DNA of 45,410 bases from positions 1-45,410 of the forward strand of contig CALEHW010000055.1 in the NCBI GenBank assembly GCA_937877715.1. The letters run 5' to 3'. The notes beneath the pieces were generated by a model. It saw nothing but the letters and a program-made list of their open reading frames with translations. It was not told the DNA's origin and ran no database searches. This document shows, one piece after another, positions 1 through 45,410 of this stretch. How positions within the stretch are numbered: position 1 is the first letter of the stretch; the number at the start of each line of letters is the position of its first letter. The translations under genes and the position numbers were made by a program. This DNA is from an uncultured Methylophaga sp. GTDB lineage: Bacteria; Pseudomonadota; Gammaproteobacteria; GCF-002020875.

Positions 1-278
1 GAAAGTATGACACTCCAGCGGCTAATGCTAGTCGCCGATTGCTAATATGGTTCCTTATGGTGTTAATCGGGGTGGCGGTACTAGGTTATGCGATCTTCAA
101 TGTACCTATCTTCGTGGAAGAAGTTAGAGAGCTACCAGAGTTCCTGTTCTTTTTCGGTGGAGGCACTGAGACTGTATGGACAGAGATACGGGGTATTCCT
201 GCATACAAGGATTTATTCACTTGGATGACACTGATATTCGAGCTGTATTTTGGCGCATCGCTCGCTAGACGTGGATAA
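1..278 (+). CDS. Small membrane protein, holin-like, 5' end outside window
   Basis: The frame is open from the first complete codon at position 3 to a TAA ending at 278, so the gene starts upstream of the window. The only internal start candidate (TTG at 39) has no ribosome binding site. The visible chain begins with a polar stretch (KYDTPAANASRR), then a strong membrane segment (LLIWFLMVLIGVAVLGYAIF), then a more polar middle and a second hydrophobic stretch ending ELYFGASLARRG. Size, membrane segments and a place among late genes fit a holin, but I see no decisive family motif. A terminator follows. Other small phage membrane proteins are possible. Confidence 0.5.
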   Translation, partial: KYDTPAANASRRLLIWFLMVLIGVAVLGYAIFNVPIFVEEVRELPEFLFFFGGGTETVWTEIRGIPAYKDLFTWMTLIFELYFGASLARRG

Positions 279-300
279 GCAGTAAACAAACTAACTTACG

Positions 301-325
301 AAGGGGCTATTCAGCCCCTTTTTTA
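301..325 (+). terminator. Rho-independent terminator after the holin-like gene
   Basis: GGGGCT-ATTC-AGCCCC hairpin followed directly by a run of T. It sits between the stop at 278 and the ATG at 339 and would end or weaken transcription before the internal virion genes. Confidence 0.8.
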
Positions 326-338
326 ATGGAGAAGAGAA

Positions 339-2315
339 ATGCCATCATTTGTAGCAAACCCATCTGAGATAAAGGAATTCACTCCCGGCAGTGTGTCCTC
401 TAATCAGATTATTCAGGGGCAGATGTCAGGGTTATTGGATTCAGGCAATCCTCTACTCACCAGAGCCAAGACTAAGGCAGCGCAGGCCGCCAACCAGAGA
501 GGTCTTCTCAACTCCTCGATGGGTGTACAGGCAGGGCAGGAGGCAATGCTCACAGCCGCTCTTCCAATGGCACAGTTTGATGCGACCCAGTACGCCAACC
601 AAGCCAAGTTGAATCAGGATTGGCAGAACAAGTTTGGGCTGGAGGGGAACGCCTACCAGTACCAGACGGGCCTTAAAGAGCAGGACTACCGACAGCAGAC
701 TGGTACAGGGGTATATGGGGGAGCCTCTGGCGTTGGTTTGATTGGCGCACAGACATCCGCTGCATCTCAACTACAGGCTGAGAAGGCTGATCAAGATTTG
801 GTAGCGCAGGCGCAAGCTGAAAGTCATCAAGCAGGTCTTCAGTCCACAGAGCTAGGGTTCAAGGGTACTGAGAGTGCTACACAGAGAGGACATGAGGCCG
901 GTCTACAGACCAGTCAGCAGTTATTCCAGTCCGGTGAGTCGGCTCTTGAGCGTGGCCAGAAGACCACCATGCAATCAGCTGATATCGCCTCTCAGAGAGA
1001 GCGTCTAGCTACTGAGATTGAGTCCAGAGAGCGTGTGGCGGGTCGTCAGATTACCCATGAGCAGGCATTGGCTGAGGCTGATAGACAGCTTAAAGCTCAG
1101 TTGCAGTCTAGCGAACAAACCTTCCAAGCTGGCGAGTCATTGCTTACCCGTGAACAGCAGGCAGAACAGCTGAGACTGGATATTGAGGCCAAGAAGCAGC
1201 AGTTGGCATCCGAGATCGCCTCCCGTGAGGGTATTGCGACCAATGAGATTCTTGCTCGTATGGATCTTCAGACCAAGCAGTTAAGTGCAGATGAGGCCAA
1301 GTATCTGGCGCAAATTGCTTCACAAGAAGGTATCTCAGCCGATGAGCTGGCCAATCGCTTGACTTTGAGTGCTAATGAGATCAGTTCTAAGGAGAAGATG
1401 GCAGGAAACCAAATTACCCATGAAGCTGCACTGGCAGCAGCAAAGAATAGTCTTGATACTTCTCTCCAGACTGCTCGTATTGCCTCTCAGGAGGGCATCA
1501 GTGACAAGGAGATGAAGAATAGACTGGATGTTCAGGCTATCTCTATAACGGCAGAAGAGAAGAAGTATCTGGCACAAATATCGTCTGCTGAGGGCATTAG
1601 TGAGGCTGAGTTGGCTAACCGTCTGGCATTGAATGTGGCAGATATTAAGTCCAGAGAGAAGCTCGCAGGCAATCAGATCACTCATGAGGCCGCTCTTGCC
1701 AATGCGAAAAACACCCTTGAAGTGGCATTGCAGGCTGAGAGAATTGACGCACAGAAGGAGCTTCAAACTCAAACTGAGAAGCATCAGGTTGCACTGCAAA
1801 CGCAGGCAGAGTCCTTTAAGGCATCCTTTGCGGAGCTTGAGTTTACACATAAAGGGAAACTCATATCAGAAGAGGCCAAGGAGAAGAGGATCACGATTGC
1901 TGCTGAACTGCATCAGAGGTTGTGGAATGCACAGCAACTGGAGAATCTGTCTTCTGCCAATAAGGAGAGGTTGGCGATTCTCGATAAAGACATGAAACTG
2001 GCGATTCAGGGTTCGGCATCCGCAAGTCAGATACTCACCCAGACCATGAATGCAATTGGTGATGTTTCTGCCAACAAGGATCTGAGTCAGACCGCACTGG
2101 ATAATCGTATTAAGTCCATTGTTGATAACGCTAACGCCAACCTCAAACTGATTCAGACATGGACTAAGACTGATGGTGGATCGTTTACCGAAGAGTCTAA
2201 GAGCAGGACAGGTCTAGGTATTAAGGAGTTTGATTCCGTTGGCGAATATGCGCCACCTAAGTTTACTTGGTCAGCAGAGCCTTCAGGTCGTCCATATATT
2301 CATGGCCCCAAATGA
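339..2315 (+). CDS. Internal virion / structural protein with long coiled coil
   Basis: 658 residues. ATG is preceded by GGAGAAGAGAA. The N-terminal 100 residues (NPLLTRAKTKAAQAANQRG, then a Gly/Ala/Gln-rich part) resemble N-termini of podovirus internal virion proteins. Residues about 140-600 are Glu/Gln/Ala-rich, predicted helical and repetitive; an 88-residue unit (KYLAQI..EGIS..ELANRL..AGNQITHEAALA) occurs twice. No enzyme motif or signal peptide is seen. It heads a run of overlapping virion genes ending in the giant polyvalent protein, so an ejected or head-core protein is the best reading. The class is inferred from composition and position. Confidence 0.65.
   Translation: MPSFVANPSEIKEFTPGSVSSNQIIQGQMSGLLDSGNPLLTRAKTKAAQAANQRGLLNSSMGVQAGQEAMLTAALPMAQFDATQYANQAKLNQDWQNKFGLEGNAYQYQTGLKEQDYRQQTGTGVYGGASGVGLIGAQTSAASQLQAEKADQDLVAQAQAESHQAGLQSTELGFKGTESATQRGHEAGLQTSQQLFQSGESALERGQKTTMQSADIASQRERLATEIESRERVAGRQITHEQALAEADRQLKAQLQSSEQTFQAGESLLTREQQAEQLRLDIEAKKQQLASEIASREGIATNEILARMDLQTKQLSADEAKYLAQIASQEGISADELANRLTLSANEISSKEKMAGNQITHEAALAAAKNSLDTSLQTARIASQEGISDKEMKNRLDVQAISITAEEKKYLAQISSAEGISEAELANRLALNVADIKSREKLAGNQITHEAALANAKNTLEVALQAERIDAQKELQTQTEKHQVALQTQAESFKASFAELEFTHKGKLISEEAKEKRITIAAELHQRLWNAQQLENLSSANKERLAILDKDMKLAIQGSASASQILTQTMNAIGDVSANKDLSQTALDNRIKSIVDNANANLKLIQTWTKTDGGSFTEESKSRTGLGIKEFDSVGEYAPPKFTWSAEPSGRPYIHGPK
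1299..1749 (+). repeat. 264-bp in-frame coding repeat in the internal virion protein
   Basis: Two copies begin at 1299 and 1563 (offset 264 bp, 88 codons). Both encode KYLAQI-x-S-x-EGIS-x-x-ELANRL, a KEK/REK block, AGNQITHEAALA and an NTL/NSL-x-x-x-LQ block. A partial ASQEGIS copy lies between them near 1477. The DNA has diverged while the protein pattern is kept, so duplication is old and helical periodicity appears selected. Confidence 0.75.
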
Positions 2316-2773
2316 TTCGCAAGGCCAAAGTAGAGGACATCAAGCACCTCGTCCGGTTAGCACATGAGGCGCATGAGCGCTCCATCTACAAACATCTAAA
2401 GTCGGATGAGATGGTCTTCAAGAAGACCTGTGCTTTCTCTATTGGGAGTAAGCAGATGTTCCTCTGGGTGTCTGAGAAGGATGAAGAGATTAACGGCTTT
2501 ATCTTGGGTGCAGTAGATGAGATAGGTATTCCGGGCATTAAGGGGAGAGCTGCATCTGATGTTCTCTTCTACGTAAGTGAGGGTGGTGAGGGTGTAGCTC
2601 TTGCCAAGAGGTTCATCAGGTGGGGGTGGGATCAGCCTAATGTTGAGATGGTTGGCATCACCAATAGTTCAGGTATTGAAACAGAGAGAGTAAATAAGTT
2701 GATAGAAAGAATGGGGATGACCCCCACCGTAACCACATTCACGCAATTCAAAGAGAGCATAAGTCATGAGTAA
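2312..2773 (+). CDS. GNAT-family N-acetyltransferase
   Basis: 153 residues from the ATG at 2312, which overlaps the preceding stop as ATGA. The frame is open further upstream, but that part lies inside the previous gene. The start MIRKAKVEDIKHLVRLAHEA is the typical GNAT opening, the middle has the strand pattern FLWVSEKDEEINGFILGAV, and the end has a helix plus GMTPT-x-TTF. Small GNAT proteins are often found beside phage internal virion genes. The substrate is unknown; modification of a virion or host protein is a guess. Confidence 0.75.
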   Translation: MIRKAKVEDIKHLVRLAHEAHERSIYKHLKSDEMVFKKTCAFSIGSKQMFLWVSEKDEEINGFILGAVDEIGIPGIKGRAASDVLFYVSEGGEGVALAKRFIRWGWDQPNVEMVGITNSSGIETERVNKLIERMGMTPTVTTFTQFKESISHE

Positions 2774-3851
2774 TCCAGTAAAGAAGATTTTCAAAGGCGT
2801 TAAAAAAGTGTTTAAGAAGGTCGTAAAAATCGTTAAGAAGGTGCTACCGATTGTTGTAGCAGCAGCGGCCATCTATTATGGAGGCTATGCTTTAGCCAAC
2901 GGAACCCTGACGGGATCGGGGACGCATTTATCTTCGATGATCACGGGAGGGGGGATGGGACAGGGCGGCTCCCTGTTCGTCCCCGGAGCAGGATCTAATG
3001 CTGCCAACATGCTTGTAGGTCAAGGTGGTGTAGGTCAGGGCTGGCTAGGCGGCTCTGGATTCCCCGGTATGGGAACCCAAGAAGGTATCGCTACCATCAA
3101 CAATACCACAGCTCTAAACACTGAGGTTGCGTCCAATGTTGCCATGACCGAATCAGTAGATGCTGCTGGTAACTTTACTGATCTGGGTCAGGTTTCGACT
3201 ACCCCTAGTGCGCCAATTGATCCTGCAACAGTGGCTAATGCTTCTCCAGCAGATTTTGCACCTACCAATCAGATGTCTCCTCTAACGGAACAGCCAGTTT
3301 ATGATTCTTCAGTGAATGCAATGGGATCGGGCGCACCTGATACGACAATGATGGCGAGTGATCCGTACACAGCACAGATGACAGGGACTCCTACAACCGG
3401 AGGGACGTTTGCTGAAGATTTTGCAATTCAATCTGGGCAAAATTCGAATGTGTTTTCTGAAGCAAGCTCGTCATTTGGTGCGCCACCGGCCCCATCGGCA
3501 GCACTGACTACGCCTCCTCCTATGCCAAACGTAGGATTGAGTTACCAAGAGCAATACTTCAAGAACAAGATATTAGCAGAGCAGGCAACCAAGGAAGCTG
3601 CTGCTAATGCTCCTTGGTACAGCAAGGCATGGAGTGGTCTTGGTGACTACGGGAAGATGGCAGCAGTTCAAACTGGAGGCAATATGCTTACAGGATATGC
3701 TCAGGGTGAAGCTCAAGAAGAAGAGAATCGCAGAACTGATCAGAAAGAACAGGATTCTCGTAATCGTCTGAACGCACAACGCTATGGTACTTATCAATAT
3801 GTTCCCGGAGTAGGTATTCAGTACGTGCCGTGGAACCCAGCAACAATATAA
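2766..3851 (+). CDS. Internal virion protein with basic amphipathic N-terminus
   Basis: 361 residues, overlapping the GNAT gene by 8 bases. Residues 1-27 are strongly basic with alternating Lys and aliphatic residues (VKKIFKGVKKVFKKVVKIV), followed by a hydrophobic Ala/Val stretch (LPIVVAAAAIYYGGYAL). That pattern suits membrane insertion during DNA ejection. The middle (40-270) is Gly/Ser/Thr/Pro-rich and low-complexity. The last 90 residues are charged and helical. No catalytic motif is seen. The role as an ejection protein is inferred from neighbours and the membrane-active N-terminus. Confidence 0.55.
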   Translation: MSNPVKKIFKGVKKVFKKVVKIVKKVLPIVVAAAAIYYGGYALANGTLTGSGTHLSSMITGGGMGQGGSLFVPGAGSNAANMLVGQGGVGQGWLGGSGFPGMGTQEGIATINNTTALNTEVASNVAMTESVDAAGNFTDLGQVSTTPSAPIDPATVANASPADFAPTNQMSPLTEQPVYDSSVNAMGSGAPDTTMMASDPYTAQMTGTPTTGGTFAEDFAIQSGQNSNVFSEASSSFGAPPAPSAALTTPPPMPNVGLSYQEQYFKNKILAEQATKEAAANAPWYSKAWSGLGDYGKMAAVQTGGNMLTGYAQGEAQEEENRRTDQKEQDSRNRLNAQRYGTYQYVPGVGIQYVPWNPATI

Positions 3852-3862
3852 GGAGATATCTA

Positions 3863-4381
3863 ATGGGACTACTTAATCATCCGCAGCAAGCGTCAGAGCA
3901 AACTGAGCCTGCATCACCAGAAGAGCAGAAAGAGTATGACGATGTAGTAAATACTGCGACTGCGTTTATCTTTGACAAAGAGTCAAATGACAAGATCGTT
4001 AAGATGATGCAAGAGGCGGAAGATCCTGCAACAGTTGTTGCCAATCTAACTGCTTCTGTTGGTGAGGCGTATGAGAACCGTAACGGCGCAATCTCTGATG
4101 AGGTTGTTCAGGACGCCGCTGCTGAGGTAATCGAGATTCTGTTTGATCTTGGTGAGAAGGCTGGTGCTTGGGAGACCACAGAGGAGCTTATGGAGACCGC
4201 ACTCTTTAAGGTATATGAGATGTGGGGTGAAAGCCATGAGGAGGACATAAAAGCAGCCTCAAGTGAGATGGCACAGCAGTTCCAGTCTATCTCTCCAGAG
4301 ACGGTTAATCAGGCAATGAATCAACTTACCCGTAAGAATCCTGTAGCTGAGGGTGTACAGAGTGCAACCGGAGCATACTAA
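3863..4381 (+). CDS. Acidic virion-associated protein, unknown function
   Basis: 172 residues. ATG at 3863 is chosen because AAGGAG lies 7 bases upstream; a start at 3830 would sit inside the previous gene. The protein is acidic and mostly helical (KEYDDVVNTATAFIFDKES near the N-terminus), with no membrane segment or enzyme motif. Its stop overlaps the next ATG as TAATG. The position among internal virion genes suggests a minor virion protein or assembly factor. Confidence 0.6.
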   Translation: MGLLNHPQQASEQTEPASPEEQKEYDDVVNTATAFIFDKESNDKIVKMMQEAEDPATVVANLTASVGEAYENRNGAISDEVVQDAAAEVIEILFDLGEKAGAWETTEELMETALFKVYEMWGESHEEDIKAASSEMAQQFQSISPETVNQAMNQLTRKNPVAEGVQSATGAY

Positions 4382-5184
4382 TGGCTAGTTTGGGACTATT
4401 AGGGGCGATTGGTGGGGCAGGTAAGGGGCTTTCCGAGTCTGCTGCTACCATGTGGAAACTCAAAGCACTGGATGAGCGTGACAAACGCTTGGCTGAGCTT
4501 GAAGATCGCAGAGCTATGATGAAGATTGATGCTGATGATCGCAGGGTTGAAAGAAAGGCCGAGCTTAAAAAGCAAGAGTTTATTAAAACTGGTACTGGGG
4601 ACACTATTGGCTCGTTTGATGAAGAGGGCATCTTCACGGAAGCGTATGTTAATCCTAATAAGGCCGAGAATAAACTTGATGCAGAGACCAAGGCTCAGGT
4701 GGAGCTACATAAAAATCTCACTACTACCTTATCTAAGGGGGGTGAGTATAGTATGGAAACAGAGGTCACTAAACAGTTAAAGCATGAACGTGACGCACTT
4801 ACTAACACTTTGATAAGTAAAGGGGTGTTGCCGGAGACGGTGACTAGAGAGGCTCCACTAACAACTGCCCCGGGGCGAACAATTCAACGAGGGGAGTTTG
4901 AGCCTGCTGAGGCTGATTGGGTCAGTGATACTTTAGGGGCCAAATATGGTTCTGGAGAGATCCAAGACATGATTAAGCAGGCAAAAGCCCATGTTACTAC
5001 GGGAGATTATAAAAACCGTACGGAATTACGAAAAGCTCTCGGAGATACTGTCCCTGTACAGGTGGTAGCTCAGATTCTTGATGCGGTATTCCCTGAAGGG
5101 AACGGACTGCTGAATGCGGAACAACCGCTCAAAGTATCCCCAACACAACCCAAGCCTACCGGGGTTGTGGACCCTTTCAAGTAA
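4381..5184 (+). CDS. Virion-associated protein, unknown function
   Basis: 267 residues. It starts with a glycine-rich hydrophobic patch (MASLGLLGAIGGAGKGLSES), then a charged Arg/Lys/Glu helix (WKLKALDERDKRLAELEDRR), then a mixed C-terminal half. The start overlaps the previous stop by one base. The glycine-rich N-terminus plus helix recalls small proteins ejected with podovirus DNA, but no family is recognised. It is the last gene before the giant polyvalent gene, from which a long hairpin separates it. Confidence 0.55.
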   Translation: MASLGLLGAIGGAGKGLSESAATMWKLKALDERDKRLAELEDRRAMMKIDADDRRVERKAELKKQEFIKTGTGDTIGSFDEEGIFTEAYVNPNKAENKLDAETKAQVELHKNLTTTLSKGGEYSMETEVTKQLKHERDALTNTLISKGVLPETVTREAPLTTAPGRTIQRGEFEPAEADWVSDTLGAKYGSGEIQDMIKQAKAHVTTGDYKNRTELRKALGDTVPVQVVAQILDAVFPEGNGLLNAEQPLKVSPTQPKPTGVVDPFK

Positions 5185-5203
5185 CTTCTATTTGTTCTCC
5201 CTC

Positions 5204-5240
5204 AATAACCCTCTACTGGCTCCTCTGGTAGAGGGTTATT
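5204..5240 (+). terminator. Perfect 13-bp hairpin before the giant gene
   Basis: AATAACCCTCTAC and its exact complement GTAGAGGGTTATT are separated by 11 bases. There is no T-run beyond the final ATT, so it may be a weak terminator, a processing site or an mRNA stabiliser between the 5184 stop and the 5262 start. Confidence 0.55.
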
Positions 5241-5261
5241 CCATCTGAGACAGGATTCGCT

Positions 5262-8200
5262 ATGCCCACCCTAAAAGAATTTATCACAAAGGCTGCACCA
5301 CTCAACCCAGCTCTATCTGAGGATGACCTCACCCAATACTGGGAAGAGAACTACGTCCAAGATGACATTACCCCCGCAACCGATTCACCAGAGTCTCCTA
5401 CATGGGAGGAGTTCCAAGTAAAGGCTGCCCCTCTCAACCCTGAGATGAGTCCCCGTGAGCTGAACGATTACTGGAAGTCTGAGTATGGGGTGGAGACTCC
5501 AGAGCCTCCATCATATTGGGATGCTATTGGTTCTATGTTCAGTCAGGCTGCGGACGTTGGGTTTGAATCTCCATTCCCTGAAAAGATTGATGCACCTGTT
5601 GCGCCTACCGTAGAGATCGGCAATCAAAAGCTGTTCAAGACTGATGGCGCAGTATCGGCCACCTCATGGGCGGACGAGGCAGTAAAGATCCAGTCTCAGA
5701 TTGATGCGGGTGAGATTACAGATGTAGTTGGTCGTGATCTAACTAAACGCCTTGAGTTCGCTAATAAGATGGCGGAAGAGGAGAAGTTCTTCGCTCAAGA
5801 TCCGTCTATATTAGATAAGGCTAAATCAGCAGGGTTGAACCTCGTCAGTGGAATAGTAAACACCACAGCGAGTATCCTGCAAGGGCATGAAATATCCGCA
5901 TTAGATACTGATTGGGGCCGCCTGTCCAACATGGCGAAAACAGACCTTGACGTATCAACAGCTACCCCATTACAGCTCGAAGCATTAAAGATACGAAAGG
6001 TTGAGGCTGAAAGGCTACGTGAGAAGCTCACCTCCAAAGATGGGATGAAGGACTATTTCACCGGATCTGACTGGATAAAGAGTGCTGCCCCTGATCTGGA
6101 GAAGCTAGACCCAAGATTAAAAAGATCCTTTGGGTGGAGTAAGGTTCCTAATGCGTTTGGTTCTGCCACTACGTTCATGGGCGTAACTGCTGCGTTAAAC
6201 TTCGCCACCCGTGGTAAGGCTGGGCCAATTGGTAATGTAGCCTCTATTGCTACGATGGGTTCTCTTGCCCAAGGTGCGAGTGAGTTTGAAGAAGCACTCA
6301 ACGATCCTAACGCCTCATTCGAGGATGCTCTTGATTCCTACGCAGTAGGTCGTCTGGTCGGTACTTCTGAGGCATTTCCTCTAGCTAGAATTCTAAATCG
6401 ACTGGACAAGGCTTCAGCCGGAACAGTTAAGAAGGCTGTTAAGAATATGCTGGTTGAAGGTACTGAGGAGGCACTTCAGGAAACCTTCCAAACAGTAATG
6501 AGCAATCTCGTTAAGAGCGATATTGTTGGCTACAACCCAGATCAGAAGACATGGGTGAATGCGGAAGATGGGGCAGCAGTTGGATTTACCACAGGTACGA
6601 TTCTGTCATTCCTTGGTTCACTTGTCGCTGGTAAGCGGATGCGTAACTTCGGCAAAGAGATGGATGCTCAAGTTGCAGACACTGATCTCAGTGGTCGTGC
6701 CGAACAAGCAGCAACCGATCTGCTAAATCCTCAAAGCTATGACAGCGACATCCTTCCCCCGGATGCCCCACCAATCCCTGTTCCAGAGTCTGAACTAGGC
6801 GATACCACAATAGATATACCTCAACAACCAGCAGTACCTATGTTCGGTACTCCTGAACCATCTGCGGATATACCTCAACAACCCGATACATTAGACCTAC
6901 TCAAGCAGGCAGTAGCTATCCCTCTCCCTGACCCTGTACCCTCTGTTGGAGACACTACTGAACGTAGTGATCTTGATAGTCTTTTGGCAGAAGAGTTACA
7001 GCTATCGGAGCAGCTTAATCAGGCGGCTCAGGTATTCTCCCCCCAAGAGGAGTATCCACGTCTTGCCATAGATGACACTGAGATTGTGCCAGAGGATGCG
7101 ACTTTACGGACTGAAACCCTCCCATCTCTCCCTCCAGAGGGATATGCGCCATCTACCCAAGAAGGAGAGATGGAGCCATTACTTCCTGTAGATCAACCAA
7201 CTACCGATAGTATTGAAACTGATTTCTCATCATTGCAGATTGTTGAGGTTCCTGTTGATGAGTTACAACTCTCTGAGGATGTGCCACAATTCAAGTCAGG
7301 TGCGGATGAGTCTGGTGTTATTGACCCATTAGGCGGGACTTTTGACCGAACTGGAGTTGGACCCATCCAGATATGGGTTCGAGAGAACGGTGATAAAGAG
7401 GTGATTTCTGGTCGTCATCGTCTGGACTTGGCTCAAAGAAGTGGGGAAGAGACCATTCCTGCACAGTATCACTACGAGAGTGCGGGGTTTGATCAAAAAC
7501 AGGCAGCATCTTTGGATGCAACGCTAAACATTAGAGATGAGCAAGGTGAGGTACAAGATTATGTCGAATTTTTCAGAAACTCCTCAATCACGCAAGAACA
7601 TGCAGAGGAACAGGGACTTCTGGCGAGAGCAAAAGGAAAAATGGGGTACGGAATTGCTACACAAGGAGATGATGTCCTTGTCGAAGCGCATCGTTCCGGT
7701 TCCATCACAAATCAACAAGCCTTCCGGATATCCTCAGCAGCACCTAATAATGCCAGACTCCAAACCCTCGGACTAATACAACTTCAAAACAAGAAGTCTC
7801 TTGAGTATACCGAGAATATAATCCGGGCCGTCCAGTCTATGGGCGGAGAATCAGATGCTTCTCAGGGAGATATGTTTGGGTTAGACGATTCGGCTGTCAA
7901 AGAGGCTGAGGCACTTGCACAGGCTGCATCAAACAAGCAGAAAGATATACAAGCAAGAATTACAGCAGGGAAGGGGGCAGCAAAGAACCCCGGAGAAGCA
8001 AAGAAATTAGGTATTGATGTGAGGGACGCAAGGAGCGTTCTGAAACAAATCGCAGAGTTACGAGCAGAGAAAGATCGTTGGAGTAATTGGCATACAGATC
8101 CGGAGTTAGTGGCAGAACTACGAGATGATGCTGGGCTTGAGCAGCAGGAGGAGTCTTTTAATCTTGATACCCAGACTGAGGGATCGCTACAGCAGCAGGA

Positions 8201-11200
8201 AGAACAGCAGGCCGAGGCTCAGACCAAGGAAGATGCAGACAAAGAGGTAGAAGGATTTGACCTCACTGGGCAGAATGTGCCTACCGATGAGAGTATGGAT
8301 CAGGGCGATCTGCTGGCACAACCAGAAGAACCAACAGTAAATCGTGGAACAGTAGGAATGATGCTTGCCACCGATGAGGTGGTAACAACCCAAACCGGGA
8401 GAGAGACTACTCCCTTCCCTACACTCAAATTTGGTACTAATCGACAGGCAACGAATACAGATAAACGTGTAGTAGCGTGGTTGGTCAATAATGCGATTAA
8501 CGAGGCTAAATCCAGAGGGGATGAGTTCAATACTCACCAATTCGAGGCAATTAACCTCAAGAATGTATCTAAGGCAGATAAGGATTCTGCTGAAGAGTAC
8601 CTGTTTGGCGATTCTATTGTGCCGAGTGTTCCAAAGATACTCAAACCGTTAATTCCGGAAACAGAGCAGACTACCCCTCAAGTAACGCCCGAGCTAACTA
8701 AATCAGGTACACCATATAAATCCCAACAGTCTGCGCAGACTGCGCTCAAACTTCGCAGGGAGTATTCCCCTGAAACCCATGAGATAGTGGAAGTAGATGG
8801 TGGGTTTGGGGTTGTGAAAAAGGTAGAGGGGCTTCCGATTTCAACCAAGCCACTCTCCTCCTCAGTGGCCTCCAAGGAGTCGGAAGCCCCACCAATTCAA
8901 CCGAAAGGACTGCAGCCCACTTTCCGTAACCCAGATAATTACGAAGAGACGTGGACTGGTAGAGGCCGTTCTCCTGCATGGGTGAATCAGGCTGAGAAGA
9001 AGTATGGTGGTCGAGATAAGTTAAGGATTGTAAATCAGGAGACTGAAACCAGTGTAGCCAAAAAGACTACTTCCACCCCTAAACAGATTGAATCACTAAT
9101 CGAACAGTACAACGCTACTGGCCGAGTAGCTTTTTATTACCCTCGCAAGAAGGAAATCTCCCTTAATGGTGGCCGAGCCATGAAAGAGGTTGACGCAATA
9201 GGGAGAATGCGTGAGGTGCTTGCTGGAGAAAAGGACACCTCTGCTACAACCAAACCAGAAACAACAGACAGTAACCCTATGCGGGATGTCTTGAAGAAGT
9301 ACATTAAAAACATCCAAGGCATTAACAACCTCTACGGTAAGCAAAATGCTGCTACCCGTCAGGCACTAATGAGTGAATTAACGGGTAAGAAGGTTCCGAA
9401 GGTACAAGCCGGGATTACTGCCCTCAAAGCTAAGGTGTTTGAGGTGTCTGGTATTGACACTATAGGTGGAAAGGACACACTAGCTCAAAGGGAGAAAAGG
9501 TTTGATGCTTGGTTAGCTGCTGCTGAAGAAGTACCGACTAACACAACCACTGAGTTACTGGAGTCTTATGCACAGGAACAGGATGCAGTAGCAACAGACT
9601 GGGCTTCCCGTGAATATAAGGACAATGATAAGACTATTGATCTATCCAACAATGAGTTAAGTGGCAAGGGCTACAACACTATTGGAAATATCAATGCTGG
9701 TCGCAGAGCGAGGAAGGTTGACGAGGCGAAAGGTAATGCCAAACTTGCTCGGCAGATGGTTGAGAGACTCCGCTCAGGTGAGGTGACATTAGAGAGTATT
9801 TACGAGAAAGCGCAACAGAAAGCAGAGGTGATGGATCGTAACGGACAACTTCCCGATGATTTGAGCAGTGAAGAGAAGCTCCAGTATGTTATCAATAAGG
9901 ATCTTGGAGGTGCTGGCACTTGGGGAGAGGGGACACTTGGAGCGAGGGTGATTGAGTTAGCTCAATCAGAAGCCGAGCAATCGCAAGCACATAAAGAGAA
10001 GTTCACTGACCCGGAGACCGGGGAGGTTGATCTGTTGGCTGCATTTCTTGGGGATGAGACTCAGGTTGGTAAGTCTACCGAGACCGCCAACCCTGTAGTA
10101 ACTAAACCAACGTCTACTTCCCCATCTGCACCAATTGAGGATGTTGGTGAGAAGATTGGTGGAGCGAGAAAGGATGTTTGGGGAGGTTTCCGTGACAAGG
10201 TAGAAGCTGACCTGACCGAGGATGAACTACTCAAGATGCCTCTGAGTAAAGCGTTCCCTGAACCAAATTATGAGAAACTGATAGAGCAGGGAGTTCCTGT
10301 AGAGACCCTTGCAATCATTAAGGTGATGCGTAATGAGATTCCTGCCAAAGGCCGCCAGACATGGAAGAGGAAGAGATGGGGTAAGGATGTAGCCGAGCTT
10401 CGATCTGCTGCATCCATGATGATGGATGATCCATCGTTTGCGGATAAATTCCTCTCTGGTATGCGTGATCAGAAAGGGTCGCTGAATACATTGGCAGAGC
10501 AGGTTGATTTGATGGTGGAGCTTGGCTTTCCGCAGGTTAATGCAGCCGGATACGTAATTGAGTACCAGACATTCAAGGAGAGAAACCCGGAGAGTGAGCA
10601 GTTGGAGGAGGTCTCCAAGTGGATGATCAAGGACAAGAAGAGTAAAAGAGGATGGCCGTATATTGGCAAGGGAACGGAAAGTCGTGAAGAGGCGGTCGAG
10701 GTTCTCAAGGCACATCTAGCAGTTCAGGTAACAAGACCTAAAGGTAAGAAAGCAATCGAGTTTACTGTTTACAAGTACAGAGGCAAACAGGGTAAGCGTG
10801 GCTGGATTATTGGTAAGAAGGTGGGGCGTAACCGTATTGATCTGAAGGAGGGGTTTGAGAGTTCTGCGGTGGCTCGTGAATACCTTGAAGGCAATCAGGT
10901 TGCACTTGAGGAGAAACTGACAAATCTAAAAGAGATTCCGGCTCATCGTAAAGAGAGCAACGAACCACGTCTGGGGGAGGACTATCGCCAAGGAAAGGAT
11001 GTTGGGGCAGAAGAGTTCCGAGATACTTTCGGGTTTCGTGGGGTTGAGTTCGGTAACTGGGTTGATCAAGTTAAACGTCAACAAGATATCAATGAGGCTT
11101 ATGATGGGTTGATGGATCTGGCTATCCTGCTGGATGTTCCACCCAAGGCACTCTCACTAAACAGTGAGATGGGCATTGCTTTCGGAGCGAGGGGCAGTGG

Positions 11201-14200
11201 TGGTAAGAATGCAGCCAAGGCCCATTATGAACCCGGCAAGATCGTCATCAACCTGACCAAGAAAAAGGGTGCGGGATCCCTTGCCCATGAGTGGTGGCAT
11301 GGTCTGGATAATTACTTCTCACGGATGCGTGGGGATAAAGTCTCTTACCTGACAGACTCCCCAGTGGGGAAAAGGCGGTTGGTCTCCGGTATGTTTGAGG
11401 ACGATACCTCTGTTCGCCCGGAGATGATTGATCGGTTCAAAGACATTGTAGATGCAATCAAGGCGACTGATCTGCCTACAAGGGCAAAAGAGCTGGATAA
11501 GCGCAGAACCAAGGATTATTGGGCGACTACTATAGAGATGTCAGCCCGTAGTTTTGAGAGCTATGTGATTGGCCGCCTTAAAGACAAGGGGCTATCTAAC
11601 GATTATCTGGCGAATATCGCCAGCCCAGAGTATTGGGATGCCGCTGATGCACTAGGCCTTGAGTCTGCAAACAGTTATCCTTATATACTTGAGCAGGAGA
11701 TGGAGGCCGTTACTGCTGCGTATGATGCCTTCTTCCAAGAGGCTCAGACTAAAGAGACAGAGCAAGGGGTAGCGATTCATGAGCCGTCAATAGAGTACGA
11801 AGCCGGTTCTGTATCTCCCGCCGGGGGTGTATACTCAGGGTATGAGCGAAGTGAAGGCCAAGTACCTAGTGAACGGGAAGGACGTATCGAAGAGTCCGGC
11901 CAAGGTTCTCTTGACTTCTCAAATCCCGCCCCAGCCATACCTGAAGAGAAGCTCCAAGCCGGAGACAACTTCCGCATCAAGTACAGACACACTAAGTCTG
12001 CTGAAATCAAGGTCGGAGTTGACCGAGTAACCAACGCTGAAGAGGCGGCTCATGTACTGAGCCATGTTCGCAAACATCCCGAAGAAGTTTTCTACGCCCT
12101 AGTGTTGGGTAAGGATGGTGAGATCCTCGATGTACAACGTCATGGTAAGGGTTCAAGAGATGGCGCAATAGTTGACCCTTCAGTTATTGGGCCATCTGTT
12201 GCTTCTGTAGAGGGGGCAACAAGTGTCTATTTTGCGCATAATCACCCTTCAGGTATGTTGGCCCCTTCCGGTAGCGATCTAAATATAACAAAGCAATTAG
12301 TAGAGTACGTAGATGGTACGGGGGTGGAGGTCAAAGGCCATGTTGTGTTCGGGCATAATGGGGTTGTCAGCCATTTTAAGGATTCAATTGCCAACGCTCC
12401 GGGGGTCAGCATCAAGCCTCGTCTCCGTAAACGTAGCATTACGGTAACTGAAAGGAAGTTAAGTAAGAGACCTGAGCTTGATCATGCCCTCGCATTATCG
12501 AATCCTGAACAAGCTCTCAGTATTGTAGAAAACGAGATTCAGAGCGAGAACGCCCTAATTTTATTCAACAACCAGAATGTGATGCTTGGTTCAGTAACTC
12601 TCACTCCACAAGAGATGTCTGCACTTCGGGACGGGGATGGCGTGAGTCGCATTGTAAAAGCGATTGATACCACCAATGCTGTTGTGGGAGTCATTAAATC
12701 TACATCAGAGGAGTCTGCAAAGAATCTTGCCAGATTCATAAACAAAGGTAGCAAACTAAGATTACTTGATGCTTTTGTGCGGGATAGTGCAGGTAGTTAT
12801 AAAAGTTCAGCAAAACATGGTCAAGGGGTTGAGACATCAGAGGGGGCGTTCTTCTCTACTGATGACACCCGTGAAACTTCTACCCCCCTTGCACAAGATG
12901 CAGTAAAAACCATCGTCAACCGTATCGCGGCGAACCGTATCGGCAAAAAGGCTCGGATTGAGATTGTACCCTCGGAGTCTGCGTTGCCTTCTGCGATACA
13001 GAAACAGGCCGAAGAGGATGGCGCAACCCGCCAGATAGAAGGTGTATTCCATAGAGGCAAAGTCTACGTTGTTGCTGACAGGATGACCAGTGAGGCCAAG
13101 GTGGAGGAGACTCTTCTCCATGAGGCAATTGGGCATCAAGGTGGTCGCTGGTTGTTCGGTAAGGATGTAAAGAAAGCCTACAACAAGCTCTACCTCATGC
13201 TCGGCAGTAAGGGCGTGCGGGATGTTGCGGCCAAACACGACATCGATATTGATCAATATATCAAGACTGCCAAGGATAGACTAAAGAGTGGGACTACCAC
13301 CTACGAAGACCATAATGCGTTTATCGTGGATGAGTTACTTGCTCAGATGCAGGGCAAGAAGGCTTATGAGTCCATGCCCACCAAGTTTAAGAACGCAGTT
13401 AAAGTGTTGTGGGGAGCCGTTCGTGACTCCCTACGTATCCGTGGGTTTATGACCTCTGCAAAACTGACCGACTCAGACCTCCAGTTCCTGATGAACAAGA
13501 TGCGTAAGGCAACTCGGAAGGGTGGAGAGATTGATAAGAGTGACAGGCCGGTATTCATGGTGGCATGGCATGGTACTCCTCATAACGTAGACAAGTTCAG
13601 CAGTGAGAAGATCGGTACTGGTGAGGGAGCTGCTGCGTATGGGCATGGTCTGTACTTCGCTGGTAAGAGGGAGGTTGCTGAGTGGTATAGGGATAATCTG
13701 TCCACGAACAATCTACCGGAGGCTACTGACGAAACTATCGCCTACGATGTTCTTAACGATTACCACTTTGACCCTAAAGAGGATATTGATGGAATTGTAG
13801 AGAGTGCATCAGATCGCACTGTCAGAAGGGAGATGCGCGGAGGGGATTACCACTTCATTTTTGAGGATGGGTCTCGTCTTGTTCACACTACAGATGACAC
13901 TCTTGAGATTTACGGTAAAGGTGAAGGTAACCTCTACCAAGTAGAACTCGCTCCGAATGAGGATGAGTACCTGCTGTGGGACAAGCCGCTGAGTGAGCAG
14001 AGTGAGAAGGTGAGGGATGTTATTGCGAGCCTTGAGGATGGCTATGGGGATTATGGTGATGTCTCAGGATTTGGAGAAGACATCTATCGTGCAATAGAAC
14101 AGCGTGATGGTAAGAAGGAAGCATCCGAGTACCTCCACTCCCTAGGCATTCGTGGGATTAAGTATCTGGATGGAAGCAGCCGTGGCAAGGGGGAGGGGGA

Positions 14201-17078
14201 TTACAACTATGTCATCTTCAACGATGAGGATGTGAGTATTGAGGGGAATTTCTCCAGACAGTCCCGCCAATCCCCACGGGTGCAGAATGATGAACAAATT
14301 GTGTTCATCGGTAAAGGTCCGGATGACTATCTCATTAGTACCCACCCTTCATTAAAGGATCGGAGCAGACTCAGTAAAGAGTTCAGTAAATACTTCGCCT
14401 CGAAAGGCAATCTCTCGCAAGAGGCGTTCAACCTCAAGATTGAGATGGAGGGAATGAAGGGAGAAGAGGAGGTTGAGGTAGCAGATCTTGCAATGAATGT
14501 AAGACGGGTTGCCAAAACAGCATACAGCAAGAGATATAACAAACTCAGTGATGAGCAGAAAATTGCTATAAACAGCCGACTCCAAGGGGAAGATATAGAT
14601 CTACCCGGAGAGCTGAATGATGCAGTAGATGCTATGCGTATCCACCTTGATGGGCTATCTGGAAAGATGCAGGCTATGGTGTTGGAGAACATCAGGTATC
14701 GTCTGGATTCAATCTCTCCTGAAAAGAGAGATTCTGCGCTGGCAGAGATTACCAAGATGCGGGATGCAATAGCAAATGGGGTTACTACTCTCGATGAAGC
14801 AGAATTGACTCTGGGTGAGATCGACCCCTATATCGCAGGGAAGATCCGTACCTATTTCACCATTGAAGGGAATAAGGGACATTACCTGAATCGCTCTTAT
14901 CAGGCGTTTGATGACCCGTCTTGGGCAGATAAAGTACGTAAAGATGAGGCAGTGATGGAGGCTGCCCGTAACTATTTCCGTGAAAAGATCTTTGAGGTCG
15001 AGGGGCTGGAAGGAGATGTTCTGGAGACCCGTGTTAATGGCACGATCAATAGTATTCTTAACGCAGCAATTGAGAAACGGGATATGCTTTCGTTCCTCTC
15101 TTCCCCACAATTGGGGCAGAAGAATCTCGGCATTCTCAGGCACAGAAAGGAGTTGGATCCTGCAGTAATGAACCTTCTGGGGGTATATACAGACCCACTA
15201 GCTAACTATTCACGCACTGCGACCAAAATGAGTTGGTTGATTGCCAACCACACGTTCTTGAAAGGTATCCGTGACCAAGGAATGAAATCATTCCTCTCTA
15301 CCAGAGCTACCGAGAGAATGAGCAGTATAGTCCGTCCATTTGACCCAGAGACCATGAGTCCGGTAACTGGGTTGTACGCTACCCCTGAATTTGCAGACGC
15401 TTTAAGGGAGGCAACTGATCCTGATAACGCTACTGAGATGATCAAGTTCCTCCGTAAACTGAATGGTGTAGTCAAGTTCGGTAAGGTTGCGATTGCACCT
15501 ACTACACAGGTGAGAAACTTCCTCTCTGCAGGAATAGGTTTGGCGATGAATGGTCACTTTAACGTGCTTCACGCAACAAAAGCCTTTTCTGTTACTTGGA
15601 ATGATCTTCGCTCTACCGGGAAAAAGAGGGAGTACATCAAGGAGCTGGTTCGTGAGGGAGTGTTACATAACTCAGTCCGTGCAGGGGAGATGACAACCTA
15701 TCTTGATGATGTGGTCTCTTCCGATAAATGGGCCTCCGGGTTACGAGGATCTGTCAAACGTACTGGTGACTTCTTCGCCACTCTTTACCGGATGGGAGAC
15801 GATTTCTGGAAGGTGATTGCTTATGAGAACGAGAAGACATCCATAAAACGCTGGTATGGGTTAAGTGAGGCAGAGGCCAAGAAGAAAGCAGCAGAGCGTA
15901 TTCGTAATGGCTACATGACCTACAGCCATGTACCGAAAGCGATCCGCCATCTACGTAGAAACGTACTGGTGGGGGCGTTTGTCTCCTTCCCAGCCGAGGT
16001 GATCCGTACCACCAAAAATCAGTTTGTCATTATGGGAGAGGATGCAAGAGCTGGTCACATGGTCCCAGTTGCAAGACGGGTAGTAGGTATGGCGGCTGCA
16101 TTCTCGGTGATTGAGATGTTGGCAGAAAAAGCGATGGACGCAGTTGGTTTCGGTGATGACGATGATGAGGCAATGCACCTACTCTCCGCTGAATATGCTC
16201 GTAACAGTCGCTTCTATTACAGTCGGGACGATGAGGGAAATTTAGTGAAGATGGATCTCTCGTATATTGATCTCTACGGCAACCTGAAACGCCCTATCTA
16301 TGCACTGCTGAATGACAATAATGAAGGGGTAATAGAAAAACTTGGAGATGCTATCACTGAGATTGCAGAACCCTTTATTGGTTGGGACATTCTCTCCGGA
16401 GCAGTCTTCGAGATACTGGCAAACAAGAAACGTAATGGAGGGCCGGTATATAACGAAACTGACAGCAGGGAAAAGCAGGCAGCAGATATTGCAGAACATC
16501 TGGCTCGTGCCGCTGCCCCCGGTGTAGCAACCAATATCGAGAGAATATCGAAGGCAATAACAGGTGAAGTCTCTAGCTCGGGCAGGAAGTATACCTTGCG
16601 GGATGAGGCGGCTGCTCTTGGAGGTATGCGTTGGTCCACGGTAGATGTTTCTACAGCAATGCGTTACCGGATAGGAGACTTCAAACATAAGCGATCTGAG
16701 GCCTCAAGGATTCTTTCAAGAGAACTACGTAATCCTAATGATCTTTCAAGGAAGGATCTGAAAGCAATCTGGACTAGAATGAGTAATGCTAGGGACAGGG
16801 TGTTTAGTGATACACATAAATTGGTTATTGCAGCCCAAAAACTAGGGATGAGTAAAAAGCAGTTGAACCACCTGATCAGTGCAAACGGGGTAGGGGATCG
16901 TGATCGTTACGCATTGATGAACGGTACACCATCCCCATACAGACTGACTAGAGTACAGAAGAAGGGAGTTGTTAAACGTGCATTGGGTGGGGTAGAGGAT
17001 CCGGTAGAACGTACCAAGATTAAGAACCGTGTTCGGGAAAGGTTCGAGCTGTTATTGGAGATTCAGGGAAGGCGTTAA
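5262..17078 (+). CDS. Giant polyvalent protein: ParB-like, two HExxH peptidases, JAMM/RadC, ADP-ribosyltransferase
   Basis: 3938 residues in one open frame; AGGA lies 8 bases before the ATG. Visible order: a tandem 30-residue motif (KAAPLNP..YW..Y) at 1-32 and 46-78; hydrophobic Gly/Ala segments near 296-320 and 437-457; a Pro/acid-rich linker to about 640; a ParB-like domain about 657-850 with GRHR at 717-720; helical regions; a region resembling polyvalent-associated domain LPD1 with HEWWH at 2009-2013; a RadC/JAMM domain with HNHPSG at 2326 and the metal pattern H2326-x-H2328-x10-D2339; a second peptidase-like region with HEAIGH at 2620-2625; an ADP-ribosyltransferase-like region starting WHGTPH at 2769 with YGHGLYFA at 2793; and a C-terminal part from about 3250 resembling LPD38. 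Polyvalent proteins of this type are thought to enter the cell with phage DNA and modify or protect it. Activities and substrates here are inferred. Confidence 0.85.
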   Translation: MPTLKEFITKAAPLNPALSEDDLTQYWEENYVQDDITPATDSPESPTWEEFQVKAAPLNPEMSPRELNDYWKSEYGVETPEPPSYWDAIGSMFSQAADVGFESPFPEKIDAPVAPTVEIGNQKLFKTDGAVSATSWADEAVKIQSQIDAGEITDVVGRDLTKRLEFANKMAEEEKFFAQDPSILDKAKSAGLNLVSGIVNTTASILQGHEISALDTDWGRLSNMAKTDLDVSTATPLQLEALKIRKVEAERLREKLTSKDGMKDYFTGSDWIKSAAPDLEKLDPRLKRSFGWSKVPNAFGSATTFMGVTAALNFATRGKAGPIGNVASIATMGSLAQGASEFEEALNDPNASFEDALDSYAVGRLVGTSEAFPLARILNRLDKASAGTVKKAVKNMLVEGTEEALQETFQTVMSNLVKSDIVGYNPDQKTWVNAEDGAAVGFTTGTILSFLGSLVAGKRMRNFGKEMDAQVADTDLSGRAEQAATDLLNPQSYDSDILPPDAPPIPVPESELGDTTIDIPQQPAVPMFGTPEPSADIPQQPDTLDLLKQAVAIPLPDPVPSVGDTTERSDLDSLLAEELQLSEQLNQAAQVFSPQEEYPRLAIDDTEIVPEDATLRTETLPSLPPEGYAPSTQEGEMEPLLPVDQPTTDSIETDFSSLQIVEVPVDELQLSEDVPQFKSGADESGVIDPLGGTFDRTGVGPIQIWVRENGDKEVISGRHRLDLAQRSGEETIPAQYHYESAGFDQKQAASLDATLNIRDEQGEVQDYVEFFRNSSITQEHAEEQGLLARAKGKMGYGIATQGDDVLVEAHRSGSITNQQAFRISSAAPNNARLQTLGLIQLQNKKSLEYTENIIRAVQSMGGESDASQGDMFGLDDSAVKEAEALAQAASNKQKDIQARITAGKGAAKNPGEAKKLGIDVRDARSVLKQIAELRAEKDRWSNWHTDPELVAELRDDAGLEQQEESFNLDTQTEGSLQQQEEQQAEAQTKEDADKEVEGFDLTGQNVPTDESMDQGDLLAQPEEPTVNRGTVGMMLATDEVVTTQTGRETTPFPTLKFGTNRQATNTDKRVVAWLVNNAINEAKSRGDEFNTHQFEAINLKNVSKADKDSAEEYLFGDSIVPSVPKILKPLIPETEQTTPQVTPELTKSGTPYKSQQSAQTALKLRREYSPETHEIVEVDGGFGVVKKVEGLPISTKPLSSSVASKESEAPPIQPKGLQPTFRNPDNYEETWTGRGRSPAWVNQAEKKYGGRDKLRIVNQETETSVAKKTTSTPKQIESLIEQYNATGRVAFYYPRKKEISLNGGRAMKEVDAIGRMREVLAGEKDTSATTKPETTDSNPMRDVLKKYIKNIQGINNLYGKQNAATRQALMSELTGKKVPKVQAGITALKAKVFEVSGIDTIGGKDTLAQREKRFDAWLAAAEEVPTNTTTELLESYAQEQDAVATDWASREYKDNDKTIDLSNNELSGKGYNTIGNINAGRRARKVDEAKGNAKLARQMVERLRSGEVTLESIYEKAQQKAEVMDRNGQLPDDLSSEEKLQYVINKDLGGAGTWGEGTLGARVIELAQSEAEQSQAHKEKFTDPETGEVDLLAAFLGDETQVGKSTETANPVVTKPTSTSPSAPIEDVGEKIGGARKDVWGGFRDKVEADLTEDELLKMPLSKAFPEPNYEKLIEQGVPVETLAIIKVMRNEIPAKGRQTWKRKRWGKDVAELRSAASMMMDDPSFADKFLSGMRDQKGSLNTLAEQVDLMVELGFPQVNAAGYVIEYQTFKERNPESEQLEEVSKWMIKDKKSKRGWPYIGKGTESREEAVEVLKAHLAVQVTRPKGKKAIEFTVYKYRGKQGKRGWIIGKKVGRNRIDLKEGFESSAVAREYLEGNQVALEEKLTNLKEIPAHRKESNEPRLGEDYRQGKDVGAEEFRDTFGFRGVEFGNWVDQVKRQQDINEAYDGLMDLAILLDVPPKALSLNSEMGIAFGARGSGGKNAAKAHYEPGKIVINLTKKKGAGSLAHEWWHGLDNYFSRMRGDKVSYLTDSPVGKRRLVSGMFEDDTSVRPEMIDRFKDIVDAIKATDLPTRAKELDKRRTKDYWATTIEMSARSFESYVIGRLKDKGLSNDYLANIASPEYWDAADALGLESANSYPYILEQEMEAVTAAYDAFFQEAQTKETEQGVAIHEPSIEYEAGSVSPAGGVYSGYERSEGQVPSEREGRIEESGQGSLDFSNPAPAIPEEKLQAGDNFRIKYRHTKSAEIKVGVDRVTNAEEAAHVLSHVRKHPEEVFYALVLGKDGEILDVQRHGKGSRDGAIVDPSVIGPSVASVEGATSVYFAHNHPSGMLAPSGSDLNITKQLVEYVDGTGVEVKGHVVFGHNGVVSHFKDSIANAPGVSIKPRLRKRSITVTERKLSKRPELDHALALSNPEQALSIVENEIQSENALILFNNQNVMLGSVTLTPQEMSALRDGDGVSRIVKAIDTTNAVVGVIKSTSEESAKNLARFINKGSKLRLLDAFVRDSAGSYKSSAKHGQGVETSEGAFFSTDDTRETSTPLAQDAVKTIVNRIAANRIGKKARIEIVPSESALPSAIQKQAEEDGATRQIEGVFHRGKVYVVADRMTSEAKVEETLLHEAIGHQGGRWLFGKDVKKAYNKLYLMLGSKGVRDVAAKHDIDIDQYIKTAKDRLKSGTTTYEDHNAFIVDELLAQMQGKKAYESMPTKFKNAVKVLWGAVRDSLRIRGFMTSAKLTDSDLQFLMNKMRKATRKGGEIDKSDRPVFMVAWHGTPHNVDKFSSEKIGTGEGAAAYGHGLYFAGKREVAEWYRDNLSTNNLPEATDETIAYDVLNDYHFDPKEDIDGIVESASDRTVRREMRGGDYHFIFEDGSRLVHTTDDTLEIYGKGEGNLYQVELAPNEDEYLLWDKPLSEQSEKVRDVIASLEDGYGDYGDVSGFGEDIYRAIEQRDGKKEASEYLHSLGIRGIKYLDGSSRGKGEGDYNYVIFNDEDVSIEGNFSRQSRQSPRVQNDEQIVFIGKGPDDYLISTHPSLKDRSRLSKEFSKYFASKGNLSQEAFNLKIEMEGMKGEEEVEVADLAMNVRRVAKTAYSKRYNKLSDEQKIAINSRLQGEDIDLPGELNDAVDAMRIHLDGLSGKMQAMVLENIRYRLDSISPEKRDSALAEITKMRDAIANGVTTLDEAELTLGEIDPYIAGKIRTYFTIEGNKGHYLNRSYQAFDDPSWADKVRKDEAVMEAARNYFREKIFEVEGLEGDVLETRVNGTINSILNAAIEKRDMLSFLSSPQLGQKNLGILRHRKELDPAVMNLLGVYTDPLANYSRTATKMSWLIANHTFLKGIRDQGMKSFLSTRATERMSSIVRPFDPETMSPVTGLYATPEFADALREATDPDNATEMIKFLRKLNGVVKFGKVAIAPTTQVRNFLSAGIGLAMNGHFNVLHATKAFSVTWNDLRSTGKKREYIKELVREGVLHNSVRAGEMTTYLDDVVSSDKWASGLRGSVKRTGDFFATLYRMGDDFWKVIAYENEKTSIKRWYGLSEAEAKKKAAERIRNGYMTYSHVPKAIRHLRRNVLVGAFVSFPAEVIRTTKNQFVIMGEDARAGHMVPVARRVVGMAAAFSVIEMLAEKAMDAVGFGDDDDEAMHLLSAEYARNSRFYYSRDDEGNLVKMDLSYIDLYGNLKRPIYALLNDNNEGVIEKLGDAITEIAEPFIGWDILSGAVFEILANKKRNGGPVYNETDSREKQAADIAEHLARAAAPGVATNIERISKAITGEVSSSGRKYTLRDEAAALGGMRWSTVDVSTAMRYRIGDFKHKRSEASRILSRELRNPNDLSRKDLKAIWTRMSNARDRVFSDTHKLVIAAQKLGMSKKQLNHLISANGVGDRDRYALMNGTPSPYRLTRVQKKGVVKRALGGVEDPVERTKIKNRVRERFELLLEIQGRR

Positions 17079-17299
17079 TATTGTGAGTCACAGCCATGAG
17101 GCCCGTCACAATCACCAAATAACAACACATCTAAAATCCAAACTAAATAGGTGTGTAATTCCCATGATTCAGGGACAATGAAGAGTAAAAGTAGTGCTAC
17201 TACAAGGATAGCAGGGTAAATAAAAACCCAGAAGAAAAACAGGGGCCAGCCCAATTCACCCCAAGTCACGCTATCGAAAATATCTTTGAGCTTACCCAT
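17075..17299 (-). CDS. Small membrane protein, unknown
   Basis: 74 residues. A hydrophobic block spans about residues 17-42 (WPLFFFWVFIYPAILVVALL), followed by a shorter hydrophobic helix and a Cys/His/Asp tail. GAGGCGG lies a few bases upstream of the ATG. It is the last gene of the leftward set and ends head-on with the giant gene; the two stop codons share the bases TTAA. No family is recognised. A superinfection or host-envelope role is possible but unproven. Confidence 0.55.
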   Translation of the reverse strand: MGKLKDIFDSVTWGELGWPLFFFWVFIYPAILVVALLLLFIVPESWELHTYLVWILDVLLFGDCDGPHGCDSQY

Positions 17300-17327
17300 A
17301 GTCCGCCTCGGAAGTATATCATTAAAC

Positions 17328-17343
17328 CCCCTCTTGAGAGGGG
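17328..17343 (-). terminator. Hairpin after the 70-residue leftward gene
   Basis: CCCCTCT-TG-AGAGGGG, a 7-bp stem with a 2-base gap, lies just past the stop at 17351. On the minus strand it is followed by GTTTAAT, a poor T-run, so it should be a weak terminator at most. Confidence 0.45.
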
Positions 17344-17350
17344 CTGTTGG

Positions 17351-17563
17351 TTATGCTTCAATCCAGCCGTTAGCGGTTAGTTTGTCAGCTATCACCTCAA
17401 ACATTTCCGCATCGTACTCATCGATGACAGTCATGGCTGAGTCTATGTCTACTCTGACACATCCCCTTCCACTGAACCCCATATAGCAGTCATCATGTTC
17501 CAGCTTTGCTATCTTAGTGGTGAGGCTGGGTGCGTCTGGGTGGGTGTATGATTGTATAATCAT
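17351..17563 (-). CDS. Small acidic protein, unknown
   Basis: 70 residues. A strong AAGGAG site lies 8 bases before the ATG. The protein has a Cys/Gly patch (CYMGFSGRGC) and an acidic helical C-terminus ending LTANGWIEA. No family is recognised. A promoter with an extended -10 and a palindrome lie upstream (17628-17656), so it and the membrane gene beyond it may form a separately controlled pair, possibly expressed in the lysogen. Confidence 0.7.
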   Translation of the reverse strand: MIIQSYTHPDAPSLTTKIAKLEHDDCYMGFSGRGCVRVDIDSAMTVIDEYDAEMFEVIADKLTANGWIEA

Positions 17564-17590
17564 GTTATCAACTCCTTGTTGTTAAAGATT

Positions 17591-17625
17591 CAAAGCCAGT
17601 TACTCTTGTCGGGGTGCTGGCTTTG
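17591..17625 (-). other. Leader hairpin upstream of the 70-residue gene
   Basis: CAAAGCCAG and CTGGCTTTG form a 9-bp stem with a 17-base loop. It lies between the candidate promoter at 17648 and the gene start at 17563, so it would be in the 5' leader. There is no T-run. It may be an attenuator, a stabiliser or a remnant. Confidence 0.4.
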
Positions 17626-17627
17626 TT

Positions 17628-17656
17628 GTATCACTTGATACACCTATATTATAGCA
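17628..17656 (-). promoter_or_regulatory. Candidate leftward promoter with palindromic operator
   Basis: Minus strand TGCTATAAT (17656-17648) is a consensus extended -10. No good -35 is seen, which is usual for extended -10 promoters. The expected start lies in the palindrome GTATCA-CT-TGATAC (17628-17641), placed where a repressor would block initiation. The rest of the 17564-17837 gap holds a palindrome AAGTTT-TG-AAACTT (17742-17755) and an isolated + strand TTGACA at 17754 with no matching -10. Confidence 0.5.
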
Positions 17657-17837
17657 AACGGGTTTTCCAGAATTGACGAAACCTGATTCTGAATGCGGTT
17701 TGCGGTGTCTAAGTGCCTGATCCTGTTGGGTGAGGTGATGTAAGTTTTGAAACTTGACACGGTTAAACACTAGCGAGATCACGCAAAACAGGCGAATTTG
17801 GTTAAATCTCAACGGTCTTTTGTTGGTGGAAATATTT

Positions 17838-18797
17838 TTATTCGAGCTTTTCAGCCAACTCACTAGCAGTCGGTCTGTAGTACACGTTCAGCAGTATCTT
17901 GAGATCCTTGTGTCCTGAGATCCTTGCTAGTTCCAGAACGTCAAATATCTTGGATAACCGGGTTAATGCCTCTGCCCTTGAGTCTCTGAACTGTAACCCC
18001 TCTATTCCCGACCTGTTCCTCCCCTTGGCAAACATATAGCTGATCTGCTTGCCTGTCATCCCCCAGTTGTTGTCTATCTGTTGCAGCAGTCTCTTTGCCT
18101 CTTTGGATAGCGGTACGTCCCTAGGATCACCATTCTTTGTGTGTTGGAGGTGAACGTAATCCTCATGCACATCCTCTAGTGTAATCCCGGCTATCTCTCC
18201 TGCACGACAAGCTGTTTCAATGGCAAACAGAAAGGCTACACAAGCCCTCTGTACAAGCGTCTCAGGGGGCTTCTCGTTATACCCACAGGCAACCTTGATA
18301 ATCTCTATCTCTTCGTCAGAGATCCTTCTGGTGCGTGGTGGAGGCTCTTTAGGCTTCTTAACGGTAGACATGGGGTTCTCTCGCAGCCATCTCCACTCCT
18401 TGATAGAAAGGGAGAACGCATGATTAAGTAGCGTCCAATCCCGTAAAACCGTCCCGCTGCCGTGCTTTTTTAGCTCTCTGTCTCTCCATAGGGTAATGTC
18501 GGCAGAAGAGAGATCGGGTAGTTTTACAGCGCAGAGAGGGTCTTTTTGGAGTGTCCTGATGCGTTTACGTTCCCAATCCCTAGACCTCTTCTTTACGGAT
18601 ACGTTATCTGCGTAATAATTAAGCAAATCCCCCACGCTCTTATCAGGTATTACGTATTTGTTTTGATCTAGGTCAATTTCAGTCTCTACCGACCACTGCT
18701 GCGCCTCTGACTTGGTTCTGAATGTCTTGCTTGTGGACAAGCCTTTGTAACGGACGATTGCCCTCCACTTCTTCCCCCTCTTTTGGAATGTTGCCAT
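17838..18797 (-). CDS. int: Tyrosine recombinase / phage integrase
   Basis: 319 residues from the ATG at 18797 (MATFQKRG). The frame runs further upstream, but MATFQKRGKKWRAIVRYKG is the usual N-terminal arm-binding domain start. A core-binding SAM-like domain (about 53-145) and a catalytic domain follow: R198 (ACRAGE), K221 (HTKNG), R274, H296 (SGHKD), and Tyr at 306/307 (VYYRP). The usual first His of the HxxR box is Arg271 (FRDSRAEA) here, while the box Arg is present. Three GTACCA repeats lie directly before the start. attP lies upstream, so after integration int would follow a host tRNA in the same direction. Confidence 0.9.
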   Translation of the reverse strand: MATFQKRGKKWRAIVRYKGLSTSKTFRTKSEAQQWSVETEIDLDQNKYVIPDKSVGDLLNYYADNVSVKKRSRDWERKRIRTLQKDPLCAVKLPDLSSADITLWRDRELKKHGSGTVLRDWTLLNHAFSLSIKEWRWLRENPMSTVKKPKEPPPRTRRISDEEIEIIKVACGYNEKPPETLVQRACVAFLFAIETACRAGEIAGITLEDVHEDYVHLQHTKNGDPRDVPLSKEAKRLLQQIDNNWGMTGKQISYMFAKGRNRSGIEGLQFRDSRAEALTRLSKIFDVLELARISGHKDLKILLNVYYRPTASELAEKLE

Positions 18798-18825
18798 TGG
18801 TACAGTTTTGGTACGATTTTGGTAC
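18798..18825. repeat. Three phased TGGTAC arm-type sites next to int start
   Basis: TGGTAC occurs at 18798, 18809 and 18820, exactly 11 bp apart, with a T-rich spacer. This is one helical turn per site, touching the int start codon. Together with a matching pair on the other side of the attP core (19002, 19013), they look like integrase arm-type sites or an int autoregulatory operator. Confidence 0.6.
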
Positions 18826-18883
18826 TTTGCTATGTAGTTTCTAGTTGTTTTGAGTGGAGAGTAGCGGATTAGCAGACAAAAGA

Positions 18884-18914
18884 AAACCCCACAAACCAAT
18901 GATTTGCAGGGTTT
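18884..18914 (-). terminator. Terminator between attP core and int
   Basis: On the minus strand AAACCCTGCAAA and TTTGTGGGGTTT form a 12-bp stem with two G-U pairs and a 7-base loop, followed by T-rich TCTTTTGTCT. It would stop transcription arriving from the excisionase side in the phage, or from the host tRNA after integration, before int. Confidence 0.6.
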
Positions 18915-18947
18915 AGATGGTTTCAGCAAGTTATAGCTGAATGGTAG

Positions 18948-18969
18948 TGGTACTCCCTAGGGGAATCGA
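18948..18969 (-). other. attP: attP core: 3' end of a tRNA gene
   Basis: On the minus strand the segment reads as the end of a tRNA: last part of the T-loop (TCGATT), T-stem 3' strand CCCCT, acceptor 3' strand AGGGAGT, discriminator A and CCA. No 5' tRNA half is present. It lies between int and the excisionase-like gene and is flanked by phased TGGTAC sites. Integration would restore the host tRNA 3' end and place int just downstream. The tRNA identity cannot be read from this fragment. Confidence 0.75.
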
Positions 18970-18985
18970 TGTTTCATGTGGAACA
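18970..18985. other. parS-like 16-bp near-palindrome abutting attP
   Basis: TGTTTCATGTGGAACA on the + strand. The opposite strand differs from the chromosomal parS consensus TGTTNCACGTGAAACA by one base in the centre (CACATG for CACGTG). It starts at the base after the tRNA-like core. It could be a partition/ParB site, a directionality-factor site or chance. Confidence 0.45.
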
Positions 18986-19001
18986 ATGGGTTATGTTGAA
19001 C

Positions 19002-19018
19002 TGGTACAATTACGGTAC
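19002..19018. repeat. Second phased GGTAC pair flanking attP
   Basis: TGGTAC at 19002 and CGGTAC at 19013 are 11 bp apart, the same period as the trio near int. They overlap the end of the excisionase-like gene. Sites on both sides of the core are the expected layout for P and P' arms. Confidence 0.55.
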
Positions 19019-19249
19019 AGCCCATTTTGCAATGTCATCTCTTCTCCACCGTAGTTCAGGTCTATTTCCAGCTCCCGGTATCTCAATAGGTCTGGGGAAT
19101 TTGGGTGACTTTACCACTCTATCCCTCACATGACCAATACTCAGATGCAAATACTCGGCTACATCTTGGATTGACCACAGTTCGGGTGGAGGAGGGGCAA
19201 TTCTTTGGACTACTGCCTCTGCAATCTTCTCTGCCAGTGCCTCATTCAT
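19010..19249 (-). CDS. xis: Excisionase / AlpA-like DNA-binding protein
   Basis: 79 residues from the third of three in-frame ATGs; GGAG lies 6 bases before it, and earlier ATGs at 19252 and 19255 or GTG at 19261 are possible. Residues about 25-79 form a MerR-like winged helix (LWSIQDVAEYLHLSIGHVRD, then FPRPI and LRWRRDDIAKW), typical of AlpA/excisionase proteins. It sits beside attP and upstream of int, supporting a recombination directionality role. Its start overlaps the end of the preceding small gene, so translation is probably coupled. Confidence 0.75.
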   Translation of the reverse strand: MNEALAEKIAEAVVQRIAPPPPELWSIQDVAEYLHLSIGHVRDRVVKSPKFPRPIEIPGAGNRPELRWRRDDIAKWAVP

Positions 19250-19367
19250 CATCATCTCCACATAACTTTTGCGCTAATCCCAGTGACTCCTCTAACGCTA
19301 AATCCGACTCCCAACCTGCTGAAAGCAGAGCGTGGAGGATGACGAGCTGGGTCTCTTTAATGTTCAT
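19242..19367 (-). CDS. 41-residue protein, unknown
   Basis: ATG at 19367 overlaps the stop of the DUF3310 gene as ATGA, and the TGA at 19244-19242 lies past the start of the excisionase-like gene. The product is MNIKETQLVILHALLSAGWE, then an acidic helix ending LCGDDDE. It has no recognised family. Double overlap with genes on either side is the main evidence that it is real. It may simply couple translation. Confidence 0.6.
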   Translation of the reverse strand: MNIKETQLVILHALLSAGWESDLALEESLGLAQKLCGDDDE

Positions 19368-19567
19368 TCATCATATTCCTCTAACTTTTTCTGGAGATAC
19401 CAGATCGCTTTCTCTAGATCCTGTTTGGGGTTCCCTTTATGTTCATGTCTGAAGACGTACTTCAGAGCATTGCCGATACAGAAGTCGTAATGTTTTGTAA
19501 TATCAATGGTCTCCAATGGGAAAGGGTTGGAGGTATAGTGCTGAGGATGATTCACTGGGTCGTTCAT
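19364..19567 (-). CDS. DUF3310 protein
   Basis: 67 residues from the ATG at 19567, which overlaps the previous stop as ATGA. It matches the short phage DUF3310 pattern: NHPQHYTS at the start, LETIDITKHYDF, GNALKYVFRHEHKG and DLEKAIWYL. The family is common in phage early regions and has sometimes been annotated as nucleotide kinase, but its function is not established. It lies in the tightly overlapping leftward train. Confidence 0.85.
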   Translation of the reverse strand: MNDPVNHPQHYTSNPFPLETIDITKHYDFCIGNALKYVFRHEHKGNPKQDLEKAIWYLQKKLEEYDE

Positions 19568-19803
19568 GCTATCCACCTCATCTCTGATCTCATGTGTCTC
19601 AACCATCTCTGCTTCTCCAGATCAACAGCCTCGTAACCTTTCGGGTCACGGACTGCGTGGCCGTGGGGCATAAAGCGCTGGAATACGTTTTGAACATGTT
19701 CTCTTTTCATCCCCATAGCCTTGGCCACTTTGGTTGCGCCACTGCGGGGGTGGTCTCGCAAGTATTCCCAGATAGGGATTTCATCGTCGTATAGGTCTCT
19801 CAC
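19564..19803 (-). CDS. Small HTH-like protein
   Basis: 79 residues, GTG start at 19803 with AGGAG about 6 bases upstream. Residues 8-45 (IPIWEYLRDHPRSGATKVAK, then KREHVQNVFQRF) look like a winged-helix or HTH unit; the rest is basic and aromatic. The GTG overlaps the stop of the gene before it (GTGA). Probably a DNA-binding protein of the early operon; target unknown. Confidence 0.65.
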   Translation of the reverse strand: MRDLYDDEIPIWEYLRDHPRSGATKVAKAMGMKREHVQNVFQRFMPHGHAVRDPKGYEAVDLEKQRWLRHMRSEMRWIA

Positions 19804-19916
19804 TTGTATCTCCTAAATTTATAGCCCTCACCCAGTCCTCTGACGTACCCTACCCGGTAAAACAAGACAGCTATTCCCGCGTAGATTAGCAATGCAATTC
19901 CTAAATTAACTGTCAT
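19800..19916 (-). CDS. 38-residue single-span membrane protein
   Basis: ATG at 19916, TGA at 19802-19800. It has one membrane segment (LGIALLIYAGIAVLFYRVGY) then a basic tail (KFRRYK), suggesting the C-terminus stays in the cytoplasm. The last codons contain the AGGAG used by the next gene, and the start overlaps the end of the gene before it by 11 bases. Function unknown. Confidence 0.6.
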   Translation of the reverse strand: MTVNLGIALLIYAGIAVLFYRVGYVRGLGEGYKFRRYK

Positions 19917-20091
19917 GCTCAATCCTCTTAGGGTTAATAGCCAGACTGCCATCGACGAATCTCAACAAGTCTGCCACCTCAGTTACGCCGTCCATTAGTT
20001 TTGCGCTGTTGATAGATATGCCATCCTCAGAGTTATATTCCAGACTCACCGTCTGTGATTCATCCTCGTACTGGTACATACATTTACTCAT
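19906..20091 (-). CDS. Small acidic protein, unknown
   Basis: 61 residues from the ATG at 20091, which has GGAG 7 bases upstream; a TTG start at 20112 lies within the previous gene and is less likely. It begins MSKCMYQYEDESQTVSLEYN and ends with a short helix and PKRIEHDS. No domain is recognised. It overlaps both neighbours, as usual in this cluster. Confidence 0.6.
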   Translation of the reverse strand: MSKCMYQYEDESQTVSLEYNSEDGISINSAKLMDGVTEVADLLRFVDGSLAINPKRIEHDS

Positions 20092-20251
20092 TCCTCTTCT
20101 CCAGCTCCTCAATTAAAGCATTTGCTGCTTTTACAGCCTCACGCACCAACACATTAGAATCTGTCTGTGTAAGAAATTTACCCGGTGGTGCAGCAAGCAT
20201 CCCCTGCATAGCAGCCATCGCAAACTGTTCACGTTTGGTTAGTTGAATCAT
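20084..20251 (-). CDS. 55-residue phage protein, conserved type
   Basis: ATG at 20251 preceded by GGGAGAAATAA. The start MIQLTKREQFAMAAMQGMLA and the end VREAVKAANALIEELEK match a widespread kind of short phage early protein with no assigned function. It overlaps the genes before and after it. Confidence 0.7.
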   Translation of the reverse strand: MIQLTKREQFAMAAMQGMLAAPPGKFLTQTDSNVLVREAVKAANALIEELEKRNE

Positions 20252-20405
20252 TTATTTCTCCCGCCTTAACCTTTTCAACAGTCTTCAACGCATCATCATA
20301 GTTCTGTTCAACTGAATGGTTCTTCCATGCGTCTTTCTCTTTTGAGATGTCTACAAAATACTTATATACCCCGCTGATATATTCTTTGACAATTCTAGTT
20401 TTCAT
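20229..20405 (-). CDS. 58-residue protein, unknown
   Basis: ATG at 20405, TGA at 20231-20229. TGAGG lies upstream. The product (MKTRIVKEYISGVYKYFVDI, then a Lys/Glu-rich helix) is charged, with no membrane segment. It overlaps the next gene by 23 bases in another frame, and its last codons contain that gene's ribosome binding site. Confidence 0.55.
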   Translation of the reverse strand: MKTRIVKEYISGVYKYFVDISKEKDAWKNHSVEQNYDDALKTVEKVKAGEINDSTNQT

Positions 20406-20427
20406 CTAATGCCTCAATCGTTATGTG

Positions 20428-20595
20428 TTATTTCAAATGTATCGCAAGGACGTGTCGCCCTATATTTAGATATTTGTGTTTACTGGTTGAGATTTGGCCA
20501 TGATTTGGTCTATAACGAGTGCAATTATGTATAAACTCAGCTTGAAACCACCTGCATTTGAGTATCAAATCTTTATTTATCCGCTTAAACTGCAT
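20428..20595 (-). CDS. 55-residue basic protein, unknown
   Basis: ATG at 20595 directly after GGAGAAGAGAG, a good ribosome binding site; TAA at 20430-20428. The chain is basic and rich in His, Lys and Arg (FKRINKDLILKCRWFQAEF, then CTRYRPNHG and GRHVLAIHLK). It might be a nucleic acid binding or HNH-like fragment, but no full motif is present. An opposite-strand frame in this region lacks a ribosome binding site. Confidence 0.5.
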   Translation of the reverse strand: MQFKRINKDLILKCRWFQAEFIHNCTRYRPNHGQISTSKHKYLNIGRHVLAIHLK

Positions 20596-20693
20596 CTCTC
20601 TTCTCCAATAATTAGTGCTAGTCTTTTTATTTCAGGCAAACCAGCAAACCCTATCCCACATTGGGAGTTTAATAAGGCGGCAGTGCAGAGTAG

Positions 20694-20819
20694 CTAACTC
20701 TGGCAACATTCATCACAGTACCCTGATGCTCTCTGAGTGATCAATCTCAGGCTAATCAGGTATCTTTCAACCAACCTAATGATCTTCTGTGCATGTTCTA
20801 TTGCTGGTATCACTGCCAT
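20694..20819 (-). CDS. 41-residue protein with Cys-rich tail
   Basis: ATG at 20819, three bases after the previous stop; TAG at 20696-20694. The product has an amphipathic helix (AIEHAQKIIRLVERYLISL) and ends GYCDECCQS, a possible metal site. The upstream AGAGAG is distant, so initiation may be coupled to the gene before it. Function unknown. Confidence 0.45.
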   Translation of the reverse strand: MAVIPAIEHAQKIIRLVERYLISLRLITQRASGYCDECCQS

Positions 20820-20822
20820 AAA

Positions 20823-20999
20823 TTAGTCATCTCTCTTCTCCACTTCCAGTACCATGTACTGCGCCATCTGTGCTAGCCCATCTATCTCATGCTTGCACTC
20901 AGAGTCAGTGTCTTTTAATCTCTTCTGCAATTTCATAATCCCTCTCGCCATCTCCAGTGCTAAATTCAGGCACTCCTTGGGCGGGTGATATTTCGTCAT
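20823..20999 (-). CDS. 58-residue helical protein, unknown
   Basis: ATG at 20999 (MTKYHPPKECLNLALEMARG) overlaps the preceding stop as TAATG, and GGGAG lies 8 bases upstream. The chain is mostly helix (IMKLQKRLKDTDSECKHEID, then QYMVLEVEKRDD). No known domain is seen. Confidence 0.6.
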   Translation of the reverse strand: MTKYHPPKECLNLALEMARGIMKLQKRLKDTDSECKHEIDGLAQMAQYMVLEVEKRDD

Positions 21000-21271
21000 T
21001 AGCAGTCTCCCCACCTATGTCCATTTTTCAACATCACCCCAGACACTTTTTTAGTCGTTCCACAATCACACACGCATTCCCAATAACGATTTCCACTCTT
21101 ATCGTTCTCAGCCCTTCTCAACACAATCCATCGTGAGAACCGCGCCCCAGTTAAATCAATTAGTCTTGGGTTTTGTGGTAGTGTGTCACTCCTCTTCTCC
21201 TTGAATATCTTGTCCCAGTTGCTATCGAATCGTTTCTTGTTGGTGGGACGTTGGGTGCTGCCTTTGCTCAC
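20999..21271 (-). CDS. Orphan zinc/AP2-associated DNA-binding domain protein
   Basis: 90 residues, GTG start with AGGAG just upstream, overlapping the previous stop as GTGA. Residues about 38-90 (LIDLTGARFSRWIVLRRAEN, then YWECVCDCGTTKKVSGVML, NGHRWGDC) match the beta-rich Cys segment that precedes HNH or AP2 domains in phage homing-type endonucleases. No nuclease motif follows. It may be a stand-alone DNA-binding module or a shortened endonuclease. The N-terminal 35 residues are basic and polar. Confidence 0.65.
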   Translation of the reverse strand: MSKGSTQRPTNKKRFDSNWDKIFKEKRSDTLPQNPRLIDLTGARFSRWIVLRRAENDKSGNRYWECVCDCGTTKKVSGVMLKNGHRWGDC

Positions 21272-21447
21272 TTCACTCTCCTATCCAAATAGCTCCTCAC
21301 ATAATCCGCAAAGGTGTCCATCAGGATTACACCGCTCTCATGCTCCTTCTTACCGAATCTCACAAACCTTCTCTTGTAAGATTCCCGGTCTCTCTTGATC
21401 GCTAAGATCAGATGTTCCAATTCGGTTTTTGCTGATAGGTTACTCAT
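21268..21447 (-). CDS. Small basic protein, unknown
   Basis: 59 residues from the ATG at 21447 (MSNLSAKTELEHLILAIKRD), ending with GTGA overlap to the next gene. GAGG lies close upstream. The frame is open back to 21597, and an ATG at 21549 would give 93 residues (MHQAHDQMSSLSKRL start). I prefer the short form because the upstream part has low complexity and competes with other frames. The protein is helical and basic (RDRESYKRRFVRFGKKEHES). Confidence 0.55.
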   Translation of the reverse strand: MSNLSAKTELEHLILAIKRDRESYKRRFVRFGKKEHESGVILMDTFADYVRSYLDRRVK

Positions 21448-21568
21448 TTGCCCTCGCTCCATGTGGCTGCCCAATACTCGTCTTCCCTGCAGATTCGTTG
21501 GTTTTAACCTCTTACTTAGAGAGGACATCTGATCGTGTGCCTGATGCATCCCCTTCAAACTCAATGTG

Positions 21569-22348
21569 CTATTGACTCCTTGACAGTGGGTGATCACTGG
21601 AGTCTGTTATCTTAGTTAATGGCATATCCACATCCGGGCTACAAACCATATTGAACGAGTGTCCAACACCAAATACATTTGTCTCATTTTTTGCGAAGTT
21701 GTCTTCATGGAATAGAGGGACTATATGCCAGTAGCATCTGTATCCAAGAGACCAGATATATTCAATCAGGGATTGTGACTTGTCCGGCCTGTCGTTCTCT
21801 ACATAGAGGAATGGCTTGTATTGAGTAATTGCTTTTTCAGCTCCTTTCAGCACCTGTTCTTCCATCCCCTCCACATCAACCTTTAGCAATCGGAGACTGG
21901 GTAGGTCAAGAAAGTCATCTAACTTAACAATGCGTGTCTTTAGAGTGCCTTGACCGCTGAATTGCTCAATCTCAAATGCCCCATAATTACCATCATGGTT
22001 GTAGTCGATGCTGGGGAGAGTGATCTCTGTGTCTTCATCACTGGCTCCCATGTTGTAACAATCAACGTGGTCAAAGTTGTTGAGTGCCATATTTGCACAT
22101 AGCATCTTAAACAGCCCCATCTGAGGCTCAAATGCGTAGACCTTAGAGAAGTCTTTAGCGAGTGCCATAGTGAGAGATCCTATATTTGCTCCCACCTCTA
22201 CTGCGTAGTACCCGTTACCACCAATAGCACTGAATAGTTCAGCTTCATGCTGCCCGTATTCCCCGTATTCGTGTATAGACCGTCCTACATACGCATCTTT
22301 ATCATTGTAGAGGTACTGTCCGTACCTGCCTTCCTTGAGTCTGTTCAT
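21569..22348 (-). CDS. FkbM-family methyltransferase
   Basis: 259 residues from the ATG at 22348 with AGGAAG upstream; a start at 22372 would overlap the previous gene. The SAM-binding motif is YAVEVGANIGSLTMALAKDF, followed by VYAFEP, DHVDCYNMGASDED, KTRIVKLDDFLD and LLKVDVEGMEEQVLKGAE, all typical of FkbM proteins. The usual role is O-methylation, often of sugars. In a phage early operon it could alter host surface glycans or a phage component. The substrate is not visible. Confidence 0.85.
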   Translation of the reverse strand: MNRLKEGRYGQYLYNDKDAYVGRSIHEYGEYGQHEAELFSAIGGNGYYAVEVGANIGSLTMALAKDFSKVYAFEPQMGLFKMLCANMALNNFDHVDCYNMGASDEDTEITLPSIDYNHDGNYGAFEIEQFSGQGTLKTRIVKLDDFLDLPSLRLLKVDVEGMEEQVLKGAEKAITQYKPFLYVENDRPDKSQSLIEYIWSLGYRCYWHIVPLFHEDNFAKNETNVFGVGHSFNMVCSPDVDMPLTKITDSSDHPLSRSQ

Positions 22349-22355
22349 TTTCTTC

Positions 22356-22508
22356 CTATACCCCCTCCTCATTCATCCATTTCTTAAAACCTTCCAACTG
22401 GCGCACCTTCCTCTTGAACTTGGTGTCTGGATGCTTCCTTGCCTTATCGCCCCAGTAGGCAATATCTCGTTTGAGCTTCTGCTTCAATGCCTCAACCGTT
22501 CTAATCAC
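22356..22508 (-). CDS. 50-residue basic helical protein, unknown
   Basis: GTG at 22508 overlaps the preceding stop as GTGA; TAG at 22358-22356 sits just before the methyltransferase. The product (VEALKQKLKRDIAYWGDKAR, then FKRKVRQLEGFKKWM) is Lys/Arg-rich and fully helical. No family is recognised. Confidence 0.55.
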   Translation of the reverse strand: MIRTVEALKQKLKRDIAYWGDKARKHPDTKFKRKVRQLEGFKKWMNEEGV

Positions 22509-22624
22509 CCCACAAACCCCCTAGCTATAGCATCATTCGTTAGCCAAATGATGAAACCCACTAGGGTCAAGATGGCGCAAAACCCGCACGCCTCTACAAT
22601 CAAATCATGTGTCCTCTTCTTCAT
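22505..22624 (-). CDS. 39-residue single-span membrane protein
   Basis: ATG at 22624 with AAGGAG 8 bases upstream, inside the 3' end of the helicase gene. One membrane helix (CGFCAILTLVGFIIWL) follows a basic N-terminus (MKKRTHD). Function unknown. Confidence 0.6.
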   Translation of the reverse strand: MKKRTHDLIVEACGFCAILTLVGFIIWLTNDAIARGFVG

Positions 22625-23966
22625 CTTCTGTCTCCTTCATTGATTCAAGCAATGCCTGTTGCACTGTTCGTTTTGTCTGTAATGCCTCTGATACTTTGTG
22701 ATCAATCGTCCCACTCGCAATGATGTGGTGACATATCACATGGTTGTTCTGTCCCTGCCTATGGAGTCTGGCATTAGCCTGTTCGTACTCTTCCAAACTC
22801 CATGTAAGTCCGAACCAACAAAGCTGATTACTCCCATGCTGCAGATTGATCCCAAATCCGGCACTGGCTGGATGCGCTAGAAGTAGTGGAATCTTTTTAC
22901 GGTTCCATAGCTCTATGGTTTCTGGATCGTTGTCCAGCTTGACTGATTGTTTGAATCGGGCCTGAATCCGGGTAAGGTCTGACCGATATTGGTAAAACAC
23001 CAGTAAGGGCCGTCCTGCTGCCTCTTCAATAACATCCTCTAAAGCATCTAGCTTGGCCGTATGTAGTTCGTGGAACTTCCCCTCTTCGTCATATACACAA
23101 CCATTCACCACTTGGCGTAGTTTATTGGAGAGGGTAGCGGCACTAGGGGCAGCAATGTCAGTCCCGTTTACCAACTTAATCAAGAACTCCCGCTCCAGTT
23201 CCCGGTACAATTTATATATTTGTGGGGGGAGGGTAATAGTGATGGTGTTATTGATTCTGTCTGGCAACTCCAAGTAATCCTCGGCCTGCATCGAGAGGGC
23301 TATATCTTTAACTGCCGTGTGTATCTGCTCTTCGGCCCCATTTCGCAGCTCCCAATTCCACCCTTGGTAGTCACCAATAAAGTATTTATCTCGGAAAATA
23401 GTGAAGGTTCTACCTAACCGCTTGCCTTGATCAACTGTTGAGACCACCCCATAGAAGTCCAGTAACCCATTGGATGCAGGGGAGCCAGTTAGACTGACAA
23501 CCCGATCAGGGTACTTTGCAATCTTGCGCCATGCTTTATAGCGTTTACTTTTAGTGGATTTCATCTTGCTCCCTTCATCAAATACCACCATGTCAAAAGG
23601 AAACTCATCTATGGTATTCAGCAACCAGATCAGGTTTTCATAATTGGTCAGATACACCGCTGCATCTGTGTTATACGCATCGAATCTTTGTTGGGGCGTA
23701 CCTACCATCCGGGAGAATGTAAGGTGTTTGGTATGGTCCCACTGTCTTGCCTCCTTCTCCCACACAGTATTGACTACCCGTAGTGGGGCAAGGATCAATA
23801 CATACTCAACCTCCCCGGAGTCGATTAGGTCTGTAATAGCGGTCAGGGTAGCAATCGTCTTCCCAAGCCCCATCTCCATCAGTAGTAGAGATCTTGGTTT
23901 GTTTTTCACAAACTCAACTGCCCGGCTTTGGTAGTTGTGTAAATTACTTCTATCTAGGTTAATCAT
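22605..23966 (-). CDS. SNF2/DEAD-type superfamily 2 helicase
   Basis: 453 residues. Walker A is MGLGKT (32-37); motif II is DEGS (130-133) in place of the more usual DEAH; motif III is LTGSPASN; the C-terminal RecA domain has LVFYQYRSDL and motif VI ARLHRQGQ. This is the compact SNF2-like helicase common in phages, often near RecB-type nucleases. Only ATG at 23966 fits, and it has no visible ribosome binding site; it starts 7 bases past a strong terminator, so expression should need readthrough. An acidic tail (EDEEEDT) overlaps the next small gene. Confidence 0.9.
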   Translation of the reverse strand: MINLDRSNLHNYQSRAVEFVKNKPRSLLLMEMGLGKTIATLTAITDLIDSGEVEYVLILAPLRVVNTVWEKEARQWDHTKHLTFSRMVGTPQQRFDAYNTDAAVYLTNYENLIWLLNTIDEFPFDMVVFDEGSKMKSTKSKRYKAWRKIAKYPDRVVSLTGSPASNGLLDFYGVVSTVDQGKRLGRTFTIFRDKYFIGDYQGWNWELRNGAEEQIHTAVKDIALSMQAEDYLELPDRINNTITITLPPQIYKLYRELEREFLIKLVNGTDIAAPSAATLSNKLRQVVNGCVYDEEGKFHELHTAKLDALEDVIEEAAGRPLLVFYQYRSDLTRIQARFKQSVKLDNDPETIELWNRKKIPLLLAHPASAGFGINLQHGSNQLCWFGLTWSLEEYEQANARLHRQGQNNHVICHHIIASGTIDHKVSEALQTKRTVQQALLESMKETEDEEEDT

Positions 23967-23972
23967 TGGAAT

Positions 23973-24001
23973 TAAAAAGGCCGGGGAGTTTCACCCCGGC
24001 A
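23973..24001 (-). terminator. Strong terminator directly before the helicase gene
   Basis: Minus strand GCCGGGG, a 7-base loop, CCCCGGC and CTTTTT. This is a classic intrinsic terminator inside the leftward operon. No promoter fits between it and the helicase ATG at 23966, implying antitermination or controlled readthrough. Confidence 0.85.
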
Positions 24002-24011
24002 ATAGGAGGTA

Positions 24012-24173
24012 TTATTTATCTCGCTCTTTGTCTGCGATATGTTGATGATATGGGCAGAGGGTAGGGATCTCCCATTCAGGGTCTTCCGCTTCTACTGACT
24101 CGAAACAGACAGCACATTCGCCTTCTTCTGCCTCGTACTCAATACACCCATCAACCCCCTTTACTGCCTTCAT
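24012..24173 (-). CDS. Small zinc-ribbon-like protein
   Basis: 53 residues, ATG at 24173 overlapping the previous stop as TGATG. Cysteines and histidines are spaced like a metal site: C10, C20, C23, C40 and HQH at 43-45 (EGECAVCFES, then LCPYHQH). The chain is acidic. It lies between the candidate ssDNA-binding gene and the helicase, suggesting a replication or recombination accessory role. Confidence 0.6.
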   Translation of the reverse strand: MKAVKGVDGCIEYEAEEGECAVCFESVEAEDPEWEIPTLCPYHQHIADKERDK

Positions 24174-24841
24174 CAGACCGCTAATTTCTCTGAAGCCTTG
24201 GCTTTACGAGTAGTTCGTTTAGCCTTTTTTGGAGTCTCAACCTCAACAATCTCAACCTCTTCCGTCTCTTCTTCCTGACCCATAGCGTCCGCAGCAGTAG
24301 GAGAGAGCCAGTGGTCAACAACAAACTTAGGGGTATTGATCTTCCCAAACTTTTGGTGCTTGTATCCACCAACCTGCATAGAGACAACGGGAACTATGTC
24401 CTGCTCTCCACGCTTGAGGCGATTGATAAACTCTTTAGAGAGAGCGGACAATGCACTCTTGCCACCTCCGGAAGATGATTTGAACAGCAAAGTCTCCCCA
24501 GTTTCCAAAGACTGGAACTCAATAGAGGATTGTTCCTGCCAACCATCACTATCCGGATGGGCCTCAAGGTCTGCCTTATTAACTGTCTGCCCGGAAGCGA
24601 TTGGATACATTACCTCACCGACTGGCTTGCCTCCCTCCCAACAAATATACCCTTTGCTCAGTGTTGTGATATTGGCAGCAAACAGTTCATCCTCTTCTAC
24701 CAGTGTCTCTTCCTGACCATATATAAACTCCCCAGCCTTGAAATCAAACTTGAGGAATTGGACAGAACTGTTCTGTCCCTCATTACCAAACTGCTCAAGT
24801 GCCATAACTGCGTTATTATCAAACGCTACAAGATTACTCAT
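24173..24841 (-). CDS. Early-operon protein, possibly ssDNA-binding
   Basis: 222 residues from the ATG at 24841 (MSNLVAFDNN), 8 bases after GGAG; an in-frame GTG lies six bases further upstream. The body is beta-rich. It contains FKSSSGGGKSAL, which looks like a P-loop but lacks the first Gly. The tail is acidic (EEETEEVEIVEVET) then basic (PKKAKRTTRKAKASEK). Placement between a RecB-like nuclease and a helicase suggests a recombination or ssDNA-binding role, but I recognise no family. Confidence 0.6.
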   Translation of the reverse strand: MSNLVAFDNNAVMALEQFGNEGQNSSVQFLKFDFKAGEFIYGQEETLVEEDELFAANITTLSKGYICWEGGKPVGEVMYPIASGQTVNKADLEAHPDSDGWQEQSSIEFQSLETGETLLFKSSSGGGKSALSALSKEFINRLKRGEQDIVPVVSMQVGGYKHQKFGKINTPKFVVDHWLSPTAADAMGQEEETEEVEIVEVETPKKAKRTTRKAKASEKLAV

Positions 24842-24870
24842 TTTCACTTCTCCATTTACTTAGTTTCAAT

Positions 24871-25887
24871 TTACTCACTCCCCTTTACCCGGATCGTGAG
24901 CCGTTCACCCTGTCTGCCGCTCTTGTAGAACGGTTCCAGATTGATTCCTGCATCCTCTACCGCCTTGGTATCAAGAGACTTGCGCCCATTAACCAGACTG
25001 TAGGAGACTGACCAAAGATCATTTTTTGCCCCTTTAGTGTTATGTTCCCGGAGGAAAGTTTTGATCTCCTCCTCTATCTGTTTCTTCTCAACAGTCAATT
25101 CCTTGATCTCAAGGTCTGTGTTATTACGCTCCATCACCATCTCCTCCAACTCCTCCTCCAACTCCAGTGGAAGGGTAGGGGTCTTGTCTGATGGATAACT
25201 ATTGATCACTGCATTACCACACCCCTCGGTGTACCCACAGTACCGACACTCGTCCCCCCATGCGCCCTCAGCATGGAGTAACGATGGGTCATTGCTTGTA
25301 AACACCTGTTTGGCCCTACGATGTGCCTGTAACAGGGTCTCCTCATCCCTCTCCACCTCATGTTGGAGGATCTGACTAAAGTCAGAGGCATTGACGTAGA
25401 TCAGCACTGCTCGATTTGGGGAATGGTTCGTTAATTTATTGAACAGCTCAATCTGGAGCTGCGCTTGGAAGATATGTTGCTCTTTCGGTTTGTCCATGTT
25501 GGAGCGTGGGTCGAGGCTTTTAATCTCAACAACCACCTCCTCACCATCCTCAGTAACGTACAAGCCGTCCGGAGTTGCCGATACCTGTCCATCAATCAGG
25601 GTTGTTTGCCTTCCCCCGGTGTAGAGGTACTCAGCCCCAGACGGCATTCCCTCGGTTATGATATTCACCACCCAATCCTCCACCAAATGTCCTCTGGCGA
25701 AGAACCCCCATCCCTCAATGTAGTCCGGGTCTGTAGGCTCCCCATGTTTGGCGAACCAAGAACGTCTTATGCACATACCAACCTCTGAACCACCGAGGGT
25801 CAGGTTACGGTCATGGTGAGAGCCGTCCTCTTTGAAGAATGCGGTCTTGCGATGCGATGCGGTGTTAAGGATGATTGTCTTGAGCAT
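24871..25887 (-). CDS. Cas4/RecB-like PD-(D/E)XK exonuclease with Fe-S cysteines
   Basis: 338 residues. The nuclease core is TPDGLY (D107), VEIKS (E121, K123) and QAQLQIELF (from Q141). Four cysteines are placed as in Cas4/AddB-type iron-sulphur nucleases: C39 near the N-terminus and C214, C217, C223 near the end of the core. A coiled coil (LELEEELEEMVMERNNTDLE) and a small beta-rich C-terminus follow. A 5'-3' recombination exonuclease is the likely role. The start has little ribosome binding site but follows the previous stop by 7 bases. Confidence 0.85.
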   Translation of the reverse strand: MLKTIILNTASHRKTAFFKEDGSHHDRNLTLGGSEVGMCIRRSWFAKHGEPTDPDYIEGWGFFARGHLVEDWVVNIITEGMPSGAEYLYTGGRQTTLIDGQVSATPDGLYVTEDGEEVVVEIKSLDPRSNMDKPKEQHIFQAQLQIELFNKLTNHSPNRAVLIYVNASDFSQILQHEVERDEETLLQAHRRAKQVFTSNDPSLLHAEGAWGDECRYCGYTEGCGNAVINSYPSDKTPTLPLELEEELEEMVMERNNTDLEIKELTVEKKQIEEEIKTFLREHNTKGAKNDLWSVSYSLVNGRKSLDTKAVEDAGINLEPFYKSGRQGERLTIRVKGSE

Positions 25888-25894
25888 AGGTAGT

Positions 25895-26158
25895 TTATTG
25901 GTGTGATGGGTAGTAAGTGCCGTACTCGGCCTTGTTGCAGGCCAATTTCCATATAAACTCGTTTAGTACCTGAGCAAATCGTGGGCCGATAAGGTCTGTC
26001 TTCATCTGCTTGAGAATGGAGATGAATTTCTCATCTTCCATCAGGTCTACGGTGAATTGGTGGTAGTCATCAAATGCAGCAGGGTCGTTATCCCACTGCG
26101 TATAGAGCTGTACATATATAAGGTCACGCTCGTATTCGAGATCTTCTGCTGGGGTCAT
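25895..26158 (-). CDS. First gene of the PL operon, unknown
   Basis: 87 residues; GGAG lies 8 bases before the ATG, about 60 bases after the predicted PL start. The N-terminal half is acidic and aromatic (DLEYERDLIYVQLYTQWDND). It is in the usual place of lambda N but is not Arg-rich, so an N-type antiterminator is unlikely. No family is recognised. Confidence 0.65.
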   Translation of the reverse strand: MTPAEDLEYERDLIYVQLYTQWDNDPAAFDDYHQFTVDLMEDEKFISILKQMKTDLIGPRFAQVLNEFIWKLACNKAEYGTYYPSHQ

Positions 26159-26218
26159 ACTTATCTCTCCATTTGCCTCTTTAGGCGTTAATTAAAATCA
26201 GGTCTGTGATGACTTGAT

Positions 26219-26276
26219 GGATAAAATATTACATTATGTAATTGTTAGAGTCAATACATAATGTAATATTTTATCC
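26219..26276. repeat. OL: 22-bp perfect inverted repeat with two operator sites
   Basis: Bases 26219-26240 and 26255-26276 are exact reverse complements around a 14-base centre. Each arm holds an operator: ATTAC-ATTAT-GTAAT at 26228-26242 and AATAC-ATAAT-GTAAT at 26253-26267. The half-sites match those at OR beside cro, so both should bind CI and Cro. Confidence 0.8.
26226..26254 (-). promoter_or_regulatory. PL, early leftward promoter
   Basis: Minus strand TTGACT (26254-26249), a 17-base spacer and TAATAT (26231-26226). The two operators cover the -10/spacer and the -35. The leader to the first gene at 26158 contains GCCT-AAAG-AGGC, a small boxB-like hairpin, but no clear boxA is seen. Confidence 0.8.
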
Positions 26277-26357
26277 GAGACGAAACCTACCTCTAACTGA
26301 GATATAAGATTATGAGGATTTTATGGGTTTATATGAGTAGTGCGGCCTTAGCCATAG

Positions 26358-27065
26358 TTACTCCAAGTCCCGGATAACCTGACGAACCACCCCTACGATT
26401 ACTGCATCCGTAAGCATCTCCATAATAGGGTAGCGTTGGTTATCTGGTTGGAGGTATTTACGACCCCCATCAATGACGAGGCGTTTGCAGGTAGCTTCTG
26501 TGTTGTGGTTTTGGCGAACCACTACGATGGAGTTGTTCTTGGGGTCCCTATTAGGGTCTACTATGATAATAGAACCATTAGGTATCGCTGGTTCCATAGA
26601 GTCTCCATGTATATGTAGGGCAAACGCCTTATCATCTACCTTGGCTGTGGTGACAACCCAATCCTCAGCATCATTTGGGATGAATCTGTCTACAACCTCC
26701 CCCCAGTCTCCGGCAGTAGTCCAAGAGATAAGAGGAACCTTTCGTTGAATTTTTGGTGGGGGAGGGGTAGCCACAAAGGACATAAAATTGCTTGAGGGGG
26801 GTTGGTTGAGCATGCCTCTATGGGGGGTTCTTCTGCTGCGAGGAACTACTCCACTATCCAATAAACCTCCCCCAGCCAACAGCCACTCGGTAGGTACACT
26901 CAAAGCAACTGCTATCTTCTCTGCATCAGTATACGATGGCTCTCTGGCCCCTGTCTCATAATGAGAGATCCTGCTTTGTGATTGCCAGCCGCACAATTGA
27001 GCTAGTGCTGGTTGCGATAACCCCCTATCTTTTCTTGCCAATTTAATACGTTTTCCGATATTCAT
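26358..27065 (-). CDS. cI: CI-like repressor with LexA/S24 autoprotease domain
   Basis: 235 residues. N-terminal XRE-type HTH (IGKRIKLARKDRGLSQPALA, then QSQSRISHYETG). The C-terminal S24 domain has the self-cleavage site TTAGDW (A118-G119), catalytic Ser156 (HGDSMEP) and Lys194 (CKRL). It lies between OL and OR, transcribed opposite to cro. RecA-stimulated self-cleavage and SOS induction follow from the family. The maintenance promoter is not clear; OR2 lies about 36 bases upstream of its start. Confidence 0.92.
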   Translation of the reverse strand: MNIGKRIKLARKDRGLSQPALAQLCGWQSQSRISHYETGAREPSYTDAEKIAVALSVPTEWLLAGGGLLDSGVVPRSRRTPHRGMLNQPPSSNFMSFVATPPPPKIQRKVPLISWTTAGDWGEVVDRFIPNDAEDWVVTTAKVDDKAFALHIHGDSMEPAIPNGSIIIVDPNRDPKNNSIVVVRQNHNTEATCKRLVIDGGRKYLQPDNQRYPIMEMLTDAVIVGVVRQVIRDLE

Positions 27066-27100
27066 TTCGGTATTACCTCACAAATACCCACAAAAATCTT

Positions 27101-27150
27101 CTTACATATCGTAATGTTCTATTGACTTGAAACATTACATATCGTAATGT
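27101..27150 (+). promoter_or_regulatory. OR operators and PR promoter for cro
   Basis: PR: TTGACT (27122-27127), 17-base spacer, TAATGT (27145-27150). OR sites: ATTAC-ATATC-GTAAT at 27134-27148 covering the -10, and CTTAC-ATATC-GTAAT at 27101-27115, 33 bp apart. A 19-bp perfect direct repeat beginning TTACATATCG starts at 27103 and 27136. The start codon of cro follows the -10 by 7 bases. Confidence 0.85.
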
Positions 27151-27157
27151 TCTTCTT

Positions 27158-27370
27158 ATGCAGATACTAAAAGATTACCGTGAACAACATGGCTTCACTC
27201 AATTGGAAATGGCTGGGAAGTTGGGGGTTTCACAATCAATGATTCAACTGGTGGAGAATGGAAAACGAGGGTTAGGACGACAAGCCTCATACAAACTCCA
27301 CCAACTAGATCCAAAGGTCTTCAAATTAGATCTCCTCCTCTGCCCTGATTGCGCCCCCAAAGCGGCCTAA
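27158..27370 (+). CDS. cro: Cro-like repressor
   Basis: 70 residues. An XRE-type HTH takes up residues 5-40 (YREQHGFTQLEMAGKLGVSQ, then SMIQLVENGKRG). A Cys pair (LLCPDCAPKAA) ends the chain. It is divergent from cI, with OR between. There is no ribosome binding site; the ATG is at the expected transcription start, suggesting a leaderless message. Function as Cro is inferred from family and position. Confidence 0.85.
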   Translation: MQILKDYREQHGFTQLEMAGKLGVSQSMIQLVENGKRGLGRQASYKLHQLDPKVFKLDLLLCPDCAPKAA

Positions 27371-27384
27371 ATTTAATTAGCATT

Positions 27385-27633
27385 ATGGAGGGAGTATCTC
27401 AAACTGGGAAGGAAAGAACAGGAAAGAACAGGCAACGAATAGATTCTGCGCTGCTTGAGGCGGGGAAACGTGCCGCATTAGCCTCTGAGATGGGGATCTC
27501 TGAGGGGCAACTATCAAAGATGGTCAACGGCAGCATCAATCAGTGGTGCAAACTACTGGAGCTACTGAGATTGGAAATCCGGGAGGTGGCTTACATTGAG
27601 GGGTTGGAACGGCTGCTGAAAGAAAAACTTTAA
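27385..27633 (+). CDS. cII: CII-like transcription activator
   Basis: 82 residues from the ATG at 27385 (MEGVSQTG); an upstream start would overlap cro. RQRIDSALLEAGKRAALASE, then GISEGQLSKMVNGSINQWCK, matches the CII HTH pattern and length, in the place of lambda cII. Direct repeats of the lambda TTGC type were not found, so its targets here are unknown. Confidence 0.75.
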   Translation: MEGVSQTGKERTGKNRQRIDSALLEAGKRAALASEMGISEGQLSKMVNGSINQWCKLLELLRLEIREVAYIEGLERLLKEKL

Positions 27634-27641
27634 CCAAAACA

Positions 27642-27678
27642 AAACCCTGCTCGGTTGATAGCCATATGAGCAGGGTTT
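27642..27678 (+). terminator. Hairpin between cII and the replication gene
   Basis: AAACCCTGCTC and GAGCAGGGTTT form a perfect 11-bp stem with a 15-base loop. T-richness is modest on the + side and better on the - side (TTTTGTTTTGG), so it may act both ways. It corresponds to the tR1 position in lambdoid phages. Confidence 0.6.
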
Positions 27679-27704
27679 CATCATTAAGACAAGGAGAATT
27701 ATAC

Positions 27705-27737
27705 ATGGATATTGTGGGGGCGCACAATGATGAGTGA
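27705..27737 (+). CDS. Ten-codon leader ORF before the replicase
   Basis: ATG at 27705 follows AAGGAG at ideal spacing, and the frame (MDIVGAHNDE) ends at TGA 27735-27737, which overlaps the start of the replicase gene (ATGATGAGTGA). It is the best ribosome binding site in the region, so the leader probably couples translation to the replicase. It could also be a chance remnant. Confidence 0.4.
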   Translation: MDIVGAHNDE

Positions 27738-30700
27738 GCAGAAAGATACGCCGACTAAGTTGCTCACTCCAAAGACTATTGCAGAGGAGTTGGGGGGTGC
27801 AACACAGGAGGGGGAGAGTTGGTTAGCATTCTGCCCCTCCCATGAAGACACTACAACCCCTTCACTGGTTATTAGTAAAGGAAGCAAGGCAGGAAATGGG
27901 TTAATGGTTCATTGTCGGGCCGGATGTAAATCCCGAGAGGTGATTCGTGCATTGGATGAGAGATCATTGTGGCCTTCCAAGCAGCGTAAGAAACGTAAAG
28001 AGAAGCAGGCAGAGTATAACTACTACCTTGCTGATGGGACGTATGCTTTCACCAAAGTCCGGTTTCTCAAATCTACTGGGGACAAGACATTCGAGATTGG
28101 GAGGCATGATAAGGATGCGTCTAATGGTTGGAAGAAAGGGCTTCCTAAACTAACCCACAAACTACTCTATAAACTCCCTGAACTGATTGAATATGACCCA
28201 GATCGGGTTATCTTCATTGTTGAGGGCGAGAAGGATGTGGATAACCTGATTGCATTAGGTTGTCAGGCTACCTGTAACCATGATGGGGCGGGTGGTTGGA
28301 AGGATGACTTCAACCACTGGTTTGCGGGGTTGAATGTGGTGGTGCTGCCAGATAATGATCGTGCAGGAAGAGACCACGCCAAAGAGGTGGTTGAGAGTCT
28401 CAGTGGGGTTGTTAATAGTATACGGGTATTGGCCCTCCCAGATCTCCCGGAGAAGGGGGATGTGAGTGATTGGTTGGAGGCTGGAGGAGATCGTGAGGAG
28501 TTAGGGCGGTTGGTTGTAGAAAAGGCCGGGGAGTTTGAGGCTGATTGGCGAGACCAACTACTGATAACTGAGGGAGATAAACCAAAAGTCAAGAATCTTG
28601 AGTTTAATTATGTATTGTACCTCAGACACCATGAGGCATTTGAAGGGCAGCTACGTTACAACGAGTTCACTAATAACATTACTTATATAGGAGAGGAGTC
28701 TACTGAGACTACTGAGACACAGGTAATTTGCCGCCTCCAAGAGATGGGATTGACCGCAGGACGGGACAAGGTAGTTGCTGCACTCAAGTTAATAGCAATG
28801 GAGAACCCCTACGACCCTCTCAGGGACTACGTGGAGGAGCTTGTCTGGGATGGTACTCCAAGATTAAAGAGTTGGTTGCATGATTATATGGGGGCGAAGG
28901 TTCAATCTGACGAGTATCTGGAGTGTATAGGCACACGTTGGATGGTCTCAGGCATTGCCAGAGCAATGATTCCGGGATGTAAGGCTGACCAGTGGTTGAT
29001 TCTCGAAGGGGGGCAGGGAAAGAAGAAATCTACCGGATTGGAAGCATTAAGTCCTTATGAGAGATGGTTTCAGGACCAGTTGCCAGATGTTAGTAAAAAC
29101 ACTAAAGATGCAAAAATGTCCCTGTTTGGCCGCTGGGTGGTAGAGATTGCGGAGTTGGAGGCGATCCGTAAAGCAGATCAGGAGGCGGTGAAGAAGTTTG
29201 CCTCGTTGCGAATTGACCGTGAACGCCTCCCGTATGATCGTAGATACAGTGACCTTCCACGCAGATGTGTGTTTGCCGGAACCCATAATCCGGGAATAGA
29301 TGAGGGGTATCTAACTGATTCAACCGGGGCGAGGAGATTCTTGCCAGTAGATGTATCAGAGCTGGATGTGGCTGCAATTGCAAGGGATCGTGATCAGTTG
29401 TGGGCCGAGGCCAAGACGTTATTTGATGCAGGGGAGAGGTGGTGGACCGAACCTACAGATGCGGGGGTCTTGGACGAACAGCGTAAGAGATTCAAGACCA
29501 CAGAGTATGCAGAAGAGGCGTTTGATTACCTTGAATTTGAGCCAATTCAGTCACTGGAGATACCTCATCACGTTACGTGGCAGATGCGGGACACTCCTTT
29601 GGAGGTGTTCATTCCTAAGTATTTTTGGGCGGATCGGTTCGGTGAGCAGTGGGTAAAAGCACCATGGCAGGCTAAGAAAGATATCAATGGAGCGTTCCAA
29701 AATGCAGGGTGGAAAAAGGTCTATCAAAGGTTCCCAGAGCTTGCAAAAGACCATGAAGATGACACTAGAAAGATGCTTTCAGGGTGGCTCAACCTGTCTG
29801 GCTCAACCTGTCCTAGTGGAGGGGGTAATGGAGGGGGTAATGAAATACCAGATAAAAACAGTCAAGAAATAGAAACTCATAAAACCGAAAAAACAGGTGG
29901 TTTTAGACAGGTTGAGCCACAGGTTGAGCCACAGGTTGAGCCACAGGTTGAGCCACCAAAAACAGGTTGGGAAAACAAGGGTTTACCTCTAAATGGCTCA
30001 ACTGGCTCAACTACTATTAAGGTAAAAGACAAGGAAAAAGGAGAGGAGGGTATTGTAGAGGGTAATATAGAGGGTATAGAGAAAGAGGAAATGTTTGACA
30101 GACAGGTTGAGCCAAATCCCACTCTCTCCACGCACGGATTTACGAAGAATCAAGTAGTTACAGGTGAGGGGGTTGGTAACTCATTGAAACCCCAACCTGT
30201 TTTTTCTACGGTTAGCGATATAGGTGCGATGGTTGCGTTTTCAGACGGTCCAATCGGTTTGGATTTTGAAACTACCTCTCTGCAGCCGTTCGACGGGAGG
30301 GTGCGATTGATTCAAGTGTGGAGAGGGGGTGAGGGACATGTAGTGGATTTGGATCAGGTTGGTGGGTTGGAGGTATTGAAGGATGCGCTAGAGCCGGGAC
30401 ACTTCGTTGCGTTCAATGCCCAATTTGAACTTGCATGGTTGAGAGATGCAGGAATTCATGTCAAACGACTTGATGATGCGAAATTGGCGTATGCAGCACT
30501 TTATGGAGGAACTACCTCCTTGGAGAAGGCGTGTAAGCAGTTCCTTGGGGTTGAGCTGGATAAGATGTGGCAGAAATCGAATTGGAATGGGGAGCTTTGC
30601 GAGGAGCAGATCCAATATGCGATTGATGATGCTGTGTATGCCTTGAGGTTGTGGCAGTTATTTGTGCCTCAGATGGAAGAGCAGGAGGTTATTGGGGGAT

Positions 30701-31914
30701 ATGAGCTGTTGCGAAAGGCAATGTGGCCTCTTGCCTTAATGCAGGAGGCGGGAATGCAGTTTGATCTCAAGACTCATGTAGTGATGGTTGAGAAGCTGGA
30801 GCGGGGTAAAGAGTTGGCAGATCGGTGGTTACATACCCATGTACCTGATGTTCTTAATTGGCAAAGTACCAAACAGATCCAGACGTGGTTGCGGCCTTAT
30901 CTGGATCGTAAGGCACGATTTAAGTGGTCGAAGACCAATACTGGAAAGTTGTCGGTAGGGTCGCCTGCAATTCGTGAGGCGTTTTCCAATGGGATTGTGC
31001 CAAAAGAGCTGCAGCGAGTGTTTGCAGTGTATCTACTGCGGCAGAACCGGACTACATATCTCAAGACTTTTGGATCCTCACTTGCCAAACGAGTGCGGGA
31101 GGATGGTCGGGTCTATGGAAGTTTGCAGATTAGTGGGGCAGTGACTGGAAGGATGAGTTCATCAAAACCGAATTTGCAAAACTTCCCAAATAGTAAAGGG
31201 TTTAGGGAACTGTTTGTGGCAGGACCGGGGAACAAGATAGTGGTATGTGATTACAGCCAGATCGAGGTGCGGGTGGGAGGTATGTTGGCGGAGGAACCTG
31301 TACTAAGGGAAATTTTCAAGAAGGGGCATGATGTTCATACAGCTAGTGCTGCAATGATGTTCAACAAACCGATGGAAGAGGTTATGAAGGGGGAGCGTAA
31401 ACAGGCCAAGGGGCTGACGTTTGGTATGCAGTATGGGATGGGGACCAAGGCACTGGCGAAGATGTTGGGGTTGAGTGTGCGAGAAGCTGAGAGCCGGGTT
31501 AGGCAGTGGGAAGAGACTTATCCGCAGGTAGCCAAGTGGCGAAAAGATCAGGCAGTACAGGGAACTGAGGAGAAAGAGCTGTTTACAGCGGGGGGTAGAC
31601 GGATTCAGTTGCCAGAGAGGGTCTCTCCAAGTATCTGTTACAACTATCCGGTGCAGGGAAGTGCTGCAGATGTGATGTATGCCGCCTTGAGGATTCTGGC
31701 GGAAGAGGTTGAGATTGAGAAGAAGTTGGGGGTCTGGAAGATGTTGACGGTGGTACATGATGAGGTGGTGATGGAGGTCCCGGAGAGGGAGGCTGGTGAG
31801 GCTGCCAAGGTTTTAGAGGATTGCATGATTGCTGGATATTTTGCAGTTTTCCCTGATGCGGATGCTACAGGGTTGGTCGATGCCTCAATTGGTGATAACT
31901 GGGCTGCCAAGTGA
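27727..31914 (+). CDS. Fused primase-helicase-family A DNA polymerase
   Basis: 1395 residues from the ATG at 27727 (the ATG at 27730 or TTG at 27712 are also possible). Order: a zinc finger with C36, H39, C63 and C67; TOPRIM with VEGEKD (E166) and DND (D209, D211); a VirE/SF3-like helicase, about 350-620, with Walker-type EGGQGKKKST (428-436, Lys433 where Gly is usual); a hydrophilic linker, about 685-830; a 3'-5' exonuclease with LDFETTS (D846, E848), FNAQFE and YAIDDA; then family A polymerase motifs DYSQIEVR (D1175), R1224-x3-K1228-x3-F1232-x3-YG and VHDEV (D1345). The frame is open throughout. It would unwind, prime and copy phage DNA in one chain. The linker DNA contains iterons. Confidence 0.93.
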   Translation: MMSEQKDTPTKLLTPKTIAEELGGATQEGESWLAFCPSHEDTTTPSLVISKGSKAGNGLMVHCRAGCKSREVIRALDERSLWPSKQRKKRKEKQAEYNYYLADGTYAFTKVRFLKSTGDKTFEIGRHDKDASNGWKKGLPKLTHKLLYKLPELIEYDPDRVIFIVEGEKDVDNLIALGCQATCNHDGAGGWKDDFNHWFAGLNVVVLPDNDRAGRDHAKEVVESLSGVVNSIRVLALPDLPEKGDVSDWLEAGGDREELGRLVVEKAGEFEADWRDQLLITEGDKPKVKNLEFNYVLYLRHHEAFEGQLRYNEFTNNITYIGEESTETTETQVICRLQEMGLTAGRDKVVAALKLIAMENPYDPLRDYVEELVWDGTPRLKSWLHDYMGAKVQSDEYLECIGTRWMVSGIARAMIPGCKADQWLILEGGQGKKKSTGLEALSPYERWFQDQLPDVSKNTKDAKMSLFGRWVVEIAELEAIRKADQEAVKKFASLRIDRERLPYDRRYSDLPRRCVFAGTHNPGIDEGYLTDSTGARRFLPVDVSELDVAAIARDRDQLWAEAKTLFDAGERWWTEPTDAGVLDEQRKRFKTTEYAEEAFDYLEFEPIQSLEIPHHVTWQMRDTPLEVFIPKYFWADRFGEQWVKAPWQAKKDINGAFQNAGWKKVYQRFPELAKDHEDDTRKMLSGWLNLSGSTCPSGGGNGGGNEIPDKNSQEIETHKTEKTGGFRQVEPQVEPQVEPQVEPPKTGWENKGLPLNGSTGSTTIKVKDKEKGEEGIVEGNIEGIEKEEMFDRQVEPNPTLSTHGFTKNQVVTGEGVGNSLKPQPVFSTVSDIGAMVAFSDGPIGLDFETTSLQPFDGRVRLIQVWRGGEGHVVDLDQVGGLEVLKDALEPGHFVAFNAQFELAWLRDAGIHVKRLDDAKLAYAALYGGTTSLEKACKQFLGVELDKMWQKSNWNGELCEEQIQYAIDDAVYALRLWQLFVPQMEEQEVIGGYELLRKAMWPLALMQEAGMQFDLKTHVVMVEKLERGKELADRWLHTHVPDVLNWQSTKQIQTWLRPYLDRKARFKWSKTNTGKLSVGSPAIREAFSNGIVPKELQRVFAVYLLRQNRTTYLKTFGSSLAKRVREDGRVYGSLQISGAVTGRMSSSKPNLQNFPNSKGFRELFVAGPGNKIVVCDYSQIEVRVGGMLAEEPVLREIFKKGHDVHTASAAMMFNKPMEEVMKGERKQAKGLTFGMQYGMGTKALAKMLGLSVREAESRVRQWEETYPQVAKWRKDQAVQGTEEKELFTAGGRRIQLPERVSPSICYNYPVQGSAADVMYAALRILAEEVEIEKKLGVWKMLTVVHDEVVMEVPEREAGEAAKVLEDCMIAGYFAVFPDADATGLVDASIGDNWAAK
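29785..30114. repeat. ori: Iteron cluster, candidate replication origin
   Basis: CAGGTTGAGCCA occurs four times in perfect tandem (29908-29955) and again at 30103-30114. Its reverse complement TGGCTCAACCTG occurs twice with a 14-bp period (29785, 29799), and the 9-bp half TGGCTCAAC twice (29994, 30003). Purine-rich, A-rich DNA follows. All lie in the replicase linker. In lambda the origin iterons also lie inside the initiator gene, so an origin is a reasonable inference. Confidence 0.65.
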
Positions 31915-32201
31915 TGCGGGAGAAGGTGATTGAGAAATATCTGGTTGATCAGGTTAAGCAATGTAGCGGGAAGGCTCCGAAGTTCTCTTCCCCTGCCAAT
32001 CGGGGAGTGCCAGATCGGTTGGTTCTGCTCCCCGGAAAACCTGTTGCCTTTGTTGAGTGTAAGGCTTCCAAGGGGCGGTTGAGTAGATTGCAGGAGAAGT
32101 GGGTAAGTGAGTTGAGGGCGATGGGGTACATTACCGAGGTAGTGGATAGTCGTGAGGGGGTGGATGCGTTTATGGAGAGAATGTTGTGCGAGTCACTTTG
32201 A
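31914..32201 (+). CDS. VRR-NUC domain nuclease
   Basis: 95 residues; ATG at 31914 overlaps the replicase stop as TGATG. It matches the VRR-NUC fold: NRGVPDRLVLLPGK (catalytic D), AFVECKASKGRLSRLQEKW (E-x-K), then a C-terminal helix. Stand-alone VRR-NUC proteins are found in phage replication modules and act on branched DNA in studied cases. The role here (junction or primer processing) is inferred. Confidence 0.88.
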   Translation: MREKVIEKYLVDQVKQCSGKAPKFSSPANRGVPDRLVLLPGKPVAFVECKASKGRLSRLQEKWVSELRAMGYITEVVDSREGVDAFMERMLCESL

Positions 32202-32569
32202 AATGTGTGAGGAGAATGACGGCATACTGGTGGATGTATCAGGATCGGTGTGAGGATCTGTTGGGCCGCAGTTCGCTTGGATACCCCTCAGAGACCGCAG
32301 AGAGCCGCTACGAGCGAGAAGGGGGTGCAAGAGGTAGTGGTGGAGGGAGTAGGGCTAAGGTTCCCTGTAGGGCTTTAGATGAGCTGAGGATGGGGTATGA
32401 GTTAGAGGAGATTGATCGAGCAATGAGGATGATGCCAAAGGAGTACAGACAGGCATTGGAAGTTGATTATCGGGGAGCAGTGAAGCAATCACAGCGAGTA
32501 CGACACAAAAATATGCTGCAACAGGTGGTCATTTGGTGGAGTGGGTGGTCTGCGCAAAAAGTGGCCTAA
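32186..32569 (+). CDS. Q-like late transcription regulator (antiterminator)
   Basis: 127 residues from the GTG at 32186, which has GGAG 8 bases before it; an ATG at 32216 is the alternative. The core GYPSETAESRYEREGGARGS, then a sigma-region-like helix set (DRAMRMMPKEYRQALEVDYR), resembles phage late antiterminators or sigma-70 region 4 proteins. A promoter and terminator follow within 110 bases, as with lambda Q and PR'-tR'. The identification rests on pattern and position. Confidence 0.6.
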   Translation: MRVTLKCVRRMTAYWWMYQDRCEDLLGRSSLGYPSETAESRYEREGGARGSGGGSRAKVPCRALDELRMGYELEEIDRAMRMMPKEYRQALEVDYRGAVKQSQRVRHKNMLQQVVIWWSGWSAQKVA

Positions 32570-32580
32570 GTAATTGATAC

Positions 32581-32609
32581 TTGACATGGATATCCGAATA
32601 TGATAGGGT
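32581..32609 (+). promoter_or_regulatory. Candidate late promoter (PR'-like)
   Basis: Perfect TTGACA (32581-32586), 17-base spacer, weak -10 TAGGGT (32604-32609). Transcription should begin near 32616, next to a small hairpin TGGGG-ATTTTG-CCCCA (32620-32635). It is followed by a terminator before the first late gene. Confidence 0.65.
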
Positions 32610-32645
32610 TCTGGCAACTTGGGGATTTTGCCCCACAAATTTACG

Positions 32646-32675
32646 CCCCGTTACCAGTTTCTGGTACGGGGTTTT
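32646..32675 (+). terminator. Terminator ahead of the late genes (tR'-like)
   Basis: CCCCGTTACCAG and CTGGTACGGGG pair with one bulged T and a TTT loop, then TTTT. It lies about 30 bases past the predicted late start and before terS, so late transcription would need antitermination. Confidence 0.8.
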
Positions 32676-32761
32676 ATGTTTATGCCCAATACCATCAGCC
32701 GAGAACTTTAATCAATTATCTAGCATCTTCGGTGCTGAATGTGAGGGCTATTTAATTAATT

Positions 32762-33145
32762 ATGGACAAACTAACTAAAAAGCAACAAGCGTTTGTTGAT
32801 GAGTATTTGCTTGACCGTAATGGTAAGCAGGCTGCTATTCGTGCTGGCTACAAAGCGAGTAGTGCGGAAGTACAAGCATCTAAGATGCTAAGAATAGGAA
32901 AGGTAGCGGAAGCCATCAATGCTGCAGCAAAAAGAGCATCAGAAGAGGCGATTGTAAGTGCTGCAGAGGTGTTACGTGGTCTTCATCTTGAGGCACAAGG
33001 TCTTGGTGATGACACCTCGGCAAGCGCAAGGGTATCTGCTTGGGAGAAACTGGGTAAGTATCATAAACTCTTTGTGGATAAGGTAGAACACTCCGGCACA
33101 ATCTCAATTGCAGAACAGATTTTAAGAGCTAATGAAAAGAAATGA
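32762..33145 (+). CDS. terS: Terminase small subunit
   Basis: 127 residues. LTKKQQAFVDEYLLDRNGKQ, AAIRAGYKASSAEVQASKML is the usual small terminase N-terminus with an HTH. C-terminal KVEHSGTISIAEQIL is also typical. It would recognise phage DNA for packaging. The ATG has no clear ribosome binding site. It overlaps the large subunit gene by 14 bases. Confidence 0.85.
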   Translation: MDKLTKKQQAFVDEYLLDRNGKQAAIRAGYKASSAEVQASKMLRIGKVAEAINAAAKRASEEAIVSAAEVLRGLHLEAQGLGDDTSASARVSAWEKLGKYHKLFVDKVEHSGTISIAEQILRANEKK

Positions 33146-34505
33146 GGTTGTTGAGGGAGACGGGTTCTTTATTGCAAAGACCTATTACAATGATCCAGCA
33201 GGGTATGTAAGAGATGTTTTACAGGTAGATCCGGATAGTTGGCAGCAGGACGTTTTAGAATCCATAGTTGACTATGACCGGGTAGCAGTTGCGTCTGGAC
33301 ATGGTATTGGGAAAACCGCCCTGACCAGTTTCTTGATTCACTGGTTTATATCAACCAGACCGAATCCACAGATAGTAGTAACCGCAAACACCCAAAATCA
33401 GCTCTCTACCAAAACGTGGCGTGAGTTGAGTAAGTGGAACCAGAAGGCACTTAATGGGGAGTGGTTCAAGTGGACCGCAACCCGGTTTTCTCTGATTGGG
33501 GCCGAGGAAACGTGGTCTGCTCATGCAATCCCGTGGTCTGAGAACAACTCAGAGGCGTTTGCAGGGACGCATGAAGAGAACGTACTCATAGTCTTTGATG
33601 AAGCATCAGCGATCCCTGACGTGATCTGGGAGGTGTGTGAGGGTGCAATGACTACTGAGGGGGCTAAGTGGGTCTGTTTTGGCAACCCCACAAGGAATAC
33701 AGGTAAATTCCACGGCTGTTTCAATCGCCAGAAACATCGGTGGCACACAATGCAGATCGATTCCCGATCTGCGAAGATGACTGACAAGGATCAGATTCAG
33801 GAGTGGATAGATGATTACGGGGAGGATTCTGATTTTATCAGGGTGCGTGTCCGTGGAGTGTTCCCTAGAGCAGGAGATACTCAGTTCATCTCTGCTAGTT
33901 CGGTGGAGGAGGCGGTAAGAAATGAGGCGTATGTCCCGCAAGGTACGCCCAAGTTAATGGGCGTGGATGTTGCGAGATTTGGTGCGGATCAGTCAGTGAT
34001 TGCAATGCGACATGGCAGGAAGCTGGAACCCCTCCTGAAATATAGGGAGCTGGATACTATGCAGTTGGCCTCTATCGTGGCCGACAAGATCAATGAGTTC
34101 AGACCAGATGCAGTGTTTGTTGATGGCGTAGGGGTTGGCTCAGGGGTTGTGGATCGACTTCGACAGTTAGGTTATGAGGTTGTTGATGTTATAGCAGGCA
34201 AGTCTCCTGATGAGGGGAATAAGGATAAGTACACCAATAAACGGGCCGAGATGTGGGACAGGATGAAATTCTGGTTGGATGGAGCAGATATTCCAGACGA
34301 TCAGGAATTGGTAGCAGACCTTATGTCACCGGAATATGGATTCAATGCCCGGATGAGGCTGCAGCTGGAGAAGAAAGAAGACATGAAGAAGCGTGGACTT
34401 GCATCCCCAGATTGTGCTGATGCAGTTGCGTTGACGTTCTCATACCCTGTAGCACCTAAACAGGTGGAGCGGTTTGTGGAACCAGAAGCAGTCAACTACT
34501 ACTGA
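33132..34505 (+). CDS. terL: Terminase large subunit
   Basis: 457 residues. ATPase: Walker A SGHGIGKT (55-62), Walker B VLIVFDEAS (D156, E157), and NPTRN coupling region. RNase H-like nuclease: GVDVARFG (D279), FVDGVGVGSG (D331) and SPDCADAVALTF near 434. It drives DNA into the head and cuts it. Length and motifs are normal for the family. Confidence 0.95.
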   Translation: MKRNEVVEGDGFFIAKTYYNDPAGYVRDVLQVDPDSWQQDVLESIVDYDRVAVASGHGIGKTALTSFLIHWFISTRPNPQIVVTANTQNQLSTKTWRELSKWNQKALNGEWFKWTATRFSLIGAEETWSAHAIPWSENNSEAFAGTHEENVLIVFDEASAIPDVIWEVCEGAMTTEGAKWVCFGNPTRNTGKFHGCFNRQKHRWHTMQIDSRSAKMTDKDQIQEWIDDYGEDSDFIRVRVRGVFPRAGDTQFISASSVEEAVRNEAYVPQGTPKLMGVDVARFGADQSVIAMRHGRKLEPLLKYRELDTMQLASIVADKINEFRPDAVFVDGVGVGSGVVDRLRQLGYEVVDVIAGKSPDEGNKDKYTNKRAEMWDRMKFWLDGADIPDDQELVADLMSPEYGFNARMRLQLEKKEDMKKRGLASPDCADAVALTFSYPVAPKQVERFVEPEAVNYY

Positions 34506-34578
34506 CTGTTAATTACCCGAGATTTGAGGACCACAACCTGAAATGGTCGTGTGTTTTCGCTCGTATTGGAGATCAGCA

Positions 34579-34731
34579 ATGGCAGATAACGAAGTTACAA
34601 CAACAGAGGTCAACATCAAGACTCTGGTGGAAGAGGCGGATCCTGAAACAATAGAGGATCGGATGCCAGTAGTGTATGAGTTCAGCAATGGTCGGCAGTT
34701 CCGAAAGAGCGTAGACAGCGAATATGAGTAA
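34579..34731 (+). CDS. 50-residue acidic protein, unknown
   Basis: ATG at 34579 (MADNEVTTTEVNIKTLVEEA) with GGAG 8 bases upstream; a start at 34543 is unlikely. The chain is acidic, ending YEFSNGRQFRKSVDSEYE. It lies between terminase and portal. No family is recognised. Confidence 0.55.
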   Translation: MADNEVTTTEVNIKTLVEEADPETIEDRMPVVYEFSNGRQFRKSVDSEYE

Positions 34732-35065
34732 TGACGACATACTGGGTTCATCTCTACGGCTAACAGAGCATGAGATGGGTGTATGCAAGCGTGTGGGGGA
34801 TGTACTCCACCAGCACTATCCCGGACATCTTTGGGGTGTAAACATGCAAGACGGACTGGTGCAGGTGATGAATCTCGCATTGTCAGGCAAATGGGGGTTC
34901 ACTCTCAAGGAAGAGCTGATGGATCCAGAGGACAGAAAGATCGTTATGGCAGGTGGTGAGTTGCTCGAAAGGTTCACGGTCTCAAGGGGCAAGATGAACG
35001 CTAACGAGATGAATGACAAGATCCGGGATGCCAGAGGCGAAGTAATAGAGATCGACAATGGCTAA
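34724..35065 (+). CDS. Conserved-type protein between terminase and portal
   Basis: 113 residues, overlapping both neighbours by 8 bases. The middle, LWGVNMQDGLVQVMNLALSG, then GFTLKEELMDPEDRKIVMAG, looks like a small phage protein found beside podovirus portal genes. No function is assigned; a head assembly accessory role is inferred from position. Confidence 0.65.
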   Translation: MSNDDILGSSLRLTEHEMGVCKRVGDVLHQHYPGHLWGVNMQDGLVQVMNLALSGKWGFTLKEELMDPEDRKIVMAGGELLERFTVSRGKMNANEMNDKIRDARGEVIEIDNG

Positions 35066-37280
35066 ACCACAAGAAGCAATACCCGCAATGAGAAGGGATC
35101 CTTGGCTAGAGACAGCTAGATCTGCTTTCGAGTCATCAAGTGACTGGTATGATGGTAATTTAAGGAAGCAGTGGGAGAGAAATCTCTCCATGTTCCAGAA
35201 CAAGCATCCTTCAGGTTCTAAGTATTTCTCAGGGGCATATAAGCATAGATCTAAGGTATTCAGACCTAAAACAAGGGCGAATGTACGTGCTAATGAGGCC
35301 GCGTGTGCCAGTGCGTTCTTCTCTACCACTGATGTAGTGAGTGTAAAGGCGCAGAATGACAATGCACCAGAACAGCAGGCAAGTGCTGAGATCATGCAGG
35401 AATTGCTCAATTACCGTCTAACGAAGAGTGTTCCGTGGTTCTCAACGGTGATTGGTGCATATCAAGACACTCAGGTAATGGGTATTGTTTGTTCTAAACA
35501 GCATTGGGAGTATGAGGAGAAGCGTACAACCAAGAAAGAAGATGTAATCAATATGGACGGATCTCCGTTCATTGATCCTATGACTGGAGAACCCGGTAAT
35601 AGGGAGGTGGAGAATGTAGAGGTTCTGATTGATGAGCCTAAAGTAGAGCTGATACCGCCAGAGAACATCAGGATAGACCCGGCTTCTGATTGGCAGGATC
35701 CAGTAAATAGTTCCCCTTATCTGATCAGATTGATCCCTATGTATCTGGGAGAGGTCATTGAGAAGATGAGTGTTGAGGATCCCAAGACTGGGGATCCTAA
35801 GTGGAAGAAGCTCTCAGAGGAGCAATTGCTCTCAACCGTAGCGTCTGGTGATTACGATTCGACTCGAAGCAAGAGAGACAGGGATCGTACAGACAGCAGG
35901 AAAGCACAAGAGATCAATGAGTTCTCTACTATCTGGGTGCATGAGAACATTGTACGCAAGGATGGTAAGGACTTTGTTTACTGGACTGCTGGGGTTGAGT
36001 ACATGCTCACAGATCCCAAACCGATTAAGGAGGTTTACCTTCACGGCAAACGGCCTTATGTGATTGGTTGCTCTACTATCGAGACTCACAAGGGTTTCCC
36101 TGCAGGTATTGTAGAGCTAACCCAAGATCTACAGACAGCCGCAAATGATATTCAGAACCAGCGATTTGATAACGTATCGCTGGTTCTAAACAAGAGATAC
36201 AGGGTTCGCAGAGGATCTAATGTAGATCTCAATGCCTTAATGAGGAACACCCCCGGTGGGGCTATCATGATGAATGATCCGGCAACGGATGTTCTAGTGG
36301 ATTCAACCCCGGATGTAACCAACTCATCATATTCTGAGCAAGATCGCATCAATGCAGATTTTGATGAATTGGCAGGATCCTTTAGTGGTTCTTCTGTAGG
36401 TACAAACAGGCGATTGAATGAGACGGTTGGTGGAATGTCCATGTTGTCCAGTTCAGCCAGCCAGATCACAGAATACTCTCTTCGGGTGTTTGCAGAGACT
36501 TGGGTAGAGCCGGTACTGCGTCAGTTAGTACACCTAGAGCAGGCTTACGAGACTGATGAGACAGTTCTGGGCATTGCCTCGGAACAGGCAGGAGTATATC
36601 AGAAGTATGGGATAGATCAGGTAACAGATGATCTACTGCAACGTGAATTGACTGTATCGGTGAACGTAGGTGTAGGGGCAACAAACCCTCAGTTACAGCT
36701 TGAGAAGTTCATGTATGGCTTGAATACCATTGCAGGTATCCCAGAGATGATGAGTAGGGTGAAGATTGAGGAGATCACCAAAGAGGTCTTCGGCAAACTT
36801 GGTTATAAGGACGGATCCCGCTTCTTTATGTCTGATGAGGAGATTCAGCAGAAGATGCAGGAGCAGGGCGAAGCTCCACCAGATCCAAATGTAATGAAGG
36901 TAGAGATTGATCGTCAGCGTTTAGAGCTGGATGCCCAAAAGATGCAGATGGATGCAGAGAGGATGAATCTTGATGCCCAAAAGATGCAGATGGAGGCAGA
37001 GGCAAGACAGGCTGAGACAGATGTTAATGCAGAGTTGAAATCGGCAGAACTGAACATGGATCGAGAGATCGCTATGGCTAAACTTGCTCTTGAACAGGAT
37101 CTAACGATGGTTCAGTTAGACGCAAAACTGCAGTTGGAGAGAGAGAAGCAGGGAAGTGCTGAACTGGGTAATCGCTTAAAGCAGATCGGTGATGAGAGAA
37201 GAAGTGCATTGGATCTAATGAAAGAGAACACCAAGCGACAGGAAATGGCCTTGAAAAGGCAGATGGGGCAGGGAATCTAG
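35058..37280 (+). CDS. Portal protein
   Basis: 740 residues, large as in podoviruses. The N-terminal part (YDGNLRKQWERNLSMFQNKH, then SKVFRPKTRANVRANEAACA) and the long middle with ENIRIDP and TQDLQTAANDIQNQR fit podovirus portals. The C-terminal 100 residues are a Met/Gln/Glu helix with repeated LDAQKMQM units, as in portals with barrel domains. It forms the DNA entry ring and the head-tail joint. It follows the terminase genes, as usual. Confidence 0.9.
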   Translation: MAKPQEAIPAMRRDPWLETARSAFESSSDWYDGNLRKQWERNLSMFQNKHPSGSKYFSGAYKHRSKVFRPKTRANVRANEAACASAFFSTTDVVSVKAQNDNAPEQQASAEIMQELLNYRLTKSVPWFSTVIGAYQDTQVMGIVCSKQHWEYEEKRTTKKEDVINMDGSPFIDPMTGEPGNREVENVEVLIDEPKVELIPPENIRIDPASDWQDPVNSSPYLIRLIPMYLGEVIEKMSVEDPKTGDPKWKKLSEEQLLSTVASGDYDSTRSKRDRDRTDSRKAQEINEFSTIWVHENIVRKDGKDFVYWTAGVEYMLTDPKPIKEVYLHGKRPYVIGCSTIETHKGFPAGIVELTQDLQTAANDIQNQRFDNVSLVLNKRYRVRRGSNVDLNALMRNTPGGAIMMNDPATDVLVDSTPDVTNSSYSEQDRINADFDELAGSFSGSSVGTNRRLNETVGGMSMLSSSASQITEYSLRVFAETWVEPVLRQLVHLEQAYETDETVLGIASEQAGVYQKYGIDQVTDDLLQRELTVSVNVGVGATNPQLQLEKFMYGLNTIAGIPEMMSRVKIEEITKEVFGKLGYKDGSRFFMSDEEIQQKMQEQGEAPPDPNVMKVEIDRQRLELDAQKMQMDAERMNLDAQKMQMEAEARQAETDVNAELKSAELNMDREIAMAKLALEQDLTMVQLDAKLQLEREKQGSAELGNRLKQIGDERRSALDLMKENTKRQEMALKRQMGQGI

Positions 37281-37589
37281 GTGGATAAAACAGCAGATGA
37301 GTTGACCCCAGAGGCAGTAGAAGATCTTTACTACGCAGAGGCTAGACTCGGTGTAGAGATAGAGAAATTCTTACCAACTAATGTTGGGCGTTACCTAGTA
37401 GGTAGGGCTGAACAGGAATTGGTAGAAGCACATCAGGCTATGGAGAAATGTAGTCCTGATGAGTTGCAGGAATTGCAAAACAAGGCGTGGAGAGCGAAGA
37501 GTTTTGCAGAGTGGTTGGCAGAGGCGATCAGTAATGGTCGTTCTGCTGAGTTTGAGTTGACTAAACAAGAGGAAATCTACAGTGACTAA
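37281..37589 (+). CDS. Small head-region protein, unknown
   Basis: 102 residues, GTG start directly after the portal stop. The chain is helical and acidic (LYYAEARLGVEIEKFLPTNV, then GRYLVGRAEQELVEAHQAME), a type seen between portal and scaffold genes in podovirus clusters. It overlaps the scaffold gene by 8 bases. Function unknown. Confidence 0.65.
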   Translation: MDKTADELTPEAVEDLYYAEARLGVEIEKFLPTNVGRYLVGRAEQELVEAHQAMEKCSPDELQELQNKAWRAKSFAEWLAEAISNGRSAEFELTKQEEIYSD

Positions 37590-38598
37590 TAGTGATGCTA
37601 TCCGCAAGGACGTATCAGAAGAGATGGTTGAAAATGCTTCTGATGCAACGGAAGAGAGTGCAAAGCGGGAAGATCCCGTAGAGCAGACCGACAATGTGAT
37701 TACAGATCCCCGATTAGAGGAGATGGAAAAGATTGCCAAGAAAAACCGAAGTGATGAGAAGCAGGTTGAGGTAGAGGAACCTGAGATTACGGCTGAAAGG
37801 CCGGAAGAGCCACCAGTTTTTAAGGATGATGGAGTCTGGAAGACCCGCACAAAGGTCAATGGGGAAGAGGTAGTAGTTCCCTATGATGACGTAAAGATGC
37901 GGTATCAGAAAGGAACTGCAGCCGATAAGAGACTGGAGGAGGCCGCCCTTAGAATGCGGCAGGTTGAAGCTAGGGAAGTTCAGCTTCGACAAGTCCAACA
38001 GCAGTTGGAACAACAAAAGCAGCTATCCGAAAGGGACGCTGCTAGGTCTGTGCTATCCGGTAAGGACGCACAAAAAGAAACTGGAGTTAAAGAGGTAATT
38101 GATGCCATCTACTCCGGTGAAGAAGAAGAGGCGGTAAATGCGTTAGGTACATTGATCGGAAACATCAAAGGGCATGGACAAGAGAGAAACGAGTCCGTTA
38201 CCCCGGATCAGATCGTAAACCTAGTGGAGAACCGAATCTCTGAGAGAAATGCTGAGATAGATCGTCAGAACGCTATTTTGGAGTTCAAGAAAGAGTTTCC
38301 TGAGATTGCAGAGGATCCTCGACTGTGGGAGATTGCAGATCGAGAGACAATTGCTGTTATTCAGGAGAATCCATCGGCTAATGTCCATGCAATTATGGAA
38401 GAGGCTGGCAAAAGAACCCGTGCGTGGATGTCAAAGTATGAACCTCAGTCAGCCAATACTGCCAAGGCTGAGAAAAAAAGGCAGTCCGCTGGCAACGTCA
38501 GTGGTAAAAATGTCCGTGCCTCCCTCGGTGAAGATGAGCCGCCTCCAATGACGGCCTCAGATATCATCAATGAGATGAGAACAGCACGGGTTTCGTAG
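37582..38598 (+). CDS. Capsid scaffolding protein
   Basis: 338 residues, GTG start after AGAGGAAATCTACA. The chain is very acidic (residues 1-80), has WKTRTKVNGEEVVVPYDDV, then a coiled coil (LRMRQVEAREVQLRQVQQQL), more acidic helix and a basic C-terminus (AKAEKKRQSAGNVSGKNVRA). That composition and its place just before the capsid gene are typical of scaffolding proteins. No protease signature is seen. Confidence 0.8.
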   Translation: MTNSDAIRKDVSEEMVENASDATEESAKREDPVEQTDNVITDPRLEEMEKIAKKNRSDEKQVEVEEPEITAERPEEPPVFKDDGVWKTRTKVNGEEVVVPYDDVKMRYQKGTAADKRLEEAALRMRQVEAREVQLRQVQQQLEQQKQLSERDAARSVLSGKDAQKETGVKEVIDAIYSGEEEEAVNALGTLIGNIKGHGQERNESVTPDQIVNLVENRISERNAEIDRQNAILEFKKEFPEIAEDPRLWEIADRETIAVIQENPSANVHAIMEEAGKRTRAWMSKYEPQSANTAKAEKKRQSAGNVSGKNVRASLGEDEPPPMTASDIINEMRTARVS

Positions 38599-38625
38599 AC
38601 CTAGCAGACTTTAAGGAGAATTATT

Positions 38626-39588
38626 ATGGCAGGTCAAGTATGGGCAACCTCCAGCCTTGGTGGTTACATGTATGCGGACAATTTGTCCAAAGATTTGCGT
38701 CAGGCGGTACAGCCGCTAACACGCTTCCGTCAGTTCGCTGACATCAAAGATGCAGCTCATCAGGGGCTGAACAAGGGTGATACATTCCATTGGAATGTGT
38801 ATGGCAATGTTGCCACTCAGGGTACTACTCTGACAGAGGGAACTGCTATTGCAGAGACCAGCTTCACTATCACACAAGGAACATTGACCGTTAATGAGTA
38901 CGGTAACTCAATTCCTTTCACTGAGAAGCTAGATGATCTTTCTGAGCATTCCGTTAAGGAAGTTATCAACAAGGTATTGAAGAATGATGCAGCAAAAGCA
39001 CTGGATACTGCAGCAGCAGCCCAGTTTGATGCAGCTCTTCTTCGTATGGTTGGTACTACCACAGCAGCAGCTTCGCTAACTGTTGATGGTACTGCAACAG
39101 CAACCAATACCTCTGCGTTGAACACTTGGCATGTGAAGAACATCGTAGACACCATGAAGGAGCGCAACATCCCTTCATATCAGTCTGGCGACTACTTCTG
39201 CATTGCGTGGCCTTCAACTCTCCGTTCTCTGAAGAACTCACTGGAGACTATTCATCAGTACACCAGTGAAGGCTTCGGCATGATCATGAACGGTGAGATT
39301 GGTCGTTACGAGGGTGTTCGCTTTATCGAGCAGACCAACATTGCCAAGGGTACTGGTATGGGTACTGATGGTTCTGGTACTTGGTCAGGGGCGCTCTCTG
39401 ATTGGGCGGTCTTCTTCGGTGAGGATACCGTTGCAGAGGCGATTGCAACCCCAGAGGAGGTACGAGGCAAGATCCCGACAGACTACGGTCGTAGTCGTGG
39501 TATCGCTTGGTATTATCTCGGTGGTTTTGGAATCGTCCATAGCGCAGCGGCTGAGTCACGCATCCTGATTTGGGATAGTAAGACTTAG
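38626..39588 (+). CDS. Major capsid protein, HK97 fold type
   Basis: 320 residues, with AAGGAG 8 bases before the ATG. It starts MAGQVWATSSLGGYMYADNL, with LTRFRQFADIKDAAHQGLNK and FHWNVYGNVATQGTTLTEGT, EYGNSIPFTEKLDDLSEH, and a C-terminal GIAWYYLGGFGIVHSAAAES, all typical of podovirus capsid proteins of the HK97 fold. There is no long N-terminal delta domain, in line with the separate scaffold gene. Confidence 0.9.
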   Translation: MAGQVWATSSLGGYMYADNLSKDLRQAVQPLTRFRQFADIKDAAHQGLNKGDTFHWNVYGNVATQGTTLTEGTAIAETSFTITQGTLTVNEYGNSIPFTEKLDDLSEHSVKEVINKVLKNDAAKALDTAAAAQFDAALLRMVGTTTAAASLTVDGTATATNTSALNTWHVKNIVDTMKERNIPSYQSGDYFCIAWPSTLRSLKNSLETIHQYTSEGFGMIMNGEIGRYEGVRFIEQTNIAKGTGMGTDGSGTWSGALSDWAVFFGEDTVAEAIATPEEVRGKIPTDYGRSRGIAWYYLGGFGIVHSAAAESRILIWDSKT

Positions 39589-39598
39589 GAGGTTGATC

Positions 39599-39760
39599 AT
39601 GGCTAAAGTAGTGGGTGACACAGGTCACAACATGAAAACAGGCTTTACTGGTGAAAAACTTGTTGGTGGAAGTGTTGAGAAAGGCACAGCCAAGAAGTGT
39701 AAGCAGAAGCAGCCTGAAAATGGCGCACACGCTAAAGGGAAGATTCGTTACAGCGAATAG
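39599..39760 (+). CDS. 53-residue basic protein after the capsid gene
   Basis: ATG at 39599 with AGGAGG upstream, TAG at 39758-39760. The product is MAKVVGDTGHNMKTGFTGEK, then Lys/Gly-rich (KKCKQKQPENGAHAKGKIRY). It is highly basic and may be a small head or DNA-associated protein. A terminator follows. Confidence 0.7.
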   Translation: MAKVVGDTGHNMKTGFTGEKLVGGSVEKGTAKKCKQKQPENGAHAKGKIRYSE

Positions 39761-39785
39761 TCCTTTTGGTGATTAACCGTAATAA

Positions 39786-39807
39786 CCCCCTCTTTTGAGG
39801 GGGTTTT
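39786..39807 (+). terminator. Terminator after the capsid genes
   Basis: CCCCCTC-TTTT-GAGGGGG followed by TTTTATTT, a classic intrinsic terminator. It probably trims or partly stops late transcription after the high-level capsid genes. Confidence 0.88.
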
Positions 39808-39823
39808 ATTTGGAGCAATAGTT

Positions 39824-40009
39824 ATGAAGCAGAATAACAAAGCTGGATTTACCGAGGCTATGAAGAAGAGCAAAGGTGATCAGGGAAGTGTTAAGTGCAA
39901 GATGGGGGATCTAAGTCCTCATAAAGGCTATTCAGATGCAGAGCATCAGGATATACCAGAGATTATTGGGATGATGGGAATCATCAGGCGCAAAGGGATG
40001 GGTAGATGA
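39824..40009 (+). CDS. Small basic protein, unknown
   Basis: 61 residues; GGAG precedes the ATG by 8 bases. The chain (MKQNNKAGFTEAMKKSKGDQ, then CKMGDLSPHKGYSDAEHQDI) is basic and ends with a short hydrophobic and Arg/Lys tail. It overlaps the next gene as ATGA. No family is recognised. Confidence 0.6.
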   Translation: MKQNNKAGFTEAMKKSKGDQGSVKCKMGDLSPHKGYSDAEHQDIPEIIGMMGIIRRKGMGR

Positions 40010-40281
40010 AGTTTGATCCGACTAAACCGTTTGCGGAACTGTTTGGAGAAGTTCCTTTTGAAGGGGCAAGGTACGAACAAGGGGGTAAATACTTCCGGCC
40101 TAACGGAAAAGAGGCGAAGAATGAGGCAGAACCTGTCCCAGCACCGGAACCTGAGAGGCTTGAGGACATGACCAAGGATGATCTGCTGCGTTATGCGCTT
40201 AATGTGTATAACAAAAAGCTAGATAAAAAACGTACTTGGGATGCAATTCTACAACAGGTAAAAAATCTGCAGCCAGAATGA
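40006..40281 (+). CDS. Small protein, unknown
   Basis: 91 residues, overlapping both neighbours as ATGA. The N-terminus (FDPTKPFAELFGEVPFEGAR, then YEQGGKYFRPNGKEA) is followed by a Pro/Glu linker and a helical C-terminus (MTKDDLLRYALNVYNKKLDK). It could be a head-completion or assembly factor by position. Confidence 0.6.
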   Translation: MKFDPTKPFAELFGEVPFEGARYEQGGKYFRPNGKEAKNEAEPVPAPEPERLEDMTKDDLLRYALNVYNKKLDKKRTWDAILQQVKNLQPE

Positions 40282-41324
40282 AGGTAGTTAGAGTTGATGA
40301 GAGCAAGTCGTGGAAGGAGCAGGATCTAGGGGGCAAACGCCCTGAGAAGTCTGTTTGTGTCTCACGATATGGTGCAATTGGTGATGTATTGCAATCCACT
40401 ACTGTTTTCAAGTTGTTGAAGGAAGAGGGGTATTACGTTTGCTTCAATTGTAAGGAGCAGGGATACAACCTGATAAAACATGATCCGTATATTGATGAGG
40501 TGTTTATCCAACCAGATAAATTTGTCAGGAATGACACTGAGGTATCGGAACTAAAAGAGTATTGGGACAAGCTGGCAGAGAACTTTGACCGATTCATAAA
40601 TCTGTCTGAGGTGGTTGAGGGGCAACTCCTCGCCATGAAGGATAGAAAAGAGTACCTGTGGAATCAGGAGACTCTCCATGAGTTGATGAATGTCAATTAC
40701 CATGAAGCGATCCATGATCGTGCTGTACTTCCCCATATATTCAACTCCCGGTTCTTTCCTTCGGAGGAAGAGAAGAGGTGGGCAAAAGCCAAGCGCAAGA
40801 AGATGGGGCGCAAGAATTTTGTACTTATGTGGTCATTGGCAGGATCCAGTGTCCACAAGGTATGGCCGTACACGGATATCATTGTTGCAAGACTGATGTT
40901 GCACTCCCCAAACATCAAAGTGGTTATGGTGGGAGATGAGGCCTGTCAGATCCTTGAGGGTGGTTGGGAGAATGAGAAACGGGTCTTAAAGAAGAGTGGT
41001 CGCTGGAGTATCCGGCAGTCGCTTACATTTGCGGAGGAGTGTGATCTGGTCATCGGTACAGAGACTGGATTGTTGAACTCGGTTGGGTTGAGAGATATGG
41101 CAAAGATATGCTTCTTGTCTCACTCCAGCATAGAGAATTTGACTAAGCACTGGAAAAACACAATTTCATTGGAACCCGAAGGAGTGGATTGCTATCCATG
41201 CCATCGACTCCATATGGAGGGGTTCCGAACCTGTTACAGAGACAGTCAGACAGGTGGAGCTAAATGTGCAGCGGCTATTACAGCTGATACTGCGTGGAAT
41301 GCGATTCTTGAGGTTATGAAATGA
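40278..41324 (+). CDS. GT9-like (heptosyltransferase-type) glycosyltransferase
   Basis: 348 residues from the ATG at 40278, overlapping the previous stop as ATGA. GT9-type signs: CVSRYGAIGDVLQSTTVFKL at the N-terminus, FVLMWSLAGSSVHKVWPYTD in the middle, VVMVGDEACQILE, and CDLVIGTETGLLNSVGLRDM near the donor site. Four C-terminal cysteines lie in VDCYPCHRLHMEG, RTCYRD and AKCAAA. GT9 enzymes add heptose to lipopolysaccharide; a phage member inside virion genes may glycosylate a virion or surface component. Substrate unknown. Confidence 0.78.
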   Translation: MKVVRVDESKSWKEQDLGGKRPEKSVCVSRYGAIGDVLQSTTVFKLLKEEGYYVCFNCKEQGYNLIKHDPYIDEVFIQPDKFVRNDTEVSELKEYWDKLAENFDRFINLSEVVEGQLLAMKDRKEYLWNQETLHELMNVNYHEAIHDRAVLPHIFNSRFFPSEEEKRWAKAKRKKMGRKNFVLMWSLAGSSVHKVWPYTDIIVARLMLHSPNIKVVMVGDEACQILEGGWENEKRVLKKSGRWSIRQSLTFAEECDLVIGTETGLLNSVGLRDMAKICFLSHSSIENLTKHWKNTISLEPEGVDCYPCHRLHMEGFRTCYRDSQTGGAKCAAAITADTAWNAILEVMK

Positions 41325-42028
41325 CATATTTGGAGTTATGCCAGAAATTCCGTAGAACATCCGGGATCTCAGGATCAGGGCCGACTGCAGTAACGGGGCA
41401 GACAGGGATTGCAGAGCTGATCGTTGATTGGGTTGCTGATGCAGATCAGTTGATTCAAGAGCAGTGGTTCAATTGGGGGTTCATGTGGGCAACCAAGACC
41501 TTCAGTACCGTTGCCGATGATCGAGATTATACGCTTAGTGATTTGAGTCTAGCTACAGGCAGCAGTGCGTTAAACAACTGGGATGATACATCGTTTGTAG
41601 TGAGTCCAACTGCTGATACTTATCAGCGATTAAAGGCATTGAGCTATATGGATTACAGAAAAAATTACAAGCTAGGTACTGTTCCGACAGGTAAGCCTAC
41701 TCATGTAGTGATTCAACCAGATAACTCTATTGTTCTTTATCCAACTCCTGATGCCGTCTATTCAGTTAGTGCTGATTACTTCAAGAAGCCAACAAGACTG
41801 GCTGCAAATACCGATACCTCCCCTATCCCCTCTCAATATCATGATGCGATTATTTATCGGGCGAAATTGATGTATGCGGAGTATGAGGAGATCCCTAATC
41901 TGTACCAGTCTGCTTCTATTGATTACGACAAGATCATGCAGGCATTGCAGGCACACTCATTGCCAAATATGCACCTAGAACGTAGATCAGATAACAGCGA
42001 CTATGATTTGACTGTAAAGGTGGAATAA
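41321..42028 (+). CDS. Head-tail adaptor protein (podovirus type)
   Basis: 235 residues, ATGA overlap with the GT9 gene. The N-terminus (YLELCQKFRRTSGISGSGPT, then VDWVADADQLIQEQWFNWGF) and SFVVSPTADTYQRLKALSYM, YTLSDLSLATG and DYFKKPTRLA fit adaptors of the SU10/T7 gp11 type. It would link the portal to the nozzle. Confidence 0.78.
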   Translation: MTYLELCQKFRRTSGISGSGPTAVTGQTGIAELIVDWVADADQLIQEQWFNWGFMWATKTFSTVADDRDYTLSDLSLATGSSALNNWDDTSFVVSPTADTYQRLKALSYMDYRKNYKLGTVPTGKPTHVVIQPDNSIVLYPTPDAVYSVSADYFKKPTRLAANTDTSPIPSQYHDAIIYRAKLMYAEYEEIPNLYQSASIDYDKIMQALQAHSLPNMHLERRSDNSDYDLTVKVE

Positions 42029-42035
42029 CAGTCTT

Positions 42036-43517
42036 ATGATTAAGTCAGTAAAGATCCCTCTTGGTGGTGGACTCGATAAAGCATCACCAGCTACCGGAAC
42101 AAACCCCGGACGGCTGATTACGGCTGAAAACATGGAGTGTAAACGCAAGGGTGGGTATAGGCGACTCCTTGGGTATACCAAGTTTGACACCAATCAGATC
42201 AGCGGTACTGGGGCGATCTTGGGGGTATGGATCTACAACAATAAGGTGTACGCATTTCGTAATGTTACAGGCGGTGCTACTGCAACCATGTGGGAGTCCT
42301 CTGGTAGTGGTTGGACTGCGAAGAAGACTTTGCTAACACCGGGTGGTAGTTATGAGTTTGTAAACTATTCCTTTGCTGGAACCGAGAAGATGTATGGGGT
42401 TGATGGTAAGAACAAGGCGTTTCAATGGGATGGAACTACATGGACAGACCTAACTACGGGGATGGCAACAGACACCCCTTCCCATGTGACAGCTCACAGA
42501 AAGCACCTATTCCTGTCCTTTGATAACTCTATCCAGCACTCTGGCACAGGAGATCCGACATCATGGACGCTGAAATCAGGGGCAGCAGAGATAGCTGTAA
42601 ACAAGGATATTACCGGATTCGCCAAGCTGGTAGGTGGTGTGCTGGCGGTATTCACGGAGAACGGGATCTCTACGTTGTCTGGTACGAGTTCGGCAGATTG
42701 GACGGCAGAGGATCTTACGGAGCATGGGAACAATGCTGGAGCAGTAGCAGGGTCGATACAGCAGATGGGCGGTAACGTCCGCTTTATGGATAGTCGTGGT
42801 ATTGCTGACTTCTATACTTCACAGAAGTTTGGTGACTTTGAAGATGCGTTGATCTCTACCGATGTAGAGCCTCTGATTGAAGGTAAGTGGAGAACCGTTA
42901 CAACATCGACAGTAGTAAAAGAGAAGAACCAGTACCGGATCTTCTTTACAGATGGCACAGGCCTGATTCTGGTCTTTGCTAACGAAGGGGTAATGATCAC
43001 CAAGCTACGTTTTGATGATGTAGTGCAGTGTGTATGTCAGGGTGAAGACAGTAACGGTAATGAGCTGATCTACTTTGGATCTGATGATGGATATGTCTAT
43101 CAGATGGAGAGCGGGAATAGTTTTGATGGGGGCAATATCCTTGCTCTATTGGACACCGCATATACCAATTTAGGGATTCTTTCCCATATCAAGCGGTTCA
43201 GACGTATTCGAGCAGATATTCAATCTTCTGGAACGGTAACGGTCAACTTTATCGGGGATTACCGGCTGGGTTCAGAAGGATTGCCAAGGGAAGGGCGATT
43301 ACCGGCAAATTTTCCAGAGGGGCAGGATCCTCTTGGCTCAGAGGCTACTCTGGGAACAACCTATTTGGGCGGAGTTCCTATTAACGAGGGGCTTGTGCGT
43401 GTAACAGGGAGAGGTGATTGGGCTTCTTTCCGGTTTTATTCAGACAGTGCATCAGATCCTATTTGGGAGATTGATAGTCTAACAGTTGAATTTCTGCAAG
43501 GCAGACAACGGAGATAA
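42036..43517 (+). CDS. Tail nozzle / tubular protein, beta-rich
   Basis: 493 residues. It opens MIKSVKIPLGGGLDKASPAT, GRLITAENMECKRKGGYRRL, then a series of beta repeats with short WDGTTW, VTAHRKHLFLS and GVLAVFTENGISTLSG strands, as in nozzle or tubular proteins of podoviruses. It forms the end of the short tail after the adaptor. A repeat-rich tail fibre follows. Confidence 0.78.
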   Translation: MIKSVKIPLGGGLDKASPATGTNPGRLITAENMECKRKGGYRRLLGYTKFDTNQISGTGAILGVWIYNNKVYAFRNVTGGATATMWESSGSGWTAKKTLLTPGGSYEFVNYSFAGTEKMYGVDGKNKAFQWDGTTWTDLTTGMATDTPSHVTAHRKHLFLSFDNSIQHSGTGDPTSWTLKSGAAEIAVNKDITGFAKLVGGVLAVFTENGISTLSGTSSADWTAEDLTEHGNNAGAVAGSIQQMGGNVRFMDSRGIADFYTSQKFGDFEDALISTDVEPLIEGKWRTVTTSTVVKEKNQYRIFFTDGTGLILVFANEGVMITKLRFDDVVQCVCQGEDSNGNELIYFGSDDGYVYQMESGNSFDGGNILALLDTAYTNLGILSHIKRFRRIRADIQSSGTVTVNFIGDYRLGSEGLPREGRLPANFPEGQDPLGSEATLGTTYLGGVPINEGLVRVTGRGDWASFRFYSDSASDPIWEIDSLTVEFLQGRQRR

Positions 43518-43520
43518 TAG

Positions 43521-45410
43521 ATGACAACGTATTACAGTAATACCAAGGTTGACAACATTGACTATATTGAGGCTCAGGATCTGGAGGATATAGAGACCGG
43601 GTTTGCTAATGTAGACAGCGATAAAGCCAACAAGGTAGCCGGGGCAACTAATGGCAATGTGGCTGGTGTGAATGCCAGTGGCGATCTGACTGACTCCGGT
43701 TACAGCGTCAAAGACGAAGACAACATGGTGAGCAACAGTGCTACAGCACTTGCCACCCAGCAGTCAATCAAAGCATATGTGGACACGCAACTGACTGCTA
43801 GCGATCTTGATTTCCAAGGCGATAGTGGTGGTGCTTTAAGCATTGATCTTGATAGTGAGACCCTGACTATTTCAGGTGGTACTGGTATTGATACTACCGG
43901 ACTGCTTAATGACCTGAGTATTGCTATTGACTCTACTGTAACCACCCTTACAGGCACTCAGACCCTAACCAACAAGACTCTTACAAGTCCCACTATCAAT
44001 ACCCCCACAATTACAGGGAACACAACCTTTAGTGATGGGTTGTACAATTTTAATATCGCTTCCCATGACGGCACAAACGGCCTGCAACTGGGCGGCACTC
44101 TTGTTACCTCCTCCGCTGCTGAACTCAATCTCCTTGACGGCATTACTGCGATCAAGGATGAGGACAATATGTTGAGCAATAGTGCAACATCACTGGCTAC
44201 CCAGCAGAGTATCAAGGCGTATGTAGATGCACAGATCGCTACCGAGGATACTCTGGCTGAACTGAATGATACTGTATTGACAGCCCCTGCTGACAGTCAC
44301 TTCCTTGTTCATAATGGAACTAACTGGATCAATGAGACTGGAGCCACCGCTAGAACCTCTCTAGGAGTCTCTATCGGGTCTGACGTACAGGCGTATGATG
44401 CGGGTCTAGGATCAATCTCAGGGCTGACAACGGCTGCTGACAAGATGATCTATACAACGGCCTCTGACACCTATGCCGTTACAGCACTAACCTCTACCGC
44501 CCGTAGTCTGCTGGATGACACTAGCACCAGTGCTATGCGTACTACACTCGGCTTGGCTATCGGTACAGACGTTCAGGCGTATGACGCTCAATTGGCCGAT
44601 GTTGCAGGTCTGACACCTACTGACGGCAATATCATTGTAGGTAATGGTACAAACTTTGTGGCTGAGTCCGGGGCAACTGCCAGAACCTCTCTAGGTCTTG
44701 GTACTGGGGACAGCCCTCAGTTCACCAGCATCCAGCTAGGACACTCTACAGATACGACCATTACCCGATCTTCTGCTGGTGTAGCGGCTATTGAGGGTAG
44801 TGAGATTACGACCAATGACGATACTCAGACCCTAACCAACAAGACTCTTACAAGTCCCGTTATTGGAACCAAGATCAGTGACACCAATGGTAATGAACTG
44901 GTTAATGTAACTGCTACTACAAGTGCAGTTAATGAGTTTACTGTAGCCAACGCTGCAACAGGTAATGGCCCTACCCTTAGTGCTACTGGCACTGATCTTA
45001 ACGTAGATATCAATATCACCCCAAAGGGGACTGGGACAGTAAAACTAGGTGGAAACCTAGACTTCAATGGAAACACTGTTCACGGTGTTGACTCCACAGA
45101 GATGGCTATCCTTGATGGTGCTACTGTAACTACAGCAGAACTAAACATCCTAGACGGTGTTACTTCTACAGCCGCAGAACTAAACATCCTAGATGGTGTA
45201 ACCTCAACAGCCGCAGAATTGAATATTCTTGATGGTGTAACCTCTACAACCGCAGAGCTTAATATCCTAGACGGCGTCACCTCAACAACCGTAGAACTAA
45301 ACTACAACGACATCACCACCCTTGGCACTGTACAGGCAAGCAAGGCTGTAACTGCTGATGCGAGTGGTAACGTAACCTTCCCAGACAACGACAAGGTAAT
45401 CTTCGGTGCT
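43521..45410 (+). CDS. Tail fibre, 3' end outside window
   Basis: 630 codons without a stop before the window ends. ATG at 43521 has GGAG 7 bases upstream. The first residues (MTTYYSNTKVDNIDYIEAQD) may be the virion-binding end. The rest is Thr/Ser/Gly/Asp-rich with repeated units: DEDNM-x-SNSAT-x-LATQQSIKAYVD twice, TQTLTNKTLTSP twice, TARTSLG and VQAYDA units, and AELNILDGVTST repeats near the end. These are usual for long fibres. The receptor-binding tip is outside the window. Confidence 0.85.
   Translation, partial: MTTYYSNTKVDNIDYIEAQDLEDIETGFANVDSDKANKVAGATNGNVAGVNASGDLTDSGYSVKDEDNMVSNSATALATQQSIKAYVDTQLTASDLDFQGDSGGALSIDLDSETLTISGGTGIDTTGLLNDLSIAIDSTVTTLTGTQTLTNKTLTSPTINTPTITGNTTFSDGLYNFNIASHDGTNGLQLGGTLVTSSAAELNLLDGITAIKDEDNMLSNSATSLATQQSIKAYVDAQIATEDTLAELNDTVLTAPADSHFLVHNGTNWINETGATARTSLGVSIGSDVQAYDAGLGSISGLTTAADKMIYTTASDTYAVTALTSTARSLLDDTSTSAMRTTLGLAIGTDVQAYDAQLADVAGLTPTDGNIIVGNGTNFVAESGATARTSLGLGTGDSPQFTSIQLGHSTDTTITRSSAGVAAIEGSEITTNDDTQTLTNKTLTSPVIGTKISDTNGNELVNVTATTSAVNEFTVANAATGNGPTLSATGTDLNVDINITPKGTGTVKLGGNLDFNGNTVHGVDSTEMAILDGATVTTAELNILDGVTSTAAELNILDGVTSTAAELNILDGVTSTTAELNILDGVTSTTVELNYNDITTLGTVQASKAVTADASGNVTFPDNDKVIFGA
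45135..45302 (+). repeat. 39-bp tandem coding repeats in the tail fibre
   Basis: AELNILDGVTSTA-type units begin at 45135, 45174, 45213 and 45252, 39 bp each, with a degenerate fifth unit (VELNYND) at 45291. An isolated SAAELNLLDGITA unit lies near 44115. Such units allow slippage and length change. Confidence 0.85.

Follow-up and report, generated by a model that had tools for sequence, protein, structure and literature searches.

The window, by which we mean the whole stretch of 45,410 nucleotides analysed here, is a contig of a temperate phage. Its genes follow the order integrase, CI-like repressor, Cro-like and CII-like regulators, the fusion gene that is the subject of this report, VRR-NUC endonuclease, small and large terminase, SU10-type portal protein and adaptor. 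The fusion gene and its nearest neighbours are:

26358 to 27065, reverse strand: gene of a CI-like repressor (HTH and S24 peptidase)
27158 to 27633, forward strand: genes of a Cro-like HTH protein and a CII-like regulator
27727 to 31914, forward strand: primase-helicase-exonuclease-polymerase fusion gene, from the ORF, Pfam and PHROG profiles and its copy in contig L001
31911 to 32201, forward strand: VRR-NUC endonuclease gene, overlapping the stop codon of the fusion gene

The start of the fusion gene is overlapped, in another frame, by a 10-codon ORF (27705-27737, forward strand) that has a good Shine-Dalgarno sequence (AAGGAG at 27691), and translational coupling between the two is possible. 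Elsewhere on the contig, a quarter of the length is filled by the gene of a giant polyvalent protein of 3938 aa (5262-17078, forward strand) with LPD5, LPD1, RadC-like JAB and H-NS C-terminal domains, and a 39-bp tandem repeat of 4.5 copies is found at the contig end (45128-45302).

ORF analysis finds a single uninterrupted frame of 1395 codons in the fusion gene, and its product is composed of the following domains:

27832 to 27927, forward strand: primase zinc finger, residues 36-67 (C36, H39, C63, C67), from the NCBIfam dnaG profile, with ligands invariant in the clade
28171 to 28512, forward strand: TOPRIM primase catalytic domain, residues 149-262, from profiles and from matches to DnaG and T7 gp4 primase in sequence and fold
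28834 to 29496, forward strand: VapE-like AAA+ helicase domain, residues 370-590, from Pfam VapE-like_dom and the match to 7pds (PriRep1)
29506 to 29790, forward strand: helicase C-terminal domain, residues 594-688, the putative origin-binding part, from an AlphaFold2 model
30250 to 30675, forward strand: 3'-5' exonuclease domain, residues 842-983, from Pfam and a model with pLDDT of about 90
30829 to 31905, forward strand: family A DNA polymerase domain, residues 1035-1393, from Pfam and its Klenow fold

The Pfam families VapE-like, DNA_pol_A_exo1 and DNA_pol_A match the helicase, exonuclease and polymerase domains over the residues listed with E-values of 3.9e-65, 1.2e-17 and 1.3e-65. Toprim_2 of Pfam scores weakly in the fusion protein (0.057); the primase half is matched by PHROG primase/helicase profiles and by the NCBIfam profiles PRK07078 (residues 88-259, E = 2.1e-24) and dnaG zinc finger (residues 27-53, E = 1e-5), and its family profile retrieves DnaG cores and the T7 gp4 primase in a PDB search. 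The first-pass annotation had described the exonuclease and polymerase motifs as present and the primase and TOPRIM residues as intact, and this was confirmed in an alignment with four relatives, in which the functional residues are also invariant. They comprise the zinc ligands C36, H39, C63 and C67, the TOPRIM residues E166 and D209-x-D211, Q430, G431, K434, S435 and T436 of the Walker A motif GQGKKKST (residues 429-436), E473/E476 and R536/R537 of the helicase, D846, E848, E901, Y964 and D968 of the exonuclease, and D1175, K1228, Y1236 and H1344-D1345-E1346 of the polymerase. The zinc finger and the TOPRIM domain with its E and DxD are those of a DnaG/T7-type primase, with primer synthesis as its predicted activity. 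The helicase, with Walker A, Walker B and arginine residues in a VapE AAA+ domain and a DNA-binding-like C-terminal domain, is of the VapE/PriRep type. Motifs A, B and C of family A are all present in the polymerase, and the exonuclease has the exo I, II and III residues of a DEDDy enzyme, with Glu for Asp in exo II. This residue (901, at 30427-30429) is Asp in Klenow, and the Glu is kept across the clade.

AlphaFold2 models were built from alignments of the window and viral sequences. Residues 820-1395 adopt the Klenow fold (pLDDT 90.9), with Klenow and Plasmodium apPol as the best fold matches and a TM score of 0.86 to 1kfs. For residues 1-691 (pLDDT 86) the top fold match is 7pds, the structure of PriRep1 with dsDNA, which in a PDB profile search is also the best solved relative of the helicase by sequence; T7 gp4 and DnaG stand lower in the list of fold matches. 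Residues 594-688 form a block with pLDDT of about 84-92 and the order helix-helix-strand-strand, which is compatible with a winged helix, and this C-terminal domain may bind DNA.

The same gene is present in L001, an independent viral contig from another metagenome, where it again encodes 1395 aa, with 91% amino acid identity and a linker of the same length. The region of 29.7-30.2 kb had been flagged as a place to check for an assembly join, and we conclude that the fusion is not such a join because the linker has the same length on this independent contig. The fusion also occurs in three diverged contigs, L122, L207 and L292 (polymerase identity 44-47%), whose open frames, counted from stop to stop, have 1459, 1431 and 1416 codons; this brings the number of fused contigs to five. 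In L040 and L121 the same primase-helicase and polymerase are encoded by adjoining separate genes in different frames, with the stop TAA and the start ATG 2 nt apart, and the helicase tail and the polymerase leader together have about the linker length of the fused members. Relatives with two separate genes at this locus, which had been named beforehand as counting against the fusion, do therefore exist, but they are a minority of two in seven clade members. A maximum-likelihood tree places all seven in one clade (support 100/100), in which the fused and split states require two changes; L122 is sister to the split pair with weak support (81/57). The outgroup polymerase L200 overlaps a gene directly upstream that, identified from sequence alone, encodes a TOPRIM-containing helicase-like protein. 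Adjacency of the two halves, as in the split clade members and in L200, is thus common, and what characterises this clade is the fusion.

Between the window and L001, synonymous and nonsynonymous codon changes in the domains stand at 79:19, 132:22 and 154:50, which indicates purifying selection on the domains of the fusion gene. The earlier description of primase, helicase, exonuclease and family A polymerase in a single frame is thus borne out by the five contigs, this selection and the intact active sites. Two further genes were seen in passing. A 1000-aa ORF in L204 (JAAYJV010000070.1, L204:4684-7683) joins a zinc-finger-like and TOPRIM primase to an exonuclease-PolA without a helicase, and appears to be another, different primase-polymerase fusion. 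L209:6986-9034 encodes a TOPRIM-VapE protein whose primase half is close to that of the window, and the fetched flanks contain no polymerase.

Our searches show that the fusion is rare. The polymerase half of the clade has no match at E<=1e-50 in 50,697 phage records, and in all listed phage matches that span both halves the helicase and the polymerase are separate genes. No other match spanning both halves was found among the matches listed for 398 genomes of the phylum sample, and the phage and plasmid searches gave only separate or diverged genes. A scan of genome contigs with a two-sequence alignment, from which poor patterns were drawn, gave no match, and one with the polymerase alignment gave seven diverged polymerases, none of them fused to a VapE helicase. 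We found no description of a VapE-PolA fusion in the open-access literature, and none is among the helicase neighbours of viral PolAs in the accessible part of Keown 2022.

The most informative feature of the locus is one that the first-pass annotation did not contain, namely the iteron-like DNA of the linker between the helicase and the exonuclease. Its elements are:

29797 to 30216, forward strand: low-complexity interdomain linker, residues 691-830, fast-evolving by the codon changes between the window and L001
29785 to 29812, reverse strand: two inverted iteron-like copies GGCTCAACCTGT, read as WLNL and GST
29839 to 29898: AT-rich 60-mer (72% AT) between the inverted and the direct copies, a candidate unwinding element
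29907 to 29956, forward strand: four tandem 12-bp iteron-like copies ACAGGTTGAGCC, read as QVEP
29994 to 30011, reverse strand: two truncated inverted copies TGGCTCAAC
30091 to 30093, forward strand: in-frame ATG (Met789), 57 residues before the exonuclease Asp846, a possible internal or relic start
30102 to 30113, forward strand: fifth direct iteron-like copy ACAGGTTGAGCC

Between 29785 and 30113 the nine-base motif GGTTGAGCC occurs in seven copies, of which five are direct and two inverted, and in none elsewhere in the 45.4 kb contig. In a sliding window, 223 repeated 8-mer pairs are counted at the joint against a contig mean of 6.8 (sd 5.4), a value reached nowhere else, so that the joint is the top cluster of short repeats on the contig. 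The same peak is found at the same joint in six of the seven clade contigs; the joint of L040 has degenerate repeats only. The motif itself differs between relatives (GGTAAGGT in L122, GGGTGAGGT in L207, GTGGGAGGT in L292 and AGGTGAGG in L121), and its copies are confined to the linker, with counts in the linker and elsewhere of 7 and 0 in the window, 10 and 0 in L122, 9 and 0 in L207 and 5 and 0 in L121. In L207 and L292 eight copies correspond in order and orientation and are spaced almost identically, and the motif is altered in all eight (L207:9161-9482 and L292:6650-6941). AT-rich stretches accompany the repeats, the extreme being a 60-mer of 90% AT in L122; in the window, AT-richness as high as that of the 60-mer is found in 0.27% of the 60-bp windows of the contig.

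Synonymous recoding of the window linker leaves a mean of 15 and a maximum of 50 repeated 8-mer pairs, compared with the 223 observed, and a maximum of 16 inverted pairs compared with 107. The motif is translated in three frames in the window, and its bases are 95.2% identical between the window and L001, as against 79.4% in the linker outside the iterons; at third codon positions of the domains the identity is 67-71%. In residues 681-830 nonsynonymous changes outnumber synonymous ones by 38 to 17, the opposite of every domain. The recoding, the frame changes and the base identities point to selection on the linker repeats as DNA rather than as peptide, and homogenisation of the copies may contribute to the iteron identity. 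Judged by these comparisons, the repeats show both constraint at the DNA level and concerted evolution.

Comparable repeats are found at other VapE genes. In 27 of 99 VapE loci, duplicates included, a repeat cluster of more than 10 SD over the locus background lies at the 3' end of the helicase gene; without the clade and the duplicates, about 15 distinct contigs remain. Strong clusters, each with a motif of its own, were seen in L046, L119, L035, L083, L041, L039 and L014, and they include loci without a neighbouring polymerase, such as those of Marinobacter phage PS3 (L039) and a Komagataeibacter plasmid element (L035). It is possible that clusters of this kind are a general marker of replication origins. 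In staphylococcal satellites, Rep binds through its C-terminal domain to an iteron origin situated immediately after the rep gene (PMC7581432). The fusion gene likewise has short repeats and AT-rich DNA 3' of the helicase part, but they are inside the open frame and not downstream of the coding gene. The simplest reading of the linker DNA would be that it is a replication origin, although at 72% the AT-rich segment of the window is modest for one. Because the polymerase is joined behind the putative origin, the origin would be translated as a hinge, and the phage seems to pack an enzyme set and its start signal into one gene. That the origin itself is translated as a protein hinge, which then evolves at the pace of the recognition between initiator and iteron, we consider an even chance.

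The reading we prefer, with a probability of roughly 60%, is that an initiator of replication, able to load itself, is fused to its polymerase and that the hinge-coding DNA contains the origin. Two neighbouring genes would have been joined, one for a TOPRIM primase-VapE helicase of the PriRep or satellite Rep kind and one for an exonuclease-family A polymerase. The helicase part would form hexamers, and its C-terminal domain would recognise the iteron-like repeats in the linker-coding DNA. The helicase would melt the AT-rich segment, load itself there and then unwind. Primers would be laid by the TOPRIM part and extended right behind the helicase, with proofreading, by the polymerase on its flexible linker.

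We infer that the protein is an intact single chain in the cell. It might also be a polyprotein or have a dual product, in which cleavage of the linker or an internal start of the polymerase yields separate working enzymes, and we regard this as somewhat unlikely. Plasmodium PREX, one polypeptide that is cleaved into primase, helicase and polymerase (PMC9631997), provides a precedent, and the protein sequence of the linker is barely constrained. Met789 in the window and L001 and Met823 in L122 lie 56-58 residues before the exonuclease Asp, and the split polymerases of L040 and L121 start 59 residues before it. However, Met789 is without a good Shine-Dalgarno sequence, having only a GAGG two bases upstream, and L207 and L292 have GTG codons but no in-frame ATG at that position.

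The repeats look like binding sites under any reading, and they could serve as an operator, partition or packaging site, for instance in autorepression or as a pac site for the small terminase, whose gene starts about 0.85 kb past the fusion gene and 2.6 kb from the last iteron. We think this unlikely. The repeats follow the VapE gene even at loci where no polymerase is next to it, they come with AT-rich stretches, and the origins of related satellite Rep helicases are found at the same place, while an operator would be expected in a promoter position. Selection of the repeats for a QVEP-type hinge peptide is highly improbable: QVEP units do recur in frame in the window and L001, but the inverted copies encode WLNL and GST, the linkers of other relatives have GKV, NLT, TSP and GEV in their place, and the repeats are destroyed by synonymous recoding, which together with the frame changes leads us to reject peptide selection as their source. 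An assembly or sequencing artefact that joined two genes, as the adjoining separate genes of L040 and L121 might suggest, has a negligible probability and is ruled out by the recurrence of the fusion in L001 at 91% identity and in the three diverged contigs.

Returning to the fusion of an initiator with its polymerase, there are partial parallels among known systems. Like the fusion, PREX has primase, helicase, 3'-5' exonuclease and family A polymerase in one chain, and its apPol is among the best solved relatives of the fusion polymerase by both sequence and fold. The PREX helicase is T7 gp4/Twinkle-like, unlike the VapE-like helicase of the fusion, and we know of no origin-like linker in PREX. 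PREX is a nuclear eukaryotic gene that serves the apicoplast, and its product is cleaved after import (PMC9631997). The PolA polyprotein of Pyrovirus/OS3173, from viruses of Aquificae, is a helicase fused to an exo-polymerase (1606 aa), and fused and split members coexist in the genus (PMC7689252), as they do in this clade. The Pyrovirus helicase is of the DUF927 kind, for which Pfam gives no match in the fusion protein, whereas the fusion has a VapE-like helicase and a zinc-finger/TOPRIM primase. These cases also bear on the earlier remark that a whole replication fork enzyme set in one chain would be unusual: such a chain is rare but not without precedent, and 'whole' was overstated as there is no SSB, clamp or ligase.

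PriRep and the Rep proteins of SaPI and SCC, which are self-loading helicases, share with the fusion the VapE helicase and the repeats at the 3' end of the gene, but their known origins come after the gene and they have no fused polymerase, whereas the fusion translates the repeats as a linker. The fusion gene sits where lambda has O and P, after cI/cro/cII-like genes. The lambda iterons lie inside gene O. Four iterons are bound by the lambda initiator (PMC3985674). Lambda O is, however, an initiator only and depends on host helicase, primase and polymerase. The same two enzyme types are found in one replication cluster in the Acutalibacteraceae phage NatCom_11578 and the Corynebacterium phage IME1320_01, but in phages of this type they are separate genes with the polymerase upstream, and identity is about 27-30% over the matched parts. 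Three features set the fusion apart: its helicase family, the iterons in its linker and, relative to Pyrovirus, its zinc-finger/TOPRIM primase.

If the origin is indeed translated as the hinge, a single gene holds the replicator DNA together with the main enzymes for copying it. The protein would be a compact replication machine, self-loading and made of one chain, and a model for the coupling of helicase and polymerase, with a possible use as an enzyme for isothermal amplification. Because the copies of the iteron motif change together and their arrangement is preserved, the clade is a natural series for finding the origin-reading residues in the C-terminal domain of VapE, and the clusters of L207 and L292 amount to a natural experiment on how origins are recognised. 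Testing for repeats in the same way may also reveal origins in other phages with VapE-type helicases.
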